From NCBI GenBank assembly GCA_902512585.1, contig CABXJW010000007.1, positions 1 to 45,581 of the forward strand: a DNA stretch of 45,581 bases, given 5' to 3'. The position numbers and the translations under genes are program-made. The notes beneath the pieces were generated by a model. It saw only the letters and a list, made by a program, of their open reading frames with translations, did no database searches and was not told the DNA's origin. Source of the DNA: an uncultured Woeseiaceae bacterium. Its GTDB lineage: Bacteria > Pseudomonadota > Gammaproteobacteria > Steroidobacterales > Woeseiaceae. Positions 1 to 45,581 of the stretch are shown here, one piece after another (position 1 is the first letter of the stretch; each line of letters begins with the position of its first letter).

Positions 1-128
1 ATTTTATTGAGTGTTTACTATATTTTATTACATTGCAATACTATTAAAACTAGGCGAACATCAATATTGCTAAGGTTAGCTTATTATATTAATAATTTGT
101 TGGTATTTTATAAAAATGTAAAAAAGGA

Positions 129-653
129 ATGGTTATGCGTCACGTAATATCAGTGATACTTCAGAATGAAGTTGGTGCACTAACAAGAATGACAGGCTTG
201 TTCTCTACTCGCGGATATAATATTGAATCTCTTAATGTTGCAGCTACGGACGATAAGAATTTATCTAGAGTTACATTAGTGGTTAAAGGGACTGACAAGG
301 CTATTGCGCAACTTAATTCCCAGTTATCAAAGTTGGTTGATGTTATAAGTATAAATGATATGACTCTAGGAGATTACTTTGAAAGGGAGTTATTGATTGT
401 AAAGGTTAAATTAAATACTGGTGCCGATAAGAAAATTTTACCAATTATCAATGAATACAAGGGAGAGATTATTGATGACTCAATTGATAGTTTCACAATA
501 CAGTTAACTGACAATGTAAAAAATATTGATAATTTTCTCTCTAGGATTATTAATTTGGGTGACCTTCATGCGGTCGCTAGAAGTGGGAGTGTATCAGTAA
601 CAAAAGGTCAAATAACACTCTCTTCTTATGCTAACCAGAATTTGTCAAGTTGA
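129..653 (+). CDS. ilvH: Acetolactate synthase small (regulatory) subunit; ATG at 135 is an equally likely start
   Basis: ACT-domain N-terminus RHVISVILQNEVGALTRMTGLFSTRGYNIESLNV typical of IlvH. Confidence 0.95.
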   Translation: MVMRHVISVILQNEVGALTRMTGLFSTRGYNIESLNVAATDDKNLSRVTLVVKGTDKAIAQLNSQLSKLVDVISINDMTLGDYFERELLIVKVKLNTGADKKILPIINEYKGEIIDDSIDSFTIQLTDNVKNIDNFLSRIINLGDLHAVARSGSVSVTKGQITLSSYANQNLSS

Positions 654-660
654 TAAAAAT

Positions 661-1776
661 ATGGATGGAGAGAAATTTTTTGGCTTTAAACGCATTGTAA
701 TAAAGATAGGTTCTGCATTATTAATTGATGAGAATGGCAACTTCAATACAAGCTGGCTTGGAAATATTGCTAATGAAATATCATTATTACTCAATGAGGA
801 GATAGAAGTACTAATTGTATCTTCTGGTGCTGTAGCAATAGGCAGTGGAATTATAGGGAGAAAAAGAAACTTAATGAATATAAATGAGCTACAAGCCGCT
901 GCAGCAATGGGTCAAGCCCAACTGGTTATGGAGTGGCAAAGTGCTCTCAGTGATCATAATATTAAGACTGCACAAATATTGTTAACTCGCCAAGATACAG
1001 AAAATCAAAAGAGATTTTTAAACTCAAAAAATACTTTACAAGCGCTACTTAAGTTGAAAGTTGTTCCTATCATAAATGAAAATGACACGGTTGCTACTGA
1101 TGAGCTTAAGTATGGTGATAATGATCGATTAGCTGCTAGAGTTGCTCAAATGGTAATGGCAGATGGTTTGTTATTACTCTCTGATGTTGATGGTTTGTAT
1201 ACCAGTGATCCATCTGTAAATAAAAACACAAAACATATAACTAAGGTTGAATCTGTAACAGATGAGATACTAATGATGGCTGGATCTAAAGAATCTAATT
1301 TTGGAAGCGGTGGTATGTTAACTAAATTACAGGCCGCGAAAATAGCAATGCATGCGGGATGCACGACCATCATATCAAATGGCAGTCAGGATGAGCCTAT
1401 CAAGCATCTAATGGAAAACGGCAAATGTTCAATCTTTCAAGCCAAAGAGTCGCCTCAGGCTATTAGAAAACAATGGTTAGCTGGGTTTCTAGATACCAAT
1501 GGAATGGTAATCATTGATAAAGGAGCGGAAACCGCGATAAGAAATGGTGGTAGCCTTCTACCAGTAGGTTTGAAATCAGTTTCAGGTAATTTCGAGCGAG
1601 GGGATGTGATTATTGTTTCTAATCAAAAAGGAAAAGAGATTGGAAAGGGTATTGCACTATATTCCTCTTATGAGGCTGAATCAATCATTGGTTGTAGATC
1701 AGAGCTAATCAATGAAAAATTAGGTTATAGAGGCAAAACAGAGATTATACATCGTGATGATTTAGTTCTTTTGTAA
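661..1776 (+). CDS. proB: Glutamate 5-kinase with C-terminal PUA domain; ORF track extends to 628 but ATG 661 fits better
   Basis: FKRIVIKIGSALL, IVSSGAVAIG, YGDNDRLAARVA, FGSGGMLTKLQAAKIA; PUA-like C-terminus. Confidence 0.95.
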   Translation: MDGEKFFGFKRIVIKIGSALLIDENGNFNTSWLGNIANEISLLLNEEIEVLIVSSGAVAIGSGIIGRKRNLMNINELQAAAAMGQAQLVMEWQSALSDHNIKTAQILLTRQDTENQKRFLNSKNTLQALLKLKVVPIINENDTVATDELKYGDNDRLAARVAQMVMADGLLLLSDVDGLYTSDPSVNKNTKHITKVESVTDEILMMAGSKESNFGSGGMLTKLQAAKIAMHAGCTTIISNGSQDEPIKHLMENGKCSIFQAKESPQAIRKQWLAGFLDTNGMVIIDKGAETAIRNGGSLLPVGLKSVSGNFERGDVIIVSNQKGKEIGKGIALYSSYEAESIIGCRSELINEKLGYRGKTEIIHRDDLVLL

Positions 1777-1795
1777 GATAATAGTCTTATTAATA

Positions 1796-3079
1796 ATGGG
1801 AATTGGGAGAATGATCATTAAAGATATAACTACGGTAATGAATAATATTGGTCAGTTAGCCAGAGACTCTGCTAAGAAACTTGCTCAGTGTTCTGGTCAG
1901 ATGAAGAACCTTGCGATTGAGCTAATCGCTAGTGAGTTAAAAGAGAATTCTGAAGTTATTTTAGAAGCTAACAAGTTAGATTTAGATAATGCAAGAGATC
2001 GTATGCTTTCAGAATCTATGATTGATAGATTATTGTTAGATCAGGTTAGGGTTAACTCGATGATTCAAAGTTTGCATGAAATTGCAAACATCAAAGATCC
2101 AATCAATCAAGTTCAAGCGGAATGGGAGCGTCCGAATGGTTTAAAAATTCAAAGAGTAACTGTGCCGCTTGGTGTAATTGGTATAATTTATGAGAGTAGA
2201 CCGAACGTAACTGCTGATGCCGCCGCGCTCTGCATAAAATCTGGAAATGCCGTCATTCTTCGTGGTGGATCAGAGAGTTTTGAGTCAAATAAGGCAATCT
2301 ATAATTGTATGATAAAAGCTATAGATAAAGCTGGTTTGGACTCAAATATTATCCAACTAGTGCCAACAGTAGATAGAGATGCGGTTGGTTATATGCTCTC
2401 CTCGATGCATCAGTATCTTGATGTAATTGTTCCTAGAGGAGGTAAAAGCCTTGTTAAGAGAGTGCAGGAAGAAGCACGTATTCCAGTAATTGGTCATCTT
2501 GAGGGGATTTGTCATGTATATATCCATAAAACTGCAAACCTTGGAATGTCCAGAAGTGTAATTTTAAATGCTAAAATGCGCAGAACCGGTATTTGTGGGG
2601 CCGCTGAAACTATTCTAATCGATAAAGATGTAGCATCAAACATACTCAACGATCTAATTGATGACCTACATAATGCTAATTGTGAAATTAGAGGTGATGA
2701 TGAGGTTCAAAAATATTCTGAAAAAATCATTGCAGCTAATGAGGGTGACTGGTCTGAGGAGTATTTAGACGCAATCATCTCCTGCAAAGTTGTAGATAAT
2801 ATTCACGAAGCGATAGCTCATATTGAATGCTATGGCTCTGGCCATACTGACAGCATTATTGCTGAGGATACAGATGCTGTAGACACATTTATGCGTGCTG
2901 TGGATAGCGCAATTGTTATGCACAATACCTCAACACAATTTGCTGATGGTGGAGAATTCGGTATGGGCGCAGAAATTGGAATTGCTACAGGAAGAATTCA
3001 TGCTCGTGGGCCAGTTGGTGCAATGCAGCTTACTAGCTATAAATATAATGTTTTTGGCGATGGCCAAGTCAGAAGTTAA
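1796..3079 (+). CDS. proA: Gamma-glutamyl phosphate reductase (start may be ATG 1811)
   Basis: VPLGVIGIIYESRPNVTADAAALCIKSGNAVILRGGSES; RRTGICGAAETILID; ARGPVGAMQLTSYKY. Confidence 0.96.
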   Translation: MGIGRMIIKDITTVMNNIGQLARDSAKKLAQCSGQMKNLAIELIASELKENSEVILEANKLDLDNARDRMLSESMIDRLLLDQVRVNSMIQSLHEIANIKDPINQVQAEWERPNGLKIQRVTVPLGVIGIIYESRPNVTADAAALCIKSGNAVILRGGSESFESNKAIYNCMIKAIDKAGLDSNIIQLVPTVDRDAVGYMLSSMHQYLDVIVPRGGKSLVKRVQEEARIPVIGHLEGICHVYIHKTANLGMSRSVILNAKMRRTGICGAAETILIDKDVASNILNDLIDDLHNANCEIRGDDEVQKYSEKIIAANEGDWSEEYLDAIISCKVVDNIHEAIAHIECYGSGHTDSIIAEDTDAVDTFMRAVDSAIVMHNTSTQFADGGEFGMGAEIGIATGRIHARGPVGAMQLTSYKYNVFGDGQVRS

Positions 3080-3087
3080 CTAGTGAT

Positions 3088-5316
3088 TTAAGAACCCAGA
3101 GAGTTGATAGCGTCATTAAACAAAGCGCTAGGACGCATTGCTTTAGATAACATTATTTCATCCGGATGATAATAGCCTCCGATATCAATGCTCCTACCTT
3201 GCGAGTTATTTAATTGTGTAATTATATCTTTTTCATTAGATTTTAGTTCTTGATTGAATTTAGCAAATAATCTCTTCAAGCTTTTATCTTCGTTCTGACT
3301 AGCAAGTGCTTCAGACCAATATTTGGCCAAAAAATAATGACTATGTCGATTATCAAGCTCGCCTACTTTTCTGGAAGGTGATTTATTTTTATCAAGAATT
3401 TTAGAATTCGCAATATCAAGTGTATGAGCTAATATTTCTGCTTTTTTGTTATCGGTCTTCCTTGCAAGATCTTCAATGGAGGTCATTAGTGCTAGAAATT
3501 CTCCTAATGAATCCCAACGGAGATGACCTTCCTCGACAAATTGAGTTACATGTTTAGGGGCTGAACCACCAGCACCGGTCTCATAAAGACCACCTCCTGA
3601 GAGAAGAGGAACAATTGATAACATTTTCGCACTGGTTCCTAACTCCAATATGGGAAATAAGTCAGTTAAGTAATCTCTGAGAACATTTCCTGTAACTGAT
3701 ATTACATTATGTCCTTGCTGAATTAAGTTAAGAGTTTTTTTCATTGCCTCTTTTGGTGTGAGTATGGAAATATCTAAGTTGCTAATATCTTGATGGCTTA
3801 AATACTCATTTACTATTTTAATAATTGTATTATCATGCGCTCTATTTTCATCAAGCCAGAAAATTGCAGGTGATTGAGTTAATTTTGCTCTCTCTAAAGC
3901 TAAACCAACCCAGTTCTGGATAGGTTCATTTTTTGTTTGACACATACGCCAGATATCACCTTTACTGACTCTATGCTCACTTAAAATTTGGTTTTTCTCA
4001 TCTAGGACACTTATTGTTCCTGCTGAAGTTATTTCAAATGTTTTATCATGTGAGCCATATTCCTCAGCTTTCTGAGCCATTAAACCAATATTAGATACAT
4101 TTCCCATTTTAGTGACATCAAATGCTCCATTTTGTTTGCAAAAATTTATCATCTCTTGATAAATAGTTGCATAACATCTGTCAGGAATTAGCGCTTTTGT
4201 ATCATGCAATTTCCCATCAGAACCCCACATCTTACCTGAGGCTCTTATCATAGCTGGCATCGAAGCATCGATAATGACATTGCTAGGTACATGAAGATTT
4301 GTTATTCCTTTGTCAGAATCAACCATAGCTAAAGATGGTTGATGTTCATATGTATTATCTATACTTTGCACAATTTCATTCTGTTTTTCGGGAGGCAGTG
4401 ATTTTATTTTCGATAATACATCACCGATTCCGTTTTTTGGATCAACACCGATATCATTAAATATTTTTGCATGCTCTTTGAATACCTTTGCATAATATGA
4501 GGTTACAGCATGACCAAATATAATCGGATCTGATACTTTCATCATGGTTGCTTTTAAGTGTAACGATAGTAAGCTTTCTTGTTTTTTTGCTGCGGAAATC
4601 TCTTCATAAAAAAACTCTTTAAGAGCAGTTATACTCATTGAAGCCATGTCTAGAATTTCATTATCTTGAACTTCTATATTATCTTTCAGTGTTGTAGTTC
4701 TACCATCATTCTGTATTAGTTCGATCCTTAAGGTGCCTGCATCCTCGCAAATTATAGACGTTTCAGAAGAATAGAAATCACCAGTTTGCATATGAGCAAC
4801 TTCAGTTTTCGAGTTACTATCCCATGCACCCATCTTATGGGGATTGTTTCTAGCATAGTTTTTAACGGCTTCTGCAACTCTTCTATCAGAATTACCTTCT
4901 CTTAGGACTGGATTTACTGCGCTACCTATAATCTTTGAATATTTGTTTTTTATAACCTTCTCGAGATCATTTATTGGATTATCAGGATAATCAGGAATTG
5001 AGTAACCTTGATCTTGAAGTTCATTAATAGCTGATTTTAATTGTGGTATGGAGGCACTTATATTTGGTAGCTTTATGATATTTGCTTCTGGATTATTCAC
5101 CAGGTTTCCAAGTTCGGCCAAATCATCTTTTATTTTTTGTTTTTCGTCTAGATTATTTGGAAAGCTACTGATAATTCTGGCTGCTAGAGAAATATCTCTT
5201 GTTTCAATGTCTATTTCTGCGGATTTAGCAAAAGCTTTAATTATTGGTAATAATGAATATGTCGCAAGTAATGGCGCTTCATCAGTTTTTGTATATATAA
5301 TTTTAGATGTTGTCAT
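3088..5316 (-). CDS. icd: Monomeric NADP-dependent isocitrate dehydrogenase
   Basis: 742 aa; N-terminus [25 protein letters not shown] and internal [23 protein letters not shown] typical of the monomeric IDH family. Confidence 0.96.
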
Positions 5317-5369
5317 GATTACTTTGAGTTTATGAGCCAGTTTGGCTGTAATTTTGAATAATTAGAATC

Positions 5370-5615
5370 TTATCGCGATATTTTTTGAATTATTTGGGTG
5401 GGATTATCAGTGACCCTGTAATATCCATGACGAATTTTCATCTTATTATAAACCGAATCTCTTTCTTTCTCATTCTCGTACCAATGCTGTTTTGACCATT
5501 TTGAACCTAAAATATTAGTTAAAGTATCACCTTTTGGAAGAGTAATCTTGATACCAAAATTCTTATCATTATCTTTAGTTTTTGTGGTTACATTGTGCTG
5601 ATGACAGAAATTCAT
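5370..5615 (-). CDS. Small conserved-looking hypothetical protein
   Basis: 81 aa ORF co-directional with icd; KITLPKGDTLTNILGSKWSKQHWYENEKERD has a protein-like composition. Confidence 0.6.
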   Translation of the reverse strand: MNFCHQHNVTTKTKDNDKNFGIKITLPKGDTLTNILGSKWSKQHWYENEKERDSVYNKMKIRHGYYRVTDNPTQIIQKISR

Positions 5616-5687
5616 ATTTAATTTTTTATCGTCTATGTAATATGTATTATAACTCAGATATTAATCTTGAATCAAAAAGTCTCAAAT

Positions 5688-7001
5688 TTATTTTTGTATT
5701 AAATTACTAAATCTATTAAAAAATTCGCTTGAGGATTTATGTAAAAAGATACTTAAAAAAATATTCATAATTGACAAGAGTAAGAAAAACTCAAGAATGG
5801 ATAAACCAGATGTGAGTGTGATAATAGCCAGCAGAGATGCTGAGACCATGAATACAGCATTTAAAATATTATTTGCCGCGATGATCCTAGATAGATATTT
5901 TTTATCGGCTTTTTTCTGAATATTTGCATATAAAGGTACACTAAATATCCCCCCACTCGCGCCGATCATAATGAGGTCAAATATGATCCGCCAATTATTT
6001 GGTTGATCAAGGAATATTGAGATACTTGTTATTTGTTCTAGATTATTTGATGGTGTTGCAAAATATAAATCAAGAACAAATATTGTGAGTCCAGCGGCGC
6101 CAATTGGTATAATGCCAATTTCGACCTGATTATTAGACAGTTTTTCGCAAGCAAGGGAACCAATTCCGATACCAATTGCAAAAGTGGCTAATAATAATGT
6201 GGTAATTAATTCATTACCATTAATTATATTAAGTGTGTACGCAGGTATTTGGAGTGTTATAGCTGATGCGTAAAACCAAAACCACGAAATACCTATGATG
6301 CAAAGAAAAACTTTTTGATCTTTTTTGCTATAAGTTATGCTCTTTTTAATTTCGGAGAAAATATTCCAATTAATATTCAAATTTGGATCTGTAGCTGAAG
6401 TTGTTGGGATTTTTCGACTTGCGAAATACCCAAGAATAGAGATTGAAATTAGCCAAATAGCCAGAGAATAGTCATTATCTTGATTAGAGGAAACAGCGAG
6501 ACCACCAATCACCAGTCCCAGTATAATTGCGATATAAGTGCCTGATTCGACTAGGGCATTTCCACCAATTAACTCACTAGAATTTAGTTTTTGAGGTATA
6601 TAAGCATATTTTACTGGGCCAAATAGAGCAGATTGGAAGCCCATTAAAAATAGGATCACTAGTAGATAAGAGTAATTGTCCGTCAGTAATGAAATTCCAG
6701 CCAATAACATAAGTCCAATTTCTAATAATTTTACTGATCTTATGAGTACCGATTTTTCAAGTTTATCTGCTAATTGCCCTGCAATTGCTGAAAATAAGAA
6801 ATAAGGTAAAATAAATAGTGCACCAGCAATATTTGCTAGCTGACTCGCATTTAACCCAAGTATTTTGATGCTTTTAAAAGTTAATAAAATAATTAAGCCA
6901 TTACGGAAAATATTATCATTGAATGCACCTAAGAATTGAGTTACAAAAAAAGGTGCAAAACGATTTTGCTTGAGTAGCATAAATTGATTAAATTTACTCA
7001 T
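5688..7001 (-). CDS. MFS transporter, LplT-like
   Basis: FAPFFVTQFLGAFNDNIFRNGLIILLTF start motif and multiple TM segments; no fused acyltransferase domain. Confidence 0.85.
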   Translation of the reverse strand: MSKFNQFMLLKQNRFAPFFVTQFLGAFNDNIFRNGLIILLTFKSIKILGLNASQLANIAGALFILPYFLFSAIAGQLADKLEKSVLIRSVKLLEIGLMLLAGISLLTDNYSYLLVILFLMGFQSALFGPVKYAYIPQKLNSSELIGGNALVESGTYIAIILGLVIGGLAVSSNQDNDYSLAIWLISISILGYFASRKIPTTSATDPNLNINWNIFSEIKKSITYSKKDQKVFLCIIGISWFWFYASAITLQIPAYTLNIINGNELITTLLLATFAIGIGIGSLACEKLSNNQVEIGIIPIGAAGLTIFVLDLYFATPSNNLEQITSISIFLDQPNNWRIIFDLIMIGASGGIFSVPLYANIQKKADKKYLSRIIAANNILNAVFMVSASLLAIITLTSGLSILEFFLLLSIMNIFLSIFLHKSSSEFFNRFSNLIQK

Positions 7002-7033
7002 GATTGTTTGAGATTAGTAAGAATATTTTACTA

Positions 7034-7855
7034 CTATTTATATTCTAGAATTAATTGATCTTCATTGTATTTAGGGGCGAATGCATCACTCAAGCGATAC
7101 GTCCGAGTGCTTTCTGATTTATCAGAATTCGAGGAATTTTCCATGCCAGGGAGCGATGGGAGTTGATGAGTTTGTGCTGTCAGTTTTTGGACAAACGTAT
7201 TTGCCGCCATAGGAGCTGCATTACCTGTGGCTAAGAAAATCTGATCAGGTGTGATACTTGTTGAACTGTAAAAAGCAGCATTACTTCGTCGATCCATTGT
7301 CAATGAGGCTCCTTCGAGCGACATACCAGCAAATAAACCTCTACTTCGAGAGTATGAGTATATTTCGGCGTTAAATCTTAAATCAGTAGCAGCTGCTGTA
7401 TGCCTACCGATTGGTCCAGCGGCAACAGAGGCATCAACCCCTAGAGTTAATTTACCATTACTGATTCCGTCAACGCCTTTGCGTGTTTTAAATACAAGTA
7501 TACTATCTGTTGATTGAGCACCAGCTTGAAGCCCTAAACTTCCACCTGTGAGCGTAATAAATGCAGGGTTACTCCATGAGTTATCATCATTACGAATAAC
7601 AATAATTCCTTTACCTCTTCGAATCCCCAACACTGCCCCTACTTTGAGCACATTAGGAAATACAGCAATTGCATAGGCCCTTGAAAGTAATGCAGGAGGA
7701 ACAGATCGCTCTGGAATACGTAAAATTTGATCTATTACATCGGTTGCATCCAGAACACGTTTCTCCTGACTGTTTGCGGCAAACAGTGTTGCTGATGAGA
7801 GAATTGTATAAATTGCGGTAATTATTATTAATCTTGAAATCATTATAATACCCAA
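7034..7855 (-). CDS. Exported lipid-binding SYLF (Ysc84) domain protein
   Basis: Signal peptide plus AVFPNVLKVGAVLGIRRGKGIIVIR...GGSLGLQAGAQSTDSILVF...GRHTAAATDLRFNAEIYSYSRSRGLFAGMSLEG. Confidence 0.9.
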   Translation of the reverse strand: MGIIMISRLIIITAIYTILSSATLFAANSQEKRVLDATDVIDQILRIPERSVPPALLSRAYAIAVFPNVLKVGAVLGIRRGKGIIVIRNDDNSWSNPAFITLTGGSLGLQAGAQSTDSILVFKTRKGVDGISNGKLTLGVDASVAAGPIGRHTAAATDLRFNAEIYSYSRSRGLFAGMSLEGASLTMDRRSNAAFYSSTSITPDQIFLATGNAAPMAANTFVQKLTAQTHQLPSLPGMENSSNSDKSESTRTYRLSDAFAPKYNEDQLILEYK

Positions 7856-7873
7856 ATATTTAATAAGATTGAT

Positions 7874-8212
7874 TTATAGAGCGTTATCATCAGTTTCACC
7901 AGTTCTAATTCTAACAGCTTGTTCAAGATTAGTGACAAATATCTTCCCATCACCTACCTTACCCGTTTTAGAGCTATTTATTATTATTTCCAGCGTTTCT
8001 TCTAATCGATCATCACTAATAGCTATCTCAATTTTTGTTTTAGGAAGAAAATCAACAACATACTCGGCACCACGATAAAGTTCAGTGTGACCTCTTTGGC
8101 GCCCAAATCCCTTCACCTCTGTGACAGTCATTCCGTTAATACCTATCTCATTGAGACCATTTCTTACATCATCTAAGCGAAAAGGTTTTATTATGGCTGT
8201 TACTAACTTCAT
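7874..8212 (-). CDS. glnB: Nitrogen regulatory protein PII
   Basis: MKLVTAIIKPFRLDDVRNGL, T-loop GRQRGHTELYRGAEYVVDFLPK with conserved Tyr, GKVGDGKIFV. Confidence 0.96.
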   Translation of the reverse strand: MKLVTAIIKPFRLDDVRNGLNEIGINGMTVTEVKGFGRQRGHTELYRGAEYVVDFLPKTKIEIAISDDRLEETLEIIINSSKTGKVGDGKIFVTNLEQAVRIRTGETDDNAL

Positions 8213-8338
8213 TTTTTTTCCTAAATTCTAAACTACATAGATTATAAGGAGAAAGAGAAGGAATTACAGCTAATTAGAGTCATTTTTATAGGCTTCATCT
8301 ATAGCTGAGCTTTAATTAGACTGCTATTATTAGGTTAT

Positions 8339-9367
8339 ATGAGTAAAACTTTGATAAAAAACGGGTTTGGAGTGGAAAGCTTATTATTCAATGGCTGCGC
8401 CTGTTTGTATGTACTAATTTCTTATTCGTTAGGCCTATATGGATTATTTCATGAAAATATAGGTCTGAATATTTTTTTTACAATTGTGTTGGCACATGGA
8501 ATGATTATTGCGGCATATCTTGTTCATGAATGCGGGCACAATTTAGTATTTAAGAAGATGCGGTATAATACTTACCTAGGAAAATGTTTAATCTGGATTT
8601 GTGGAGCTTCTTATGGAACTTATGAGGATATTCGATATAAGCATTTTCGTCATCATATCGATAATGATGATGTTGTTTGGTTTGATTATGAGGAGTTTTT
8701 CAGAAAATATCCGATTGTATTGAAAATTACTCAGTTCTTAGAATGGTTATATATTCCGGCCCATGAATTAATAATGCATTTCATCATGGCGTTTACTTCA
8801 TTTATAATTCCAGAGAGGCGCAATCAAAGAGTCAGAAACATAGCTGTATTAATCTTGAGAGGCTCTCTCTTTATATTTTTATTGAGTTATTATCCTCGAG
8901 TTGCTTTTTTCTATATTTTATCTTATTTAATAATGATGACTGTTTTGAGATTTATGGACAGTATTCAGCATGACTATAGCTATAATTTAACTTTATTTAG
9001 CAAGGAAAAATCCCTCAGAAGAGGTGACTTTGACTGGGAGCAAGAACATACATTCAGTAATCCTATTTCGACTAAAATTCCTGCTCTTAATTGGATTACA
9101 TTAAATTTTGGTTTTCACAATGCCCATCATGCTGATATGACGATTCCATGGTATAAACTACCTCAAAAACATAGTCAGCTATTCGGCGATAATTCCATTA
9201 ATTATGTTCCTTTCTTTGCGCAACTAAAAATTTTCCATAAACAACGAGTAAATCGAATTATCGATAATCATCAAGAAGACTCGCCTATGGGTTATGATTA
9301 TTTAATTGCAGCTAGAAAGGCAAATGTATCTGGTGGTAATGCGGCATCATTCCTAACCTCTTTTTGA
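8339..9367 (+). CDS. Membrane fatty acid desaturase family protein
   Basis: Three histidine boxes HECGH, HFRHH, HNAHH and several TM segments. Confidence 0.88.
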   Translation: MSKTLIKNGFGVESLLFNGCACLYVLISYSLGLYGLFHENIGLNIFFTIVLAHGMIIAAYLVHECGHNLVFKKMRYNTYLGKCLIWICGASYGTYEDIRYKHFRHHIDNDDVVWFDYEEFFRKYPIVLKITQFLEWLYIPAHELIMHFIMAFTSFIIPERRNQRVRNIAVLILRGSLFIFLLSYYPRVAFFYILSYLIMMTVLRFMDSIQHDYSYNLTLFSKEKSLRRGDFDWEQEHTFSNPISTKIPALNWITLNFGFHNAHHADMTIPWYKLPQKHSQLFGDNSINYVPFFAQLKIFHKQRVNRIIDNHQEDSPMGYDYLIAARKANVSGGNAASFLTSF

Positions 9368-9385
9368 ATTATTAGGGTTACTTAA

Positions 9386-10228
9386 TTGCAAAAAATAAAG
9401 ATTTATCAATCTCTTTGGGGCATGGAGCAAAGAGTTCCAGGTAAAAACGAACCATCTTTAGAATATAATTTTGAAAAAGCAAAAAAAGCAGGATATGACG
9501 GCTTATGCCTTGACCTAAGTGTTCAAGAGATAACAAAATATCGAGAGATTCATTCTTTATATGACAAATTTCAGCTAGATTGTTTGATAAATGCTTTCCC
9601 TGATACACCTGATGATATGCAGCCACTGATATCATTGGCAAAAGAGTTAGATGCACCATTAATGAATATTATAAGTGGTGTTACACCCTTGAGGCCAGAT
9701 GATGCAGTGTCCTGTATCAGAAGATGGATGAAAGAAGCTGCTGAAGTTGATTTAAAAATTCTTTTTGAGACGCATAGGGATAGCTTGCTAAATGATTTAT
9801 TTTTCACATTACAGATAATGAATTTAGTGCCAGAAATGAGATTATGTGCGGATTTGTCCCATTTTGTTATTGACAGAGAGCTGAGACTGCCGTTACCTGA
9901 GCGAGATAGAAGATATATTGATGATGTACTTGAACGCTCAGACTGCTTTCAGGGGCGTGTAGCGAATAGAGAGCAGATTCAAATTCAAATTCAATTTCCT
10001 CAGCATAAAGAGTGGGTTGAGCAATTCATGGTTTGGTGGAAAGATGGGATTAGAATGTGGAGAAAAAGGAATAATGAGAATGCTACCCTGATATTCTTAT
10101 GTGAGTTAGGCCCAAGACCTTATGCCATAACTGATAAATATCAAGAGGAATTGTCTGATCGTTGGGAAGAAGCGCTAGTAATAAAAGGGTGGATAGAGAA
10201 CATTTGGGCTGAACTTGAGGCTGAGTAA
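9386..10228 (+). CDS. Sugar phosphate isomerase/epimerase-like TIM-barrel protein (TTG start)
   Basis: AKKAGYDGLCLDLS, ETHRDS, LCADLSHFVI motifs of the xylose-isomerase-like TIM barrel superfamily. Confidence 0.75.
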   Translation: MQKIKIYQSLWGMEQRVPGKNEPSLEYNFEKAKKAGYDGLCLDLSVQEITKYREIHSLYDKFQLDCLINAFPDTPDDMQPLISLAKELDAPLMNIISGVTPLRPDDAVSCIRRWMKEAAEVDLKILFETHRDSLLNDLFFTLQIMNLVPEMRLCADLSHFVIDRELRLPLPERDRRYIDDVLERSDCFQGRVANREQIQIQIQFPQHKEWVEQFMVWWKDGIRMWRKRNNENATLIFLCELGPRPYAITDKYQEELSDRWEEALVIKGWIENIWAELEAE

Positions 10229-10244
10229 TCAAAGCAATTAAAGG

Positions 10245-11075
10245 ATGATAATGACTAACTTAAAAGATAAAACGATATTCATTTCAGGCGGTAGCAGGGG
10301 TATAGGACTTTCAATCGCAAAACGTGCTGCTCAAGATGGAGCAAATATTATTGTCGCAGCGAAGACTTCAGAACCACACCCAAGTTTACCGGGTACAATC
10401 TTTACAGCTGCTGATGAAATTAAAGAAGCGGGCGGGAGAGCCCTACCTATAATTTGTGATATACGCTCAGATGAGCAGGTTCATTCAGCTGTTGAGGCTG
10501 GAGTGAGAGAATTTGGTGGTATTGATATTTGTATTAATAATGCCAGTGCTATTTCTTTAACACCTACCATGAACACTCCTATGAAAAGATTTGACTTAAT
10601 GCAACAAGTTAATACTAGGGGTACTTTTCTGGTCTCACAAACCTGTATTCCATATTTAATTAAATCAGAAAATCCGCATATTCTTAATTTATCACCACCA
10701 TTAAATTTAAATCCTCGATGGTTTGGGTCGCATTGCGCATATACTATTGCTAAATATGGAATGAGTATGTGTGTTTTAGGAATGGCTGCTGAGTTTGAAG
10801 AGCAGGGGATCGCTGTCAATGCGTTATGGCCAAGAACAGCTATTGCAACTGCTGCTGTGAAAAATTTACTGGGTGGTGATGAGATGATAAAGCACTCGCG
10901 AAAGCCAGATATTATGGCAGATGCTGCTTATATCATCTTAACGAAGAAAAGCTCAACCTTTAGCGGTCATTTTTGTATAGACGATGAAATTCTAATGGAT
11001 GCTGGCATGGAAAATCTTGAACATTATGCTATAGAGCCAGGCGTTGACCTTGTGCCAGATTTTTTCTTGGATTGA
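10245..11075 (+). CDS. SDR family oxidoreductase (AtuG/HSDL2-like); start 10245 or 10251
   Basis: ISGGSRGIGLSIAKRAA, INNASAISL, YTIAKYGMSM; long PHPSLPGTIFTAADEIKEAGG segment typical of HSDL2-like SDRs. Confidence 0.9.
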   Translation: MIMTNLKDKTIFISGGSRGIGLSIAKRAAQDGANIIVAAKTSEPHPSLPGTIFTAADEIKEAGGRALPIICDIRSDEQVHSAVEAGVREFGGIDICINNASAISLTPTMNTPMKRFDLMQQVNTRGTFLVSQTCIPYLIKSENPHILNLSPPLNLNPRWFGSHCAYTIAKYGMSMCVLGMAAEFEEQGIAVNALWPRTAIATAAVKNLLGGDEMIKHSRKPDIMADAAYIILTKKSSTFSGHFCIDDEILMDAGMENLEHYAIEPGVDLVPDFFLD

Positions 11076-11082
11076 ATAGCAC

Positions 11083-12156
11083 ATGACTGATCGTCAGAAC
11101 AGATTTGAGGGCACAAAAGAAGTTATTGAGGCCCATAAGTTGGATTTGCATCGTTTGAATGAGTTTCTTTGCGCTTTTTTATCAGATTATGAGGGGCCTC
11201 TTGAGATAAAGCAGTTTAAAGGTGGTCAATCTAATCCTACTTATTTATTAGAAACACCAGTAAAAAAATATGTCTTGAGAAAAAAGCCTCCTGGTAATTT
11301 ACTTAAATCTGCACATGCGGTTGATCGTGAGTATCGTGTAATCTCTGCATTAAATCAAATGGGATTTCCTGTACCAGAACCATATTTATTTTGTGAGGAT
11401 AATGACATTATCGGCACTGAGTTTTATTTGATGGAGTATGTAGAAGGACGTATATTTTGGGATCTTGATTTGCCACAGATTAGTTATGATGAGAGAGAAG
11501 CTGTGTATGATGATCTTAATAAGGTTTTAGCAAAACTTCATAATTATGATCATAAATCACTTGGCTTATCAGATTTTGGTCCAGCTGGTAATTATTTTAG
11601 TCGTCAAGTTTCACGTTGGTCGAAGCAATATAGAGCATCTGAAACCCAGACTATCCCTGAGATGGATTATTTAATTTCATGGTTACCTGAGAATATTCCA
11701 ATAGAGAACTCAGTCGCTATTGTTCATGGTGATTATCGTTTAGATAATTTAATAATTCATCCAACCGAACCAAAAATAATTGGAGTACTGGATTGGGAAT
11801 TGTCAACTATTGGAAATCCTCTGGGAGACTTCACATATAATCTATTGGCATGGCAGATGCCTGATATAGGAATTGGTGCTGCTGGTTTATATGGAAGTGA
11901 TCTCGGAAAATTGGGTATACCTGATGAAGAAAAATATATTGAATTATACTGTGAAAGAACAGGTAGATCCAAAGGGTTGCCTGATCGCGAATTTTATTCT
12001 GCTTATAATTTTTTTCGCATTGCAGCAATTTTACAAGGCATTGCTGGCAGGATAAGAGACGGTACAGCAGCTAGTTCAGAGGCGATGAAGATTGTAAAGG
12101 CAGTTGAACCATTGGCAAAAGTAGGTGCCAGTTATGCCACAAAAGAAAGGGCATAA
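11083..12156 (+). CDS. APH-family phosphotransferase, ACAD10/11-N-terminal / LvaA-like (putative hydroxyacyl-CoA kinase)
   Basis: KQFKGGQSNPTYLLET, YVLRKKPPGNLLKSAHAVDREYRVI, VHGDYRLDNLIIHPTEPKIIGVLDWELSTIGNPLGDFTY. Confidence 0.88.
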   Translation: MTDRQNRFEGTKEVIEAHKLDLHRLNEFLCAFLSDYEGPLEIKQFKGGQSNPTYLLETPVKKYVLRKKPPGNLLKSAHAVDREYRVISALNQMGFPVPEPYLFCEDNDIIGTEFYLMEYVEGRIFWDLDLPQISYDEREAVYDDLNKVLAKLHNYDHKSLGLSDFGPAGNYFSRQVSRWSKQYRASETQTIPEMDYLISWLPENIPIENSVAIVHGDYRLDNLIIHPTEPKIIGVLDWELSTIGNPLGDFTYNLLAWQMPDIGIGAAGLYGSDLGKLGIPDEEKYIELYCERTGRSKGLPDREFYSAYNFFRIAAILQGIAGRIRDGTAASSEAMKIVKAVEPLAKVGASYATKERA

Positions 12157-12201
12157 TATAGATTGTTAACGTGATTTTAGAGAAAGTATTTAAGGTGGAT
12201 A

Positions 12202-13005
12202 ATGAATAAGAGAATCTGTTTTTCTATTAAAGACAATGTTGCTGAAGTTAAATTAAATCGAGCAGATAAACATAATGCTCTAGATCATGAAATGTTCGAA
12301 GCAATCATTAAAGCAGGTGATCAAATAGCCCAAGATGATTCGATAAGGGCGGTCTTACTATATGGAGCGGGAGACAGTTTTTGTGCAGGTATAGATTTAA
12401 CAATGTTTGCAGACGAAGGTTTGGCTAGAAATTTTACCAAAAGAATGAAACCTCGCGATCATTCCTTAGCCAATTACTACCAAAGTGCCGCATATGTATG
12501 GCGTGAGATACCTGTTCCTGTTATAGCAGTATTGCATGGTGCAGTTTATGGAGGCGGGCTTCAGGTTGCCTTGGGTGCAGATATCCGCTATGCCAACGCT
12601 AATATGAAATTATCAATCATGGAAATTAAATGGGGCATTATTCCCGATATGTCGATGACTACATCACTACCTTATTTGATGGGTATTGATAAAGCATTAG
12701 AAATGGCAATGACTGCCGATATTTTGGACGCTAATGACGCTTTTAATAAGGGTCTAATTACTGCCATCGAAGACAAACCTCTAGAAAAGGCAAGAGCTTT
12801 GGCAGAAAAAATTGCAAATAAATCTCCAGATGCTATTCGTTCAATTAAGCGTTTATTTTATCAAACATGGCACAGAAATGATGAATTCTCACTTTCCCTT
12901 GAAGCGCAATTGCAATTGCAAATAATGGGAGGAAGCAATCAAATAGAGGCAGTTCAATCATCATTATCAGGTGCTAAGCCAGATTTTTCTAATTCAAAAA
13001 TATAA
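12202..13005 (+). CDS. Enoyl-CoA hydratase/isomerase (crotonase) family
   Basis: LYGAGDSFCAGIDL oxyanion motif; GAVYGGGLQVALGADIRYA. Confidence 0.92.
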   Translation: MNKRICFSIKDNVAEVKLNRADKHNALDHEMFEAIIKAGDQIAQDDSIRAVLLYGAGDSFCAGIDLTMFADEGLARNFTKRMKPRDHSLANYYQSAAYVWREIPVPVIAVLHGAVYGGGLQVALGADIRYANANMKLSIMEIKWGIIPDMSMTTSLPYLMGIDKALEMAMTADILDANDAFNKGLITAIEDKPLEKARALAEKIANKSPDAIRSIKRLFYQTWHRNDEFSLSLEAQLQLQIMGGSNQIEAVQSSLSGAKPDFSNSKI

Positions 13006-13026
13006 AGGGAAGATTGGTATTAAAAA

Positions 13027-13827
13027 ATGGTATTAAAAAACGAGAATGAACAATTTCAAACTGTGGATTACACTCAAGACGATTCAGTAGTTGTAATCAC
13101 TATAAATCGTCCAGAAGCGATGAACTCCTTTAATGCACAATTACGATCTGATTTGTTGTGTGCATTAAAGAAAGCTAAATTGGCAAATGATGCTAGGGTT
13201 ATGATAATCAAAGGTAATGGGAAGAATTTTAGTGCTGGCGCTGATCTAAAAAATACTGAAGATGTGCAAAAATCACTCGAAGAGGTACTTAATAATGAGT
13301 ATCGACCTATTTTTGATTTAATTAGTAACATCGATATTCCTGTTATTGCCTCTGTGCATGGTTCTGCCGCAGGTATTGGCTTATCACTCGCATTGTGTTG
13401 TGATTTAATGATTATGAGCGACGATGCTTTCCTGCTTGCTCCTTTTACCTCCATTTCATTGGTTCCTGATGGAGGAATGAACTGGTTCTTAGTCCATCAA
13501 CTTGGTTATCGAAAAGCCTTTCAACTATGTATAGAGTCCGAGAGGATTGATGCTAAATATTGTGTTAAATATGGCTTGGCAAATAAATGTGTTCCAACAG
13601 AAATTCTTGATTCAGAGACATTAATTTGGGCAAGGAATATTGCCAAAAGAGCCCCATTGTCAGTCACAGCTACTAAGAAAATAATGAAGTATGCAGCGAA
13701 TCATTCTTGGTCTGAAACTTATGATATGGAAGTGCCTGCTCAACAGAAGTTGATAGATTCAAATGATTTTAAGGAAGGGGTTAAAGCTTTTATCGAAAAA
13801 AGAGAACCAAGATTTAATGGTGATTAA
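13027..13827 (+). CDS. Enoyl-CoA hydratase/isomerase family, PaaG-like
   Basis: IKGNGKNFSAGADLKN; GSAAGIGLSLALCCDLMIMSDDAFLLAPFTSISLVPDGGMNWFL. Confidence 0.92.
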   Translation: MVLKNENEQFQTVDYTQDDSVVVITINRPEAMNSFNAQLRSDLLCALKKAKLANDARVMIIKGNGKNFSAGADLKNTEDVQKSLEEVLNNEYRPIFDLISNIDIPVIASVHGSAAGIGLSLALCCDLMIMSDDAFLLAPFTSISLVPDGGMNWFLVHQLGYRKAFQLCIESERIDAKYCVKYGLANKCVPTEILDSETLIWARNIAKRAPLSVTATKKIMKYAANHSWSETYDMEVPAQQKLIDSNDFKEGVKAFIEKREPRFNGD

Positions 13828-13856
13828 ATATATTTTTTATTGGAGAGGCTAATTTG

Positions 13857-14720
13857 ATGAATTTATCTTTTATAGGGCTGGGCGTGATGGGTTATCCTAT
13901 GGCTGGTTTTCTGGCGAGTGCTGGTTATCAAGTTACTGTTTTTAATCGCACTGAAAGCAAAGCTAAGAAATGGTCTCAGGAATTCAATGGGAGTTATGCG
14001 CTTACTCCTCTTGAGGCATCAAAAAATGCTGATATTATTTTCACTTGTGTGGGAAATGACGATGATGTGAGGCAAGTTATATTAGGACCTGATGGAGTTA
14101 TTCATGGTCTCAAAAATGACGCAATCGTCGTAGATCATACGACTGCATCATCCGTTCTAGCAGAAGAACTCGATAACCATATATCTGACGCAGGAGGTTC
14201 TTTTATAGATGCACCTCTATCTGGAGGGCAGGCAGGTGCCGAATCAGGACAATTGACCATTATGGTTGGTGGTGAGGAAGCAATTTTTACTAAGGTTAGC
14301 CCTGTGATGAATAATTATGCGAAAGCTTGTACATTAATTGGGGGGGTTGGTTCTGGGCAGAAGGCTAAGATGGTTAATCAGATTTGTATCGCTGGTCTAG
14401 TTCAAGGCTTAGCAGAGGGATTGCATTTTGCTAAACGTGAAAAATTGAATATTGAAGCTGTAATTAATGCCATCTCGAAGGGGGCGGCTCAGTCATGGCA
14501 GATGGAGAATCGCTGGCAAACCATGATAGAAGATGAATTTGAATTTGGCTTTGCAGTAGAATGGATGCGTAAAGATCTTGAAATTGCATTGGATGAAGCT
14601 AATCGTATTGCAGCTAATATAAAAGTAACTGCTTTAGTAAATGAGTATTACAAAGAAATTGAGAGTATTGGTGGCAAACGATTTGATACATCGAGTTTAA
14701 TTAAACGTTTAGAGCCTTAA
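13857..14720 (+). CDS. NAD(P)-dependent oxidoreductase, 3-hydroxyisobutyrate dehydrogenase family
   Basis: LSFIGLGVMGYPMAGFLASAGYQVTVFNRT; FIDAPLSGGQAGAESGQLTIMVGG. Confidence 0.92.
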   Translation: MNLSFIGLGVMGYPMAGFLASAGYQVTVFNRTESKAKKWSQEFNGSYALTPLEASKNADIIFTCVGNDDDVRQVILGPDGVIHGLKNDAIVVDHTTASSVLAEELDNHISDAGGSFIDAPLSGGQAGAESGQLTIMVGGEEAIFTKVSPVMNNYAKACTLIGGVGSGQKAKMVNQICIAGLVQGLAEGLHFAKREKLNIEAVINAISKGAAQSWQMENRWQTMIEDEFEFGFAVEWMRKDLEIALDEANRIAANIKVTALVNEYYKEIESIGGKRFDTSSLIKRLEP

Positions 14721-14761
14721 TTTATTATTGAATAAATTTTTTATCCTGTTTAAGATTTATA

Positions 14762-14868
14762 TTCCATCAGGGGTGATCCATTGGATCTGAGATTCGTGAT
14801 ATTTCATGGGAAGTATTATATCGAGAACCCTTAGAACCTGACCCAGATAATACTGGCGTAGGAAGAGG
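14762..14868 (+). promoter_or_regulatory. TPP (THI-element) riboswitch
   Basis: CAGGGGTGATCC...GGATCTGAGATTC...ACCCTTAGAACCTGACCCAGATAATACTGGCGTAGGAAGA matches the conserved THI-box blocks (GGGGTG, CTGAGA, ACCC-TT-GAACCTGA, GATAATACTGGCGTAGG); ends about 10 nt before ATG 14878. Confidence 0.95.
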
Positions 14869-14877
14869 ACATATAAT

Positions 14878-16986
14878 ATGGCCAGATTAGTTTCTGCGAA
14901 ATTGCAAATCGTTCAATTTATTATTTGCTTATTATTCGTGAGTTCAGTTGTTGCTCAAAATACAATTGATGAAATTACCGTTACTGCTGACTTTAGAGTA
15001 AGACCAGAGCTTGATATTCCTTCAAGTATTAGTGTTTTGGATAAAGTTTTTATTGAGAAATCTTCAACACAACATTTTCAAGATCTTATCTATAGTATCC
15101 CAAATCTCAATTGGTCTGGAGATGGAAATCGTCCTCGTTATTTTCAAATAAGAGGCATTGGGGAATTGGAGCAATATCAGGGAGCCCCTAATCCTTCAGT
15201 TGGTTTTTTGATTGATGATATCGATTATAGTGGTATTGGCTCCATTGCAACGTTGTTTGATATTGAGCAAGTTGAAGTATTGCGTGGGCCACAGAGCGGA
15301 AGATATGGAGCAAATGCACTTGCAGGTCTAATTTATATGCGAAGTGCCGTTCCACCTGAGGAATTTTTTAAAAAAATCCAGTTAAGAGTGGCTGAGGATA
15401 ACGAAATTGCAGCTGGGTTTGCCTTTGGGGGCCCGATAGACATCTCTGAGACTGCGAAGTACCGGATCAGTGTGCATCGTCATCAAAGTAATGGATTTCG
15501 CAATAATTCATTTTTGAGACGTAAAAATACAAATCAGAGAAAAGAAACCTCATTACGAGGAAAGTTAATTTGGAATGTGAGGGATGATTGGGCATTTGAT
15601 TTAACTACAATGTTTGTTGATATTAATGATGGGTATGATGCTTTTTCAATCGATAATTCTATGACGATGTTATCTGATAAGCCAGGTAAGGATGCTCAGA
15701 AAAGTAGTGGAGCTTCCATGAAGGTAATTTATTCGGCATTTGATTCGCTTACTATTGAACTCATTTCATCATTGGCACATTCAATAATCGATTTCTCTTA
15801 TGATGCTGATTGGGGTAATGATTTGGCATGGGCTCCAATTACCTATGATTACGAGACAAAAAATAATCGAAAAAGACAAACCGTTTCTCAAGAAGTTAGA
15901 TTTATCTCATCAGAGAATACTGGCTCATTTATCAATGCATCCCAATGGTTATTTGGTCTAAACTTATTAAAACTAAATGATGATTTGGTTACAAAAAATA
16001 CTGGTATTTATAATGACCCTATATACGTTTATGAGGACTCTCTAAACACTACTCTTATAAGTGAATATGCTGCAACGAGTTTATCATTGTTTGGGCAGTT
16101 AAATTTTAATGTAAATGAATCTGGTTTATTGACGTTTGGTTTGAGGATGGAAAACAGAAATGTAGAATATAATGATACAGAAAATCTAGATATTGGACCC
16201 AGTGAATTTATGACTGGAGGAGATATCACATATTTGAATAATATTTCTGAAAATCTTAATGGGTATATTACATTATCACAGAGCTATAAAGCTGGTGGCT
16301 TTAATTTAGGTGTTATCCCGAAAGGTCAGCGTAAATTTAATCAAGAAAAACTGATAAACATTGAAGTTGGCATTAAATCAATTTGGGATGAGGGACGAAT
16401 CAGGCTCAATGGTTCACTTTTTTATAATCGTCGTGAAGATCAGCAAATTAGAACTTCTATGCAATTATATGCCAATGATCCATCATCATTTATTTTCTTT
16501 ACAGGTAATGCAGCAAAAGGTAAGTCAATTGGATCTGAAATAGAAGCTCGCTGGATCCCTAATGATAGATTAGAGCTATATTTCAATGCTGGACTTCTTC
16601 GGGCAAAAATTGAACAGTATAGTGGTCCTGATACCACCTTAAATGACAGAAGTGCAGCTCATGCACCAGCGTATACCGTGAGTTCCGGTTGGGAATATCG
16701 ATATCCCTCTGGGATATTTGTAATGATGTCTGCATCCGCAACCGATGAATTTTATTTTGATGTTAGCCATAATCAAAAATCAAAGGCATTTGAATTGATG
16801 AATGCACGCCTAGGTTTCGAGAAGGATAATTGGTCAATTCAATTGTGGGGTAAAAATTTAACAAATAAAGATTTTGCTGTTCGTGGTTTCTATTTTGGCA
16901 ATGAACCTCCAGATTTTCCAAATGCGCTTTACACCCGACGTGGTGACCCACGTCAAGTTGGTCTAACTTTTGATATGAGGTTTTAA
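14878..16986 (+). CDS. TonB-dependent receptor, predicted thiamine/thiamine-derivative uptake
   Basis: Signal peptide; plug domain DEITVTADFR...IEQVEVLRGPQSGRYGANALAGLIYM; C-terminal RQVGLTFDMRF; downstream of TPP riboswitch. Confidence 0.92.
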   Translation: MARLVSAKLQIVQFIICLLFVSSVVAQNTIDEITVTADFRVRPELDIPSSISVLDKVFIEKSSTQHFQDLIYSIPNLNWSGDGNRPRYFQIRGIGELEQYQGAPNPSVGFLIDDIDYSGIGSIATLFDIEQVEVLRGPQSGRYGANALAGLIYMRSAVPPEEFFKKIQLRVAEDNEIAAGFAFGGPIDISETAKYRISVHRHQSNGFRNNSFLRRKNTNQRKETSLRGKLIWNVRDDWAFDLTTMFVDINDGYDAFSIDNSMTMLSDKPGKDAQKSSGASMKVIYSAFDSLTIELISSLAHSIIDFSYDADWGNDLAWAPITYDYETKNNRKRQTVSQEVRFISSENTGSFINASQWLFGLNLLKLNDDLVTKNTGIYNDPIYVYEDSLNTTLISEYAATSLSLFGQLNFNVNESGLLTFGLRMENRNVEYNDTENLDIGPSEFMTGGDITYLNNISENLNGYITLSQSYKAGGFNLGVIPKGQRKFNQEKLINIEVGIKSIWDEGRIRLNGSLFYNRREDQQIRTSMQLYANDPSSFIFFTGNAAKGKSIGSEIEARWIPNDRLELYFNAGLLRAKIEQYSGPDTTLNDRSAAHAPAYTVSSGWEYRYPSGIFVMMSASATDEFYFDVSHNQKSKAFELMNARLGFEKDNWSIQLWGKNLTNKDFAVRGFYFGNEPPDFPNALYTRRGDPRQVGLTFDMRF

Positions 16987-16990
16987 TTTT

Positions 16991-17257
16991 ATGATAGTAG
17001 CTATAGATATCAGTTTATACCCTTTAGATAAAAATTTTATTCCACCAATCACTGATTTTATTGCCCGTCTTAATGGGCACCCAACATTAACAGTAACCAC
17101 TAACAGTATGAGCACTCAAATTGAAGGTGAATATGACTTAGTGATGGATATAATAAATCAAGAAATCAAAGAAACTTTTGAAAATCATGATAAATCTGTT
17201 TTTACAATAAAAATTCTAAATAATCCAATCTCGAACTTAGGGTTAGCATTATATTAA
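16991..17257 (+). CDS. Thiamine-binding YkoF/MTH1187-like small protein
   Basis: 88 aa MIVAIDISLYPLDKNFIPPITDFIARLNGHPTLTVTTNSMSTQIEGEYDLVMDIINQEI matches the MTH1187/YkoF fold pattern; riboswitch operon context. Confidence 0.75.
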   Translation: MIVAIDISLYPLDKNFIPPITDFIARLNGHPTLTVTTNSMSTQIEGEYDLVMDIINQEIKETFENHDKSVFTIKILNNPISNLGLALY

Positions 17258-17261
17258 GATT

Positions 17262-17819
17262 ATGGAAATTCTCGCTATTGTATTAGCTCTTTTATATCTT
17301 ATTTTGGCAATTCGTCAGAATATATTATGTTGGTTATGTGCGGCTATAAGTACTTCAATTTATATTTTTTTGTTTTTTGAAGCAAAACTGTATATGGAGT
17401 CTTTTTTAAATGTATTTTATTTTTTAATGGCTATTTTTGGATGGTATTCTTGGTCAGGTAAAAAGGGAAATCTAACTGGATTAAATATTTCGGTATGGAG
17501 TTTTAAAATCCACTTTTTTATGAGTTTGTTGATAATCTTGATTTCCATTGCTAGCGGTTATTATTTATCAATAAACACTGATGCTAGTTATCCTTATTTG
17601 GACTCAATGACTACTTATTTTTCAATCTGGGCAACTTATCTAATAGCTCAAAAGGTACTCGAAAACTGGTGGTATTGGCTGGTGATTGACCTATGTTCTG
17701 TGGTGATATATTGGTTACGTGATTTGGAAGCTACTGCATTATTGTTTTTGGTCTATATCTTACTTATCCCGTTCGGTATGATGGCTTGGAAACGCAGTTA
17801 TAATAAACAGATAATTTGA
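17262..17819 (+). CDS. pnuT: PnuC-family transporter, predicted thiamine transporter PnuT
   Basis: ILAIVLALLYLILAIRQNILCWLCAAISTSIYIFLFFEAKLYMESFLNVFYFLMAIFGWYSW typical of PnuC family; TPP riboswitch operon. Confidence 0.88.
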   Translation: MEILAIVLALLYLILAIRQNILCWLCAAISTSIYIFLFFEAKLYMESFLNVFYFLMAIFGWYSWSGKKGNLTGLNISVWSFKIHFFMSLLIILISIASGYYLSINTDASYPYLDSMTTYFSIWATYLIAQKVLENWWYWLVIDLCSVVIYWLRDLEATALLFLVYILLIPFGMMAWKRSYNKQII

Positions 17820-18646
17820 TGAGTTACGACACATTATTAGCTTTATTGCCGAAAAAAATCTCCAATAAGGTTAAATCAATAGAACCATTGTCTGGTTTAA
17901 CAAATCAATCATTCAAGTTAATAACAAATAAGTATTCTTATGCTTTAAGAATCAATGCAAATCATACTGAATCTTTCAAGATTGATCGAAACAGAGAATT
18001 AAAGATATTAGAAAATGCGATCAAAGCAGGTATTTCTCCTGAAATAATATTTAAAGACAGTAGAAATAGTATTCTAGTGACTTTATTCATAGATCAAGAG
18101 CCATGGGTTGAACAGGATCTTCAAGATAAAGAAAAATTAAAATTATTAGCTCAACTTTTTCGCAAAATCCATACCTTACCAAAGTCAGGGTATCCTTTTG
18201 AGCCTGAGGGTATAGCAACTAATTATTTTTCTAATATACAATCAATTCCTAGGTATGTTGAATTTGGCAAAAAATGCGTTTCATTTATTAACCAGTATGG
18301 ATCAATTGAAGCATATTGTTGCTGCCATAATGATGTTGTAGTTTCTAATATTATTGGATTTGAGCCATTATTTATAGTTGATTGGGAATATGCTAGTGAC
18401 AATAACCCGATGTTTGATATTGCTTCACTAAGCTGCTTTCATGGGCTAAATAATTCTTTGGAGCAAACTATTCTGAATGAATATTTTGATGGCCATTCAA
18501 AACAACAATATGAAGAATTTTTGTTACAAAAAAGATTATACAATGCTATTTACTGGCTCTGGCTTGCATCTCGGCATGTTATGAGTCCTGATGACAAGCA
18601 GGATAAATTACTTTTGGATATTGAGTCTAGATTAGGTTTTAAATAG
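17819..18646 (+). CDS. APH/choline-kinase-like phosphotransferase, predicted thiamine kinase
   Basis: LSGLTNQSFKL, CCHNDVVVSNII, FIVDWEYASDNNPMFDIASL kinase motifs; last gene of riboswitch operon. ORF track starts at ATG 17816. Confidence 0.8.
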   Translation: MSYDTLLALLPKKISNKVKSIEPLSGLTNQSFKLITNKYSYALRINANHTESFKIDRNRELKILENAIKAGISPEIIFKDSRNSILVTLFIDQEPWVEQDLQDKEKLKLLAQLFRKIHTLPKSGYPFEPEGIATNYFSNIQSIPRYVEFGKKCVSFINQYGSIEAYCCCHNDVVVSNIIGFEPLFIVDWEYASDNNPMFDIASLSCFHGLNNSLEQTILNEYFDGHSKQQYEEFLLQKRLYNAIYWLWLASRHVMSPDDKQDKLLLDIESRLGFK

Positions 18647-18682
18647 AAAATTTTTACCTTCATTATTATTAGTAATCTCTCT

Positions 18683-19471
18683 TTACCAGTGATTTCTTAG
18701 CTCTCTAAGTTTCAAAAAAACTGTTTCTGGCGATGGATGTGAATCAAGGTCTTTAAAGGATTCACGGAGTTTGTCAATAATGCTAGAACTTTGAAGGCGG
18801 AAAAAAGCATTGATATTTTTTTCCTCACCAATAGTTGTAATAATTGAAGTTGGATCTTTATCTTTATTCGCATGCAGTAATTTTTTTGCGAACTCATTAT
18901 TAGGTTCCCTATCCAAGGTGAATGCTAAGTTATTTAGCAAGTAGTCATGACCAGGAAAAATTTCTGTATTTAACGGCAGTCTATCCAGTTGATCTACAAA
19001 TGTCTTATAAAGCTCTTGTGGATTGCCTCCATTATGGCAATTGCCTGCACCAGCATTAAAAAGGGTGTCACCACTGAAAAGTGCTGGTATATCACTATGA
19101 GATAGAAGACAAATGTGACTCATTGTATGCCCAGGCGTATCAAGACACTCTAATTCAATTGATCTTCCTACCTTGATTATCTCACCATGAGTTACACCTC
19201 TGTTAATATCGGGTATAAGGTCTTTTGCATTAGCATGAGCAATTATTTTTGCGGAGGTTGCATCCACAATTGCTTTATTTCCTCCAATATGATCCCAGTG
19301 ATCATGAGTATTTAAGATTTGCGTGATTTTCCAATTGTTTTCATTAGCTATATTCAGGCATTGCTTATGATCAAGAGGGTCAATTGCTAATGCTTCACCA
19401 TTATCAGGGCAAGCAACTAAATAATTAAAATTTCTATATGCATTTCCTGTCCATATTTTTTTAATAATCAT
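18683..19471 (-). CDS. gloB: Hydroxyacylglutathione hydrolase (glyoxalase II)
   Basis: THDHWDHIGG, CLDTPGHTMSHIC, LFSGDTLFNAGAGNCHNG, FPGHDYLLNNLAF. Confidence 0.92.
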   Translation of the reverse strand: MIIKKIWTGNAYRNFNYLVACPDNGEALAIDPLDHKQCLNIANENNWKITQILNTHDHWDHIGGNKAIVDATSAKIIAHANAKDLIPDINRGVTHGEIIKVGRSIELECLDTPGHTMSHICLLSHSDIPALFSGDTLFNAGAGNCHNGGNPQELYKTFVDQLDRLPLNTEIFPGHDYLLNNLAFTLDREPNNEFAKKLLHANKDKDPTSIITTIGEEKNINAFFRLQSSSIIDKLRESFKDLDSHPSPETVFLKLRELRNHW

Positions 19472-19598
19472 ATCAACCTCAACGAACTCTATTTGGATCT
19501 AAATAATAAGTTTAATCTGGTACTGATTTATGCTTAGATTGAATCAAAATAACCGATGAAAAAAATTTTATCAATTAATGTTAGGTAAAGATCAGAAA

Positions 19599-20318
19599 AT
19601 GAGTCGTTTGTATTTAATAAGACATGGGCAAGCTAGTTTCTTGTCAGATAACTACGATCAGCTTTCAGATATTGGTAAAAATCAGGCAGCAGAACTAGGT
19701 GATGATCTTTCTTCAAAAGAGATAATTTTCAATACAGTTTATTCGGGAGATCTAGTCAGACAGAGAGACACTGCTAATATCGTGGCAGAAAGGTATGCAA
19801 GTAAAGATGTTTCATTCCCTGAAATAAAAACACATATAGGTATGAATGAATACCCTGCCGAAGAAATTATGACAACATTAGGAAAACATCTTATAGAGAA
19901 TAATCATGAAGCTGCTGAGCTTTTTAAAAGTTGCAATAATGCAAATGAAGAATCTGATCGTCATCGATATTTCCAGAAATTATTTGAACTAATTTTGGAA
20001 CATTGGGTACATGGTCATGGTAGTGAAATTGGTTTATCTGTCACATGGAGTGAATGGAGTGATGGAGTCAGAAATACTCTTCGTGAAATTATGATGAATG
20101 CAGAGAAAAATGAATTAATAGGTGTTTTTACCTCTGGCGGTCCAATCGGTGTTAGTCTACAAACCGCACTCGAGGCACCGCAAATAAAAGCTGCCGAGTT
20201 AAATTGGCGTATCTATAATTCCTCAGTTACTAGATATACTTTTTCTGGATCACGCTTTTCACTAGATCAATTTAATGATATTTCGCATTTATCTGATGAT
20301 TTATTAACTTTCCGTTGA
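19599..20318 (+). CDS. Histidine phosphatase family protein
   Basis: LYLIRHGQASF with RHG motif; second-half VFTSGGPIGVSLQ; ORF track upstream start at 19578. Confidence 0.85.
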   Translation: MSRLYLIRHGQASFLSDNYDQLSDIGKNQAAELGDDLSSKEIIFNTVYSGDLVRQRDTANIVAERYASKDVSFPEIKTHIGMNEYPAEEIMTTLGKHLIENNHEAAELFKSCNNANEESDRHRYFQKLFELILEHWVHGHGSEIGLSVTWSEWSDGVRNTLREIMMNAEKNELIGVFTSGGPIGVSLQTALEAPQIKAAELNWRIYNSSVTRYTFSGSRFSLDQFNDISHLSDDLLTFR

Positions 20319-20358
20319 TGCGTTAATCATTAAAAAAATCAACACGGACTGAAATATT

Positions 20359-21243
20359 CTACAATGCTTTTAACCATTCGCTTATGCTGTTTCCGATAGC
20401 ATGGGGTGAGTCTTCTTGTAAGAAATGCTTACCGGGTACGGTAACCTCCATTTGATTCTTCCATGTTCTACAGTACTCTCTTTGACTGCCTATTAAAATT
20501 GATCCGGGCTCTGCATTAATGAATAGTTTAGGTATGTTCGAATTTTCCAACCATTTTGAGTATTTGTTAACAATTTTTATAATATTATCAGGTGAATTAT
20601 TTATGGGAATCTCTCTTGGCCAACTTAATGTGGGTCTTCGATCTTCACCTGAATTAAGAAATGGTTCTCGGTAAGCATCCATTTCTTCAGTGCTTAATTT
20701 CCTGATAATTGAATTGGGCAAAACCCCCTCTACAAATAAATTTTTATTTAAAATCAATTCTTCACCAGAAGCTGAACGAAAAGCTTTAAATATATTTGTT
20801 GCAGAATCTGGCCATTCATCCCATGTGATTGGCCTGACAAGAGCCTCCATATATACAATACCTTTTAAAGCATCTGGGTGCTCGGAGGCCCAGTCGAAAC
20901 CGAGAGCAGAGCCCCAATCATGAAGCACTAAAGTAACTTGCTTATCTATACCAAGTTTCTCCCATGCTTTGAATAGGTATTCTCTATGCTCTTCATAAAG
21001 ATATTTTTCTGGACCACTGTTCTTCAATTTTTCTGAATCACCCATTCCAATTAAATCTACTGCTATGCAACGGCCATATTGGGCTAGGTGCGGTATGATA
21101 TTGCGCCATAAGTAGGAGGAGGTAGGATTACCATGTTGAAATACGATAGGATGCCCTTGACCCACCTCTACATAAGCCATTTTTTTATTATGCACTGTGA
21201 CAAATTTCTTTTTTGGCTTAGTTTTTACCATATCTAAAATCAT
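20359..21243 (-). CDS. Alpha/beta hydrolase, predicted haloalkane dehalogenase (DhaA/LinB-like)
   Basis: FQHGNPTSSYLWRNIIPHL, VLHDWGSALGFDWA, YMEALVRPITWDEWP, GKHFLQEDSPHAIG. Confidence 0.88.
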   Translation of the reverse strand: MILDMVKTKPKKKFVTVHNKKMAYVEVGQGHPIVFQHGNPTSSYLWRNIIPHLAQYGRCIAVDLIGMGDSEKLKNSGPEKYLYEEHREYLFKAWEKLGIDKQVTLVLHDWGSALGFDWASEHPDALKGIVYMEALVRPITWDEWPDSATNIFKAFRSASGEELILNKNLFVEGVLPNSIIRKLSTEEMDAYREPFLNSGEDRRPTLSWPREIPINNSPDNIIKIVNKYSKWLENSNIPKLFINAEPGSILIGSQREYCRTWKNQMEVTVPGKHFLQEDSPHAIGNSISEWLKAL

Positions 21244-21320
21244 ATTTTGGTTTATTCTATCGTGAATATTGTTGATTAGTCTGTTAAATTACATATAACC
21301 ATTAAGAGGCTTACTTTATC

Positions 21321-21578
21321 ATGACCAATGAACGACATTCCAATTACTGGAGAGCGAACCTTAGGTTATTACTGAAATGTTTGTTGATTTGGTTTTTTTC
21401 ATCATATGGGATGGGTATTTTGTATGTTGATCAATTAAATGAAATTAAAATTGGCGGTTTCAAATTAGGATTTTGGTTCGCACAGCAAGGATCAATATAT
21501 GTATTTGTTGGGTTGATTTTTTATTATGCATGGAGCATGAACAGGATCGATAGAGAGTATAAGGTAAGTGAAGATTGA
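21321..21578 (+). CDS. DUF4212 small subunit of sodium:substrate symporter
   Basis: 85 aa, two TM, YWRANLRLLLKCLLIWFFSSYGMGILYVDQLNEIKIGGFKLGFWFAQQGSIYVFV; directly upstream of SSS symporter. Confidence 0.9.
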   Translation: MTNERHSNYWRANLRLLLKCLLIWFFSSYGMGILYVDQLNEIKIGGFKLGFWFAQQGSIYVFVGLIFYYAWSMNRIDREYKVSED

Positions 21579-21585
21579 GTAACTT

Positions 21586-23346
21586 ATGGACTTAAAAGCA
21601 CTTACATATCTTGTGGTTGGCACAACTTTTGTGATCTATATTGCAATAGCAATATGGTCTAGAGCCGCTACTACTGGTGAGTTTTATATAGCTGGGAAGT
21701 CTGTATCTCCGCTGGCAAATGGAATGGCTACAGCGGCAGATTGGATGAGTGCTGCGTCTTTTATTTCGATGGCGGGACTAATTGCTTTTTCAGGCTACGA
21801 TGCATCTGTCTATTTAATGGGATGGACGGGTGGATATGTCCTCTTAGCTTTATTTATTGCCCCTTATTTGCGTAAATTTGGTAAATTCACAGTTCCTGAA
21901 TTTATTGGTGAACGATATTATTCAAAAACAGCAAAAATCGTAGCAGTTCTCTGCCTAATCTTTATATCGTTCACCTATGTGGCGGGACAAATGCGTGGAG
22001 TGGGTATAGTATTTTCACGCTTCCTTGAAGTAGATGTATCGGTCGGTTTATTGATAGGTATGAGCGTGGTCTTTGTTTATGCGGTTCTGGGTGGTATGAA
22101 AGGAATTACGTACACTCAAGTTGCTCAATATTGCGTACTCATCTTTGCTTATACAGTACCTGCTATTTTTATCGCCCTCCAAATAACTGATAATCCTATC
22201 CCTCAATTAGCATTTGGTGGAAATATTAGTGGAACAGAATCAGGGCTTTTAGATAAATTAGATGAAATTGTGACTGCCCTTGGTTTCAATGCCTATACTT
22301 CTGGTCAAAAAGATACAATAGATATCTTCTGTATTACTTTGGCTTTAATGGTTGGTACCGCTGGTTTACCACATGTTATTGTACGCTTCTTTACAGTACC
22401 GACAGTAAGAGATGCACGTACCTCAGCTGGATATGCGTTATTATTCATTGCTGTCTTATATACAACAGCTCCAGCGGTAGGCTCGATGGCTCGTTATAAT
22501 CTTATAAATACAGTTCAACCGGGAGCTATTGGTTCTACAGAGGGTAATCTTTTGTATGCAAGTCGTCCTGAATGGATGATCAGATGGCAGCAAACAGGTT
22601 TAGTTGAATTCGAAGACAAAAATAATGATGGTAGAATTCAATTTTACAATGATCAAAACCCCGATTTTGCTAATAATGCAACTACTTATGGTTGGCGAGG
22701 TAATGAGTTGAAGGTAGATCGTGACATTATGGTTTTGGCGAATCCAGAAATTGCAGGATTACCCGACTGGGTTATTGCATTAGTCGCTGCTGGTGGGATT
22801 GCGGCAGCTTTATCAACTGCTGCTGGACTCTTACTGGTCATTTCATCATCAATTTCACATGATCTTGTGAAAGGGTTAATAAATCCAGAAATATCAGAAA
22901 AGAATGAATTGATTGTTGGTAGATGTGCTGCAGCTATTGCTATTTTGATAGCAGGTTATTTAGGTTTTGATCCTCCTGGTTGGGTTGCTGAAGTAGTAGC
23001 CTTTGCATTTGGTCTTGCCGCTGCCTCACTATTTCCAGTCATTTTCTTGGGTATTTTTTACAAAAGAATAAATAAATATGGCGCAATATCAGGAATGGTT
23101 ACAGGACTGTTATTTACCTATGGGTATATTGAATACTTCAAAGGACTTTTCCTTAAATGGATGGGCTCACCATGGGGTGAAAATGTAACGAGCAACTGGT
23201 TATTTAGTATCTCACCCGAAGGCATTGGTGTTATAGGTATGCTGTTAAATATAATTGTCGCTGTAGTTGTATCTCATTCAACAAGTAAACCACCTGAAAA
23301 GATTTATGATTTAGTTGATCGAATAAGGGTGCCCAGATCTAATTGA
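21586..23346 (+). CDS. Sodium:solute symporter family (VC_2705-like, acetate/organic acid type)
   Basis: FYIAGKSVSPLANGMATAADWMSAASFISMAG; GTAGLPHVIVRFFTVPTVRDAR; paired with DUF4212 gene. Confidence 0.92.
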   Translation: MDLKALTYLVVGTTFVIYIAIAIWSRAATTGEFYIAGKSVSPLANGMATAADWMSAASFISMAGLIAFSGYDASVYLMGWTGGYVLLALFIAPYLRKFGKFTVPEFIGERYYSKTAKIVAVLCLIFISFTYVAGQMRGVGIVFSRFLEVDVSVGLLIGMSVVFVYAVLGGMKGITYTQVAQYCVLIFAYTVPAIFIALQITDNPIPQLAFGGNISGTESGLLDKLDEIVTALGFNAYTSGQKDTIDIFCITLALMVGTAGLPHVIVRFFTVPTVRDARTSAGYALLFIAVLYTTAPAVGSMARYNLINTVQPGAIGSTEGNLLYASRPEWMIRWQQTGLVEFEDKNNDGRIQFYNDQNPDFANNATTYGWRGNELKVDRDIMVLANPEIAGLPDWVIALVAAGGIAAALSTAAGLLLVISSSISHDLVKGLINPEISEKNELIVGRCAAAIAILIAGYLGFDPPGWVAEVVAFAFGLAAASLFPVIFLGIFYKRINKYGAISGMVTGLLFTYGYIEYFKGLFLKWMGSPWGENVTSNWLFSISPEGIGVIGMLLNIIVAVVVSHSTSKPPEKIYDLVDRIRVPRSN

Positions 23347-23355
23347 TACGAAGAA

Positions 23356-24483
23356 TTATCGCAATAATATCTCTTGAAGTTTTGTAAGACCATCTTTCAT
23401 ACCTATTCTTCCATAACCAATTCTAAAGTGATTTTTTGGTGATGGACCTATTTTTGATTGATATATATTTCCTGGCAATAGCATAATACCGTGATGCTTA
23501 ATTAATCGTTCACAAAATAAAATTACACCTTCCTCCCCGAGATATTTCGGGTAACCAATGCAACCACCATCAGGTAATTGCCACTCAAACAAATGGGTAT
23601 TTTTTGCGAAGAATAGATTAAGAAGTTTTAAGTTATTTTCGATAATTTTTCGATTTCTCGATAATATTTTTTTACTTGATTTTAATGCAACTACTGCTAA
23701 AAATTCACTTGGTGATGAATTACAAATAGAAAGATAATGTTTCATTTTTTCCATCTTATCCAACAGTTGTAGATCTTGGGATGCTATCCATCCAATTCTA
23801 AGCCCAGGTAAACCATAAGCTTTAGACATCACATTCAGAGAAATCCCATTTTCATATACATCAGCTATTTGAGGTAATCTCTTACTAGCATCCCTCTCCA
23901 TTAAGCGATAGACCTCATCACTAAATAAATAAATATTCTGTTGTCTTGCAATGACAATTAATTCTTCAAGCGTTTCTTTAGATATGACCTTACCTGTTGG
24001 ATTATGAGGAAAATTGATAGAGATAAGTTTTGTATTAGGTTGAATGGCATCTTTGATTCTTTGTAGATTGAGATTCCAGTTTTCATTATCATCAAGTCCA
24101 ACACCCGTGACCTCACACAAAGATGCAGGAACAGTCTCTGCAGATTGATAATTCGGAGTTATTATGATTGCGTGATCATCTTTGCTAAGAATGCAATGCA
24201 TAGCCACAAAGAGTCCTTCTTCAGCACCAGCGAAGGCTAAAATATTTGCTGATTTTTGAGTTAAATATGTATTTGCAACTGCAGTTCTTAATTCTGGAGA
24301 TCCGTAAGTCTCAATATATTTAAAATTAAGATTATGCCAATTTTCTCTATCTTGATCTGTCCCAAGACTCATTAAATCATCTAGTGTCATTGATTCCATA
24401 TCTGATGCACACATATGATATTTAGCATTGAACTCCCATTCTGAAAAAAATGTTTCTAGTTTAAAGTCAGGCAATACGGGCAT
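23356..24483 (-). CDS. PLP-dependent class I/II aminotransferase
   Basis: INFPHNPTGKVIS, FSDEVYRLMERD, NVMSKAYGLPGLRIGWIAS (PLP lysine). Confidence 0.9.
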   Translation of the reverse strand: MPVLPDFKLETFFSEWEFNAKYHMCASDMESMTLDDLMSLGTDQDRENWHNLNFKYIETYGSPELRTAVANTYLTQKSANILAFAGAEEGLFVAMHCILSKDDHAIIITPNYQSAETVPASLCEVTGVGLDDNENWNLNLQRIKDAIQPNTKLISINFPHNPTGKVISKETLEELIVIARQQNIYLFSDEVYRLMERDASKRLPQIADVYENGISLNVMSKAYGLPGLRIGWIASQDLQLLDKMEKMKHYLSICNSSPSEFLAVVALKSSKKILSRNRKIIENNLKLLNLFFAKNTHLFEWQLPDGGCIGYPKYLGEEGVILFCERLIKHHGIMLLPGNIYQSKIGPSPKNHFRIGYGRIGMKDGLTKLQEILLR

Positions 24484-24638
24484 TTATTATCTCCATTACA
24501 TCGTAATTTCTATTCTATCATCAATATGATCAATCCCATTTAATGTGTGATTGTGATGTATTATGTAAAAACTTTGTTAAGTATACTTTAACTAGCGCTA
24601 ATAACATGTTTAGATGAATCAAAATTGAGGAGAAATCT

Positions 24639-25976
24639 ATGTTAGAAGTTATTCTAAATATTTTTATTTTTGCCTTGTTGGTATTGTTTATAGCACGTCA
24701 AATGCAGTCAGGACTGACATTATCAAAGCAGATCCTTCTTGGGTTATTTCTCGGAGTTTTCTTCGGACTAGCGCTTCAAGTCATTTATTCTAATCATGGC
24801 CTAGTTATTCAAGAGACGCTTGTTTGGACTAATGTAATTGGCTCAAGTTACGTTAATCTCTTGAGAATGGTGATCATGCCATTAGTGTTAACGATGATGA
24901 TAGCGGCTGTGGTTAAAATGAAAGATGTAGCTGCATTGGGAAAAGTTGGTTTCTCTGTAGTTCTAATCCTCCTGGGAACAACTATGATTTCTGCTCTGGT
25001 AGGGATAGGTGTTTCAAATTTGTTTGGATTATCAATGGATGGATTGACTGAAGGTGCCAGAGAACTCTCTCGTGCCAGTTCTTTAACTACAAGACAAGAA
25101 TCTATCGCGAGTCTGGGACTTGCAGACATGCTGGTGAGATTTATTCCTTCTAATATATTCTCAGATTTAACTGGCGCAAGACCAACATCTGTAATTGCTG
25201 TGGTGATTTTTGGTATCCTATTTGGTATTGCTGCTTTAATGGTGGCTAAAGAGGATCAAGAGAAAGCGGAATCAATTACATCTTTTATCGATACAACTCA
25301 AGCCATAATAATGAAATTAGTTAGGATGATTATGCTATTAACACCTTATGGAATTTTAGCTTTAATGACAAAAGTTGTTGCTGGCTCAGATGCTGGTGAT
25401 ATTCTTGATTTGATTAGTTTTGTATTAGCCTCATATTTCGCAATTTTTATTATGTTTATGGTTCACGCTTCGTTACTTAAATTAAATGGGGTAAATGTGG
25501 TTCAATACTTTAAGAATATATGGCCAGTTTTAACTTTTGCATTTACCTCAAGGAGCTCAGCAGCAACAATCCCCCTAAATGTGGAAACTCAAGTGGATAA
25601 ATTAAAGGTCCCTCAATCAATAGCCAATCTCTCTGCTTCTCTAGGCGCTACTATTGGACAGAATGGTTGTGCTGGCATTTACCCTGCTATGCTAGCCGCG
25701 ATGATTGCACCTTCCATGGGAGTTAACCCAATGGATCCTATGTTTATTCTATCATTAGTTATGGTAGTAACTATCAGTTCATTTGGTATAGCGGGTGTGG
25801 GTGGTGGTGCTACCTTTGCGGCTCTGGTTGTGCTGCCTGCAATGGGCTTTCCTGTTGCATTGGTAGCATTGTTGATATCTATAGAACCTCTCATAGATAT
25901 GGCTAGAACCGCATTAAATGTTAATGGCTCAATCATGGCGGGAGTTATTACAGGTCGTAGAGTGAATGTTGAATAA
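24639..25976 (+). CDS. Dicarboxylate/amino acid:cation symporter (L-cystine TcyP-like)
   Basis: YVNLLRMVIMPLVLTMMIAAVVKM; FAFTSRSSAATIPLNVE; IGQNGCAGIYPAMLAAM; IEPLIDMARTALNVNGS. Confidence 0.9.
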   Translation: MLEVILNIFIFALLVLFIARQMQSGLTLSKQILLGLFLGVFFGLALQVIYSNHGLVIQETLVWTNVIGSSYVNLLRMVIMPLVLTMMIAAVVKMKDVAALGKVGFSVVLILLGTTMISALVGIGVSNLFGLSMDGLTEGARELSRASSLTTRQESIASLGLADMLVRFIPSNIFSDLTGARPTSVIAVVIFGILFGIAALMVAKEDQEKAESITSFIDTTQAIIMKLVRMIMLLTPYGILALMTKVVAGSDAGDILDLISFVLASYFAIFIMFMVHASLLKLNGVNVVQYFKNIWPVLTFAFTSRSSAATIPLNVETQVDKLKVPQSIANLSASLGATIGQNGCAGIYPAMLAAMIAPSMGVNPMDPMFILSLVMVVTISSFGIAGVGGGATFAALVVLPAMGFPVALVALLISIEPLIDMARTALNVNGSIMAGVITGRRVNVE

Positions 25977-26029
25977 TTTTCTTCAAAGCCTATTAGGATT
26001 AATGGATAATTATAAAATTTGATCTCTCT

Positions 26030-27133
26030 ATGCTAAGTACTGATGCCAATATTTCCGGTGCGATTTTATTAAATTGTAAAGAATTTGATAAAAATTTGGT
26101 GTTCTTTAATAAGGAAGCTGGTTTTAAGCTAAAGTTGATCTATCCAGCAGACTCACCTCGTCATGCGATACTGATTGGTTACGGGTTAACCATTCATCTA
26201 ACCAAAAGTGATCATGATACTGATATAACTATTTTTTTGGTTAGTGATGATAAAGAATTTGTACTCACAGAAAACTCATCTATGCAGGCTCCAAATGGAG
26301 TGAGGTTGGAGTTTAAGAGTAATGAAATTAATTGTAGTGATGAATTGGTCATGCCACCTCTACAAAATAATGTAGTTGTTCAAAAACTTATAAATAAGGA
26401 TGATTGGGTTGACGGAAGAGCGGGAATGCAATATCGGGATCTTATTCCAAATCGATTGGGTGGTCGTTTTATTGCATCTCACATTCGAATAGAAGAGGGT
26501 GGTCCAGTTCCTGATTATGTTCATTATCATCATATTCGTTTTCAGTTGATATATTGTCATAAGGGTTGGGTTAAAGCTGTTTATGAAGATCAAGGCGAGC
26601 CATTTATTATGAAGGCAGGTGATTGTGTTCTTCAGCCTCCTCATATTAGACATCAAGTATTAGAATGCTCAGATCAGTTTGAAGTAATTGAGGTCGGGTG
26701 TCCAGCTGAACATAAAACACTGGTTGATCATGAGATGATTTTACCCACCTCAAAAGTTCGACCAGATCGTGATTTTAATGGTCAGAAATTTGTTTTTCAT
26801 AAAAAAGATGATACTAAGAATGTTACAACTATTAGAGAGGATGGTTTTAATGCAAGAGATATAGGTATTTTAAGTGCTACTAGCGGTGAAGTTTCAGTGT
26901 TTGCACTAACTTACGAAAAAAAAATAAAATTTAAATCATTAACGCATCAAAAAGAATTTTTATTTTATTTTATTCTGGCTGGTAATCTAGTGATTGAAAT
27001 TGATAATGATGTCTTTGAATTGAGCGAAGGTGATGCATTTTCTATTCCCGCCTCTATTTCATATTGTTTTCACGAGCTATCAAATAATATTGAATTGCTT
27101 GAAATTGCTCTTCCTAATATAAATTGCCACTAA
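26030..27133 (+). CDS. Cupin-domain protein with possible VOC-like N-terminal segment
   Basis: VHYHHIRFQLIYCHKGWVKAVYEDQGEPFIMKAGDCVLQPPHIRHQVL (cupin 1); FYFILAGNLVIEIDNDVFELSEGDAFSIPASISYCF (cupin 2); N-terminal AILLNCKEFDKNLVFFNKEAGFKLKLIY. Confidence 0.8.
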   Translation: MLSTDANISGAILLNCKEFDKNLVFFNKEAGFKLKLIYPADSPRHAILIGYGLTIHLTKSDHDTDITIFLVSDDKEFVLTENSSMQAPNGVRLEFKSNEINCSDELVMPPLQNNVVVQKLINKDDWVDGRAGMQYRDLIPNRLGGRFIASHIRIEEGGPVPDYVHYHHIRFQLIYCHKGWVKAVYEDQGEPFIMKAGDCVLQPPHIRHQVLECSDQFEVIEVGCPAEHKTLVDHEMILPTSKVRPDRDFNGQKFVFHKKDDTKNVTTIREDGFNARDIGILSATSGEVSVFALTYEKKIKFKSLTHQKEFLFYFILAGNLVIEIDNDVFELSEGDAFSIPASISYCFHELSNNIELLEIALPNINCH

Positions 27134-27143
27134 ATTTTAGATT

Positions 27144-28508
27144 TCAAGCTAGAGTTAGATCAATTAGAACTATACCGATAGCAATTGGGGCAATAAATTT
27201 GTTTGTGAAGCGCCAGTATATCTGCCAATTGGCAGAATCCTGTGAGAATTGTTCCTCCATTAATGAATTCTTAATTACCCAGCCTGAGAATGTAGCAATC
27301 AATAATGCGTTGATGGGCAGTAGCAAGTTAGCTACGGTATAATCTACTATACCAAAGAAATTACGCTCAACCCCGAGAAATTCTAATGGTTTAACATCAG
27401 CGATAGTGCTGAATGAGAGAACCGATCCAAGGGCAAAAATCCAGATAGTAAACCCAGAAATTATACTTAAAATTTTCCTCTTACCTGGATATTTTTCTTC
27501 TAGCCAGGAAACAATAGGCTCTAGCATACCCATAGTGGAAGTATAGGCGGCAAAAATTAATAGTATAAAGAAAAGAATACCAACTAGATATCCTCCTGGC
27601 ATACCACCAAAGGCAATTGGCAATGTGATGAAGATTAAACTAGGCCCTTCACCTGGATTGAGATTATTAGCAAAAACAATAGGAAAAATTGCCAGCCCCG
27701 CCAGGAGTGCAATTAATGTATCTCCAATACAAACAATTGCTGCCGACTCCTTAATTGAATAATGGTCTGGCATATAAGCTCCATAGGTCATAATTAAACC
27801 AGTACCAATTGCTAGGGAAAATAAAGCTTGTCCGAGCGCCATAATGATTGATTGAGTATTGATTTTGCTGAAATCTGGGCTAAAAAGAAAATCTAGCGCC
27901 TGAAGGAACTCACCTTGGATCATGCCGTATATAACTAAAATTATAATAAGAACAAATAGTAAGGGCATAAGTATCTTAGATATTTTAGCAATTCCATTGT
28001 TCACACCTTTTGCTATAACCCACACCGTCATTGAGATAAAAAATCCACTTAAGAAGATTTGTAAAATCGGATGATTTGTTCTTTCATTAAATAGCTGTGC
28101 AGAATTAGCTCCATCAATCCCATGAAAGGAGTTCAGGATTGCTAAATGCAGATAATCTATCGCCCAGGCACAAACTACAACGTAATAACTAAAGCCCAAA
28201 AATGGTAGTAAGACACCCATCCAACCAATGGATTTCCAAAATGAACTAGCATCATGAGAGGCTACAAGTTCTTTCACAGAGTTAAGAGGACTTTTGTGAC
28301 ATTTTCTACCAATTAGCATTTCACTGGAAAGTATTGGTAGACCTAGTAAAAAAACAAATGCTAAATAAATTATGACAAAACCACCACCACCGTTTTCTCC
28401 TGCAATGTAGGGAAATCGCCATAAATTACCCAAACCAACCGCACCACCGACGGTAGCTAAAAGAAAGGCGGGTCTATTTGACCAAGTTGTAAAGTTATTA
28501 TCACTCAT
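27144..28508 (-). CDS. Sodium-dependent transporter, neurotransmitter:sodium symporter (SNF) family
   Basis: WSNRPAFLLATVGGAVGLGNLWRFPYIAGENGGGGFVIIYLAFVFLLGLP. Confidence 0.95.
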   Translation of the reverse strand: MSDNNFTTWSNRPAFLLATVGGAVGLGNLWRFPYIAGENGGGGFVIIYLAFVFLLGLPILSSEMLIGRKCHKSPLNSVKELVASHDASSFWKSIGWMGVLLPFLGFSYYVVVCAWAIDYLHLAILNSFHGIDGANSAQLFNERTNHPILQIFLSGFFISMTVWVIAKGVNNGIAKISKILMPLLFVLIIILVIYGMIQGEFLQALDFLFSPDFSKINTQSIIMALGQALFSLAIGTGLIMTYGAYMPDHYSIKESAAIVCIGDTLIALLAGLAIFPIVFANNLNPGEGPSLIFITLPIAFGGMPGGYLVGILFFILLIFAAYTSTMGMLEPIVSWLEEKYPGKRKILSIISGFTIWIFALGSVLSFSTIADVKPLEFLGVERNFFGIVDYTVANLLLPINALLIATFSGWVIKNSLMEEQFSQDSANWQIYWRFTNKFIAPIAIGIVLIDLTLA

Positions 28509-28745
28509 TTATTAAATTTTTTGGTTACCATAAGTGGTTGATAATTAATCTAGGGGTTATATAAGAATGAATTGTTTATATATAAATTATAATACCTATT
28601 TATATTCCCTCTCTTATTGAGCATAGCATATTTTTTTGAGTGTAAGTTTGTGAGTATAAAGCGAGAAATAACCTCTGTTATTAATAGCTGTATTGGATTA
28701 GTTCTGGTAGTGGAAATTTTGAAATAAAAATTGAATTTAAAAATA

Positions 28746-29726
28746 TTATTTCTTTTGATGTTGAGTATAGGTTGATGTGAGTTCGTATTTTAAATAATCA
28801 CCATATATTATTGATTCATAATTTTCAGGGTTACACGCAGAGACCTGGTTTCCTTGAGGTTTGATCACGGCATTAATATTTGGGTCATAAAAAAAAGGAC
28901 ATGAATATCTTTGCTTACCTGATTTATTAATAACTCTGTGAGGTGTAGAAATTAATAGACCATTAGAGAGTCTATGAAGCATATTTCCAACATTAACAAC
29001 AAAGCTGTTTGGTAATTCAGGAACATCTAACCACTCACCATGAGGAGATTGGACTTGCAGCCCACCAACTTGATCCTGAGCTAATACAGTCAAGGCGCCA
29101 AAATCCCTATGAGGAGCTGATCCATATAAATCATTGTCAGGTAATATTTGAGGTGGGTAATATAATAATCTCAACCAAATAGTCGGTCTATCAAATAGAT
29201 TATCATAAGCAATTTGTTCAACTCCAAGAGATTTCATAATAATTAATGTCAATCGATCGCATAATTTTGTCATTTCATCAGCATATTTGGTCACTCTCTC
29301 TTTAAATTTTGATGGTTTATTTGGCCATCTATTTGGTCCGGTTAAATATGATCTATTTTTTACGTCTGGATCATCTGGTCCAGCTTCCCTCATCATCATG
29401 AATGACTCACTTTGATTTGGTTTTTTGACTTCAGCTAAATCTGAATTCACATCTGTAGAGGTATTTATTGCGATATAACCACGATGTAATTCATTGAGCG
29501 CAATTTTGTTTTTTTCATTTGTTGGTAAGGCATGGAACTCCTTAGATGCGTTAAATACATCTGAAATTACCGTATTATCGATGCCATGATTAGTTATATA
29601 GCTAAAACCAATTGTTGAATAAGCAGCTATAAACTCATTGGCAATTTTTTCAATCTCAGATGATTCTTCAGAATAGAGATTTTTTATATCTATGATTGGA
29701 ATTTTAAAATCAAGGTTATTACTCAA
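28746..29726 (-). CDS. 2OG-Fe(II) oxygenase, isopenicillin N synthase family
   Basis: PIIDIKNLY; APHRDFGALTVLAQDQVGGLQVQSPHGEWLDVP; STPHRVINKSGKQRYSCPFFYDPN. Confidence 0.92.
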   Translation of the reverse strand: MSNNLDFKIPIIDIKNLYSEESSEIEKIANEFIAAYSTIGFSYITNHGIDNTVISDVFNASKEFHALPTNEKNKIALNELHRGYIAINTSTDVNSDLAEVKKPNQSESFMMMREAGPDDPDVKNRSYLTGPNRWPNKPSKFKERVTKYADEMTKLCDRLTLIIMKSLGVEQIAYDNLFDRPTIWLRLLYYPPQILPDNDLYGSAPHRDFGALTVLAQDQVGGLQVQSPHGEWLDVPELPNSFVVNVGNMLHRLSNGLLISTPHRVINKSGKQRYSCPFFYDPNINAVIKPQGNQVSACNPENYESIIYGDYLKYELTSTYTQHQKK

Positions 29727-29749
29727 AACTTAACCATTATATTTTTATA

Positions 29750-30763
29750 TTAATTATCAACTGCATCTGATTCGAGAAAAGTCTGATTCTCTCGATTTTC
29801 AGCTCTTCCTATTGTTATTTCATCACCAATCATCAATGTCATAAGGTCTTCAGCGACCTCCATTTTTCCATCATAATCAGTCATCGACAATAACTCGTCT
29901 CTTGTCGTTTCTGGAGGAATAATATGCGAATATATGCCAAGTCTCGGCCGGGTCTCATTGAAAACATGTGCGACTTGGGCTGGAGTAGAATGAACGATCA
30001 TACTTACATTGGCGAGCTTAGCCTCTTTTGACTCTCCTGGATAGGGAATTTGTGTCTCATGAATTAGCACATCAACACCTTTACTCATTTCGATAATTTT
30101 ACTGCCAGGAAGAGATCGTGTATCACCTGAAAATATAACTGACCTTCCCTTGTAATCAACACGATAACCAAATGTAGCTCCCTCAAGACCAAGTAATTCC
30201 TCTGTTTCTGGATTTAATGGTAAATGCGCCACATCAAATGCCGTTATTTTTATACCATTTTGATTATAAAACACCCCTGGTTCAACATCTTCAGTTAAGA
30301 GATCAGAACCTTCTTTGTGAACATTGGTTAGATATCTGTATCTTAAGTCCCAATCAAATGCTCTTTCAAAATGATCCATAAATGCAGCAGTACCTTCAGG
30401 TCCATAAACTTTCATATTTGTTTTACGACCAAATAACCATCCTGTTAACCAGAGATTAGGTAATTCAATGGTGTGATCAAAATGCAAATGAGTAATTAAA
30501 ACAGTATTAATATCTGTCAGTAGTTCAAAGCCACCAGCTTGAAAAATTCTTTGTCTCATTCCAGGTCCAGCATCTACAAGAATTTTTGTTTCTCCAGCCT
30601 CGAGTAAGATCGAGGGTCCATATCGAGTTGGAGAGGGTCTTGGTGCTCCTGTTCCTAAAAAAGTTAGCTTGATATCATATTCTTGTGCGCTTGAGATTGA
30701 TGATAAACTTCCGAAGGAAAGAAGGATAAATATTTTTGTTATTAAGAGACGGTTGAACAACAT
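29750..30763 (-). CDS. Exported MBL-fold hydrolase (RNase Z/arylsulfatase-like)
   Basis: Signal peptide; LTFLGTGAPRPSPTRYGPSILLEAG; ITHLHFDHTIELPNL; VIFSGDTRSLPGS. Confidence 0.9.
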   Translation of the reverse strand: MLFNRLLITKIFILLSFGSLSSISSAQEYDIKLTFLGTGAPRPSPTRYGPSILLEAGETKILVDAGPGMRQRIFQAGGFELLTDINTVLITHLHFDHTIELPNLWLTGWLFGRKTNMKVYGPEGTAAFMDHFERAFDWDLRYRYLTNVHKEGSDLLTEDVEPGVFYNQNGIKITAFDVAHLPLNPETEELLGLEGATFGYRVDYKGRSVIFSGDTRSLPGSKIIEMSKGVDVLIHETQIPYPGESKEAKLANVSMIVHSTPAQVAHVFNETRPRLGIYSHIIPPETTRDELLSMTDYDGKMEVAEDLMTLMIGDEITIGRAENRENQTFLESDAVDN

Positions 30764-30895
30764 ATAACTCTCCAGGTATTTGAATTATTTTTAACAAATT
30801 TTGATAACTTAGTTAATTTTAATATCTACAATATACTATAATATTTTATCTTGAAAAACCTTCCAAATATCTATAATCAAGGATTGAATCAATCA

Positions 30896-31831
30896 ATGAC
30901 ACCATCGGAAAATATAATTCAAATTAAGAATTTATCCAAGAACTACCAGGATGGATTTAGAGCGCTAAATTCTGTAAATTTGGATATAAGGAAAGGCGAA
31001 ATATTTGCTCTACTTGGGCCAAATGGTGCAGGAAAAACCACATTAATCAATATGATTTGCGGGATTGTTAACATTCAAGAGGGCGAAGTTAAAATATCAG
31101 ATTTGCATAATATTAAGGATTACAGAAAAACCCGTGCATTGATCGGGCTTGTCCCTCAGGAACTTACATCTGAAACATTTGAAACTGTTTTAAGTACAGT
31201 AAATTTTAGTCGAGGTCTCTTTGGTAAAAAAGATAATCCGCCTTTTGTAGAAAAAATATTACGCTCTTTATCATTATGGGATAAAAAAGATAATACCATC
31301 TTAACTTTATCAGGCGGAATGAAGCGAAGAGTATTGATTGCAAAAGCACTGGCTCATGAACCCAAAATAATATTCTTAGATGAGCCAACTGCGGGCGTGG
31401 ATGTTGAGCTAAGACAGGATATGTGGGAGGTGGTAAGGCAATTGAAAGATGACGGGGTAACCATCATCCTGACAACCCATTATATTGAAGAAGCTGAACA
31501 GATTGCCGACAGAATTGGAATTATCAACCAAGGTGAGTTGATTCTTGTAAAAGAAAAAGATGATTTGATGCTGGAGCTTGGAAAAAAACATCTCCAAATA
31601 AATTTAACAGAGCCTCTAAAACAACTACCTTTGGAGCTTATGGATTTTCAAATCGAGCTATCTCCAAATGGTAAACAGCTTATCTATACCTATGAAAAAA
31701 TCGATAACACAGGAGTATCCTTGCTTCTAGAGCTTCTATCCTCACTGCAGATAAAATATTCTGATATTGATACAAAAGAGAGCTCACTTGAAGAAATTTT
31801 TGTGGACCTAGTAAATCGGGAGCGCCTGTGA
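30896..31831 (+). CDS. ABC transporter ATP-binding protein (ABC-2 exporter type); ORF track start 30851 is TTG
   Basis: [18 protein letters not shown] Walker [33 protein letters not shown]. Confidence 0.95.
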
Positions 31832-32589
31832 ATTATCCAGCAATTAAAGCTATTTATATTTTTGAGATGTCTCGTATGCGACGAACTTTATTTCAAAGTA
31901 TTGTCTCTCCAGTAATTTCAACAACACTTTATTTTGTCGTATTCGGAGCCGCAATTGGATCAAGAATAACGGAAATTGATGGGGTGAGCTATGGTTCTTT
32001 CATTGTGCCAGGGTTGATTATGCTCTCTATTCTTACTGAAAGTGTATCCAATGCTTCTTTTGGTATTTATTTTCCTAAATTTTCTGGATCTATATACGAA
32101 GTTCTCTCGGCTCCAATTTCATACGTTGAAATTACTCTGGGTTATGTTGGTGCAGCAGCATCTAAATCAATAATCGTTGGAGCAATTATATTATTAACTG
32201 CGAATTTGTTTGTACCTATCCAGATTGCCCATCCATTTTGGATGCTTTTATTTTTAGTGCTAACTGCCTTAAGTTTCAGTTTGTTGGGTTTTATTTTGGG
32301 AATATGGGCTGATAATTGGGAAAAATTAGCAATCGCCCCCACTTTGATAATTACACCATTAGCATTCCTGGGCGGGAGTTTTTATTCCATTTCTATGCTT
32401 CCTCCTTTTTGGCAGAAAATTACATTGTTAAATCCTGTGGTTTATTTGATCAGTGGGTTTCGATGGAGTTTTTATGAAAATGCAGATGTGAGTGTGTATA
32501 TTAGTATCAGTATGATTGGTGTTTTTTTAATGATTTGTTTGATACTAATTTGGTTGATTTTCAAAACAGGATATAGGTTAAGGGTCTAA
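31828..32589 (+). CDS. ABC-2 type transporter permease (GTG start, overlaps ATPase gene)
   Basis: [67 protein letters not shown]. Confidence 0.93.
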
Positions 32590-32601
32590 TTTCAGGTACA
32601 G

Positions 32602-34257
32602 ATGAAAGAAAAAAAAACCATAGCGCGTAGAGAGTTCCTCGAAAATATTGGTAAGTCAGCAGGCACTCTTGCAATGCTTAGAACTATGATTGCAATGGGG
32701 TTAGGTCTCGGCTCAAGTGCTTGTGGCTCTTCATCTGCTGGAGCTGCTCAACAACCTGCCAATATCTCTTCAACTAATATTACTAACAATACCGTGGCGG
32801 TAAATAATTCCACTAGTAACATAAAGTCACCACGACCCGGTGATTGGAATACAAATATTGGTAATGGGAAGACAGTAATAATACTAGGTGCTGGTATAGC
32901 AGGAATGTCTAGTGCTTTCGAATTACAAAAATTAGGTTATACGGTCACTATTCTTGAGGCAACGAATAGAGCTGGAGGTCGAAATAGAACTATTCGCAGT
33001 GGAGATTCTATAAATGAATTAAATTCAACTCAAACTTGTATTTTTGATAGTGATTCTGAGCTCTATTTTAATCCAGGTCCAGCAAGAATAGCTCATCATC
33101 ATGAATTTTTATTAGATTATTGTAGGCAGTTTGGAGTAATTTTGGAAAATTTTACTAATGACAATCGAGCTGCATTAGTACATTCTACTTTGGCTTTTGA
33201 TGGCAAACCGCAGCTAGCAAAAAGCGTTCTTTCAGATATTAGGGGTCGGATATCGAGTTTATTGGCATATGCGGTGAATCAGAATGTCCTAGACCAACAA
33301 CTTTCTTCAAATGATAAAATTAATATTTTGAGAATGTTAAAAGGGTTTGGTGACCTAAATAGTGATCATTTATATTTAGGAAGCTCAAGAGCTGGTTTTC
33401 TTGGCCAAGAAAATGTAGGTAGTAGAGATCGAGATACTCCAGTGACCCCAAAAACCCTGCAAGAATTAATTATAAGTGGTTTTCAATCTGGACTCGATTT
33501 TTCTCAAGGAATTAATCAGCAACCAGCGATGCTGCAGCCAAAAGGTGGTATGGACAAGATAGCTCAAGCTTTCGAAGCTAGAGTTTTATCAGTTCTAACT
33601 TATAATGCCGAGGTAACGCAAATTCGTAAAATTACAAATGGTGTTAAGATTATTTATGAGCGAAATGGGAGCTCCTTTGAGAATACTGCGGACTTTTGTG
33701 TATGTACAATTCCTGCTCCAGTTTTAAAAAATATTAGCAATGATTTTTCCAATGAACACCAACTTGAAATAGAACAATTTCAATACTCCTCAGCTAGTAA
33801 ATTAGCTTTTCAGTCCAGACGTTTTTGGGAACAAGATCATAGTATCTTTGGTGGTATTTCCTGGACAAATCAATCAATAACACAGTTATGGTATCCCAGT
33901 AATGCCTTGGGCTCAGCATCGGGCATTATTGTAGGCGCTTATATATGGAATAATTCAGTAGCAAATATTTTTTCTGATCAAACTCCACAAGCAAGAATAA
34001 CTTCTGCACTTCAACAGGGAAATAACTTACATTCAGAATATCAAAATGAGGTATCCCGAGGCATCAGTGTTGCGTGGAAAAATATTCCCTTTCAGTTAGG
34101 TGCATATGGACAATCTTCAGCTACAAAGTTACTCACACCAGATGATAATATCATCTTTGCTGGTGAGCATTTGAGCGCTCTTAAGGGCTGGCAAGAAGGT
34201 GCTATATTATCTGCATATCATGCTATTAACGAGATAGTCAAAAAATCATCTGCTTGA
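32602..34257 (+). CDS. Flavin-dependent amine oxidase family protein with Tat-like signal
   Basis: ARREFLENIGKSAGTLAML; VIILGAGIAGMSSAFELQKLGYTVTILEATNRAGGRNRTIR; C-terminal FAGEHLSALKGWQEGAILSAYHAINEI. Confidence 0.93.
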   Translation: MKEKKTIARREFLENIGKSAGTLAMLRTMIAMGLGLGSSACGSSSAGAAQQPANISSTNITNNTVAVNNSTSNIKSPRPGDWNTNIGNGKTVIILGAGIAGMSSAFELQKLGYTVTILEATNRAGGRNRTIRSGDSINELNSTQTCIFDSDSELYFNPGPARIAHHHEFLLDYCRQFGVILENFTNDNRAALVHSTLAFDGKPQLAKSVLSDIRGRISSLLAYAVNQNVLDQQLSSNDKINILRMLKGFGDLNSDHLYLGSSRAGFLGQENVGSRDRDTPVTPKTLQELIISGFQSGLDFSQGINQQPAMLQPKGGMDKIAQAFEARVLSVLTYNAEVTQIRKITNGVKIIYERNGSSFENTADFCVCTIPAPVLKNISNDFSNEHQLEIEQFQYSSASKLAFQSRRFWEQDHSIFGGISWTNQSITQLWYPSNALGSASGIIVGAYIWNNSVANIFSDQTPQARITSALQQGNNLHSEYQNEVSRGISVAWKNIPFQLGAYGQSSATKLLTPDDNIIFAGEHLSALKGWQEGAILSAYHAINEIVKKSSA

Positions 34258-34297
34258 GTTGTATAATAAATTTTTATTTATCTGAGATAGGTTTGAT

Positions 34298-35080
34298 ATG
34301 ACAATATTTGAGAAGCTACACATGATCATTCGATGTTGGCGGTATCGATTTAAATCTGAAGTCCATTCAATCAATTATGTACGCTCTCTCAATTTAGAAG
34401 ACTCTGTAATGTTAGATATAGGAGCTAATAAGGGAATTTATTCGATTTATATGTCACGGGTAGCAGGTCAAAATGGAAAGGTTATTGCTTTTGAGGCTCA
34501 ACCTGAGCTTAAAAAATACTTATTTGATGTCAAACAAACCTTTGCTTTAGATAATCTGGAGATCGTGAATACAGCTTTATCATCAGTTTCAGGTGTAATG
34601 ACGCTTCATAGGGAAAGTATTGGTTCAGGAGCAGCAAGTTTTGATTTCTATGACCAATTAGAAAAAAATATAGGATCAGTAGAGGTAAATGCAACTACTC
34701 TAGATGATTTTCTTGAGCAAAGAGATGATCACCAAATTGATTTTATTAAATGTGATGTTGAAGGGCATGAAGCGAATGTTTTTTATGGCGCTAAGAATAC
34801 CTTAGTTAAGGATATGCCTATTCTTCTTTTTGAGTGTCATCGCTCTGAGGAGGAGAAAGGAGAGCTTTTTTCATTTTTAGCTGAAATCGGATATACCGGA
34901 TATTTTTATCATGTAGAACCAGAAGATCATGCGAATATCTTTAAAAGAGGGATAGGTAAATATATACATTATAGTGAATATGCTAAATACGGATATTGCA
35001 GATCATCCGTAGAACATAGAAATTATGTTTTTGTAAAAGAGGGAATGCATCCCGATGATAAATTAAAGTTAGATGCCTAA
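34298..35080 (+). CDS. FkbM family methyltransferase
   Basis: VMLDIGANKGIYSIYMSRVAGQNGKVIAFEAQPEL; IDFIKCDVEGHEANVFYGA. Confidence 0.9.
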   Translation: MTIFEKLHMIIRCWRYRFKSEVHSINYVRSLNLEDSVMLDIGANKGIYSIYMSRVAGQNGKVIAFEAQPELKKYLFDVKQTFALDNLEIVNTALSSVSGVMTLHRESIGSGAASFDFYDQLEKNIGSVEVNATTLDDFLEQRDDHQIDFIKCDVEGHEANVFYGAKNTLVKDMPILLFECHRSEEEKGELFSFLAEIGYTGYFYHVEPEDHANIFKRGIGKYIHYSEYAKYGYCRSSVEHRNYVFVKEGMHPDDKLKLDA

Positions 35081-35930
35081 TACAATCAATAAAGAGTGGC
35101 GAGAATGGATCATTACCAGTTTTAAGAACGGTTGCGAACTAGATGAGATTGTATCTACCATGATTGATGCTGGTATTGACTCTGAATTTGCCAATGCGGA
35201 AGTAACAAAATTAAAAATCCAAGAAATATCTGAAATATTAGAGTTAAGAAGAAAGGAAAAGGAGAGTAAACGAATCATCTATGCTTTTTTTAAGAGACTA
35301 TTATATAAACTGGGTATTTATCGTATCAAGTTATTAAATATAGAAAATGCAGTAAAATATGATTCTAGTGATGTTGAGTTATATACAGTAAATAATCTCC
35401 TTAGTGATGATGAGTGTAAAAAAGTAATCAACTTAATAAAAACAAAATTAGAACCTTCAAGAGTGGTATTTGAGGGTGACTATGATAAAACAATTAGAAC
35501 CAGCAAAACTTGTAATTTAGGATTATTAGAGTCCTCTTTAATTGATGAAATTGATGAACGAATTTGTTCAAAGCTCAAAATTGATCAAACTTTTTCAGAA
35601 GTAATGCAAGGTCAACTCTATGAGGTAGGCGAAGAATTTAAATCGCATCATGATTATTTCGATGGATCAGAAAAACTAATTGCCAAACATACTAGGGCTC
35701 AAGGTCAGAGAACATATACGTGTATGATCTATTTGAATGATGTGGAAGAAGGTGGAGAGACTTTTTTTCCATTCTTATCTAAAGTTTTTTATCCAAAAAA
35801 AGGACAAGCATTAATTTGGAATAATCTAAGTTTTGATGGCATGCCAAATAAACATACGTTACACCAAGGAAGACCCGTTATCAGTGGATCAAAAGCAATT
35901 ATAACGAAGTGGTTTCGAGAAGCTAATTAG
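35073..35930 (+). CDS. Prolyl 4-hydroxylase-like 2OG-Fe(II) oxygenase with N-terminal helical extension
   Basis: KSHHDYFDG (HxD), RTYTCMIYLNDVEEGGETFFPFL, HTLHQGRPVISGSKAIITKWFRE. Confidence 0.9.
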   Translation: MPNTINKEWREWIITSFKNGCELDEIVSTMIDAGIDSEFANAEVTKLKIQEISEILELRRKEKESKRIIYAFFKRLLYKLGIYRIKLLNIENAVKYDSSDVELYTVNNLLSDDECKKVINLIKTKLEPSRVVFEGDYDKTIRTSKTCNLGLLESSLIDEIDERICSKLKIDQTFSEVMQGQLYEVGEEFKSHHDYFDGSEKLIAKHTRAQGQRTYTCMIYLNDVEEGGETFFPFLSKVFYPKKGQALIWNNLSFDGMPNKHTLHQGRPVISGSKAIITKWFREAN

Positions 35931-35932
35931 AG

Positions 35933-37018
35933 ATGAAGACGTTTGTTTTACGATATATTTGCATAGTCATTATTATGCCCTCGTATACATATGCTTACTT
36001 TGGTGATGAGTTTGATTTAGCGTTATTTCCTAGAGGCACAAAAACCATGGCGGCATTACAAATTGGTAGTGCAGGAATGCTAAAAAGTAAGCAAATTAGC
36101 AATGTTACTTCAATAGAGGGACTGACTAATCAGGAAGCTTTTGTAAGTACTAATTTAACTAGCCAGCACAATGTTGGGTTCGCATTCAAGCGCGGTAAAA
36201 CTGAAGTGGAGCGAAGTATTCATCCAAAAGTTATTGATACTCGGGCTTATAATTATCGCTTATGGATTGGATCAGATCCATGGCAAACTTGGCAGTGGAG
36301 ATCTTACATAAACTATCAATCAACCGCTGAAGTAAAAATACAGTGTTATGAGATGGCCTCAAGAATAATTGGTGGTAATTGCTTAGAAGCGGAATTTAAG
36401 TTTTTGGATCCCAATAAAACCAACAATGATGATGGAAGTTTAAACACAGTTCCTGTGTTAATAAGTAAAGTCATCGCTAAAACAATTGGGATTGAATTCA
36501 GGAGAGAGTTGATTGGCACCAAAAATACGAGGTTATCCTCTCAAATGAGGTTACAAGGAAATTATCTGAAACATGATATTACATCACCACTATTTTCGAT
36601 GAGGTCACCAGTTTTTTTGGATTTTAATTTGAATGGCAAAACTCTTAGAGAGATACGCAATGATTTTGTCGAAGAGCTTCCACAATCTGATCCATGGTAT
36701 GAATACAATCTTTCAGTAGGTTTAAATGCTGCGCGTGTATTCAAAGAAGCGTTAAGTTTAGAGACTGGTTTAGCATATACAATGATTAATCGAAATGACT
36801 ATAGGGAAAATATCAACAGAAATGAGATTACTAGTAATTTGAGATTTGATTTAGCATTGATATGGGCTTTTAAAGAAAATAGCGCTTTATTTATAAAGGG
36901 ATTTTTAACAACTAATAATATTCTTGGCTATGAACCAGTTGCTTATAATCGCAAAAGTAGTGGACAGTTTGATAAAGAGTATGGTGAATTAGCAATAGGT
37001 ATTTTAAGGTTCTGGTAA
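35933..37018 (+). CDS. Predicted outer-membrane beta-barrel protein of unknown function
   Basis: N-terminal signal-like segment; alternating strand-like pattern; C-terminus ELAIGILRFW ends in an aromatic residue. Confidence 0.65.
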   Translation: MKTFVLRYICIVIIMPSYTYAYFGDEFDLALFPRGTKTMAALQIGSAGMLKSKQISNVTSIEGLTNQEAFVSTNLTSQHNVGFAFKRGKTEVERSIHPKVIDTRAYNYRLWIGSDPWQTWQWRSYINYQSTAEVKIQCYEMASRIIGGNCLEAEFKFLDPNKTNNDDGSLNTVPVLISKVIAKTIGIEFRRELIGTKNTRLSSQMRLQGNYLKHDITSPLFSMRSPVFLDFNLNGKTLREIRNDFVEELPQSDPWYEYNLSVGLNAARVFKEALSLETGLAYTMINRNDYRENINRNEITSNLRFDLALIWAFKENSALFIKGFLTTNNILGYEPVAYNRKSSGQFDKEYGELAIGILRFW

Positions 37019-37027
37019 GTAATATTT

Positions 37028-37747
37028 ATGAAGATATTTAGAAATTTAAAAAGACACTCTTTATTCTGGCCAGTTAAATTATTTTTAAAGAGATTGGTAG
37101 GTCGAGAGCTATGGCTGCAAAAAGAATTAGAGTTAAAAACCAAGATATTGGGTGAGTGGGAATTCTATCCTGATGAATTCAAAGCTAATGGAATTGTATA
37201 CTCACTTGGCGTTGGCGATTGTCTTGATTTTGATCTTCAGCTCATCGAGAGTCATGATGCAGTAGTATTTGCATTTGACCCAACGCCTTATTCAGTAGAG
37301 TGGGTTGAAAGGCAAGTAATTCCTGAAAATTTAAATTTTTTACCTTGGGCGGTGGCTGGAAGTGATGGAGAGCTCACTATGGCACAACGAGTGAATAAAA
37401 GAGGACGTAAGTCAGAAATTATGTGGACTGAAGTCTCAACCAACATTGAATCTAGCGAAGTTATACAAGTTCCAGCTTATACTATTGCGACAATTATGAG
37501 GAAATTACAACATAAAAAAATAGATCTGATGAAAATTGACGTTGAGGGTTCTGAGTACGAAATTGTTGAAGATATGATAAGAAGTCAGATTAAACCCCAG
37601 CAATTATTGATTGAATTCCATCATCGTTTTAAAAATAAAAGTAAAATAATGACAATTAATGCAATAAAGCATTTACAAGAAAATGGCTATAAAATCTTTT
37701 CAATCTCGGAAACTGGAAGAGAAGTGGGATTTATTCATACGGAATAA
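37028..37747 (+). CDS. FkbM family methyltransferase (second, divergent)
   Basis: VYSLGVGDCLDFDLQLIESHDAVVFAFDPTP; IDLMKIDVEGSEYEIVEDMI. Confidence 0.88.
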   Translation: MKIFRNLKRHSLFWPVKLFLKRLVGRELWLQKELELKTKILGEWEFYPDEFKANGIVYSLGVGDCLDFDLQLIESHDAVVFAFDPTPYSVEWVERQVIPENLNFLPWAVAGSDGELTMAQRVNKRGRKSEIMWTEVSTNIESSEVIQVPAYTIATIMRKLQHKKIDLMKIDVEGSEYEIVEDMIRSQIKPQQLLIEFHHRFKNKSKIMTINAIKHLQENGYKIFSISETGREVGFIHTE

Positions 37748-37912
37748 AATTTATTGCAGTCGATTAAGTAAAAAACAGATATCAAAGCAATATTTACTGA
37801 GATTTTGCATAAAATATATAGTTAAATCTTTTCTTAAAAATTATTAATTAATAAAAATATTGATATAAATCAATAATTTGATTGTTAAATGATATTTAAT
37901 GATGGATAAAGT

Positions 37913-37926
37913 TGCATAAATATTCA
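37913..37926 (+). promoter_or_regulatory. Candidate ARG box (ArgR operator) 1
   Basis: TGCATAAATATTCA matches the half-site pattern TGNATWWWWATNCA exactly, 50 nt upstream of argR. Confidence 0.65.
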
Positions 37927-37943
37927 TATATATATATTATATG

Positions 37944-37957
37944 CGCATATTTATTCA
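37944..37957 (+). promoter_or_regulatory. Candidate ARG box (ArgR operator) 2
   Basis: CGCATATTTATTCA, one mismatch to TGNATWWWWATNCA; centre 31 bp from box 1. Confidence 0.5.
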
Positions 37958-37975
37958 TTTAAAGTATTAGATAAT

Positions 37976-38419
37976 ATGAGTATTCAAGAGTATCGACAAC
38001 AAGCAATACGCGAGTTATTGCAAAGTGGTTTTGCTGCAACACAGAAATCTTTGGTTGATGAGCTGAAGAATAGAGGCTATGAAGCAACGCAATCGTCAGT
38101 TAGTCGTGATTTAAAAGATATTGGTGCCTTTAAAACTGTTGACGGCTATACAATGGAGTTTGAAAGAGAGAGTGATTCGGAAGATATATATAATATCTCA
38201 CATTTGATTACCAGTGTGGCAACTGCAGGTCCAAATTTAATGGTTATTAGGACTAAAATTGGAGCCGCACAACAAGTAGCATTATTCTTGGATAAATATT
38301 CTAACTCTGGAATTGTTGGCAATATTGGTGGTGATGATACAGTTTTTACCGCTACTTCTGATAAAGCTCATCAACGAATCTTGGGCGATAAAATTAATCA
38401 TTTGATTAGTCGCTCTTAA
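37976..38419 (+). CDS. argR: Arginine repressor
   Basis: QKSLVDELKNRGYEATQSSVSRDLKDIGAFK; AQQVALFLDKYSNSGIVGNIGGDDTVF. Confidence 0.93.
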   Translation: MSIQEYRQQAIRELLQSGFAATQKSLVDELKNRGYEATQSSVSRDLKDIGAFKTVDGYTMEFERESDSEDIYNISHLITSVATAGPNLMVIRTKIGAAQQVALFLDKYSNSGIVGNIGGDDTVFTATSDKAHQRILGDKINHLISRS

Positions 38420-38435
38420 CTTAAGTCTAATCCTC

Positions 38436-39644
38436 ATGAGTACTAGTAATTCACCCATTGTTATTGCCTATTCTGGTGGTCTGGATACTAGTTTTTGTAT
38501 ACCTTGGTTGAAAAATAATTTAAAAAAAGAAGTAATTACAGTTACTATTGATACCGGTGGTATTGATAATAAAGATGCTGGTTTATTGGAAAACCGAGCA
38601 CTTAAGTTAGGCGCGATTGAGCATCATTTGATCGATGCTAAAGATGAATTTTTTGATAGAGTTATTAAATATCTAATTGCAGGAAACATAAGAAAAGGAC
38701 ATCTTTACCCTATATGCGTGGGTGCTGAAAGAGGGCTTCAAGCAGAGAAATTAGCTGCTTATGCTAGGGATAATAATTTAGATACAGTTGCTCATGGTTG
38801 CACTGCAGCAGGTAATGATCAAGTTAGATTCGATGTTGCTTTACGAACAATTAACCCTAAATTAACTATTCTGGCTCCAATAAGGGACAATAATTGGTCA
38901 AGAGAAGAGCAACAACTTTTCCTTAATGATTATAGTGATGTACTGGCTAGCAAGAATAGTGATTATTCACATAATCGGGGTTTATGGGGTATTACTGTTG
39001 GCGGTAATGAGACATTAACGTCACTGTCATCAATTCCAGAGGAGGTATGGCCATTATCAGCACATGCTCATACAACAAACTTACCACCAACTAATTATGT
39101 AATAAGATTTAAAAATGGTGTACCCGTCTCTCTTGATGGCACACATTATAGTCCCGTTAAATTGATTGAAAAATTAGAAGAAATTGGCAGTTCTTACGCT
39201 ATAGGAAGAGGGATTCATCTAGGTGACACTATAATTGGGACAAAAGGTCGTGTTGCTTTCGAAGCACCTGCGGCAAGTATACTCATTAAAACTCATCGTG
39301 AACTTGAGAAATTAGTATTAACTGCTCAACAAATAAAAACAAAAGATCTTCTTGCCTCAATATATGGTGATTTTATTCATGAGGGTAAACAACTTGATTT
39401 GGCGGCTCGTGATATTGAAGCATTTTTTGTATCCACACAAAAAAGAGTATCTGGAGATGTTAAATTTACATTAAGGCCAGGAAGTGTGTTTATAGATGGA
39501 GTAGATTCATGTTATTCATTGATGACAGCATCATCCGGATTATATGGAGAGAAAACTGGAGAATGGTCTGGGGAAGATGCAAAAGGTTTCTCCAAAATTC
39601 TCTCCTTACCTGGCTCCTTGCAGTCTATAGCAGGAAAACAGTAA
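38436..39644 (+). CDS. argG: Argininosuccinate synthase
   Basis: PIVIAYSGGLDTSFCIPWL; AHGCTAAGNDQVRFD; HNRGLWGITVGGNETL. Confidence 0.96.
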   Translation: MSTSNSPIVIAYSGGLDTSFCIPWLKNNLKKEVITVTIDTGGIDNKDAGLLENRALKLGAIEHHLIDAKDEFFDRVIKYLIAGNIRKGHLYPICVGAERGLQAEKLAAYARDNNLDTVAHGCTAAGNDQVRFDVALRTINPKLTILAPIRDNNWSREEQQLFLNDYSDVLASKNSDYSHNRGLWGITVGGNETLTSLSSIPEEVWPLSAHAHTTNLPPTNYVIRFKNGVPVSLDGTHYSPVKLIEKLEEIGSSYAIGRGIHLGDTIIGTKGRVAFEAPAASILIKTHRELEKLVLTAQQIKTKDLLASIYGDFIHEGKQLDLAARDIEAFFVSTQKRVSGDVKFTLRPGSVFIDGVDSCYSLMTASSGLYGEKTGEWSGEDAKGFSKILSLPGSLQSIAGKQ

Positions 39645-39659
39645 TCATTTTTTTATATT

Positions 39660-40733
39660 ATGAAAACTATATTTGCAGATAAAGTAGCCTCGGTAGCACA
39701 ACATAATAATTTGGGTTACGAGCTAAGGGTATCCGGTGATATACCATGCAATGAGGGAGTATTGATTGCTGTAAAGATTCTAAATAATAAGTCTCGTTAC
39801 AATCAATTAGAGTTAATAAGCGGCAGGATGTCGACCTTGAAAGAAGGCGATATTGTTGTTGGCGCACTGGGTCATAGGGATGCCTTACTTGGCTATTCTG
39901 GGTATTTACCGGAAAATCTTGAAGTTGGATCTCTAATACAAGTACTAAATATGGGTGGAGTTATGGGTATTTGTGATTCTTATAATCCAGATGTCGGCCC
40001 CCCATTCGATTGCGAAGTTCTTGGTGTGGTTTTGGAGTTTCCTTATCTTGGTCAAAGAGTTGGTTTGCCTGCCAGAGCTGGTGGATTTAGTTTTGAGCAA
40101 TCAATAAAATTAAATTTTTCAGGTATCCCGGTCATTGCTATTGCTGGAACCTGTATGGATTCTGGTAAAACTGTAGCGGCTTCCTCTTTAATTAGTAAAT
40201 TAAGGCAATTAAATCTTAATATAGCTGCCTGCAAAGCTACCGGAGTTTCTCTCAGAAGAGATATTTTATCTATGGAGGATGCTGGAGCTAAAACAACGAT
40301 GATATTTTCAGATTTCGGAGTAGTGGCCACTACTCCTTATAACGGCCCATCACTGACGAAGTCATTATTGAATCAACTTGCATCAGAGCTTCCAGACATA
40401 ATTATTATTGAGTTGGGTGATGGCCTATTAGGATCTTATGGAGTTCAAGCAATCCTTTCTGACCAAGAAATAAAAAATGCTCTTAGTGGTCTAATTTTAT
40501 GTGCAAATGACCCAGTTGCTGCTTGGGGAGGGGTAAAAATACTCAGAGAAAACTATGAAATTGAACCTACTGTGGTTAGTGGACCTGCAACAGATAATTC
40601 AGTTGGATTGGATATGATTAATAATACGCTAAAGGTTCCTGCCATTAATGCGCTCACAAATAGCTCAGCATTGAGTGAATTGATCACGGGTTCTATTTTT
40701 CCAAATAATTTTGAGGTGAAGCATGAGAATTAA
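39660..40733 (+). CDS. Uncharacterised P-loop NTPase-like protein in arginine operon
   Basis: IPVIAIAGTCMDSGKTVAASSLISKLRQL (Walker A-like), DIIIIELGDGLLGSYGVQAIL; overlaps argC start by 11 nt. Confidence 0.85.
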   Translation: MKTIFADKVASVAQHNNLGYELRVSGDIPCNEGVLIAVKILNNKSRYNQLELISGRMSTLKEGDIVVGALGHRDALLGYSGYLPENLEVGSLIQVLNMGGVMGICDSYNPDVGPPFDCEVLGVVLEFPYLGQRVGLPARAGGFSFEQSIKLNFSGIPVIAIAGTCMDSGKTVAASSLISKLRQLNLNIAACKATGVSLRRDILSMEDAGAKTTMIFSDFGVVATTPYNGPSLTKSLLNQLASELPDIIIIELGDGLLGSYGVQAILSDQEIKNALSGLILCANDPVAAWGGVKILRENYEIEPTVVSGPATDNSVGLDMINNTLKVPAINALTNSSALSELITGSIFPNNFEVKHEN

Positions 40734-41778
40734 AACTATTATTATGGGTGCTTCTGGTTATGTAGGTGGTGAGTTACTCAGATTATTAAAAAATCATCCG
40801 AATCTTGATTATGTAATTGCGGTATCAGAATCGCATGCTGGTGAAAATATAAACACTATTTTTCCGCATCTGACTCATTCTTATCAGGATGAAAAATTTA
40901 AGACTTATGAAAATTGGAGTATTGATATTGATCATGGGGATCCAGTAGCTATCTTTAGTGCCGCGCCACATGGTATTTCAGCAGGGATATTAACAAGCAT
41001 ACTTGAGACATTAGCAATAAAAAATATCAAGCCAAAGGTAGTCGATATTTCTGCAGATTTTCGATTTTCTGACCCAGAAATCTTTTACCGAACCTATGGT
41101 ATAAAACACTTACATGCCGAGTTACTTAGTCAGTTTATATGTGGCATTCCTGAGCATATCATTAAGACTGAATCAAATTTTATTGCACATCCAGGTTGCT
41201 TTGCCACTGCTATATTACTAGCTATAACGCCAATTATTATAAATGATATAACAGATAATGAATTCTATATCAGTGCCATTACTGGCAGTACTGGATCGGG
41301 TAGATCACCAAAGAAAACAACTCATCATCCTGAGCGTCACAGTAATGTATTTGCGTATAAACCGCTCTCTCATAGACATGCTCCAGAGATAGTAAGTATA
41401 TGTGAAAATATAACTACTGTTAAACCGAAAATTAACTTTATACCTCATTCAGGACCTTTTTCACGCGGCATATATGCAACAATCCAGGCAAAATTAAAAT
41501 CAGATAAACACATTGATGATGCCGCTCCAATTTTTAAGAACCATTATTCTGAATCTAAATTTATCACTTACATGGATGATACTCCTCAATTAAAGAATGT
41601 GGTGACCAGTAATTTCTGTCATCTCAGCTCCAGTATAGATAATGATCAAATAGTCATAAATTGTGCAATTGATAATTTAATAAAAGGTTCAGCAGGTGGA
41701 TCAATCCAATGGATGAATAGACTTTGGGAGCTTCCTGAAGAAACTGGATTAATGACAATAACCTCACCATGGATATAA
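40723..41778 (+). CDS. argC: N-acetyl-gamma-glutamyl-phosphate reductase (or N-acyl equivalent)
   Basis: IIMGASGYVGGELLRLLKNHP; HPGCFATAILLA; TGSTGSGRSPKKTTHHPERHSNV. Confidence 0.95.
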   Translation: MRIKTIIMGASGYVGGELLRLLKNHPNLDYVIAVSESHAGENINTIFPHLTHSYQDEKFKTYENWSIDIDHGDPVAIFSAAPHGISAGILTSILETLAIKNIKPKVVDISADFRFSDPEIFYRTYGIKHLHAELLSQFICGIPEHIIKTESNFIAHPGCFATAILLAITPIIINDITDNEFYISAITGSTGSGRSPKKTTHHPERHSNVFAYKPLSHRHAPEIVSICENITTVKPKINFIPHSGPFSRGIYATIQAKLKSDKHIDDAAPIFKNHYSESKFITYMDDTPQLKNVVTSNFCHLSSSIDNDQIVINCAIDNLIKGSAGGSIQWMNRLWELPEETGLMTITSPWI

Positions 41779-41781
41779 CTG

Positions 41782-42963
41782 ATGCCAAATGAATTTATAC
41801 ATGATTCAAAGCAAGATGTTCGGAGAGCAGGGCAGGAAGTTTTATTAGATGTATATAAACAATTATCTTTGACAGTCACTAGAGCTGATAATTGTGAATT
41901 ATTAACTAATGATAACCGAAAGATTCTGGATCTTTATGGAGGCCATGCAGTAATGCCTCTTGGTTATGGCGACACTGACTTTTTGAGTTCAGTGCAAGAA
42001 CAAATGACTAATTTACTCTTCCAGAGTAACCTGTTACCACTTGATATTAGGGTCCAAGCAGCTGAGAATCTTTTGAAAATCGCTCCATCAAGTTTATCAA
42101 AGGTATTTTTTGTTAATTCTGGGTCTGAGGCAAATGAGAATGCCTTGAAAATTGCCTGTATGTATACCAAGAGAAAAAAAATACTGGCCGTCACAGGAGC
42201 ATTTCATGGTCGATCGGCCGCCGCTTCTGCAGTTACATGGAATGCAAAAAAGAGCTGGTACGGATTTCCAAGACTACCTTTTGATGTTGATTTTATTCCT
42301 CGTGATGACCTGAATGCAGCACGCGATATGATAAATGATGAAGTAGCAGCTGTAATCGTAGAGCCAATTCAGGGTGTGGCAGGTGCCTATGATCTATCCC
42401 ATGAGTTTGTGATGGCTTTGAGAAAGGGATGCGATAAAGTTTCAGCAATATTAATAGTTGATGAAGTACAAACTGGGATGGGGCGAAGTGGTAATTACTT
42501 TGCAATTCAAAATTATAATATAGAACCAGATATATTAACGATGGCAAAATCATTAGGTGGAGGAGTTCCCTGTGCAGCCTTGATGATCAATCAAAAATAT
42601 TCATCAAACCTTAAGATGGGCGATTTAGGATCAACATTTGGTGGCGGACCAATTGCATGTGCTGCGATTAATGCTGTAATCAAAAGTATCAAGAAAAATA
42701 ACTTATTACTTAACGTGAAAGAATTAGAAATCAAGATAAGAGAGACGTGTCAAGTGGGCCCAATTCAAAGAATCCAAGGAAAAGGATTTTTATTAGGATT
42801 AATTTGTGATCGACCAGCACATGAGATTCAGAGCAAATTGCTCAAAAAAGATATATTGACAGGAACCAGTGCTGAAAAAAATATACTCAGGTTATTACCA
42901 CCTTTGGTTTTGCAAACGAATCATGTGAATAGATTAAGCGAAGCTTTGGCCTCGATTAAATAA
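41782..42963 (+). CDS. argD: Acyl-ornithine aminotransferase
   Basis: FVNSGSEANENALKIA; GAFHGRSAAASAVT; LIVDEVQTGMGRSG; MAKSLGGGVPCAALM. Confidence 0.94.
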   Translation: MPNEFIHDSKQDVRRAGQEVLLDVYKQLSLTVTRADNCELLTNDNRKILDLYGGHAVMPLGYGDTDFLSSVQEQMTNLLFQSNLLPLDIRVQAAENLLKIAPSSLSKVFFVNSGSEANENALKIACMYTKRKKILAVTGAFHGRSAAASAVTWNAKKSWYGFPRLPFDVDFIPRDDLNAARDMINDEVAAVIVEPIQGVAGAYDLSHEFVMALRKGCDKVSAILIVDEVQTGMGRSGNYFAIQNYNIEPDILTMAKSLGGGVPCAALMINQKYSSNLKMGDLGSTFGGGPIACAAINAVIKSIKKNNLLLNVKELEIKIRETCQVGPIQRIQGKGFLLGLICDRPAHEIQSKLLKKDILTGTSAEKNILRLLPPLVLQTNHVNRLSEALASIK

Positions 42964-42986
42964 TTAAAAATAAAAAGGTATTTTAA

Positions 42987-43985
42987 ATGCATATATTCAA
43001 TGATCTAACTGATTTTAGTAATGATGAAATAGGGAGTTTATTGGAGCTCGCTAATCAATTAGATAATTATCCAGAGCCAGATATTTTAAAAGGTAAGGTT
43101 CTGGCGTTATTATTTTTTAATTCTTCTTTAAGAACTCTCACATCATTTCAAGCAGCCATGTCTAGATTGGGTGGGGGGACATTTGTTGTATCACCCGATA
43201 TGTCAATACATGGATTAGAAACACAGACAGGTATAGTAATGGATGGGAATGCTGCTGAACACATCAATGAGGCCATACCTGTTATTGAGTCTTATGCTGA
43301 TGTAATAGGAATTAGGGCATTTGCCCAAAGAAGAAATCTTAAAGAAGATTTAGAAGATTTTAGTTTTAAAAATTTAATAAATCTCACCAGTAAGCCATTT
43401 ATCAATATGGAATCTGCTATAAATCATCCATGCCAGAATCTTGCAGATTGGAAAACTTTAGATGATTTTGATATTCCAAAAAAAGATGGAAAATTTGTAC
43501 TAAGTTGGGCTTATCATCCTAACCCTCTGCCATTGGCTGTTCCAGCATCAACACTTAATATGGCTGCAATGCGAGGTATGAACGTAACTGTATTAAGACC
43601 AGATAATTTTGAGTTACCAGATTCGGTTATGGAAAAAGCTAAACAAATTGCAACTGTATCAGGAGGCTCAATAACGGAAACAGATAATCATAATGAAGCC
43701 TTACAGGACGCTCATGTTATTTATGCAAAATCATGGACATCATCAAAATATTACAAAGAAAGAGATTTGGAGTATGAGGCACGTAAAGATTTAATTGAGT
43801 GGCGGGTAAAAGATTCTTGGTTTAATAATGTACTGCCTTCATGTCGATTCATGCATTGTTTGCCGGTTAGAAGAGGTGTTGTGGTAGATGACTCAGTTTT
43901 AGATAGCTCAAGAAGTATTGTTATTCATGAGGCACGTAATCGTATGCTGGCTCAAATGGCAGTGTTGTACAAAATGTTGAAATAA
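42987..43985 (+). CDS. argF': N-acyl-ornithine carbamoyltransferase (N-acetyl/N-succinyl-ornithine type)
   Basis: FFNSSLRTLTSFQAAM; GIVMDGNAAEHINEAIPVIESYADVIGIRAFAQ; INHPCQNLADW; LSWAYHPNPLPLAVPAS; MHCLPVRRG: the AOTC/SOTC family rather than canonical OTCase. Confidence 0.92.
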   Translation: MHIFNDLTDFSNDEIGSLLELANQLDNYPEPDILKGKVLALLFFNSSLRTLTSFQAAMSRLGGGTFVVSPDMSIHGLETQTGIVMDGNAAEHINEAIPVIESYADVIGIRAFAQRRNLKEDLEDFSFKNLINLTSKPFINMESAINHPCQNLADWKTLDDFDIPKKDGKFVLSWAYHPNPLPLAVPASTLNMAAMRGMNVTVLRPDNFELPDSVMEKAKQIATVSGGSITETDNHNEALQDAHVIYAKSWTSSKYYKERDLEYEARKDLIEWRVKDSWFNNVLPSCRFMHCLPVRRGVVVDDSVLDSSRSIVIHEARNRMLAQMAVLYKMLK

Positions 43986-43997
43986 TAAGGAATTAAG

Positions 43998-44924
43998 ATG
44001 CAAAAAAATAAATCATCAATAATTGCTGCACTTAAATATGCTATTCCATATATCAGATTATTTAAAAATAAAATTTTTGTTATCAAAGCAAGTGGCTCCT
44101 TATTTTTAGATGAAAAATTAATCGAGAAGTTGATAGAGCAATTAAGTATTCTGCAACAATTAGGAATTAAGATTATATTGATACACGGTGGCGGACCTCA
44201 ATCTTCAGAAATGGCTGCATCTCTGGGTATTAAGTCAAAATTTATTGAGGGAAGGAGGGTGACTGATTCAAAAATGATTGATGTAACTACTATGGTTCTT
44301 AATGGAAAGATTAATACTAAAATATTGGCGATTGCTAGAAAATATAATATGAAAGCTATTGGTATGAGTGGTATTGATTCAGGATTAATTAGAGCACATC
44401 GTCGTGAAGTTACTCATGATAAGAATAACAAATCGATTGATTATGGTTTTGTTGGGGATATTGACTCAATTAATCCTGAACTAATTTTTAAACAATTGGA
44501 CGATGGATTTATTCCAATAATTAGTCCTCTTGCTTGTGATGATAGTGGCATTATTTTAAATATAAATGCTGATACAGTTGCAGCGTCGATTGCTGCAGAA
44601 ATAAGTGCTGAAAAGTTAATTTTAATATCTTCAGCACCGGGCATACTTGAAGATAGTAGTGATAACTCTAGCTTAATTTCATACTTAGATATTGAAAAGT
44701 TAGAAAGGCTAATTCTCGAAAAGCAAATAACTGATGGTATGCTGCCTAAATCTTCAGCAATTAAGTTCGCAATTGAAAAAGGTGTAGAGCGAGTACATGT
44801 TATCTCTTATAGAACAACTGACTCATTACTCATAGAGATGTTTACTAATGATGGAACGGGTACATTGGTTGTAAGTGATATAGAAATGTTATCATCTTTA
44901 GAGCAACTGGGAGGTCAGCTTTGA
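43998..44924 (+). CDS. argB: Acetylglutamate kinase (N-acyl-glutamate kinase)
   Basis: KIILIHGGGPQSSEMAASLGIKSKFIEGRRVTD; IISPLACDDSGIILNINADTVAASIAAEI. Confidence 0.93.
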   Translation: MQKNKSSIIAALKYAIPYIRLFKNKIFVIKASGSLFLDEKLIEKLIEQLSILQQLGIKIILIHGGGPQSSEMAASLGIKSKFIEGRRVTDSKMIDVTTMVLNGKINTKILAIARKYNMKAIGMSGIDSGLIRAHRREVTHDKNNKSIDYGFVGDIDSINPELIFKQLDDGFIPIISPLACDDSGIILNINADTVAASIAAEISAEKLILISSAPGILEDSSDNSSLISYLDIEKLERLILEKQITDGMLPKSSAIKFAIEKGVERVHVISYRTTDSLLIEMFTNDGTGTLVVSDIEMLSSLEQLGGQL

Positions 44925-45581
44925 GTCGATTATGGGAAAAAGGATTACCATTAGACGAACGAGTACTAAAGTATACGGCGGGTGAGGACCATAAGCTCGA
45001 TGAGAGACTCGTAATATATGATGTTCGAGCGAGTATTGCCCATGCTGAAATGTTATCGAGCGTCAATTTATTAACTAATGAGGATTGTTCAAAGATAACT
45101 AATGGCCTTGAGCAGTTATTACATGATTTTGAAAATGGTAAGTGGACAATTACTCTTCAAGATGAAGACGTCCATACAGCTCTGGAAGTTAATTTAACAA
45201 GATTAATCGGAGAGGTTGGTGGTAAAATTCATTTGGGTCGATCGAGAAATGACCAAGTGCTAGTGGCATTAAGGTTGTACATGCTTGATGCCATAGATAT
45301 CGTTTCCCACGGTATCGAGGGTCTCTGTGAGGCGCTCAATTTACTGAAATTGCGTCAAGGTGAGATAACACTTCCAGGAACAACGCATATGCAACATGCT
45401 ATGCCTTCATCTGTTGCACTATGGAGCGAAGCTTTCATTGAAGGCTTCGAGGATATTAAGGAAGGAATTGGAAATGCCAAAATAAGATCAAATAAGAATC
45501 CTCTGGGTAGTGCAGCCGGATATGGTACTCCTGGGCTTCCAATAGATAGAGCCATAACCACAGAAAAACTTGGATTTGAAG
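44921..45581 (+). CDS. argH: Argininosuccinate lyase, N-terminal part (runs off window end)
   Basis: Manual translation from TTG 44921: SRLWEKGLPLDERVLKYTAGEDHKLDERLVIYDVRASIAHAEML...DEDVHTALEVNLTRLIGEVGGKIHLGRSRNDQVLVALRLYM...LPGTTHMQHAMP; not in supplied ORF track. Confidence 0.93.
   Translation, partial: MSRLWEKGLPLDERVLKYTAGEDHKLDERLVIYDVRASIAHAEMLSSVNLLTNEDCSKITNGLEQLLHDFENGKWTITLQDEDVHTALEVNLTRLIGEVGGKIHLGRSRNDQVLVALRLYMLDAIDIVSHGIEGLCEALNLLKLRQGEITLPGTTHMQHAMPSSVALWSEAFIEGFEDIKEGIGNAKIRSNKNPLGSAAGYGTPGLPIDRAITTEKLGFE

Follow-up and report, generated by a model that had tools for sequence, protein, structure and literature searches.

The window analyzed here is a 45,581-nucleotide stretch of DNA from an uncultured Woeseiaceae bacterium, and it ends in an arginine biosynthesis operon with the order argR-argG-X-argC-argD-transcarbamylase-argB-argH. 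All of the genes are on the plus strand, and they almost abut. The arginine repressor gene argR (37976..38419; PF01316/PF02863 above cut-off) is followed by argG for argininosuccinate synthase (38436..39644; TIGR00032 above cut-off) and by a gene for a 357-aa protein, here called X, with the Walker A motif GTCMDSGKT (39660..40733). The next genes are argC, encoding N-acyl-gamma-glutamyl-phosphate reductase (40723..41778; TIGR01850 above cut-off), and argD, encoding N-acylornithine aminotransferase (41782..42963; PF00202 above cut-off, TIGR00707 at 329 bits and below its cut-off of 410). Both are ordinary ArgC and ArgD families, which are uninformative on the acyl group. The transcarbamylase gene (42987..43985, 332 aa) precedes argB, which encodes an N-acylglutamate kinase without NAGS domain (43998..44924; TIGR00761 above cut-off, with no PF04768 match in the genome). 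The argininosuccinate lyase gene argH (44921..45581; TIGR00838, partial) is cut by the contig end at 45581. X is the sole unassigned gene of the operon, and the operon has no acyl-glutamate synthase.

The closest named loci to this operon are from Woeseiaceae MAGs. The complete argR-to-argH order is present in 62 of the 80 nearest loci, most of the others being shortened, and X adjoins arg genes in all 80. Two ARG-box-like palindromes lie 5' of argR on the plus strand (37913-37926 and 37944-37957). The palindromes in the window alone are not above chance; sites of this kind with three or fewer mismatches occur in 52 of 102 argR upstream regions, compared to about 12% of shuffles. An FkbM-family methyltransferase is encoded directly upstream of the arg operon (37028-37747), and an APH-family phosphotransferase (PF01636) is encoded at 11083-12156 within a co-directional gene run.

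Transcarbamylases acting on N-acetylornithine (AOTC) and N-succinylornithine (SOTC) are told apart by three residues: AOTC has Glu92, Asn185, and Lys302, and SOTC has A, S, P, V, or Q at the first position, P at the second, and V, I, or E at the third (PMC4581275, a review by the discoverers of the enzymes). The work of Shi 2007 and Yu 2023 is used here as relayed by PMC4581275, PMC7311316, and PMC12363236. The product of the 42987-43985 reading frame matches NF003384 (N-acetylornithine carbamoyltransferase) with 327 bits (cut-off 288) and the structures of both Xanthomonas AOTC and Bacteroides SOTC, with the higher profile score to Xanthomonas AOTC. Its alignments identify it as a knotted AOTC/SOTC-type transcarbamylase, the family to which an earlier note on this DNA had assigned it from motifs. 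The top solved-structure match is 3l02 (199 bits), a chain that has Ala at the Glu92 position. In tool alignments, A90 (codon 43254-43256) is at the Glu92 position, P182 (43530-43532) at the Asn185 position, and V299 (43881-43883) at the Lys302 position. All three discriminators are therefore on the SOTC side, with none of AOTC's Glu92, Asn185, or Lys302. The hand alignment in the earlier note had placed Ala90 at the Glu92 position and Val in place of Lys302; the tool alignments agree, with no acidic residue at the former, and add P182, which that note did not include. Published mutagenesis, as cited in PMC7311316, links Ala at the Glu92 position to a preference for the succinyl substrate, as the note had stated. 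Across 71 sequences, consisting of the window and the operons of named relatives, Ala at 92 and Pro at 185 are invariant (71/71), and Val at 302 is found in 70, with one ambiguous letter. Judged from these sequences, the A/P/V signature of the window-type transcarbamylases is not due to chance. The signature supports the prediction of an N-succinylornithine-type carbamoyltransferase, and the gene is listed as argF' (predicted).

Distribution of X and of acetyl-pathway enzymes was compared in 60 genomes, the window's own and 59 relatives. A strong match to X (at least 597 bits) was found in 37 genomes, the same 37 that have the window operon type, and each of these encodes a close copy (at least 51% identical) of the window transcarbamylase. 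None of the 37 has NAGS-kinase (PF04768) or the deacylase NF006439. The NAT domain of the fused NAGS-kinase is present in 11 of the 60 genomes, and the Xanthomonas-type deacylase NF006439 is in the same 11, all of which are without X. These 11 also carry a transcarbamylase copy, with approximately 37-41% identity to that of the window. X and NAGS never occur together in one genome (Fisher p = 4e-6, for genomes that are related, so that samples are not independent), and at genus level X in 19 and NAGS in 9 genera show zero overlap (Fisher p = 4e-6, again for related genomes). Classical ArgA above cut-off was found in none of the 60 genomes. ArgJ was likewise missing, except that one contig of G007 has a 75-aa fragment of it at its end. 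The lack of NAGS, ArgJ, and an acetyl-type deacylase supports the succinylated arginine pathway that the earlier note had implied. Twelve of the 60 genomes have neither X nor NAGS (G003, G006, G018, G026, G028, G030, G032, G034, G036, G044, G048, and G057); several are incomplete and some are more than 90% complete. They may be arginine auxotrophs or use a further route. At class level, X scores above 300 bits in 8 of 321 genomes, and all eight have a transcarbamylase of the window family.

The residue signature tracks the type of pathway. All transcarbamylases read from operons with X carry the SOTC signature, which in Woeseiales takes the form A92, P185, and V302 or A302. Transcarbamylases were read from 10 of the 11 NAGS-kinase operons, and all have E92/N185, as do those of three Xanthomonadaceae-like genomes; position 302 is K in both sets (Q once). 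Four of the eight class-level genomes with X (G098, G176, G291, and G344) are from outside Woeseiales and have the gene order argD-SOTC-argB-argH-argG-X-argC, with the arg genes of G291 split over two contigs. Their transcarbamylases have P92 or V92, P185, and E302. Because the linkage of X and SOTC is found in two gene orders, function is favored over inherited synteny. Genome G017 (L138 and L051) has no X and an acetyl-type arg operon, and elsewhere it has an orphan SOTC-like gene (A92/P185/E302) that looks like a remnant of a replaced pathway. In the transcarbamylase tree, B. fragilis SOTC joins the G098-type enzymes on a branch 2.67 long, a placement that we do not trust. Divergent transcarbamylase homologues are encoded at L144:7785-9071 (G040) and L145:5880-6932 (G051). 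They have lost the second-substrate Lys (252 equivalent) along with further active-site residues and have probably ceased to be AOTC or SOTC. Near the L144 gene are polA and a gene of the thioesterase family.

In SOTC, the succinyl group is anchored by H176, R178, and R278 (PMC4581275). The B. fragilis reference was 1js1 (W75, P90, H176, R178, and R278), with its full length checked against PDB. The window transcarbamylase keeps two of the anchoring residues as H177 and R295, and it has N179 (codon 43521-43523) at the Arg178 position. Among the 71 sequences this position is K in 40 and R in 21 (61/71 Lys or Arg); the others have N, M, L, or H. The SOTC Trp75 position is His in 70 of the 71, including the window (H75, codon 43209-43211), and Gln in one; His is the residue of most Woeseiales, and Trp is retained in the early-branching lineages L048-L050. 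Trp75, which AOTC and SOTC have in common, belongs to the 80's loop, located where the second substrate binds. Through the Trp75-to-His and Arg178-to-Asn changes, the pocket of the window enzyme differs from that of the solved SOTC. Because Trp75 lies outside the three discriminators, we name the window protein SOTC-type, which is short of calling it a proven SOTC. The earlier note was largely right, but it overlooked both changes as well as protein X of the operon. This difference in the pocket counts in favor of a pathway with acetyl (or other acyl) intermediates, in which A90/P182/V299 would be a feature of the lineage, as does the naming of DgcN, a distant profile relative of X, as an N-acetyltransferase. 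This reading is very unlikely in view of the mutagenesis at the Glu92 position, of the four distant genomes, which are SOTC-like at the same positions with other residues (P/V at 92 and E at 302), and of the lack of NF006439 in X genomes.

DgcN is a D-glutamate N-acetyltransferase (NF041892, DUF1611/PF07755), and it acts on glutamate, as is proposed for X too. Window X has no match above curated cut-off in Pfam and NCBIfam, including PF07755 and NF041892, and a weak DUF1611 match was obtained for X of 4 of 12 relatives. X has clear homology (HHalign 100%) to the proteins of a second family in Gammaproteobacteria, which are often encoded next to an M20 hydrolase. In Woeseiales, members of this second family occur at L146, L147, L148, L149, L150, L151, and L152, often beside the hydrolase; two members checked had no NCBIfam match, and Pfam DUF1611 matches are mostly weak. 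The family and the hydrolase are perhaps another N-acylation/deacylation pair. A combined profile of X and this paralogue matched DUF1611/DgcN with HHalign probabilities of 60-88%, varying with the direction of the comparison (E 3e-6 to 9e-5), a weak similarity confined to the P-loop domain. The X profile alone gave 2.8% against DUF1611, and six unrelated arg families used as controls gave 0.1-0.9%. Because of the low value for X alone, and because none of the controls is a P-loop protein, we treat the likeness to DgcN as a lead and not as proof. DgcN members in the comparison set were confirmed with NF041892 and their neighbor DgcA with NF042940. X and DgcN share a P-loop C-terminal domain and a similar motif order, but X is below the membership thresholds and has a different N-terminal region, and DgcN adjoins the racemase DgcA whereas X lies in arg operons. 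The AlphaFold model of X is of moderate quality (pLDDT 75.7, poor in the N-terminal part). A fold search with this model gave only generic P-loop NTPases of SIMIBI type, dethiobiotin synthetase being one of them, and no DUF1611 structure is named among the 50 matches listed. The open-licence papers searched on DUF1611 and DgcN, on the arginine genes of Woeseia, and on new families of NAGS do not mention X.

By context and exclusion, X is the best candidate for the succinyl-tagging enzyme. Its proposed reaction, like that of DgcN, acylates glutamate; the donor would most likely be succinyl-CoA and the product N-succinyl-L-glutamate. The main chemical alternative is that X ligates free succinate to glutamate by ATP-dependent acyl-phosphate chemistry like that of dethiobiotin synthetase, with no succinyl-CoA. 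Both profile and fold comparisons show a resemblance of the P-loop domain of X to dethiobiotin synthetase and MobB; however, these fold matches are common to P-loop NTPases generally, and DgcN, which NCBIfam names an N-acetyltransferase, is also a distant profile relative. We consider ligation unlikely and prefer succinyl-CoA transfer. It is quite unlikely that the transcarbamylase is succinyl-specific and the first step is catalyzed by an unlinked ArgA2/BT3761-like GNAT, with X doing something else, such as acting as a regulatory or metabolite-sensing NTPase. The candidate N-succinylglutamate synthase of Bacteroidetes is a GNAT protein, and the Walker A motif and predicted SIMIBI-type fold of X are also found in non-acyltransferases. 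However, X is in all complete arg operons of this kind that were compared, in two gene orders, and it is absent from all genomes with NAGS-kinase among the 60; mutual exclusion with NAGS would be unexpected of a regulator. Furthermore, a search for ArgA-type GNAT proteins in G004, G012, and G041 gave no match besides ArgB itself.

No deacylase is encoded within the arg operon. In G041 (98% complete), DapE scores well above its cut-off, and the one other M20 enzyme is a likely exported protein, with a probable signal peptide. AstE/AspA-type desuccinylase had no match in nine genomes, and AstE was not found in G041. Two genes 3' of argH were considered as deacylase candidates and rejected: a 414-aa gene in the genus, suspected of being an M20 deacylase, encodes an MFS transporter, and a gene of about 900 aa in relatives encodes DNA polymerase I. 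DapE takes off succinyl groups in lysine synthesis, and it is the most likely candidate for the desuccinylase of the arginine route. Because lysine synthesis requires DapE anyway, its presence is weak evidence for this second role.

Taken together, the operon probably serves arginine synthesis via N-succinyl intermediates, with X forming N-succinylglutamate and DapE probably removing the succinyl group; we infer the substrates of the enzymes, the reaction of X, and the second role of DapE. The succinyl route is backed by the SOTC residue signature, by the make-up and conservation of the operon, and by mutual exclusion with acetyl-pathway enzymes. After the step assigned to X, ArgB, ArgC, and ArgD would convert N-succinyl-L-glutamate to N-succinylornithine, and the 42987-43985 transcarbamylase would convert this to N-succinylcitrulline. 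A desuccinylase encoded outside the operon, most likely DapE, would then release citrulline, from which ArgG and ArgH would complete arginine.

The succinyl arginine pathway is known from Bacteroidetes, where the candidate for step one is the GNAT ArgA2/BT3761 (PMC7311316, PMC9026213). A 2015 review listed the glutamate-succinylating enzyme as unidentified (PMC4490483). Like the Bacteroides-type pathway (GapMind), the window system has a SOTC-signature transcarbamylase, ordinary ArgB, ArgC, and ArgD, and no ArgA or ArgJ. The two differ in the first-step candidate, a GNAT in Bacteroidetes and the unrelated P-loop protein X here, and in the desuccinylase, a separate M20 candidate (BT3549) in Bacteroidetes and the proposed DapE here. 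The window enzyme resembles B. fragilis SOTC (1js1/2fg6/2g7m) in its knotted fold type and proline-rich loop, in the small residue at Glu92, Pro at Asn185, and aliphatic residue at Lys302, and in keeping SOTC residues H176, R278, K236, and E142. In contrast to that enzyme, it is gammaproteobacterial, is closer by profile to AOTC, has His and Asn for Trp75 and Arg178, and is encoded in an operon with X. X. campestris AOTC (3kzc and mutants) represents its best family and structure match (NF003384), but the window enzyme differs from it at all three of E92, N185, and K302. AOTC operons carry a fused NAGS-kinase and an acetyl-type deacylase, and the window system is without both.

Woeseiales are common marine sediment bacteria. 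Comparative genomics places the predicted succinyl route in them and in some other Gammaproteobacteria; there, the NCBI family model labels the transcarbamylase N-acetylornithine carbamoyltransferase, and step one is without a named gene. Judging from the open-licence literature searched, the predicted succinyl route in these bacteria, with X as candidate for step one, is probably new. There is about an even chance that X represents a new P-loop family of glutamate N-succinyltransferases, unrelated to ArgA, ArgJ, and the GNAT ArgA2, and that Gammaproteobacteria have a second, independently assembled succinyl-arginine pathway that shares DapE with lysine synthesis. X is a concrete candidate for step one, unrelated to the Bacteroidetes GNAT.
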